From assembly GCA_016208225.1 (NCBI GenBank), contig JACQYM010000301.1:1-34274 (forward strand): a stretch of 34,274 nt of DNA, given 5' to 3'. Position 1 is the stretch's first letter, and each line of letters starts with the position of its first letter. The DNA is from Deltaproteobacteria bacterium (lineage in GTDB: Bacteria; Desulfobacterota; Desulfobulbia; Desulfobulbales; SURF-16). The notes below the pieces were generated by a model that was not told where the DNA came from, made no database searches, and saw only the letters and a list, made by a program, of their open reading frames with translations. Below, in pieces: positions 1 to 34,274 of this stretch. The position numbers and the translations under genes were made by a program.

Positions 1-2646
1 ATGACAGGCAACGATATTCGGCAGAAATTTTTATCCTACTTTAAAGACAAGAGCCACACCCTGGTGGAAAGTTCCGCCCTGGTGCCCCATGACGATCCCA
101 CCCTGCTGTTCACCAATGCCGGCATGGTACAGTTCAAGCGGCTGTTCACCGGCGAGGAGAAGAGGGGATACACCCGGGCCGCGACCTGTCAGCGCTGCGT
201 GCGGGCCGGCGGCAAACACAACGACCTGGACAATGTCGGCTATACGGCCCGGCATCACACCTTTTTCGAGATGCTGGGCAACTTCTCCTTTGGCGACTAT
301 TTCAAGGAGGATGCCATCCGCTATGCCTGGGATTTTCTCACCAGGGTCATCGGCCTGGCGCCGGACCGGCTGTGGGTCTCCGTTTTCACCGAGGATGACG
401 AGGCGTACCGGTTATGGGAAAAGATCGAGGATCTGCCCCCTGGCCGCATTGTCCGCCTGGGAGCCAAGGACAACTTCTGGGCCATGGGCGACACCGGACC
501 GTGCGGCCCCTGCTCTGAAATCCATATCGATCAGGGGCCGGAGGTCGGCTGCGGCCGCCCCGAGTGCGCCGTGGGCTGTGACTGTGACCGCTTCCTCGAG
601 GTGTGGAACCTGGTGTTCATGCAGTTTGAGCGCAGTGCGGACGGTTCCATGACGCCGCTGCCCAAGCCGAGCATCGACACCGGCATGGGGCTGGAGCGCA
701 TCGCCGCCGTCGTGCAGGGTGTGCACAGCAATTATGAATCCGACCTGTTCACCGGCATCATCAACACCATCGCCGGGGTGGCCGGCAAACGCTACGGCGA
801 CGATGGGCGGTCCGATACGGCCATGCGGGTCATCGCCGACCACTGCCGCGCCACCGCCTTTCTGGTGGCGGACGGCGTGCTGCCCTCCAATGAAGGCCGG
901 GGCTATGTGCTGCGGCGCATCATGCGGCGCGCCATCCGCTTCGGCCGCACCCTGGGCCTCACCCGTCCCTTTTTAAGCACCGTCACCGGGCAGGTGGTGG
1001 CGGAAATGGCCGGCGTCTATCCGCACCTGCGCGATGCGGGCGGACTCCTGGCCCAGGTGGTGACCAACGAGGAAGAACGCTTCCTTGAGACCCTGGACAA
1101 TGGCCTGGAGATGCTGGGCAAGGAGATGCACCGGCTCAAGAAACAGCAGACGAAAATCGTGGACGGCGATTTTATTTTCAAACTCTACGACACCTTCGGC
1201 TTCCCGGTGGATATTGTCCGGGATGTGGCCATCGAAGAGGGATACACGATTGACGAGGCCGGCTACCATGCCGCCATGGAGGCCCAGAAGGCCCAGTCCC
1301 GCAAATCCTGGAAGGGAGGGGGGCTTACGGAAATCGGCCCCGGCCTGCGCGAGCTTGCCGCCCGGGGCGTGAAAACAAAATTTGTCGGCTACAACAGCCA
1401 GCGCCACCGGGCAGAACTTGCCGCCATCATCAATGACCAGGGAGAGAGCGCGGACCGCGCCGCCAAGGGGGAAAAGGTGCTGCTGGTGTTCGCGGAAACC
1501 CCTTTTTACGCCGAGTCGGGCGGCCAGATCGGCGATCAGGGGGAAATCCGCACCGCAGCGGGCCGGGCCAGGGTGGTCAACACCCTGCAGGCCGGTGACG
1601 GACTTGTCCTGCATGAGGCGGAGATTACGGACGGCGCCATGGCCTGCGGCGAAACCGCCGAGCTGCTGGTGCAGGATGCCAGGCGCCAGGCCATTGCCTG
1701 CAATCATACGGCAACCCATCTGCTGCAGGCGGCGCTGAAACAGGTGCTGGGCGATCATGTCAAACAGTCCGGCTCGCTGGTCGAGGCCGACAGGCTGCGG
1801 TTTGACTTCACCCATTTTTCACCGCTCTCCCCTGAACAGCTGCAAGAGGTGGAAAGCCTGGTCAATGGGGCGATCAGGGCCAATACCGAGCTGTGCATCG
1901 AGAGCCTGGCCAGGGATGAGGCCGTCAAATCCGGGGCCACTGCCCTGTTCGGCGAAAAATACGGCGATACGGTGCGGGTGGTGACCATCAACAGTTACAG
2001 CAAGGAACTGTGCGGCGGCACGCACGTCAAGGCAACCGGCGAGATCGGCCTGCTGAAAATCGTCACGGAAACGGGGATCGCCGCCGGCGTGCGGCGCATC
2101 GAGGCAGTCAGCGGCGCAAAAGCGTTTGCCTGGCTGCAGGAGAAAGATGCCAATCTCGGCAGGATCGCCGGACTGCTGCGCTGCGGCCCCGATGAGGCGG
2201 TCGGCCGCATTGAAAAGCTGCTGGCCCGGGTCAAGGAGCTGGAAAAAGAGGTGGGCCGCCTGCATGCCAGCCTGTCGCTGGCCAACCTCGACACGCTCAT
2301 TGAAAACGGCAAAATGGTGAAGGACATCAAGGTGATAGCCGTCCAGATCCCCCTTGATTCCGCCAAAACCCTGCGCGAGGTGGGGGACCGGGTGCGCGAC
2401 CGGCTCGGCAGCGGCGTGGCCGTGCTGGGCGGTATCTTGGAGGACAAGGTATCCCTGCTGGCCCTGGTCAGCAAGGATCTGACGGCCAGGATCCAGGCCG
2501 GCAACATCATCAAGGAAGTGGCGCAGCTGGTGGGCGGCGGCGGCGGCGGCCGGCCGGACATGGCCCAGGCCGGCGGCTCCATGCCTGACAAGCTGCCGCA
2601 GGCCCTGCAGGCCGCCTATGACTTCATCGAAAAACAGCTGTCCTGA
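1..2646 (+). CDS. alaS: Alanine--tRNA ligase
   Basis: 881-aa ORF from ATG to TGA; N-terminal FLSYFKDKSHTLVESSALVPHDDPTLLFTNAGMVQFK, HNDLDNVGYTARHHTFFEMLGNFSFGDYFK, HTATHLLQAAL and CGGTHVKATGEIG motifs, C-terminal GGGGGGRPDMAQAGG typical of AlaRS. Confidence 0.98.
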   Translation: MTGNDIRQKFLSYFKDKSHTLVESSALVPHDDPTLLFTNAGMVQFKRLFTGEEKRGYTRAATCQRCVRAGGKHNDLDNVGYTARHHTFFEMLGNFSFGDYFKEDAIRYAWDFLTRVIGLAPDRLWVSVFTEDDEAYRLWEKIEDLPPGRIVRLGAKDNFWAMGDTGPCGPCSEIHIDQGPEVGCGRPECAVGCDCDRFLEVWNLVFMQFERSADGSMTPLPKPSIDTGMGLERIAAVVQGVHSNYESDLFTGIINTIAGVAGKRYGDDGRSDTAMRVIADHCRATAFLVADGVLPSNEGRGYVLRRIMRRAIRFGRTLGLTRPFLSTVTGQVVAEMAGVYPHLRDAGGLLAQVVTNEEERFLETLDNGLEMLGKEMHRLKKQQTKIVDGDFIFKLYDTFGFPVDIVRDVAIEEGYTIDEAGYHAAMEAQKAQSRKSWKGGGLTEIGPGLRELAARGVKTKFVGYNSQRHRAELAAIINDQGESADRAAKGEKVLLVFAETPFYAESGGQIGDQGEIRTAAGRARVVNTLQAGDGLVLHEAEITDGAMACGETAELLVQDARRQAIACNHTATHLLQAALKQVLGDHVKQSGSLVEADRLRFDFTHFSPLSPEQLQEVESLVNGAIRANTELCIESLARDEAVKSGATALFGEKYGDTVRVVTINSYSKELCGGTHVKATGEIGLLKIVTETGIAAGVRRIEAVSGAKAFAWLQEKDANLGRIAGLLRCGPDEAVGRIEKLLARVKELEKEVGRLHASLSLANLDTLIENGKMVKDIKVIAVQIPLDSAKTLREVGDRVRDRLGSGVAVLGGILEDKVSLLALVSKDLTARIQAGNIIKEVAQLVGGGGGGRPDMAQAGGSMPDKLPQALQAAYDFIEKQLS

Positions 2647-2762
2647 ATTCGTTGGCAAGGGATGGTTACATTGTGATACAGAATTCATTTATTGCAGCGT
2701 GATTAAGGAACTACACACGATTTCAGGGGAAACGGAATAGCAAAATATTGGCTGAAAAAAAG

Positions 2763-2791
2763 TTGACAGCCCAAAAAGAATGTAGTAGACA
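2763..2791 (+). promoter_or_regulatory. Candidate sigma70-type promoter upstream of the ATP synthase operon
   Basis: TTGACA (2763-2768), 17-bp spacer, TAGACA (2786-2791); about 80 bp upstream of atpF'. The -10 is weak. Confidence 0.4.
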
Positions 2792-2869
2792 ACTCCATGT
2801 TTAAATGAAGCACGATTCATTTTCACACAGAAACCACAATCATTAAGTTTTATCATAAGGGGGCGCTAA

Positions 2870-3295
2870 ATGATTACCGTTGACATCACCATGCCGATCC
2901 ACATCCTGAACATCCTGTTCCTGATCGTGGTCCTCAATGCCGTTCTTTACCGCCCGGTGAGAAGAATCCTTGCGGAGCGGAAACAGAAAATTGCGGATCT
3001 GAACAACGAAGTGGAGACGTTTAACAAGAATGCCAAATTGCGGGCGGAAGAATTTGACTCGAAATTCAGGGATGCCAGGCGTAAAGCCAAAGCTGAATTT
3101 GACGCGGCCAGAAATGAAGCCCAGGCAGCCGGAGCGGACACGGTGCAGCGCATCCGGAGCGAAGCAGACAAGGCAAAGGCTGCTCAGATGAGCACCATTG
3201 CCGCGGAAATAAAAGCTGCTGATCAGGCTTTGAAGGGACAGGTTGAAGTTTTTGCGACGGAAATGGCCGGTAAGGTACTGGGGAGGGCTCTGTAA
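2870..3295 (+). CDS. atpF': F-type ATP synthase b' subunit
   Basis: 141 aa, single N-terminal TM helix (ILNILFLIVVLNAVLYRPVRRILAERK) then a long charged helix; first gene of the ATP synthase cluster. Confidence 0.85.
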   Translation: MITVDITMPIHILNILFLIVVLNAVLYRPVRRILAERKQKIADLNNEVETFNKNAKLRAEEFDSKFRDARRKAKAEFDAARNEAQAAGADTVQRIRSEADKAKAAQMSTIAAEIKAADQALKGQVEVFATEMAGKVLGRAL

Positions 3296-3296
3296 G

Positions 3297-3950
3297 ATGA
3301 AAAAGAATACGAAGTGGTCAAAGGCTGTACTCGCTGCTTTGGCTCTTGCAGCTGTTATCGGAACAGCGGGAATCATTTACGCATCAGGCGGCGACCCGCA
3401 TGCGGCCGCAGCGGGTGATGCGCATGGCGCGTCCTCCCTGACCGGCCCCCACGGACCGCTGGCCCCGGCAAAAGTGAAGGATTTACTGTGGAGGGTGATG
3501 AACTTTGCCGCCCTGACGGTGATCCTGATCAAATTTTTGAAGAAACCGCTGGCTGACGCCTTAAAAAGCAGACAGCAGAACATCGCGGCCGAGTTCGAGG
3601 ATCTGGAAGCCCGGCGCAGCGATGCGGAACAGCAGTACAAAGAATATGAGGGCAGGCTGGCCGGTATCGATGATGAGCTGAAAGGCATGGTGCAGAAGGC
3701 CATTGCCCAGGGCCAGGTGGAAAAAGAGCGGATCATTGCCGAAGCGAACCGGGCTGCGGAAAATATCAAGCGCCAGGCGGAATTGGCGGTGCAGAACGAA
3801 ATCGCCGAAGCCAAACGGCGTTTGAAATCAGAGATTGCCGAGCAGGCTGCGGTGATAGCGGAAGAAATCATCAAGAAAAATCTCCAGGACGCGGATCAGA
3901 CCAAACTGGTTGAGGCTTACCTGATCAAGGTAGGAGGTTTGAACAAATGA
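3297..3950 (+). CDS. atpF: F-type ATP synthase b subunit, with an extra N-terminal hydrophobic segment
   Basis: ATG at 3297 (MKKNTKWSKAVLAALALAAVIGTAGIIYA...), second TM WRVMNFAALTVILIKFLKKPLADAL, long coiled coil; between b' and delta. Confidence 0.88.
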   Translation: MKKNTKWSKAVLAALALAAVIGTAGIIYASGGDPHAAAAGDAHGASSLTGPHGPLAPAKVKDLLWRVMNFAALTVILIKFLKKPLADALKSRQQNIAAEFEDLEARRSDAEQQYKEYEGRLAGIDDELKGMVQKAIAQGQVEKERIIAEANRAAENIKRQAELAVQNEIAEAKRRLKSEIAEQAAVIAEEIIKKNLQDADQTKLVEAYLIKVGGLNK

Positions 3951-4492
3951 AAAATGATATTCTGGCCAAACGATACGCAAAGGCCTTGTTTGTTGTGGGC
4001 AAAGAGGAAAATGCGCTGGATGAATATGCCAAGACGCTGAAGGAATTCGCCGATCTGTACACGACCATTCCCGCAGTACGCGACGGGCTGACCAACAGGA
4101 TGTACCCGGCCGATGTGCGGGAAAAGGTGATGGCTGAAATCGTCAAGACAGCGGCTGTCCCGCAGATCATGGGTAATTTCCTGAATTTGCTGGCGCAGAA
4201 AAACAGGGCCAATGTCCTGCCGGAAATTGCCCAGACATTTCATGCCATGGTGGATGTAGAGAGAAATATCTGCCAGGGAGTTGTGATTACCGCCAAGGCT
4301 TTGGAGCCTGGGCTTCAGGATAAGGCAAAGCAGACATTGGAAAAGATAACAGGCAAGCAGGTTGTTTTGAAGGTTCAGGTGGACCCTTCGATTATCGGGG
4401 GTATGATCGCCAAGGTTGGCGATCTGATTCTGGACGGCAGCATCAAAACGCAGCTTGAGGGTTTAAAAGAGTCCATTAAAGGGAGTGAATAG
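3947..4492 (+). CDS. atpH: F-type ATP synthase delta subunit
   Basis: 181 aa; LAKRYAKALFVVGKEE N-terminus and VDPSIIGGMIAKVGDLILDGSIKTQLEGLKESI C-terminus typical of OSCP/delta; overlaps the atpF stop. Confidence 0.93.
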   Translation: MKNDILAKRYAKALFVVGKEENALDEYAKTLKEFADLYTTIPAVRDGLTNRMYPADVREKVMAEIVKTAAVPQIMGNFLNLLAQKNRANVLPEIAQTFHAMVDVERNICQGVVITAKALEPGLQDKAKQTLEKITGKQVVLKVQVDPSIIGGMIAKVGDLILDGSIKTQLEGLKESIKGSE

Positions 4493-4495
4493 GCA

Positions 4496-6019
<1,524 letters not shown>

Positions 6020-6036
6020 ATCTGGAGTAACGAGTC

Positions 6037-6912
6037 ATGCCGAGTCTAAAAGATGTCAAAACGAAGATATCTGGTGTCAAAAAGACAGCCCAGATAACCA
6101 AGGCCATGAATATGGTTTCTTCGGCCAGGTTGCGAGGCGCCCAGATGAAAATGGAGGCCTTTCGTCCTTATGCCGGGAAATTCAATGAAGCGCTTCGCAC
6201 CATCAGCGGCAATATGAAGTCAGGCGCCTTTGCTTTGATGCAGGAGCGCGAGGTGAAGACAGTCGAGATTCTTGTCGTTACCTCGGATCGCGGTCTGTGC
6301 GGCAGTTTCAACTCGAATATCATCAAGATGGCTGAAAAATTGATGAATAAGCTTGAGGCTGCCGGCAAGAAAGTCACCCTCGTCTGTGTCGGTAAAAAAG
6401 CAAACCGCTACTTCCGCAAGACCGGCAAGGTACGCGAAAAACATGTCGATATCATGGGCAACTTCCAGATGTTCAATGCCCGGGCCATTGCGCAGGACAT
6501 CGCGGCAAATTTCATTGCCGGCGGATGTGATGAAGTCCAGATGGTATATGGCAGCTTCGTAAGCGTCGCCCGGCAGATACCGAAAACCATGCATTTTCTG
6601 CCCGTAAAATCAGTTGCTGCAGAGGATGCGGCAACTGCCACCGGGCAGGCAGGTGACTATATTTATGAGCCGAGCACAGAGGAGATCATGGAAATTCTTC
6701 TGCCTCTGTACACAAATGTTATGGTGTACAACGCCATGCTTGAGGTCGGCGCCAGTGAGCATGCCGCCCGTATGACGGCGATGGACAACGCAACCAAGGC
6801 CTGTAAAGATATCATCAGCAACCTGACCATGGTATACAACAAGGCGCGCCAGTCAGCAATCACCGGCGAGCTCATGGATATTGTAGGTGGTGCTGAAGCA
6901 CTGAAAGGATAA
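6037..6912 (+). CDS. atpG: F-type ATP synthase gamma subunit
   Basis: 291 aa; MPSLKDVKTKISGVKKTAQITKAMNMVSSARLR N-terminus, TSDRGLCGSFN, C-terminal NKARQSAITGELMDIVGGAEAL. Confidence 0.97.
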   Translation: MPSLKDVKTKISGVKKTAQITKAMNMVSSARLRGAQMKMEAFRPYAGKFNEALRTISGNMKSGAFALMQEREVKTVEILVVTSDRGLCGSFNSNIIKMAEKLMNKLEAAGKKVTLVCVGKKANRYFRKTGKVREKHVDIMGNFQMFNARAIAQDIAANFIAGGCDEVQMVYGSFVSVARQIPKTMHFLPVKSVAAEDAATATGQAGDYIYEPSTEEIMEILLPLYTNVMVYNAMLEVGASEHAARMTAMDNATKACKDIISNLTMVYNKARQSAITGELMDIVGGAEALKG

Positions 6913-6947
6913 GAATTAATTTCGGAGTGGAGGCCACCCACCTCTAA

Positions 6948-8405
<1,458 letters not shown>

Positions 8406-8481
8406 GTAACGCTGTTTATTACTTTTTTATGGAATGTGCGCCGCTATATGGCGGCGCTGCAACTCGTCAAGGTAATTACCA

Positions 8482-8901
8482 ATGGCTGAATTAATACATT
8501 TGGAAGTTGTCACCCCATCAGGGCCGGTAGTCAGTGATGATGTTGATATCGTCAGTGCACCCGGTTATGGTGGTGATTTTGGTGTTCTTGCTAATCATGC
8601 CCCCTTTCTGAGCACCATCAAGATCGGCGGCCTGATTTATAAGAAGGACGGCAAGGAAAACTACCTTATGGTAAGCGGTGGTTTCTGTGAGGTATCCAAC
8701 AATAAAATTACCTTTCTTGTTGAATCTGCCGAGCCGGGCCATCAGATTGATGTGGCCCGCGCCCTGCGCGCCAAGGAAAGGGCTGAAAAGCGCATCGCCG
8801 AGGCTAAAACGCAGACTGAGAAAATCAATATGACCCGCGCCCATGCCGCTCTGCAGCGCGCCCTGGCCAGATTGAAGGTTGCGGAACGGCAACCGAAATA
8901 A
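8482..8901 (+). CDS. atpC: F-type ATP synthase epsilon subunit
   Basis: 139 aa; [43 protein letters not shown]; directly after atpD. Confidence 0.96.
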
Positions 8902-8929
8902 CCAAGACATTGCTGTCCAGGTAATATGG

Positions 8930-8971
8930 CCAATAAAAAAAGGCCGCCTTCGGGCGGCCTTTTTTTATTGG
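8930..8971. terminator. Bidirectional intrinsic terminator between convergent atpC and cheX-like genes
   Basis: Perfect 19-bp inverted repeat CCAATAAAAAAAGGCCGCC-TTCG-GGCGGCCTTTTTTTATTGG with a TTCG tetraloop and T-tracts on both strands. Confidence 0.92.
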
Positions 8972-8981
8972 AAAAACTGCA

Positions 8982-9458
8982 TCATTGCTTTTTCCCGCCC
9001 AGATTTGCCTCGATCACAAACTCGCCGTGTTCCGTACTGAAGGGAATGACAATCGTCGGCGCATCCGAGTAGTAGGAGATCTCCACATTCTTGCCGACCA
9101 CCATGGTCGGCGTGGCCAGGTTGAACTTATAGTCCAATTTTGCCAGCTGCGCTTTGGCGCCGCCGCAGATCATGTTGGTCAGCTCACCCACCGCATCAAC
9201 AATTTCTTCGTCAATCTTTTCTTTCGGCGCTTCCATCAGCATATTTGCTACAATGTGCAGGATACACTTTTCGGAAAAGCTGAGAATCATGCAGCCGGCA
9301 ATCTCATCGGAGACCATGCCGATAATGCCGGTGATTTCGCCATAGGTGAGGGAATTATCCTTGAGTGTCGGTTTTTTGGCCTTGACCTGGGTCTGGCACA
9401 TGGTTTCCAGTACATTTTTCGCGGCGTTCAAAAACGGATTGATGAATTCGGCTTTCAT
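8982..9458 (-). CDS. cheX: CheX/CheC-family chemotaxis protein
   Basis: 158 aa; FINPFLNAAKNVLETM, GMVSDEIAGCMILSFSEKCILHIVANML and DEEIVDAVGELTNMICGGAKAQL (E-x2-N motif) match the CheX family. Confidence 0.82.
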   Translation of the reverse strand: MKAEFINPFLNAAKNVLETMCQTQVKAKKPTLKDNSLTYGEITGIIGMVSDEIAGCMILSFSEKCILHIVANMLMEAPKEKIDEEIVDAVGELTNMICGGAKAQLAKLDYKFNLATPTMVVGKNVEISYYSDAPTIVIPFSTEHGEFVIEANLGGKKQ

Positions 9459-9723
9459 TATTTTTCCCGGTACATGACGGGTAACTGCAATTCCCGACTG
9501 GAATTTTTTTACCTGTCACTATTTTTTGAAAATTATAGCACAACATTTTTCAGTTTCAACGCTCTTAATGATAAAAATAAATTTTTAACAAAGCGGAGAA
9601 TTAGTTCCCTGCAGGGGACTTGAAATGATCCTTCAAACAGATTAAATAGGTAACAACCTAAAATTTCAGGATAAACTAGTATAAATACCTAGCAAAACCG
9701 CTTTGACATAAGGAGGGTTGTTG

Positions 9724-11139
9724 ATGAAACCGAAAGAACGTCTTGCCATTCCGCGGCAAAAGGCAAATGAGCTTGACATTGCCTACCGGATAACGAATTT
9801 CGAGGAAGTGACGGCAGGATTTGACGAGGATACCGCGATCAGAGAGGCAAATCGCTGTCTGCAGTGCAAAAAACCAACGTGCCGGGAAGGATGCCCCATC
9901 GGCAATAACATCCCGGGGTTCATCGAAAAGCTGCGCGAGGGAAAATTTGAAGAGGGATACTGGATCATCCGCCAAACGAGTTCCCTGCCGGCCGTCTGTT
10001 CACGGGTCTGCCCCCATGAGTTTCAGTGTGAAGGGTCGTGTGTGCGCGGCAAAAAAGGTGAGCCGGTGGCGATCGGCATGCTGGAGCGTTTTCTGGTTGA
10101 CTGGATGGTGCGGAGTAACCGGAACATGGCCATGCCCTGCGCCCTGCCAAAAAACAAAAAGGTGGCAATCATCGGCTCCGGCCCTGCCGGCATGACCACC
10201 GCCTATCATCTTGCCCATGAGGGCTACCCGTGTACGATCTTTGAAAGCCTGCCCCTGTTCGGCGGCATGCTCGCCGTGGGCATACCGCCTTACCGGCTGC
10301 CGCGCAATATCATCAATGCCGAATTTGATGCATTGAAAAATTGTGGCGTTACCGTGGAAAATAATATTACTATTGGAAAAGATATCACCATCCCCCAGCT
10401 GAAGGATGAAAAAGATTTTTCCGCGGTTTTTGTCAGCGTCGGCGCGCACAACAGCCGCAAGCTGGGAATTGAAGGCGAGGATCTTCAGGGTGTGATGCAT
10501 GGCGTCGATTATCTCAGAAGGGTCTGTCTGGGAGAAAAGATGAATCTCGGCAGCAAGGTGGTAGTCGTGGGCGGCGGCAATGTGGCGATAGACGTGGCCA
10601 GAACCGCGCTCCGCACCGGATCAAAGGATGTCTTTATCCTCTACCGGCGCACGAAACAGGAAATGCCCGCTGCCATGGCGGAGATTCATCACCTGGAGGA
10701 AGAAGGCGTGCATGTTGAATTTCTGGCGGCGCCGGTAAAAATTCATGGCGCGAACGGCAGGCTGACAAAAATTGAGTGCCAGCGCATGCAACTCGGGGAT
10801 TGTGATGCCTCGGGCCGGTGCCGGCCGGTGGTTGTGGAGGGATCTAACTTCATGATCGAGGCGGACGCCATCATTGCCGCCGTCAGCCAGAATATTGACC
10901 ACACGGCGGATCGCAGCCTGGAGGTGGCAACCACCAAGTGGGGCACCTATGCGGTTGATCCGCTCACCCTGCAGACCTCGGTGCCATGGATCTTTGCCGG
11001 CGGCGATGCGGTGCTCGGCCCGCAGACGGCGGCGAAAGCGGTCTATCAGGGAAAGGTTGCCGCGGAATCAATAAAACGGTATTTAGAAGGGACAGATCTC
11101 CATGCCGGCCGGATGGTGCGTGAATGTGAATCATCATAA
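9724..11139 (+). CDS. GltD-like NAD(P)H-dependent oxidoreductase (glutamate synthase small-subunit / NfnB-like family)
   Basis: AGGAGG then ATG at 9724; N-terminal CLQCKKPTCREGCPIGNNIPGFI...CSRVCPHEFQCEGSC Fe-S region, GSGPAGMTTAYHLA and VVVGGGNVAIDVARTALR nucleotide-binding motifs. Confidence 0.85.
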   Translation: MKPKERLAIPRQKANELDIAYRITNFEEVTAGFDEDTAIREANRCLQCKKPTCREGCPIGNNIPGFIEKLREGKFEEGYWIIRQTSSLPAVCSRVCPHEFQCEGSCVRGKKGEPVAIGMLERFLVDWMVRSNRNMAMPCALPKNKKVAIIGSGPAGMTTAYHLAHEGYPCTIFESLPLFGGMLAVGIPPYRLPRNIINAEFDALKNCGVTVENNITIGKDITIPQLKDEKDFSAVFVSVGAHNSRKLGIEGEDLQGVMHGVDYLRRVCLGEKMNLGSKVVVVGGGNVAIDVARTALRTGSKDVFILYRRTKQEMPAAMAEIHHLEEEGVHVEFLAAPVKIHGANGRLTKIECQRMQLGDCDASGRCRPVVVEGSNFMIEADAIIAAVSQNIDHTADRSLEVATTKWGTYAVDPLTLQTSVPWIFAGGDAVLGPQTAAKAVYQGKVAAESIKRYLEGTDLHAGRMVRECESS

Positions 11140-11169
11140 GCCGGCATCGCTAACCCGAAAAGAGGGCCT

Positions 11170-12843
11170 ATGACCGTATTTTCCAGCAAAAAAGAAAAAA
11201 TCGGCGAACTTCTTGTCCGCCGCGGAAAACTGCAGCCGAACCAGCTTGAGCGGGCCCTCACCCACCTTGAATCCGTGCCCCAGGGACTGGGGGAAATTCT
11301 TGTCTCCCTGGGGTTCATCAGCGAGGAAGACCTCATTGCCGGCCTGGCGGAACAGCTTGCCCTCAGTATCTTTGCCCCGCAGGAGGATGATGCCTTTCTC
11401 CCCGTCAATATCGCCAAAATGTTTCTCCGGGAACATCCCTTCGTCCTGATCGGCAGACACGGGGAGAATATCCTGGTCTGCCATGACCCCCTGGATGGCG
11501 ACATTCTGTCCGCCGCCGAGATCCAGCTGGCCGAACCTTTCTCCATCCAGCTGGCCCTGGAAACCGACGTCAAAAAAATGATGGCCGAGCATTACGATTT
11601 AGGGATCAAAGAGCTGGAGACCGAAAAATATGTGATTGACGAGGCGGATGTCGACAAGCTGAAAGATATGGCCTCCGAGGCGCCGGTCATCAAGTATGTG
11701 AATAATCTGATCGATACGGCGGTCAATCGCCGGGCCAGCGACATCCATATCGAATCCTACGAGGGTGGGCAGCTGATCCGTTTCCGGATTGACGGCATTC
11801 TGCACGACTATGAGATGCCCCCCCTGTCCATGCAGGCCGCGATCATCTCCAGAACAAAACTGCTGGCCGCCCTGGACATTGCCGAACGCCGCATTCCCCA
11901 GGACGGCAAAATATCCATGCGCATCGGCGGCAAGGAAATTGATCTGCGCGTCTCCACCATGCCGACCATCTATGGCGAGGGCGTTGTCATCCGCATCCTG
12001 GAAAAGGGCTCCATCATCCTGGATATGAGCCATCTGGGCATGGGCGAGGAAATCGAGAAGCAGTTTAAAAAACTCATCTCCTACCCCAACGGCATCATTC
12101 TGGTTACCGGCCCCACCGGCAGCGGCAAGACCACCACTCTGTACTGCGCCTTAAACCAGATCAATACCGGCAACAATAAAATCATCACCCTGGAAGACCC
12201 GGTGGAATATCAGCTGAAGGGGATCAACCAGACCCAGGTGCGTCCTGAGATCGGCCTCACCTTTGCCAAGGGGCTGCGTTCCATTGTCCGCCAGGACCCG
12301 GATATCATCATGGTGGGTGAGATCAGGGATCTGGATACGGCGGAAATCGCCGTGCAGTCCTCGCTCACCGGCCATATGGTATTTTCCACCCTGCACACCA
12401 ATGACGCCCTGTCCGCCGTTACCCGTTTAATTGACATCGGGGTGGAGAATTTTCTCATCTCCTCCGCCTTGCGCGGCGTCCTGGCCCAGCGCCTGGTCCG
12501 CCGCATCTGCCCCCATTGCAGTACGACCCAGGGCCGGGTCTCGGAACATCTCGGTTATGTGCCGGCAGGAGAGGATTTCGATATGTTCACCGGCGCGGGC
12601 TGCGCCAGCTGTTCCGGCAGCGGCTACAGCGGTCGTATCGGCATCTATGAGCTGCTCACCATGACCGATGCCATGTGCCGGGCCGTGGCCAAAAACAAGG
12701 ACCTCGGCGAACTGAAGATGATTGCGGTGGAAGAGGGTTTCAAGGAGATGTTCCATGACGGCCTGCAGAAGATCAAAGAGGGCAGGACCACTCTGGCCGA
12801 GGTGATCCGGGTCAGCAGAGGAGTGACCAATGCCGCTCTTTAA
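11170..12843 (+). CDS. gspE: Type II secretion system ATPase GspE
   Basis: 557 aa; MshEN-like N-terminal domain, GPTGSGKTTTLYCALNQIN Walker A, VGEIRDLDTAEIAVQSSLTGHMVFSTLHTNDA, CPHC...CASC zinc motif. Confidence 0.92.
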   Translation: MTVFSSKKEKIGELLVRRGKLQPNQLERALTHLESVPQGLGEILVSLGFISEEDLIAGLAEQLALSIFAPQEDDAFLPVNIAKMFLREHPFVLIGRHGENILVCHDPLDGDILSAAEIQLAEPFSIQLALETDVKKMMAEHYDLGIKELETEKYVIDEADVDKLKDMASEAPVIKYVNNLIDTAVNRRASDIHIESYEGGQLIRFRIDGILHDYEMPPLSMQAAIISRTKLLAALDIAERRIPQDGKISMRIGGKEIDLRVSTMPTIYGEGVVIRILEKGSIILDMSHLGMGEEIEKQFKKLISYPNGIILVTGPTGSGKTTTLYCALNQINTGNNKIITLEDPVEYQLKGINQTQVRPEIGLTFAKGLRSIVRQDPDIIMVGEIRDLDTAEIAVQSSLTGHMVFSTLHTNDALSAVTRLIDIGVENFLISSALRGVLAQRLVRRICPHCSTTQGRVSEHLGYVPAGEDFDMFTGAGCASCSGSGYSGRIGIYELLTMTDAMCRAVAKNKDLGELKMIAVEEGFKEMFHDGLQKIKEGRTTLAEVIRVSRGVTNAAL

Positions 12844-14053
12844 ATACACGGCAATGGATGGCAGCAATGCCATGAAAGAAGGGGTGGTGGAGGACATCGA
12901 CAAGCCCGCCGCCGCCAGAAAACTGATGCTGCAGGGATTTCGCCCCCTGGAGATCAGGCCGTACAGCCCCGACAGCCGCAAAGAGATCAGCCTGCCGCAG
13001 TTTCTGCATTTCCGCAGCCATAAAATAACACGCCTGGAAATTGATTTTTTCACCAAACAGATCGCCCTGCTGTTGAATGCCGGACTCTCCCTGGACGGGG
13101 CCCTGCGGGTCATGAAGAACCACAGCCAGAAGGAATCCTTCAAGGAATTCTGCGGCTCGCTGGAAAGAAAGCTCAAGGAGGGCAAGTCGTTTTCCCAGGC
13201 CCTGGGCGATTTCCCCTATTTCACCCCCATGTACATCAACATTGCCAGGGCCGGTGAAGAAGGCGGTATCCTGCCCGCCATGCTGATGAAAATCTCGGAA
13301 TATCAGTCCACCTTTCAGGAACTGAAGCAGTTCATCATTTCCGCCTCTGTGTATCCGATCATTCTGCTGCTGGTCGGCATCGTGGCCATTGTCATTCTCA
13401 TCACCACCATCCTGCCCCGCTTTGAGGTGCTTTTTCAGGGCATGGGCCAGCAGCTTCCCGCCCACGTCGCCGTGCTGATGAGTGTTGCCGGCTTTGTGTC
13501 CAACCATCTTATTGTGACCCTGCTGCTGCTCTTCGGGCCGGTCGCCCTGCTGGTCTGGTATCTGAAGACGCCGGAAGGCAGAAGATTCTACCAGCGCCAG
13601 TCGCTGAAGGTGCCGGTCCTGTCCGGCTTTATCCGGGAACTGGAGACGACCCGCATTTTCCGCACCCTGGAGGTGCTGGTCAATAACGGCGTCCACCTGG
13701 CCACCGCCCTGCGCATCTGCGCCGGCATCGCCGTCAATGAGCAGTTCCAGCATCTCCTGCATCGGGCCACGGAAGCCCTCAAGGAAGGGCAGCGGGTCAG
13801 CGCCAAGCTGAAAGGCGAGGACCTGCTGCCGGCCCTGGCGGTTGATCTGCTCTCCATCGGCGAGGAATCGGGCCGGGTCGGGGAGGTGTGCGGCCAGATC
13901 GCCAATCATTATGACCAGGAACTGCGCACGCGTATTAAAAGATTGATTTCCTTTATTGAGCCGGCGTTTATCCTGGTCATTGCCCTGGTGGCCGGCTATG
14001 TGGTGATTTCCATGCTGTCGGTGATTCTGAGCATCAATGAGATCGCCGGCTAA
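12830..14053 (+). CDS. gspF: Type II secretion system inner-membrane protein GspF
   Basis: 407 aa; two repeated T2SSF domains (FFTKQIALLLNAGLSLDGALRVM; ELETTRIFRTLEVLVNNGVHLATALRI), multiple TM segments; overlaps gspE by 14 nt. Confidence 0.92.
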   Translation: MPLFKYTAMDGSNAMKEGVVEDIDKPAAARKLMLQGFRPLEIRPYSPDSRKEISLPQFLHFRSHKITRLEIDFFTKQIALLLNAGLSLDGALRVMKNHSQKESFKEFCGSLERKLKEGKSFSQALGDFPYFTPMYINIARAGEEGGILPAMLMKISEYQSTFQELKQFIISASVYPIILLLVGIVAIVILITTILPRFEVLFQGMGQQLPAHVAVLMSVAGFVSNHLIVTLLLLFGPVALLVWYLKTPEGRRFYQRQSLKVPVLSGFIRELETTRIFRTLEVLVNNGVHLATALRICAGIAVNEQFQHLLHRATEALKEGQRVSAKLKGEDLLPALAVDLLSIGEESGRVGEVCGQIANHYDQELRTRIKRLISFIEPAFILVIALVAGYVVISMLSVILSINEIAG

Positions 14054-14106
14054 GAAGAGGATTTTTGCAGCAGGCGCTGCGGACGGAGAAAACCGGCGGA
14101 TGACCT

Positions 14107-14544
14107 ATGAAAAAACGATCGGAATCTGATGCCGCATGCGCCGGATTTTCCCTGCTCGAGCTGCTCACTGTGCTGCTGATGCTGGGAGTAATGGCCGGCA
14201 TCGTCGGACCGGCGATCGGCAAATTCATGGCCGGGCTGGAGTTCAGAAAGCAGGTGGGCGAAGTCATGGCAAATATCCGGGCCGTGCGGTTGCAGGCGAT
14301 AGTTTCCGGCCGGGAAATAAAAATGAGCCTGCAGGATAACAATCTGCTCCTGGATCTGGGGAGGGAAGAGCAGGAGGTGAAGGAACTGGATCTCGATGCG
14401 GAGAGCGAACTCCGGCTGGAGCCCGAACTGGTGATTTTTACCCCGCAGGCAACCGCCACGCCGGCAGCGTTGTCCCTGACCATCGGCAGCAGGAACCGGA
14501 CGATCAGCATGGACCCGCTGACAGCCCTGCCGGTGATACGATAA
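14107..14544 (+). CDS. gspH: GspH-like minor pseudopilin
   Basis: 145 aa; prepilin motif AGFSLLELLTVLLMLGVMAGIVGPAI; beta-rich C-terminus resembling GspH rather than GspG. Confidence 0.75.
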   Translation: MKKRSESDAACAGFSLLELLTVLLMLGVMAGIVGPAIGKFMAGLEFRKQVGEVMANIRAVRLQAIVSGREIKMSLQDNNLLLDLGREEQEVKELDLDAESELRLEPELVIFTPQATATPAALSLTIGSRNRTISMDPLTALPVIR

Positions 14545-15161
14545 TGACACGGCGGACAGCGGGAAATAGGGAAGAGCAGGGGGAAGGCAGGCCAAGCCGC
14601 GGCCCGGCGCCATGGGCCTGGAATAACCGGGCCGGGTTCACCCTGTTTGAGGTGATGGTGGCGGTTTTCCTGCTGGCCATGGTTTCTTCCATGATCTACT
14701 CGATCCTGAATGTCAGCATTAAATTTTCGGAAAAGGGGGAGAACACGATCCTGGCATTTGAGCGCGAGCAGGGTCTGCTGGGGCTGCTTGAGCGGCAGAT
14801 CAAAAACGGCTGGTACGATGAACAGAAGAAAGAGGTTGATATTACGGCGGAGGAGACCATGCTGCGCATCGTGACCCGGGCCCCGCTTCTTTATCCGCAT
14901 GCCGGAGTGGTGGTGGCCGTCTATCGTTATGACCCGCAAAGCTCGGAGCTCTATTATCTGGAAAAAAGGGATTTTTACAACACGGATTACGGCAGCGAAT
15001 ATGTCCCGCCCCTTGATGAGATGCAGCTGCTGATTGAAGATTGCCCCCCGTTATCCTTTGCCTATGAAGAGGACAGCAGTGCGGTGACGGTCAACTATGA
15101 CGACAGGGAATTGCAATTTACCCCCTGGTGCCAGGTGGAGATACGGGAAGATGTTATTTAG
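14544..15161 (+). CDS. gspJ: GspJ-like minor pseudopilin
   Basis: 205 aa; AGFTLFEVMVAVFLLAMVSSMIYSILN prepilin segment and GspJ-like length. Confidence 0.72.
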   Translation: MTRRTAGNREEQGEGRPSRGPAPWAWNNRAGFTLFEVMVAVFLLAMVSSMIYSILNVSIKFSEKGENTILAFEREQGLLGLLERQIKNGWYDEQKKEVDITAEETMLRIVTRAPLLYPHAGVVVAVYRYDPQSSELYYLEKRDFYNTDYGSEYVPPLDEMQLLIEDCPPLSFAYEEDSSAVTVNYDDRELQFTPWCQVEIREDVI

Positions 15162-15498
15162 CAGCATGAAATCCAGGCCTCCCCGGCCGGGACAGGATGG
15201 ATTTACCCTGCTGGAAGTGCTGGCCGCGGTCCTCATCCTTGGCCTCGCCTATGTGGCGGTGCTGGAGAATTTTTCCATTTCCCTGCGCAATATTGATAAG
15301 GTTAGGAGAACGCGGCAGGAGGTGTTTGCCGAGCTGATCGCCTTCAGCGGGAATGCGAAATTCACCGGCGACGTCTCCCTGGAACCCGATGACAAAGAGG
15401 AAGGCGTCCTGTTCATGGAGGGAGAAAAATACAAGCTGATGGTTGTGACCAGCGACAACGGCGAGATGGCAACATTGAAGCTGCAGCCCATTTTGTAG
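15151..15498 (+). CDS. gspI: GspI-like minor pseudopilin
   Basis: ATG at 15151 inside the ORF 15097..15498; DGFTLLEVLAAVLILGLAYVAVLENFS prepilin segment; overlaps gspJ by 11 nt. Confidence 0.7.
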   Translation: MLFSSMKSRPPRPGQDGFTLLEVLAAVLILGLAYVAVLENFSISLRNIDKVRRTRQEVFAELIAFSGNAKFTGDVSLEPDDKEEGVLFMEGEKYKLMVVTSDNGEMATLKLQPIL

Positions 15499-15512
15499 GC
15501 CTGCGGCCGGCC

Positions 15513-16508
15513 ATGGCACCCCATATGACGAGCAAGGCAAGGGAAAAGAAGAACACCGGCCAGCAGGGATTTGCCCTGGTTGTTGTTATTGTCATCATGC
15601 TGCTCATCTCCTTTCTTGCCGCCCAGCTCATCCTGAATGTGCGGACGGAACTGCGGGTTGCCTTCAATGACAAGGAGCGGGCAGTCGGCCTCTGCCTGGC
15701 GGAAGCGGGCGTGAACCTGGGGCTGTTCAGACTGGTTGACAAGCCTGTCGAATATAGTAATGAGGATTATGAAAAGTTCCTGGAGGGTTATCCCTATGAC
15801 GCCTTTCTCGATACCGGTCATTTTAACTACTATGTGGTCAATGAATCTGGTAAACTTGATCTGAATAAATTAAACAGACCGTTACTGGAGCTCTTTCTGG
15901 AGTATATGAAACTTGAGGCGGAGGAAAGGGAAGTGATCATCGATTCGCTGCAGGACTGGCAGGACAGTGATGATCTGCATCGGTTAAACGGGGCGGAACT
16001 GGATACCTACCAGGCCCTGGATGATCCCTATATCCCGCGCAACGGCAGAATCCTGGAGCCGGCGGAGTTTTTTCTGATCAACGGCACGGAAAAGCTGGCA
16101 GGAGTTTTCCGGGCAAGCGATATATTCACCGTGCACAACAGCACCGGAACGATTAATTTTAACAGCCTGACCCCCCTGATGCTTGATTTTCTGACCGAAG
16201 GGGATGCAGAGAAAAAAAAGGCGTATCAGGAGGCCCAGGAACTCTATGGCACGCTGGACCAGGAGCAGGCGCGGCAGATATTGGGAGATGAGCGATTCGA
16301 TCAGTGTTCGGCAGGGCTGACCTATGCATCCGGGAGCAACAGATTCTACACCATTGCCGCCCGCGGTGAAGCAGGTGTTGATGCCGATGCACTTGCGGCC
16401 AGGCAGGCCGACGGCAAGCAGCAGACGGCGGCCATGGAGGTCAGGGTGTTATTTGAACTGAAGGGTGGGAAGGTGAATTATTTCTCCTGGGAAGAAGGTT
16501 GGTCATGA
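15513..16508 (+). CDS. gspK: GspK minor pseudopilin
   Basis: 331 aa; QQGFALVVVIVIMLLISFLAAQLI, YVVNESGKLDLNKLN, SLQDWQDSDDLHRLNGAE motifs of GspK. Confidence 0.85.
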   Translation: MAPHMTSKAREKKNTGQQGFALVVVIVIMLLISFLAAQLILNVRTELRVAFNDKERAVGLCLAEAGVNLGLFRLVDKPVEYSNEDYEKFLEGYPYDAFLDTGHFNYYVVNESGKLDLNKLNRPLLELFLEYMKLEAEEREVIIDSLQDWQDSDDLHRLNGAELDTYQALDDPYIPRNGRILEPAEFFLINGTEKLAGVFRASDIFTVHNSTGTINFNSLTPLMLDFLTEGDAEKKKAYQEAQELYGTLDQEQARQILGDERFDQCSAGLTYASGSNRFYTIAARGEAGVDADALAARQADGKQQTAAMEVRVLFELKGGKVNYFSWEEGWS

Positions 16509-17650
16509 AAGAGGGCATGGAAATACTCATCCGGGAAGACGGCCTGTATATCAGCGCCCCCTTCAAGCAGGGCGAGCCGGAATTCATTGCCCAGCCGGTC
16601 ACCGATCTCGGCAACCGGCTGGTGCATTACTGTGCGCCAAAGAATCCGGCGAGTCTTGATGTGCATTTTTATATTGCCGAGGATCTTCTTTTTTTCAAAA
16701 AATTTTCATTGCCGCTGAAAACATCGAACCTGAAAGAGGCGATCAATTACCAGCTCGACGCCTTTGCCCCATTTGAAGGCAAAATGGTGCACAGCTTCAC
16801 GGCCGTGCGCGATAAACAGGGCTACAATGTCTGCCTCTATGCCGCGCTGGAGGAGGCTATTGTGCCTCTGCTGGATGAGGTTGCCGCGCAGGGATTTAAA
16901 CTGGCGGGACTTTTTCCGGAAAGCCAGCGCTATGTGACGCCGCGGAACAAGAAAAAGGAATGGGCCCTGCTGCTGCCGGGCCGTTTTCCCAAACTGCTCC
17001 TGTTTTCCGGCCATCGCATCAAAGATCGTTTTCTCTGTCACAATGAGCCCACCCCGGATGAGCTGTCTTCGCTCTGCCCGGGCGGGGCTGCCTACCGGCC
17101 CGACCCCCCGGCCCAGAGCGGTTTTCAGGATGCGGCCGTTCTCCTGAAGGAAAAAGCCCTTCTCAAGGAGTTAAACCTGCTGCCCGCCTCCTATCGCCGG
17201 CCCGACTATCTCCGGCATGTGCTTATTGTCCTCTGTCTGCTCAACATCTGCGCCCTGCTGGCCACCGGCGCCATCAAGGAGTATAAGATCCTGACCCTGT
17301 TACAGCGAACCGATGCGGAGATCGCGGCATTGCGGGCCGATGTAAAAGCGGTGGAGGAACTGCGCATCCAGGAGAAACAGCTGTCCGAGGCAATCGGCCG
17401 CATTGAGACAGTCGGGGCAAATTTTGACATCATCCGCTTTCTGGAAAAAGTCACCAAGGCATTGCCGGAAAACAGTTATCTTGATCAGATGCGTATGGAT
17501 GAAAAGACAGGGGATATTCAACTGCAGGGATATACCACGGATATCGCCGCCTTGACGGCAAAACTCGATACCCTTGGCAACGCCAAACTCAAATCGACCA
17601 GCCGCCGTAAAAACCAGACTTACTTCCATGTGGAGATCAGCGGTCCATGA
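16505..17650 (+). CDS. gspL: GspL-like protein (cytoplasmic PilM-like domain, TM, periplasmic domain)
   Basis: ATG at 16505 overlapping the gspK stop; cytoplasmic domain, TM LRHVLIVLCLLNICALLATGAI, PilN-like periplasmic tail; position between K and M. Confidence 0.78.
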   Translation: MKEGMEILIREDGLYISAPFKQGEPEFIAQPVTDLGNRLVHYCAPKNPASLDVHFYIAEDLLFFKKFSLPLKTSNLKEAINYQLDAFAPFEGKMVHSFTAVRDKQGYNVCLYAALEEAIVPLLDEVAAQGFKLAGLFPESQRYVTPRNKKKEWALLLPGRFPKLLLFSGHRIKDRFLCHNEPTPDELSSLCPGGAAYRPDPPAQSGFQDAAVLLKEKALLKELNLLPASYRRPDYLRHVLIVLCLLNICALLATGAIKEYKILTLLQRTDAEIAALRADVKAVEELRIQEKQLSEAIGRIETVGANFDIIRFLEKVTKALPENSYLDQMRMDEKTGDIQLQGYTTDIAALTAKLDTLGNAKLKSTSRRKNQTYFHVEISGP

Positions 17651-18210
17651 ACCAGCTCATCATGCGCATCAAGAGTCTTGACCGCAAGACCCTTATTCTT
17701 ACCCTGGCCGGGCTGCTGCTGCTGCTCAACCTCGGCCGGCTGAGTTTCTCCGCTTACAGCAGTCAGCAGGCAGAGGCAGTGGAAAAGCAGAACCTGCTGG
17801 TCCAATACCAGGAGGCGGCGGGCCAGTTGCCTGCGCTGAAAAAAAGGGTCACCCGGCTCCAGCAGAAGTCAGCCATGCTGGATAAATACCTCTTTACCGG
17901 CACGGCAGAGGCGGAAATTTCTTCGGCCATGCAGATTATGCTGCAGGAACTCGTTACCAAAGCGGGCCTGGAGCCGGAATCCATCAGGCCCATGGTCAGC
18001 GGGGCCCAGAAAGGGGCGCGCGATTTCCACGAAATTTCCATTAAAATCCGCCTGGCCGGCACCCAGAGCCAATTTATCGATTTTATCGCCCAGCTCTACC
18101 GTTCAGACAAGCTCTTTCAGGTGGAAAGTTTTACCTTGAAGCCGTATAAGAAATCAGAGATGAAAATTTTCATTGATTTGAAAGGATTTTACACATTAAA
18201 AAATGCTTAA
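17647..18210 (+). CDS. gspM: GspM-like protein
   Basis: 187 aa; N-terminal TM (TLILTLAGLLLLLNLGRLSF), coiled coil and ferredoxin-like periplasmic domain; follows gspL with overlap. Confidence 0.72.
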   Translation: MNQLIMRIKSLDRKTLILTLAGLLLLLNLGRLSFSAYSSQQAEAVEKQNLLVQYQEAAGQLPALKKRVTRLQQKSAMLDKYLFTGTAEAEISSAMQIMLQELVTKAGLEPESIRPMVSGAQKGARDFHEISIKIRLAGTQSQFIDFIAQLYRSDKLFQVESFTLKPYKKSEMKIFIDLKGFYTLKNA

Positions 18211-19096
18211 ACTCATCGGTACCATAATCCTCAGTCTGTCGTTCATCTTTCTGCTCAAGGAGGGCATTGTTTCCCTGCGCTCGGGCAACCTGCCGTCGCC
18301 TCCGGCAGCGGAAGAGAAGAAGCAGGCCAAACCCCAGGGAGCGTATCAGGCGGATAAAAGCGTGATCTTCTATCCGGCGGTTCCCCCGGCGCTGCCGGAC
18401 CTGAACAAGGGGTATCTGTTTAATGAGGAACGGACCCTTGAAGGGGCAGCTGATGCAGCCGGCACGGATGAAGGTGAAGAAACCGCCGAGAGCCTGGTGG
18501 TTGACATGGAGACGGTCTTTTATGCCGGATCAATCATCATCGGCGACGTCCGCAAGGGACTGGTGACGTTTCCCGCCGCGGCACCTCCCGTCAGAAAAAC
18601 TGCCCGGCCGCAACAAAAAGCCGGGGCAGCACCCCCGTCTGGCACCCAGAAACAGAGAAATTATCTGCAGCTGGTTGCCGGCTACAGTTTCAGCGGGTAT
18701 AAAGTGACAGCCGTGGAGGCGGATCGCATCATTTTTCAAAAAGGGGAGGAAACCGTTGAAAAATTGCTGAATGATCCGAAAAAAAGCCGCATTGCCGCCC
18801 CGGCACCGCCGCCACCGGCGCAGCAAAAGCAAAAACCTGCCGCGGCAGCGACAACCAAAACAAACCGCGTGCAGCTCGATAAAGCGAAAACTACAACTAG
18901 GCCGGTGCAATCAGTCAGGCCGGGAGCAAGCTCCACCCGCACCGTGCCGGCCAGCAGAGTCCAGGTCCCCGGGGTTCCGGCCCCGGCAACGGCATCAGCA
19001 CCAGCACCAGCACCAGTAACAACTCCTGTGCCGGCACCAGATCCTGCTCCGGTACCAGAAGAGCTTGAGCCACCCCAGGATGAGACAACAAACTAA
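18203..19096 (+). CDS. GspC/PilP-like periplasmic protein with Pro/Ala-rich C-terminal tail
   Basis: 297 aa; N-terminal TM, HR-like region LQLVAGYSFSGYKVTAVEADRIIFQKGEETVEKLL, then low-complexity P/A tail; between gspM and gspD. Confidence 0.6.
   Translation: MLKLIGTIILSLSFIFLLKEGIVSLRSGNLPSPPAAEEKKQAKPQGAYQADKSVIFYPAVPPALPDLNKGYLFNEERTLEGAADAAGTDEGEETAESLVVDMETVFYAGSIIIGDVRKGLVTFPAAAPPVRKTARPQQKAGAAPPSGTQKQRNYLQLVAGYSFSGYKVTAVEADRIIFQKGEETVEKLLNDPKKSRIAAPAPPPPAQQKQKPAAAATTKTNRVQLDKAKTTTRPVQSVRPGASSTRTVPASRVQVPGVPAPATASAPAPAPVTTPVPAPDPAPVPEELEPPQDETTN
18995..19018 (+). repeat. CAGCAC/CACCAG microsatellite inside the Pro/Ala-rich tail of the GspC-like gene
   Basis: cagcaccagcaccagcaccag read directly; encodes SAPAPAPV. 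Confidence 0.7.
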
Positions 19097-19106
19097 AAGG
19101 TCACCC

Positions 19107-21416
19107 ATGAACGGCAGCATAAGTATCTTCCCCCATGACACTATTTCGGGCGCCGGGAAATTTGCAGGCGCCTGTCGGCCTCTTTCCTTGCGCTTTGCCG
19201 CCTTATTATTTCTGTTCCTGCTTTTCAGCGGCGGCTGTTCCTATAGCAACCGGTTTGATCTGCCCCCCATTGACATGGAAAAGGAGCGCGCCACCATTGT
19301 CAGGGATGAGACGAAAACCGGCGTGCTCGAGGCGGAAGAGCGGCAGGAAAAGCGGCAAGAAGGCACGAAGATCAAGGAGATGACCGGGCAGCCTGAAGAC
19401 CGGGTTAATCCGGCGGAACAGATCCTTGGCGCCGGTGCGCCGGCCAAAGCACCTGTCCCTGCCGCCGCCGGAGGGGCAGCGTCGGAAGGGATCCTGCTTA
19501 ATTTTGACAATGCCGATATTTTTGAGGTGATTCAGGTCATCGCCGGCACCTTGAACCTCAATTACATTATCGACCCCCAGGTCAAAGGGGTGGTGAATAT
19601 CCACTCCGGCACCAAAATTCCCAATGACCAGCTTTTTGATGTATTTAAAAAGATCCTGCATATCAACGGTCTCGATATCCGCAGTGAAGGCGATTATCAC
19701 TATATCTATGTGGCGAAACAGATGGGCAATGAACGGGTGGGCGGCACCGATAAGATCGGCGACCTGCGGGATTCCTCCCAGTTCATCATCCAGGTGGTGC
19801 CCCTGGCCTTTCTTCCCTCCGCCGACGTGTTGAAGCTCGTCGAGCCCTACCTGTCAACCCAGGGCGCGATCTATGATCTGCCCAAGCAGAACACGCTGCT
19901 GATCAGCGATTATGAGAGCAAGGTGGTGGATATGCTGCGGATCATCGGCAAAATAGACATCTCCCCCATGGCATCCCTGCATATGCGATTGGTGCGGGTG
20001 GACAATGCTCCGCTCCTGGATTTGCGCGATGAAATTATGGAAATTTTTACTGCCCTCAAAATAAACAGCAATGAATACGAAGGCGTTGCCGTGGTACCGC
20101 TGGAGAGGGTCAACTCCCTTTTGCTGGTCAGCAACAGTGATCGGCAGGTGCAGAACGGTGTTGACTGGATCAGGGAACTCGATGTCGTTCCCACCCAGGA
20201 CCGGGATAATATCTATATCTATAACGTGCGCAATTCCGTGGCTTCAGGGCTTTCCGAGTTGATGAACCAGCTGCTCACCCAAGAGCAGCCGGAAGATGTA
20301 CGGGGTGCCGAGAAAAAGTCGACTACCTCGTCGTCGTCGGATCCGACCAGGCAGACCCAGCAGACCCAGCAGCAGTCGAAGGATAAGAAACAGAGCAGCT
20401 CCGCTGCGAAAAAAAGCACGAGCGGTTCTTCCAAGTCAACCACCGGGAACAAGGCGCTCTCCTCCCTGCGTTTTGTCGGGGAGCCCGTGGTTTTTGCCGA
20501 TGATGACCGCAATTCCATTCTGATCAGGGCCCTGCCGGCGGATTACACCCGCATCGTCAAGATGCTGGAGCGGCTTGACACCATGCCCAGACAGGTGCTG
20601 GTTGAGGTGCTGGTGGCGGAAATCACATTGACGAACGAACTGGAGTTTGGCCTTGAATGGTTTCTCACCTCCAACAAGTATGCCTTCGGCACCTCTTTTT
20701 CCGCAGTGGGCAAAAGTTCGACAACGGACACGACCGGTACGGTTACCACCTCCTTTCCCAGCGGGTTCTCCTATTCCTTCACTGCCGGCGATGTGGAGGG
20801 CTTTCTGCAGGCCCTGGCCAGCAGGAACAATTTATCCATACTCTCCTCACCCCAGATTCTGGTGTTAAACAATGAGAAGGCCTCGGTCAATGTCGGCAGT
20901 AAGGTGCCGATCGTGACGACGGTGACTGAAAACCTCACCACTACCAGCCAGGTTGATAAGACCGTCCAGTATAAGGATACCGGTGTTATCCTGGAAGTAA
21001 CGCCCCAGATCAACCATAACGGCGTTATCCTGCTGGAGGTGAGCCAGACGGTGAGCAGCGCCGAAGAAAACAACACCTCGGATATCAGCTCGCCGATCAT
21101 CTCCAAACGTGAATTGCAGACCAAGCTGGCGGTCAAGGACGGCCAATCCATTCTCATGGGCGGGTTGATCGACCGCAATACCGGCACGATGCAGAGCGGG
21201 GTGCCGTATCTCATGGATATCCCTATTCTCGGCAATCTGTTCAAGTATCAGCAGGACTCTGAAGACAAGAGGGAGCTGATCGTTCTGATTACCCCGTATG
21301 TCATTGAGTCTGAAGATGTGCTTGATCAATATGCCCGGGGTTTTGAAGAAAAGATGAAGCAACTGCGGCCGGAATTGCATAAACCCATGCCCGAGTCACC
21401 TCGGCAAAGTTGGTAA
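19107..21416 (+). CDS. gspD: Type II secretion secretin GspD
   Basis: Likely ATG at 19107; N0 domain LNFDNADIFEVIQVIAGTLNLNYIIDPQVKGVVNI, secretin core VEVLVAEITLTNELEFGLEWFL...LSSPQILVLNNEKASVNVGSKVPIVT...LMGGLIDR...VPYLMDIPILGNLFKY...ELIVLITPYVI. Confidence 0.93.
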   Translation: MNGSISIFPHDTISGAGKFAGACRPLSLRFAALLFLFLLFSGGCSYSNRFDLPPIDMEKERATIVRDETKTGVLEAEERQEKRQEGTKIKEMTGQPEDRVNPAEQILGAGAPAKAPVPAAAGGAASEGILLNFDNADIFEVIQVIAGTLNLNYIIDPQVKGVVNIHSGTKIPNDQLFDVFKKILHINGLDIRSEGDYHYIYVAKQMGNERVGGTDKIGDLRDSSQFIIQVVPLAFLPSADVLKLVEPYLSTQGAIYDLPKQNTLLISDYESKVVDMLRIIGKIDISPMASLHMRLVRVDNAPLLDLRDEIMEIFTALKINSNEYEGVAVVPLERVNSLLLVSNSDRQVQNGVDWIRELDVVPTQDRDNIYIYNVRNSVASGLSELMNQLLTQEQPEDVRGAEKKSTTSSSSDPTRQTQQTQQQSKDKKQSSSAAKKSTSGSSKSTTGNKALSSLRFVGEPVVFADDDRNSILIRALPADYTRIVKMLERLDTMPRQVLVEVLVAEITLTNELEFGLEWFLTSNKYAFGTSFSAVGKSSTTDTTGTVTTSFPSGFSYSFTAGDVEGFLQALASRNNLSILSSPQILVLNNEKASVNVGSKVPIVTTVTENLTTTSQVDKTVQYKDTGVILEVTPQINHNGVILLEVSQTVSSAEENNTSDISSPIISKRELQTKLAVKDGQSILMGGLIDRNTGTMQSGVPYLMDIPILGNLFKYQQDSEDKRELIVLITPYVIESEDVLDQYARGFEEKMKQLRPELHKPMPESPRQSW

Positions 21417-21421
21417 CACCG

Positions 21422-21488
21422 GATGAATTCGGAATAAGTCTATTTCCGGAGAAAGTCTATTTCACCGCAGAGCACACGGAGATCAAGG
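21422..21488 (+). repeat. Diverged half-copy of the 30700-30830 inverted-repeat element
   Basis: GATGAATTCGGAATAAGTCTATTTCCGGAGAAAGTCTATTTCACCGCAGAGCACACGGAGA resembles the reverse complement of 30777-30830 (GATGAATTCGTAAAAAGTCTATTTTCACCACGGAGCTCACAG...). Confidence 0.6.
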
Positions 21489-21497
21489 AATCGGCAG

Positions 21498-21830
21498 ATG
21501 CGACAGCTCGTTATTGATGAATTGAGTATGGAAGAGAGGGCCAACCTGGATAATTACCTGAAAAGAACAACCAGGCAAGGCGGCATGGATGGCATGTTCT
21601 GGCTGCCGGTGCCGGATGACCTGCTGGCCGAGGCGCAGCAGGGCCATGAAGCATGCGGCCCTTTCTTTTTCGGGCTGGAACTGGCCGAGAAAAAACTGAT
21701 TATCGAACTGCTGGTCAGAAGCCAGAGCAACCTGCACTGTTCGTGCATCAGCTACGCCACCAGGCCCCAGCGTGACTTTGTGCTCGATTTCATGGACCGG
21801 ATGCTGGGGGAGGAACATATTAAAGCCTGA
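21498..21830 (+). CDS. Small protein of unknown function (110 aa)
   Basis: ORF with RBS-like AAGGAA upstream; followed by a terminator; composition like a real protein (MRQLVIDELSMEERANLDNYLKR...). Confidence 0.65.
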   Translation: MRQLVIDELSMEERANLDNYLKRTTRQGGMDGMFWLPVPDDLLAEAQQGHEACGPFFFGLELAEKKLIIELLVRSQSNLHCSCISYATRPQRDFVLDFMDRMLGEEHIKA

Positions 21831-21862
21831 ATCAGGTAGCAGGCCGATCCAGGCTGATGCAT

Positions 21863-21897
21863 AAAAAAACCGGCAGGAAATTCCTGCCGGTTTTTTT
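21863..21897. terminator. Bidirectional intrinsic terminator
   Basis: AAAAAAACCGGCAGGAA-A-TTCCTGCCGGTTTTTTT inverted repeat between convergent 110-aa gene and the dsrEFH-like genes. Confidence 0.9.
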
Positions 21898-21929
21898 GTG
21901 ACATATACTATCCGAACAATTGGAAGGGG

Positions 21930-22103
21930 CTACCACCAGCAGATTGTCTGATCCGCTCCGTAAACCATTTCGACCAGCTTGTCGTAGTCAGGCGATGCAA
22001 CATTCAGATTGAAAGTTTCATTGTCCCGGCCTTCGGAAACGATGGCCACCAGCTTCTTGACCTCTTCATTCGGCTCGGAACGGTAAACATGCAGGATTTT
22101 CAT
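21930..22103 (-). CDS. 57-aa small protein, possibly a shortened TusB/DsrH-like subunit
   Basis: Internal ATG at 22103 preceded by GGGGAG; MKILHVYRSEPNEEVKKLVAIVSEGRDNETFNLNVASPDYDKLVEMVYGADQTICWW; ends resemble TusB/DsrH termini; last gene of the tusA-dsrE-dsrF-like run. Confidence 0.6.
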   Translation of the reverse strand: MKILHVYRSEPNEEVKKLVAIVSEGRDNETFNLNVASPDYDKLVEMVYGADQTICWW

Positions 22104-22146
22104 TGTGAACTCTCCCCGTAGATCTTTGCTCTTTCGTTCTCTGTTA

Positions 22147-22467
22147 TCAGCTCTTGTCGCTGCGCATGATGCCATAGGGCACGATGACATCCATATCCCG
22201 CAGCTTCTGTCCGAGTTCCTCAAGGGTCATTTTGACAAGGGCGTATTTCTCGACATTGCCGTCGGGAATGGAATAAATCTCCCCTTCCATATCGCGGATC
22301 CAGTCAATGTTTTCCTTGTGGTAGTCGTTCATCTGGTTTTCGTCGATCTCGTTGTACATGACCACGCCATAGGCATACATGTTTTCCACGGCAAGGCCGA
22401 GAGCTGATCTGACGCCATCCAGGATATAGTCGCTGCTGGGATACATAAAGCATACTTTTTTAGACAT
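22147..22467 (-). CDS. DsrE/DsrF-like family protein (TusC/DsrF-like position)
   Basis: 106 aa with TAGGAGGAATCG RBS; MSKKVCFMYPSSDYILDGVRSALGLAVENMYAYGVVMYNE; DsrEFH-like fold by sequence feel; only one Cys. Confidence 0.65.
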   Translation of the reverse strand: MSKKVCFMYPSSDYILDGVRSALGLAVENMYAYGVVMYNEIDENQMNDYHKENIDWIRDMEGEIYSIPDGNVEKYALVKMTLEELGQKLRDMDVIVPYGIMRSDKS

Positions 22468-22476
22468 CGATTCCTC

Positions 22477-22794
22477 CTATAAAGTCAGATAGCAGTCATA
22501 GTCTTCAAGAATAGCGCCATGCTGGGCCTGGGTCGCCATTTTCTCCTGGGTAAGACCGGCAGGGATATCGGCCACGTCATAACCACATTTCTTGTAGCTG
22601 TCAGCGCAGATGGAGACATCGACGTTTTCCATGTCACACAGGGTCTTGAAATTCGGGCATTTGGTCAGATGGGTGGACATCCAGGTAAAGAATACCTTGA
22701 CCTTGGACCCTTTAGCCACGGCCGCCTGGGTGATGCCCATGACATGCCGCATATTCTGGGGAGATGTTACAAAAATCCCTATACTTTTTGCCAT
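22477..22794 (-). CDS. DsrE-family sulfur carrier-like protein
   Basis: 105 aa with GGAGG RBS; SIGIFVTSPQNMRHVMGITQAAVAKGSKVKVFFTW...VDVSICADSYKKCGYDVADIPAGL, Cys in the DsrE/TusD active-site region. Confidence 0.78.
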   Translation of the reverse strand: MAKSIGIFVTSPQNMRHVMGITQAAVAKGSKVKVFFTWMSTHLTKCPNFKTLCDMENVDVSICADSYKKCGYDVADIPAGLTQEKMATQAQHGAILEDYDCYLTL

Positions 22795-22880
22795 GTTATT
22801 CCTCCATTAAAAAAATCGAGCGACGCCTCAACCCTCATGTGGCAAACGCGCCGTAATCAGTCTTTGGATTGTCGAGCCGC

Positions 22881-23138
22881 TTATTTTTTCTTAATAAAGA
22901 AACGGAAATAGCCTGATTCTTCCTTTTCGCCGACAAACTCATGCCCGGCCCTGCTGCACCAGCCCGGCAGGTCATTGCGTGAGCCCGGGTCGGTACCGAG
23001 TACTTCCAGGATGTCACCGGAATTGATTTTATCGATTTCCTTTTTTGTCCGCAACAGGGGCATGGGGCAGCTCAGGCCTTTTGCGTCCAGAGTGCGGGCT
23101 ACTTTCACATTATCGGGTGCTTTTTTTACGTCACTCAT
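22881..23138 (-). CDS. tusA: TusA-family sulfur carrier protein
   Basis: 85 aa; LDAKGLSCPMPLLRTKKEIDKINSGDILEVLGTDPGSRNDLPGWCSRAGHEF; CPxP motif; GAGGAGG RBS. Confidence 0.92.
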   Translation of the reverse strand: MSDVKKAPDNVKVARTLDAKGLSCPMPLLRTKKEIDKINSGDILEVLGTDPGSRNDLPGWCSRAGHEFVGEKEESGYFRFFIKKK

Positions 23139-23359
23139 CGATTATTCCTCCTCACAACAGGGTTGACTTTAAGAAGCTTTTACCTCAACACACCTGGTGA
23201 AAAAAATCAGCCAGGCAACAATGAGATGATTAATGAATAATCCCTTATTGATACAAAAAATCACATAACAAGAAAGGGGTGTTCTGTCAAGACCAAAAAT
23301 GAATCATGCCTCAGCTGTGTTATTTCGTTTTATTAAACAATATCCCCGCTATAACTTAC

Positions 23360-23388
23360 TTGACAAAATTTTTAGACGGGAGTAGATG
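23360..23388 (+). promoter_or_regulatory. Candidate sigma70-type promoter for the YeeE/YedE gene
   Basis: TTGACA (23360-23365), 17-bp spacer, TAGATG (23383-23388), in the 372-bp divergent intergenic region. Confidence 0.35.
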
Positions 23389-23510
23389 TTTAGGCTTGCG
23401 ATCGGTTATGAATGATGAGTAAGTTAATGACTTCCTTGGCGGAGAGATTTCAGACGGTTTTTTTTGTGGGTGGCTGTCTAGAAAGGAAACATTAAAATAG
23501 GGGAGAAAAA

Positions 23511-24755
23511 ATGAGCGAAGAAAGTATCTTGGGAAGGAAAGTCAAAGGTCTGTACAAGGCCCTTTGCCAGGCGGAATGGAACGCCAACACGACAGGCGTG
23601 ATCGTGGCGCTTCTGACCATTCTGGTCATGGCCTGGTGGCGGCCTTGGGGTGCAGTGGGCGCCATCCGCAACTGGGGCGACTGGATGATGTACGGCTTCA
23701 CCAGTCTGATCGGCACCGATGCCGGCATTTTCGGTTATTATACCGAAGCCCCTAAGGGGATTCTGTCCGACACGGGATCCGTCATCGGCATCGGCTTTGT
23801 GGCCGGGGCGTTTGTCTCCGCCTGTCTTGGCAACGACTTTGCCCTCCGCGTGCCGCCGGTGCTGGAGATGTGCAAGGGCGCGGTCGCCGGTCTGCTCATG
23901 GGCGTCGGCTCCACCCTGGCCGGCGGCTGCAATGTCGGCGGTTTCTTCAATGCCATCGGCAACCTGTCGGCCCATGGTTTTGCCATGTGGTTCGGATTGG
24001 TCATCGGCGTCATCATTGGCCTTAAATACATCTACTGGGAGATGGAAAACGTCACCTGGGGCAGCGGCGGCGCCAAAACCATTGAATTTCCCAAGGGCCT
24101 CAATTTCCTGCTCGGTCTGGCGGCCCTTGTCGCCCTGATTGCCGGCACCTATATCTATGCCGCGAATGAAGAGAGCGACTATCTGGCCTCCATGGGCGGC
24201 CTGCTGATTATTGCCGCCGGCCTGGGCTACAGCATGCAGCGCGGCCGCTGGTGCATGATTCAGGGATTCCGCGAACCGCATATGACCGGCAACTGCACCA
24301 TGGCCAAAGCCGTGGCCCTCAGCATCTTCATCGTGGCCCTCGGCGCCACGGTTCTGAAATACGGGGTACCGGTCAGGCTGGATGGCGACCCTGTACTTGA
24401 TCCGATCAATTATGTGCGCGGTACATTCGGCTGGGGCGGCGTGGTAGGCGGCATCATTTTCGGTCTGGGCGCCATGCTGGCCGGTGGCTGCGGTACCGGA
24501 ACCCTCTGGCGTGTCGGCGAAGGGCAGTTGAAACTGTGGATCGCCGTGCCGTTTTTTGCCGTCAGCAACTCCATCATGACCGCCTGGTTCAACGACATGG
24601 AGTTCGAGGCGGACGGCGTGCTCGGCAGGTCAGTGTATCTGCCCGATGTCTTCGGCTATGGCGGCACGCTGCTGCTCATCACTGTTTTCCTGCTTACCTG
24701 GTATATCACGGTGGACTGGAACGAAGAATCCAATAAGCTGATTGTCGAAATGTAA
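23511..24755 (+). CDS. YeeE/YedE-family sulfur-compound transporter
   Basis: 414 aa, multi-TM; duplicated GGCNVGGFFNAIGNLS and GGCGTGTLWRVGEG motifs and QRGRWCMIQGFRE typical of YeeE/YedE proteins. Confidence 0.9.
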   Translation: MSEESILGRKVKGLYKALCQAEWNANTTGVIVALLTILVMAWWRPWGAVGAIRNWGDWMMYGFTSLIGTDAGIFGYYTEAPKGILSDTGSVIGIGFVAGAFVSACLGNDFALRVPPVLEMCKGAVAGLLMGVGSTLAGGCNVGGFFNAIGNLSAHGFAMWFGLVIGVIIGLKYIYWEMENVTWGSGGAKTIEFPKGLNFLLGLAALVALIAGTYIYAANEESDYLASMGGLLIIAAGLGYSMQRGRWCMIQGFREPHMTGNCTMAKAVALSIFIVALGATVLKYGVPVRLDGDPVLDPINYVRGTFGWGGVVGGIIFGLGAMLAGGCGTGTLWRVGEGQLKLWIAVPFFAVSNSIMTAWFNDMEFEADGVLGRSVYLPDVFGYGGTLLLITVFLLTWYITVDWNEESNKLIVEM

Positions 24756-24801
24756 GAGACCGGCCGGCAACTTTTTCTTTGTCAGGTTTTCTTCTTTTTT
24801 T

Positions 24802-24841
24802 AAATCGCATTCCCGGCTTGTTCGGGAATGCGATTTTTTTT
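24802..24841. terminator. Intrinsic terminator
   Basis: AAATCGCATTCCCG-GCTTGTT-CGGGAATGCGATTTTTTTT downstream of the YeeE/YedE gene. Confidence 0.9.
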
Positions 24842-25000
24842 GTACGCTCATTTGAGCGCAACGGCTGGGCACCACGGCCCAAAAAGCTGTTCCTTCCCGA
24901 GCCTGTTTCTATTTTTGCCTTGACAGTACTCCTTGTCCGGGTGCACATTGATAATATAGACAGCACGGTATTGTTGTAATATTTACAGACCCTAAGGAAG

Positions 25001-26842
25001 ATGATCATCCCAAACACCGGCCTGCGCCCCTATATTTCCCTCGCTCCGGACCACCTGCTGCACGGCGATGAAGTTGTTGTCATCGTGGACGACGAGATCG
25101 CCATCCGCGAGCCGTTAAAGCTCTATTTCGAACAGAACGGCTTTCATGTGGCAGATGCCAGCAGCGGCAGACAGCTGATCGAGCTGCTGGCGAACAGACG
25201 CGTGGCCCTGGTGCTGCTCGATATCGGGCTGCCGGATGCGGACGGCACCTCCCTCCTGCCGCAGATCAGGTCCGGCTACCCGGATGTCTCCATCGTCATG
25301 CTCTCCGGTCAGGCTGACATCCAGGTTGCCCTGGATTGCATCCGCAACGGCGCCGACGACTACATCACCAAACCGGTGCAGTTCAACGAAATCATGGTTG
25401 CGGTCAAAAAAAACCTGGAAAAGAGACGGCTGGTGCTGGAAAACCGCCGCTACCAGCAAGATCTTGAACAGGCCTATTTCCGCATCCAGCTGCTGCATCA
25501 GCTCTCCCTGAAGATGAACAGCGTGTACCTGAACGCCGTGGAACTGGACGAAATTCTGCGCGCCATCCTGGTGGGCATCACGGCCAACGAGGGCTTGCGT
25601 TTCAACCGGGCCTTCCTCGCCCTGTTTGACCGCAATAACGAATTTCTGGTGGGCAGAATGGCCATCGGCCCGGGCTGCCGGGAAGAGGCAGCCCATATAT
25701 GGGCGGAAATGCGGGCCAAGGAGCTGAATTTTATCGACATCATCAACAACCTCGGCCAGACCTGCATGCGGGAAGATGATGCCGTGAACCAGATTGTCAA
25801 AACCCTGAAAATCCCCGTTACCCTGACGGACCATATTCTGATCAAATCGGCGTCTGAACGGCAGAGCTTCAAGGTGAGCGGCGGCCTCTCCACCGTGCCG
25901 GTGCCGCAGGACCTGATCAACCTGCTGGGCGAAGATACCTTTGTCGTGGTGCCATTATTTGCCCCCGGCCGCTCCATCGGCGTCATCATCGCCGATAATT
26001 ATGTGACCGGCAAGCCTATTCCGGACAGCCACGTCAGCACGCTGGAGCTTTTTGCCAGTCAGGGCAGCCTTGCCATCGAGCAGAGCCGCCTCTACATGGA
26101 CATGCAGAAAAAGATCACCGAGCTGGAAGAGGTGACCCATGAACTGGACAAGAACAAGGATCTGCTCATTGAGGCCGAAAGATATTCGGCCCTCGGCCAG
26201 ATGGCGGCCCAGATGGTCCATATCATCCGCAATCCTATCACCTCCATCGGCGGCGTGGCCCGCATCCTGGCCCGCAAGATTGAAGGGGATGAATGGAAAA
26301 AATATCTCGATGTCATGGTCAAGGAAACGGACAGACTGGAAGCAACCCTGACGGAACTCTTCGATTTTGTCAGCCAGCCGCAGGGCGAGAAGCAGTCGAG
26401 TAATCTGTATCCGCTGATAAAAAAGACGCTCATTCTGCTGCAGACCGGCATGACCAAGCAGAATATCACGTGGAGCCTGGATCTTGCAGAGCCTGATCCG
26501 GTGATTTTCATGGATCCGAAGCAGATCCGACGGGTGTTTCTCAATATCATCCGCAACGCCATGGAAGCCATGCCGAACGGGGGCCTGCTGAAGATCACCG
26601 CCCAGGCGGACGACGAATGGGTGCATGTTTCTTTCCGCGATACCGGCATCGGACTCGCCGGCGCGTATCTTGACCGGGCAGCGGAGCCTTTTTTTACCAC
26701 CAAGACCTATGGCACGGGCATGGGTCTCACCCTGGTTGATCGATTTATCAAGGCCCATGGGGGAAATTTTTCACTGATCCGGCATGACAACGGCCTGGAG
26801 GTGAAGATAAATCTCCCCCTGGCAAAAAATGAAAATATCTGA
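25001..26842 (+). CDS. Sensor histidine kinase with N-terminal receiver domain and central GAF-like domain
   Basis: 613 aa; REC VVVIVDDEIAIREPLKLYFEQNGF...LVLLDIGLPD...ADDYITKPVQ; GAF-like middle; H-box ALGQMAAQMVHIIRNPITSIGGVARILARKI; N-box VFLNIIRNAMEAMPNGG; G-box TKTYGTGMGLTLVDRFIKAHGG. Confidence 0.9.
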   Translation: MIIPNTGLRPYISLAPDHLLHGDEVVVIVDDEIAIREPLKLYFEQNGFHVADASSGRQLIELLANRRVALVLLDIGLPDADGTSLLPQIRSGYPDVSIVMLSGQADIQVALDCIRNGADDYITKPVQFNEIMVAVKKNLEKRRLVLENRRYQQDLEQAYFRIQLLHQLSLKMNSVYLNAVELDEILRAILVGITANEGLRFNRAFLALFDRNNEFLVGRMAIGPGCREEAAHIWAEMRAKELNFIDIINNLGQTCMREDDAVNQIVKTLKIPVTLTDHILIKSASERQSFKVSGGLSTVPVPQDLINLLGEDTFVVVPLFAPGRSIGVIIADNYVTGKPIPDSHVSTLELFASQGSLAIEQSRLYMDMQKKITELEEVTHELDKNKDLLIEAERYSALGQMAAQMVHIIRNPITSIGGVARILARKIEGDEWKKYLDVMVKETDRLEATLTELFDFVSQPQGEKQSSNLYPLIKKTLILLQTGMTKQNITWSLDLAEPDPVIFMDPKQIRRVFLNIIRNAMEAMPNGGLLKITAQADDEWVHVSFRDTGIGLAGAYLDRAAEPFFTTKTYGTGMGLTLVDRFIKAHGGNFSLIRHDNGLEVKINLPLAKNENI

Positions 26843-27875
26843 TCAACCACCCCTGCAGATCTTCACAATCGAGTCGACCGTTGCCGGTAAGCCTGCCCAG
26901 AAGAAGGAGAGCGAGGAGCTGCTTTTGGCCCCTGGCCAGCTTGTCAAGGGCAGAGTCGTCGGATTGACCGGCGACGGCAAATTCCTGCTGGACGTGGGCG
27001 GGCAGATGGTAACGGCCCGCAGCCTGGTGCCGCTGACCCCCGGCAGCGAGCTCTGGCTCGAAACGGGCAAAGGGGGCGGTGTGCCGATCTTGACCCTGGC
27101 CGCAAAAAAGGGGGCGGTGCAGGATTTCCTGAAGCTGCTTGTTGCCGGCGCACCCATGCCCGCCGCCGGCGGCAAGGAACTTGCCGATCTGTTCTCTTCC
27201 CTGGGCGGGAAGCTTGCACCCGGCCTGGCCACGGCCGGCCAGACCATGCTCGGCAGCGCCATAGCCGCAACAGGCGGCGGCGTCCCCGACCCGGAAGCCG
27301 TCAAGGTGCTCGCTCTGCTGCTGGGCGGGGCAACCGGCCGGTCGAAAGAACTCCTCGACCTGCTTGCCGGCACCTCAGCCAAAGAATCCCTGCTGAAATC
27401 GCAGCCGAATCCCGCGGCCGATAACACGGCAAAAATCCTGGCGGCCCACCAGGAGATCAACAGCCTGCCGCCCCAGGCGGACAGCCGGAATTTTCTACTT
27501 TTTCCCTGCTTTTTCGCCGGTGCATCCGGCTGGGGGGAGTGGCTTTTCTCCCTGGAACAGGAGCAGGCGCCTGGCAAAGAAGAACAGTACGGCCTCTCTT
27601 TTTTCCTGGAGATGAGCAGCCTCGGCGCCATGTCCCTGCAGGCGACCATTGCCGGCAGGAAAATCACCGGGGCCTTCCTGCTGGAGACGGAAAAGGCGAG
27701 AGCTCATCTGGCGGCCGGCGTGCCGGAACTGGTGCATATTCTGGAAAAGCAGGGGTACAGTCCTGTTTCCTTTGCCTGTGGGGTCAAGAGCGAAAACATT
27801 TTCAGGCAGCTGAAAGAGGCGCTGGAGGAAAAGGCGGGCATCAAACGCTTTTCACTCCTCGACGTCAGCGTCTGA
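26829..27875 (+). CDS. FliK-like flagellar hook-length control family protein
   Basis: 348 aa; C-terminal LSFFLEMSSLGAMSLQATIAGRKITGAFLLETEKARAHLAAGVPELVHILEKQGYSPVSFACGV resembles the FliK C-terminal domain; overlaps the kinase by 14 nt. Confidence 0.68.
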   Translation: MKISDQPPLQIFTIESTVAGKPAQKKESEELLLAPGQLVKGRVVGLTGDGKFLLDVGGQMVTARSLVPLTPGSELWLETGKGGGVPILTLAAKKGAVQDFLKLLVAGAPMPAAGGKELADLFSSLGGKLAPGLATAGQTMLGSAIAATGGGVPDPEAVKVLALLLGGATGRSKELLDLLAGTSAKESLLKSQPNPAADNTAKILAAHQEINSLPPQADSRNFLLFPCFFAGASGWGEWLFSLEQEQAPGKEEQYGLSFFLEMSSLGAMSLQATIAGRKITGAFLLETEKARAHLAAGVPELVHILEKQGYSPVSFACGVKSENIFRQLKEALEEKAGIKRFSLLDVSV

Positions 27876-29297
27876 CCCGGCCCGTTCCCTCTCGAATACC
27901 GGCCGCTGCCAGGAAATCGCCACGGCTGCGAAGCCGGCAACGGAGACGAGAAGAAAGGAAGAGCGCAGGGCCCGGCAGAAAAAATCCTCCAGGCCGGGGA
28001 CATAGTTCTTTAACTCCACCCCACCGGTGATCTGCCGGAAAAAAAATGAGAAAAAAAGTCCGGCCAGGGCAACGCCCAGCATCATGCCGAGATTGCGCGC
28101 CGTGGCCAGGAGCGCTGCCGCGGTGCCGCTGTTTTTTGCCCCCATTCTGACCAGCACCGAGGCGCTGTTGGGGGAGAGAAAAATGGCCTGGCCAAGCCCC
28201 AGAAAGGAGAGCCGTGCCGCCACTCCCCAGGGGGAGGTCTGCGGCGTCAGGGAGGCCAGCAGCAGCAGGCCGATGGTGGATAGGGCCAGGCCCAGAGTGG
28301 AAAGTATCCTGGCCCCGACAGAGTCGGAAAGCCAGCCTGCCAGCGGTGCCGCCACGATGGCGGCAAGGGGGATGGTGGTCATGATCAGGCCGGTCCGGGC
28401 GGCGGAAAGCCCCAGTACCCGATCGAGATAAAAGGGGATCAGGATCAGGACAAAGAAAAGCAGGAGAAAGGAAAGCAGGGCACTGACCACGCCGATGGTG
28501 AAAAATCTTTTTTGCAGAAAAACCAGGGGCAGAACCGGCTCCGCGGCGCGGGCCTCCACCTTGACAAAAAAGACAAAGGCCAGCAGGGTACAGCAGATCA
28601 TGACCACTCCCCATTGCCAGGACATGTCGGCGGAAAAGGCGTGGGTCAGGGACAGCGACGCGGTGCCCAGCAGCAGGGTCCAGAGCAGGGCGCCGGGCCA
28701 GTCATAACTTCTTTTTTCCGGCGTCCGTCCTGCCGGCGACGGGGGGAGGATAAAGTTCGACAGCAGGGCAAAGCCAAAACTTGCCGTACCCGACAGGATA
28801 AAAAGCGCCCGCCAGGAAAAGAATTCGATCAGCATGCCGCCCAGGGCCGGACCGCACATCAGCCCGAGGGAAACCGGGATGCCGATGAAGCCCATGCTGC
28901 GTCCGAGCCTTGCCGTGGAGAAGGTATGGCGGATGATGGCCGGGCCGTGTGCCATCATCATGGCCGCGCCCAGGGCCTGAAAAAAGCGGGCGCCAATCAG
29001 CATGTGCAGTGAGCCTGAAAGGGCGCAGCCCGCGGACCCCAGACCGAACAGCAGAAAACCGAGGGTGTAGAACCTGCTCCGGCCGAGACGGTCGGCAAGA
29101 TGGCCCCAGAGCAGCAGGGTCGAACTGGTGGTCAGCAGGTAGGCCATGACAACCCATTCGGTCTTGTGCAGGGGCGAGTGAAATTCTTTCATGATCGACG
29201 GCAGAGCGATGTTGACCATGGAGCTGTCAAGGGTGGAAAGAAAAACCCCGGAGGCGATCACCAGAAATATCAACCAGTTGCTTTCACGGCCCTTCAC
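27852..29297 (-). CDS. MFS transporter, DHA2/EmrB-QacA-like drug efflux family
   Basis: 481 aa; VFLSTLDSSMVNIALPSIMKEF, LLLWGHLADRLGRSRFYTLGF, many TM helices; convergent 24-nt overlap with the FliK-like gene. Confidence 0.9.
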   Translation of the reverse strand: MKGRESNWLIFLVIASGVFLSTLDSSMVNIALPSIMKEFHSPLHKTEWVVMAYLLTTSSTLLLWGHLADRLGRSRFYTLGFLLFGLGSAGCALSGSLHMLIGARFFQALGAAMMMAHGPAIIRHTFSTARLGRSMGFIGIPVSLGLMCGPALGGMLIEFFSWRALFILSGTASFGFALLSNFILPPSPAGRTPEKRSYDWPGALLWTLLLGTASLSLTHAFSADMSWQWGVVMICCTLLAFVFFVKVEARAAEPVLPLVFLQKRFFTIGVVSALLSFLLLFFVLILIPFYLDRVLGLSAARTGLIMTTIPLAAIVAAPLAGWLSDSVGARILSTLGLALSTIGLLLLASLTPQTSPWGVAARLSFLGLGQAIFLSPNSASVLVRMGAKNSGTAAALLATARNLGMMLGVALAGLFFSFFFRQITGGVELKNYVPGLEDFFCRALRSSFLLVSVAGFAAVAISWQRPVFERERAGSDADVEE

Positions 29298-29548
29298 AAT
29301 TGCGCACCATGGACCGCGAGATTTCTTTTTGTTGACATAAAATGAACATTTTGAGTACTCTTGTTATCTTAATAGGCAGCAAAGAGCGCCCGCATCCCAT
29401 GTCCGCCGATCAATTGTAACCCTAAAGGATAAGATTCTTGGTGGGGGATAATAGTGCTGCAATCTCAATTTATTACAAATCCGAGGGGCAACCTTTCAGG
29501 CTAAAGCTGTCAGAATCTAAAAAGAGTTCTACTTCATATGGTGCAATA

Positions 29549-30055
29549 ATGGAAAAAAATTCACGCCAGAAAATATACTTTTTTCTTGTCATGTTCCTCC
29601 TTGCCCTGGTGCTCCAACCCCTCGGCAAGGCAATGTCGGCGACGCCCATGCCCCAATTCAACCTGAAATCGGTGGTGGACGGCAATGCCGTGGACAGCGG
29701 CAAATTTCAGGGCAAAGTTCTGCTCGTCACCTTTTTCGCCACCTGGTGCCCGCCCTGCATGCAGGAAATTCCCGCGCTGATCAAAATTCAGCAGGAATTT
29801 GCCGAAAAAGGTTTCAGCGTGGTCGCCATTTCCGTGGATCAGGGCGGGACAGGCCCGGTGAAAAAAGTGGTTGAGAAAACCGGCATCAACTACCCTGTCC
29901 TCATGGCTGATTCAAAGGTGACCAGCGATTTCGGCGGAGTGGTCGGTATTCCCACATCCTTTCTTATCAACCAGCAGGGCAATGTGATTAAAAATTATCC
30001 CGGCTACGTGGGACACAATGTGTTTGTCGAGGATATTAAAAAACTTCTGCCGTAA
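29549..30055 (+). CDS. TlpA/ResA-like thioredoxin-fold protein, exported
   Basis: Likely ATG at 29549 with signal/TM KIYFFLVMFLLALVLQPLGKAMSA; LVTFFATWCPPCMQEIPALIKIQQEF (WCPPC); VGIPTSFLINQQGNVI. Confidence 0.88.
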   Translation: MEKNSRQKIYFFLVMFLLALVLQPLGKAMSATPMPQFNLKSVVDGNAVDSGKFQGKVLLVTFFATWCPPCMQEIPALIKIQQEFAEKGFSVVAISVDQGGTGPVKKVVEKTGINYPVLMADSKVTSDFGGVVGIPTSFLINQQGNVIKNYPGYVGHNVFVEDIKKLLP

Positions 30056-30130
30056 CACCGCGATCAGGCAAGGAAAAAACTGAGGCAGCTATTCGCCGCG
30101 CACGAGATTGAATGCCTGTTCATTTTTGGG

Positions 30131-30158
30131 TTGACTTCTTTTAGTGGCGGGGTATACT
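30131..30158 (+). promoter_or_regulatory. Strong candidate sigma70-type promoter for the 68-aa secreted protein
   Basis: TTGACT (30131-30136), 16-bp spacer, TATACT (30153-30158); about 60 bp upstream of ATG 30221. Confidence 0.6.
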
Positions 30159-30220
30159 GATTTGGACAGGATGAGGTTGGGTAATTTTTCAGATCCGAAT
30201 AAAAACGTAAGGAGAAAGAA

Positions 30221-30427
30221 ATGAGCAAGAAACTTTTGACTCTGGCATTGGCCGTGGCTTTCATCGCATCCACCGCAACCGTATCTTTGGCTGCTAAAAT
30301 CAAATGTACCGTAGACAGCGTTGAAGGCAGCAAAGTGACCATGACCTGCGACGGCGCCGCTGATCTGAAAGCTGGCGACAAAGTTGAAGTAAAAGCCGGT
30401 AAAGGCAAAGCGGTAGAGGGTTGCTAA
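30221..30427 (+). CDS. Small exported protein of unknown function (68 aa)
   Basis: AAGGAGAAAGAAATG; signal peptide MSKKLLTLALAVAFIASTATVSLAA; mature KIKCTVDSVEGSKVTMTCDGAADLKAGDKVEVKAGKGKAVEGC; own promoter and terminator. Confidence 0.82.
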   Translation: MSKKLLTLALAVAFIASTATVSLAAKIKCTVDSVEGSKVTMTCDGAADLKAGDKVEVKAGKGKAVEGC

Positions 30428-30453
30428 TTTCTTTCCCTCGTTGAATAGATAGT

Positions 30454-30493
30454 AAAAAAGACCGTTTGATCTTCGGATGAAACGGTCTTTTTT
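30454..30493. terminator. Intrinsic terminator after the 68-aa gene
   Basis: AAAAAAGACCGTTT-gatcttcggatg-AAACGGTCTTTTTTT. Confidence 0.9.
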
Positions 30494-30566
30494 TATTGCC
30501 CTCTCTGCCCCCGTAATAGTAATCTCCCCTGTATCTCATCCTTACGTCAGTTGCGCCATCAGAAAC

Positions 30567-30667
30567 GCCGTTGTGAAAAACAATATCGGCGCCCGGATGG
30601 CAGAGGCGGTATAAGGAGCCGTCACGAACTACCCGGAAATGAAGAGGGTATTTCGTAACGTCCCCTT
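30567..30667 (+). repeat. Dispersed ~100-bp repeat, copy A (upstream of uppP)
   Basis: GCCGTTGTGAAAAACAATATCGGC...CAGAGGCGGTATAAGGAGCCGTCACGAA...AATGAAGAGGGTATTTCG aligns with the reverse complement of 31909-32010. Confidence 0.75.
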
Positions 30668-30699
30668 TACGCAAAAAAGAGATCCATCAATACAAGAAT

Positions 30700-30830
30700 G
30701 ATGGACTCGTAAAAACTGAAATTAACCACAGAGAGCACAGAGCCCACAGAGATAACTAATTGTAATTAAAATATTTTCTCTGTGACCGCTGTGAGCTCCG
30801 TGGTGAAAATAGACTTTTTACGAATTCATC
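30700..30830. repeat. Long imperfect inverted repeat made of 9-bp CACAGAG-type units
   Basis: Left arm 30700-30752 (GATGGACTCGTAAAAACTGAAATTAACCACAGAGAGCACAGAGCCCACAGAGA), AT-rich 24-bp loop, right arm 30777-30830 whose reverse complement is GATGAATTCGTAAAAAGTCTATTTTCACCACGGAGCTCACAGCGGTCACAGAGA. Confidence 0.85.
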
Positions 30831-30861
30831 AAGAATGAATGAACAGTAACGGACCAAGCAC

Positions 30862-31674
30862 GTGAATTTACTTTATGCCGCTTTTCTCGGAATCCTGCAG
30901 GGAGCGACCGAATTTCTGCCAATCTCCAGCTCCGGCCATCTTGCCCTGGCTGAAGCCTTTTTTCATATCAAAGAAGCGGGGCTTACCTTTGACATCGCCC
31001 TGCATATGGGCACACTGGTAGCCATTCTCGCCTATTTCCGGCAGGATTTCTACGGGATGGGGCTTGCCCTGGCCGGCAAGGGGCAGGGCGAGGAGGCTTT
31101 GCAGCAGCGGCGCATGTTCCTCTACATCTCCCTGGCCACCATCCCTGCCGTGATCGCCGGACTGTTGGGAGAGCATGCCGCTGAAACGTTGTTGCGCGGC
31201 CCGCTGACCGTGGCTTTTTTTCTGGCGGCAGCCGGTCTTTTTCTCTGGCTGGCCGAGAAAAAAGGCACACATCAGCGCCCATTTACCGCAATGACCCTGA
31301 AAGATGCGCTCATCATCGGCTTTGCCCAGGCCCTTGCCCTCATCCCGGGCGTCTCCCGCAGCGGCAGCACCATGACCGCCGGACTCTTCCTGGGCCTGAA
31401 CCGTTCCGCCTGCGCCCGTTTTTCTTTTTTGTTGTCGGCTCCCATAGTTTTCGGGGCGGGAATTTACAAGCTCCCCAAGATGCTTAGCCAGGGCCTCAAC
31501 CAGAGCGAAATTCTTTTCTATCTGACCGGTTTCTTTTCATCGGCAATTTCCGGGTATCTGGTTATCGCCCTGCTCATGCAATTTGTGCGGACGAAATCCC
31601 TCGTCGTTTTTGCCTACTACCGTTTTTTGCTGGCGGCCGTGGTCGCCACGGCCCTGCTTCTTGGCTATTCATGA
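30862..31674 (+). CDS. uppP: Undecaprenyl-diphosphatase UppP/BacA
   Basis: 270 aa from GTG; AAFLGILQGATEFLPISSSGHLALAEAFF, IPGVSRSGSTMTAGLFLGLNR, C-terminal YYRFLLAAVVATALLL. Confidence 0.95.
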   Translation: MNLLYAAFLGILQGATEFLPISSSGHLALAEAFFHIKEAGLTFDIALHMGTLVAILAYFRQDFYGMGLALAGKGQGEEALQQRRMFLYISLATIPAVIAGLLGEHAAETLLRGPLTVAFFLAAAGLFLWLAEKKGTHQRPFTAMTLKDALIIGFAQALALIPGVSRSGSTMTAGLFLGLNRSACARFSFLLSAPIVFGAGIYKLPKMLSQGLNQSEILFYLTGFFSSAISGYLVIALLMQFVRTKSLVVFAYYRFLLAAVVATALLLGYS

Positions 31675-31742
31675 ATAAACGTGACTGCGCAGGTTGTTTA
31701 GACTATTAGTTAGACTGTAGTACCCTGTACTCTTAATCCTTC

Positions 31743-31828
31743 GTAGGTTGGGTTAGGCCGTTGTTTGGCCGTAACCCAACACCAGAGGCGCCTTTGGCGT
31801 TGGGTTACGCTTCGCTAACCCAACCTAC
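31743..31828. repeat. Nested palindromic REP-like element
   Basis: Outer arms GTAGGTTGGGTTAG / CTAACCCAACCTAC (31743-31756 and 31815-31828) enclosing GTAACCCAAC ... GTTGGGTTAC. Confidence 0.88.
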
Positions 31829-31908
31829 TGAAAATACGAAGCAATCAATGTTCCATGGTAGTAGGGTGTCAGGTGAAAAGTCGGTAATGCAAGCCTGCGC
31901 AGAGTAAT

Positions 31909-32010
31909 GAGGGACCATGGCGAAATAACCTCTTCATTGTTGTGCATTTCGTTACGGCTCCTTATGCCGTCTCTGAGAACCAGAAGACGAAATTATTTTA
32001 TTACAACGGC
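31909..32010 (-). repeat. Dispersed ~100-bp repeat, copy B (downstream of uppP, inverted relative to copy A)
   Basis: Reverse complement GCCGTTGTAATAAAATAATTTCGTCTTCTGGTTCTCAGAGACGGCATAAGGAGCCGTAACGAAATGCACAACAATGAAGAGGTTATTTCG aligns with 30567-30655 almost without gaps. Confidence 0.75.
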
Positions 32011-32077
32011 TTACCTCCGTTAACAGACTAAACACCTACCGGCTATGCCCCTGAGCAGTTGCCCATAAACAAAGGTT

Positions 32078-32773
32078 ATGAAAGTGAACATCGCAGATCT
32101 GCCTGAAAAGGCGCAGCAGGTCCTGAAAAGGATCCGGAAAAAATATAAGGTCGGTTTCGAGCCCTTGCGCATCAGGGATGTGGAGCTTGAAATTCTGCAG
32201 GTTACGGATCTTGAGCAGCTGTTAGCCGGAAAAGATCCCTTTGCCGATGTGTCAAGTTTCCCCTTCTGGGTCAAGTTGTGGGAGGCATCCCTCATGCTTG
32301 CCGATATCATGGCCAGCCTGCCCTGCGAGCCGGGGCAGACACTGCTCGAGCTGGGGGCGGGACTGGGAGCGCCGGGCCTTGTCGCCGCGGCACGAGGGCA
32401 CAAAGTCACCTTGAGCGACTATGAACCCCATATTCTGGATTTCCAGCGGGTCAGCGCGGCGGCCAATGGGCTGACCGTCGTTGATTTTTGCATGATCGAC
32501 TGGAAAAAACCGCCTGAACTCGCGCCCTTTGCCACCATCATCGGCGCGGAAATCCTTTTTCGGGCTGAATTTTTTGAGCCGCTGCTGGCGGTATTTAAAA
32601 AATATCTTGCCCCGCAGGGCACGATTTATTTAGCCCATGATGCCCGCCGGAAAAGCCTGCCCGCATTTCTCGATCTGGCCCAGAAGGAGTATCAGGTCGC
32701 GGTCAGCGCCAGGAAAATGAAATCAGCGGAAGGGGAGCTGACCATCATTATTAACCGTTTAAGGAGAAAATAG
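32078..32773 (+). CDS. Class I SAM-dependent methyltransferase, protein-lysine methyltransferase-like
   Basis: 231 aa; PFWVKLWEASLMLADIM, LLELGAGLGAPGLVAAARGHKVTLSDYEPHIL, resembling the Methyltransf_16 group. Confidence 0.8.
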   Translation: MKVNIADLPEKAQQVLKRIRKKYKVGFEPLRIRDVELEILQVTDLEQLLAGKDPFADVSSFPFWVKLWEASLMLADIMASLPCEPGQTLLELGAGLGAPGLVAAARGHKVTLSDYEPHILDFQRVSAAANGLTVVDFCMIDWKKPPELAPFATIIGAEILFRAEFFEPLLAVFKKYLAPQGTIYLAHDARRKSLPAFLDLAQKEYQVAVSARKMKSAEGELTIIINRLRRK

Positions 32774-32782
32774 TATTCCACC

Positions 32783-33100
32783 ATGCCGATTTATGAATAT
32801 GAACATCTCGGCCGGGAAGAATGCAAACTTGGCTGCCGTTTCGAGCTGGTCCAGTCCATTTCCAGTGAAAAGCTGACAAAGTGTCCCGAATGCGGGCAAC
32901 CGGTGCAGCGGCTGATTTCCATCTGCGCCATCAGCACCCCGAAAACCGCCAGTGATTTAAAAAATCACGGATTCACCAAACTGGTGCGCCGGGACAACGG
33001 CGTCTATGAGAATGTGACGGCCACCGGGAAGGAAAGCAGAATATGGGATGTCCGCAAACCGGAAACCATGCCTGATCTGAAGTCCAAGATCAGGGACTGA
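32783..33100 (+). CDS. FmdB-like zinc-ribbon protein
   Basis: 105 aa; MPIYEYEH...CRFELVQSISSEKLTKCPECGQPVQRLISI. Confidence 0.82.
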   Translation: MPIYEYEHLGREECKLGCRFELVQSISSEKLTKCPECGQPVQRLISICAISTPKTASDLKNHGFTKLVRRDNGVYENVTATGKESRIWDVRKPETMPDLKSKIRD

Positions 33101-33166
33101 GGGGGGCAAGAGGTGCCCGGTTGCCGGTTTACGTCCTTGTCAATATGAGAATTTCTCGGCTATTTT

Positions 33167-33203
33167 CCGTCAACCGTCAACCGTCAACTGGCAACTGGCA
33201 ACT
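33167..33203 (+). repeat. Short heptamer tandem repeat
   Basis: CCGTCAA CCGTCAA CCGTCAA CTGGCAA CTGGCAA CTG, intergenic. Confidence 0.85.
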
Positions 33204-33239
33204 GTAAATTGTAAAACCCCCTCCCCGTTCCGGAATTCT

Positions 33240-34070
33240 ATGCATTACAACGATATCGACTGGAATGAGCTCTGGCAGGAGGCCCGCCGGCAGAAGAGCT
33301 GGAAAAAAAAGAACAGGCAGGCGTGGGACAGCCGGGCCGCTGGCTTTGCCAGGCGAAATATCGACTCGGAATATGCCGAGCTTTTTTTGCAGTTGCTCAA
33401 GCCGGCACCCCACTGGCGGGTGCTTGACATCGGCTGTGGGCCGGGTACCCTGGCGCTGCCCCTGGCGGCCAGGGTGAAGTCGGTGACCGCCATTGATTTT
33501 TCCGCGGCCATGCTGCACGAACTGGAAGAAAGGGCGGCGCAGCAGGGGATCACGAATATTGTTCCCATCCAGGCATCGTGGACCGATGACTGGCAGCAGC
33601 TGGCGATTCCCGTCCATGAAGTTGTCATCAGCTCCCGTTCCCTGTCGGTTTTTGATCTGCGCAGCGCCCTGGAAAAAATGAACAGCTGGGCTACCGAAAA
33701 AGTTTTTATTGCCGATAGGGTAGGCAGCGGTCCTTTTGATCCGGACCTGTTTGCTGCCGTGGGCCGCCCCTTTGACCCCGGCCCGGATTTTATTTTTACG
33801 GTGAATCTCTTATACCAGCTGGGGATTCATCCAAAAATCGACTATATCGAACTTGCGCGGACAAAAACATATGACTCCAGGGATGAAGCCCTGGAAAGCT
33901 GCCGCTGGATGTTCGACGATCTCAGCCCGGCGGAAGAGGAAAGACTGGCCGCCTATGTTGATGGGCGGCTGGTGCATGATGAGGGGGGCCGCGTCACTCT
34001 GCGGCGCAGGGCACGGGTGAAATGGGCGCTGCTCTCCTGGGACAAGGAAAGGGTGCAGGGCGGCCTGTAA
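33240..34070 (+). CDS. Class I SAM-dependent methyltransferase
   Basis: 276 aa; WRVLDIGCGPGTLALPLAARVKSVTAIDFSAAMLHELEERA. Confidence 0.85.
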   Translation: MHYNDIDWNELWQEARRQKSWKKKNRQAWDSRAAGFARRNIDSEYAELFLQLLKPAPHWRVLDIGCGPGTLALPLAARVKSVTAIDFSAAMLHELEERAAQQGITNIVPIQASWTDDWQQLAIPVHEVVISSRSLSVFDLRSALEKMNSWATEKVFIADRVGSGPFDPDLFAAVGRPFDPGPDFIFTVNLLYQLGIHPKIDYIELARTKTYDSRDEALESCRWMFDDLSPAEEERLAAYVDGRLVHDEGGRVTLRRRARVKWALLSWDKERVQGGL

Positions 34071-34175
34071 CCGGCCGGGCTTTGATTGTCTGGTCCGGCA
34101 GCCGGCGCGGCAAACCGGCCCATGGCCGGCCGGGCAGCGGCTGCGCAACACGAAAAATCGAGAAGCAAAAAGATA

Positions 34176-34274
34176 ATGAACGATTATGATATCATCGTCA
34201 TCGGCGCCGGCCATGCGGGGTGTGAAGCTGCCCTGGCCGCGGCCCGCATGGGCTGCCGGACGGCGGTGCTGACC
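34176..34274 (+). CDS. mnmG: tRNA uridine-5-carboxymethylaminomethyl modification enzyme MnmG (5' part, truncated by window end)
   Basis: [33 protein letters not shown] matches the MnmG N-terminus; ATG at 34176, open to window end. Confidence 0.93.

Follow-up and report, generated by a model that had tools for sequence, protein, structure and literature searches.

Whether a yedE-tusA-dsrE (YTD) gene cluster marks a bacterium as a sulfur disproportionator, or serves as a general sulfur-oxidation relay in bacteria with a reductive-type Dsr pathway, is a live disagreement. The question is raised by the locus at 21930-24755 of the window, the whole 34,274-nucleotide stretch analysed here, which is contig C253 of a genome assembled in 412 contigs and 88% complete. 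Five genes lie where the initial annotation had placed them, with yedE (23511-24755, plus strand, 414 aa) divergent from a minus-strand run of tusA (22881-23138, 85 aa), dsrE type II (22477-22794, 105 aa, Cys-bearing), dsrF type II (22147-22467, 106 aa, conserved in position) and dsrH type II (21930-22103, 57 aa, ending TICWW), the last two being the pair of YTD "CHP" genes. The good ribosome-binding sites that it had reported were likewise read from the sequence, an AGGAGG- or GGGGAG-type site standing a few bases 5′ of all five starts. Gene set and order are those of the published YTD cluster (PMC8780430; PMC9751629), for which the order YedE, TusA, DsrE, Chp2, Chp1 has been given (PMC9751629). 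The earlier naming as a YTD-type sulfur-trafficking locus was correct, with the identity as a yedE-tusA-dsrEFH type II (YTD) cluster near certain, and the locus is thus a known gene cluster, common among Desulfobulbales relatives.

All five can be taken as real genes because a homologue of the 106-aa protein is encoded in 17 of the 22 family genomes, in all 17 with the same small-gene neighbours. A 97-aa ORF starting from TTG at 22223 overlaps dsrF and was rejected as the dsrH gene. In every family genome with both sides readable, yedE is divergently upstream of tusA, the contig of one genome (G008) stopping short of yedE. Beyond the family, 80 named loci were found by YedE alignment, with two YedE peptides (MAWWRPW and LKYIYWE) required, so that this sample leans towards the Desulfobulbales. 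In 64 of the 80 (64 of the 70 linked loci) tusA, mostly with a complete dsrEFH, is divergent from yedE, while all genes run in the same direction in 6/80 and yedE stands alone in 10/80, the sequence ahead of yedE being shorter than 800 bases in eight of these ten. With 64 divergent loci to 6 in one direction, and divergence the rule in the family genomes, the idea that the arrangement is unusual was rejected; it is ordinary in these lineages. The order of the 106- and 57-aa genes next to dsrE is kept in both the family and the named linked loci.

TusA matches Pfam PF01206 (3.1e-27), and the CPMP motif noted earlier was confirmed at residues 24-27, its catalytic Cys24 being present in 70/70 linked loci. 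The claim of a Cys-bearing DsrE-like gene held, with a weak family match: Cys63 is conserved in 69/69 linked relatives (Cys70 varies) and 14 of 28 members match DsrE (PF02635), but the 105-aa window protein itself scores 18.1 bits, under the cut-off of 22.7. Cys63 is the predicted sulfur-carrying residue, and in hhalign it falls opposite the active-site Cys of TusD in a low-probability alignment that is not significant.

The 106-aa protein had been called DsrE/F-like, a description that sequence comparison could not bear out and that relies on gene order, conservation and published structural work. No Pfam family was matched by either the 106-aa (DsrF) or the 57-aa (DsrH) protein, and no link was detected between the DsrE and DsrF profiles. 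Profile searches of the PDB with DsrE, DsrF and DsrH gave nothing significant, nor did hhalign against E. coli TusD, TusC and TusB, leaving DsrF and DsrH with no sequence link to TusC and TusB. The AlphaFold2 model of DsrF, built from an 11-row alignment, reached a pLDDT of 54 and had no useful match among PDB folds. DsrH, whose full-length linked copies are all 57-58 aa long, was modelled with a pLDDT of 91 as a predicted beta-alpha-beta-alpha-beta fold, for which Foldseek against the PDB returned nothing significant, the protein being too short for a significant match. Given the lack of a TusC/TusB link, the poor DsrF model and the null fold searches, the DsrEFH fold is not confirmed here. 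It rests on a 2026 study in which the dsrE-like gene and the two hypothetical genes of YTD were identified as a divergent DsrEFH complex and renamed DsrEFH type II (PMC13293266). A second study came to the same structural conclusion, but regarded the complex as a non-orthologous structural analogue and preferred a role in disproportionation (PMC13047784).

The transporter matches Pfam Sulf_transp (PF04143, 6.3e-45) and has the two GGC motifs reported earlier, at Cys140 and Cys327. Together with Cys248, each of these cysteines is present in 80/80 aligned named loci, and the three (Cys140, Cys248 and Cys327) align with the three transport cysteines, Cys293, Cys22 and Cys91, of Spirochaeta thermophila YeeE. 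The two halves are swapped relative to that protein: the C-terminal half of YedE corresponds to the N-terminal half of YeeE, and its N-terminal half to the C-terminal one. With curated TsuA models YedE scores 91 bits against a cut-off of 645 and 72 bits against one of 400; along its full length it aligns collinearly with the YedE/FdhT model, also far below cut-off. Since the TsuA scores are low and the halves swapped, the substrate cannot be transferred from S. thermophila YeeE/TsuA. The family assignment gives no support to thiosulfate, one of the imported species proposed in the initial annotation, and judging from the protein sequence thiosulfate should not be assumed as the substrate of this YedE subfamily. 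Elsewhere in the genome, close to the end of a contig, there is a further YeeE/YedE-family gene distinct from this one (L046 4459-4971, G000:C357).

E. coli TusA and TusBCD supply sulfur for tRNA thiolation and YeeE/TsuA imports thiosulfate. Membership of the window proteins in the TusA, TusBCD and YeeE/TsuA families would accommodate an assimilatory or tRNA-thiolation supply (TusBCDE-like), or thiosulfate uptake (TsuAB-like), apart from energy metabolism. We regard this as very improbable: TusA scores 63.7 against a curated TusA cut-off of 78 and 19.1 against a TsuB cut-off of 147.5, YedE is far below TsuA, DsrF and DsrH are unlike TusC and TusB, and dsrEFH II co-occurs with dsrAB (PMC13293266).

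Between tusA and yedE lie 372 bp in which each operon has a TTGACA box pointing towards it, and 16-17 bases past either box stands a TA-rich hexamer. On the tusA-dsrEFH side the -35-like box is at 23285-23290 on the minus strand (TGTCAA on the plus strand) with a -10-like element near 23263-23268; on the yedE side it is at 23360-23365 on the plus strand, followed by a -10-like TAGATG at 23383-23388. The tusA-side box is kept in 57/64 divergent loci and the yedE-side box in 61/64, vs about seven in shuffles for either, and the arrangement resembles a pair of sigma-70-type promoters set back to back. A 9-bp palindrome between them, ATGAATCAT, was dropped as a candidate operator since it occurs in only 4/64 loci. 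Downstream of yedE is a strong intrinsic terminator (24802-24836, plus strand) with a 15-bp stem and T tail. At the other end, between dsrH and a convergent gene, an inverted repeat flanked by A/T tracts (CCGGCAGGAAATTCCTGCCGG, 21867-21898, no strand assigned), read by eye and not reported by the terminator scan, is a probable two-way terminator. The convergent gene (21498-21830, 110 aa) has no Pfam match and lies beside gspD in close relatives, its homologues sitting elsewhere in farther relatives. After yedE comes a response-regulator/GAF/histidine-kinase gene (25001-26842), found at 53-90% identity in 12 named loci of close relatives. Its candidacy as a dedicated regulator is weak, strong conservation being limited to close relatives, because other families carry a different REC-HD protein near that place.

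The initial annotation had stressed that dsrAB was missing from the window, which is true and uninformative, and had advised checking the remaining genome for dsrAB, aprAB and sat. That check recovered dsrA (588.9 bits, cut-off 392.85) with the start of dsrB, cut by the contig end, as well as aprA, sat and a canonical dsrC ending GACKMAGLPKPTGCV, all on contigs other than that of the window. The missing dsrAB is thus a window effect, dsrA and the truncated dsrB being in the same genome. Two genes downstream of aprA resemble qmoA and qmoB by position and opening residues only. The marker of reductive-type Dsr, dsrD, was not found in this 88%-complete genome, and is present in 17/22 family genomes including all five congeners; as dsrB ends at a contig edge, its absence is probably an assembly gap.

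With these genes a sulfur-relay mechanism is likely, and we judge it fairly probable that the locus imports sulfane sulfur and relays it to DsrC and on to a Dsr pathway that is of reductive type and reversible. YedE would import sulfane sulfur, polysulfide- or persulfide-like, via a cysteine relay, TusA Cys24 would take the sulfur and pass it to DsrE Cys63 in the DsrEFH type II complex, and this complex would load DsrC, which would in turn feed a reductive-type DsrAB running towards sulfite, with AprAB and Sat continuing to sulfate. Sulfur transfer from TusA to DsrE Cys67 to DsrC has been obtained in vitro with cable-bacterium proteins (PMC13293266). The substrate, the direction of flux in vivo and the equivalence of the window proteins to these homologues are what we infer. 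The locus does not tell whether the electrons end up on an external acceptor, as in sulfur oxidation, or on sulfur itself, as in disproportionation.

In the second case the cluster would serve the disproportionation of S0 or thiosulfate, a special case of the relay in which sulfur itself is the electron acceptor. In keeping with this, Desulfolithobacter has more of the YTD proteins while it disproportionates thiosulfate (PMC9751629), and YTD is present in all S0 disproportionators examined in a recent survey, which also found it in strains with evidence against disproportionation (PMC12998232). The named loci found here include carriers listed in that survey with differing abilities, such as Desulfobulbus elongatus, which disproportionates S0 and not sulfite, and Desulforhopalus singaporensis, which disproportionates sulfite, other types not being reported (PMC12998232). 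A marker, however, should occur in disproportionators and seldom be carried by their other relatives, and the order-wide count, which is of the DsrF-type gene alone and not of the whole cluster, finds that gene in 207/258 Desulfobulbales-order genomes (80%), 61/69 genera and 133/149 good genomes (89%), the last figure supporting YTD as a lineage-wide trait. Moreover dsrEFH II was found in only 25 of 63 cultured disproportionators (40%), whereas many reducers not known to disproportionate carry it: among 46 cultured carriers 35 are sulfate or sulfite reducers, 14 of which also disproportionate (PMC13293266). The hint of disproportionation drawn from the locus in the initial annotation is correspondingly weak, and what it had named as counting against that hint, an equal frequency of the cluster in relatives that do not disproportionate, is largely what the order genomes and the published carriers show. 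With the DsrF-type gene order-wide and non-disproportionating carriers published, the YTD locus alone is therefore no disproportionation marker, an inference of disproportionation from it being unproven and non-specific. As a lineage-wide trait, YTD alone should not lead metagenome studies to call disproportionation.

Elsewhere in the genome, a set at L060 3229-7092 (G000:C89) encodes a TorD-type chaperone, a Tat-signal molybdoenzyme and an FeS protein, with no adjacent membrane-anchor gene, and in this it fits the architecture of the MOLY cluster (molyA, molyB and a TorD-type molyC adjacent, Tat export, no anchor), the likeness being one of architecture. MOLY is present in 90% of S0 disproportionators (PMC12998232), and with such an architecture in its genome the organism may disproportionate S0. 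In 18/22 family genomes, some of which are without the DsrF-type gene, the set has copies whose identity is roughly 60% or higher. The name of a congener MAG, KR13_N2.mb.116, suggests an origin in drillhole OL-KR13 at Olkiluoto, where Desulfurivibrionaceae proteins have been linked to sulfur disproportionation (PMC9123182). Weighed against the order-wide DsrF-type gene and the minority of cultured disproportionators with dsrEFH II, disproportionation as the role of the cluster appears possible, if on balance doubtful.

The relay could instead feed a reverse Dsr pathway with electrons passing to an ArrAB-type arsenate reductase or another external acceptor. An ArrA-like respiratory arsenate reductase with a Tat signal and an RGRY motif is encoded in this genome (L062 2177-3604, G000:C50), a Desulfurivibrionaceae relative, MLMS-1, couples the oxidation of reduced sulfur to arsenate (PMC11283718), and four of five tested strains with yeeE-tusA-dsrEFH II oxidised sulfur compounds (PMC13293266). 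Since arrA is cut short by the end of its contig and arrB was not seen, we hold this use of the relay to be unlikely. A combination of the two can be proposed, with still lower confidence and as speculation, in which a genus akin to Desulfurivibrio, so far uncultured and mostly from groundwater, would use one relay and a reversible Dsr pathway in two ways: lacking an acceptor it would disproportionate zero-valent sulfur (MOLY-like set), and otherwise it would oxidise sulfur with arsenate (ArrA-like protein).

The preferred reading, import and relay of sulfane sulfur to DsrC and Dsr, can be set beside the systems already described. The DsrEFH type I of Allochromatium vinosum and the TusBCD of E. 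coli have a weak DsrE-family signal in common with the window DsrE, but the window F and H subunits have no detectable sequence link to them, and the window DsrH, unlike theirs, is only 57 aa and lacks Cys20. YeeE/TsuA of S. thermophila (PDB 6leo) belongs to the same Pfam family as the window YedE with the same three cysteine positions, but is about 340 aa against 414 aa and has its halves in the opposite order. In the cable bacterium Electronema aureum the yeeE-tusA-dsrEFH II locus, compared by description, has a common gene set and one conserved DsrE Cys (PMC13293266), and a probable reductive-type Dsr background is common to the two at the level of the family. In Desulfolithobacter dissulfuricans the YTD locus GF1_30690-30730, compared by gene order rather than by strand, shows no visible difference, the identical five genes standing in the same order.
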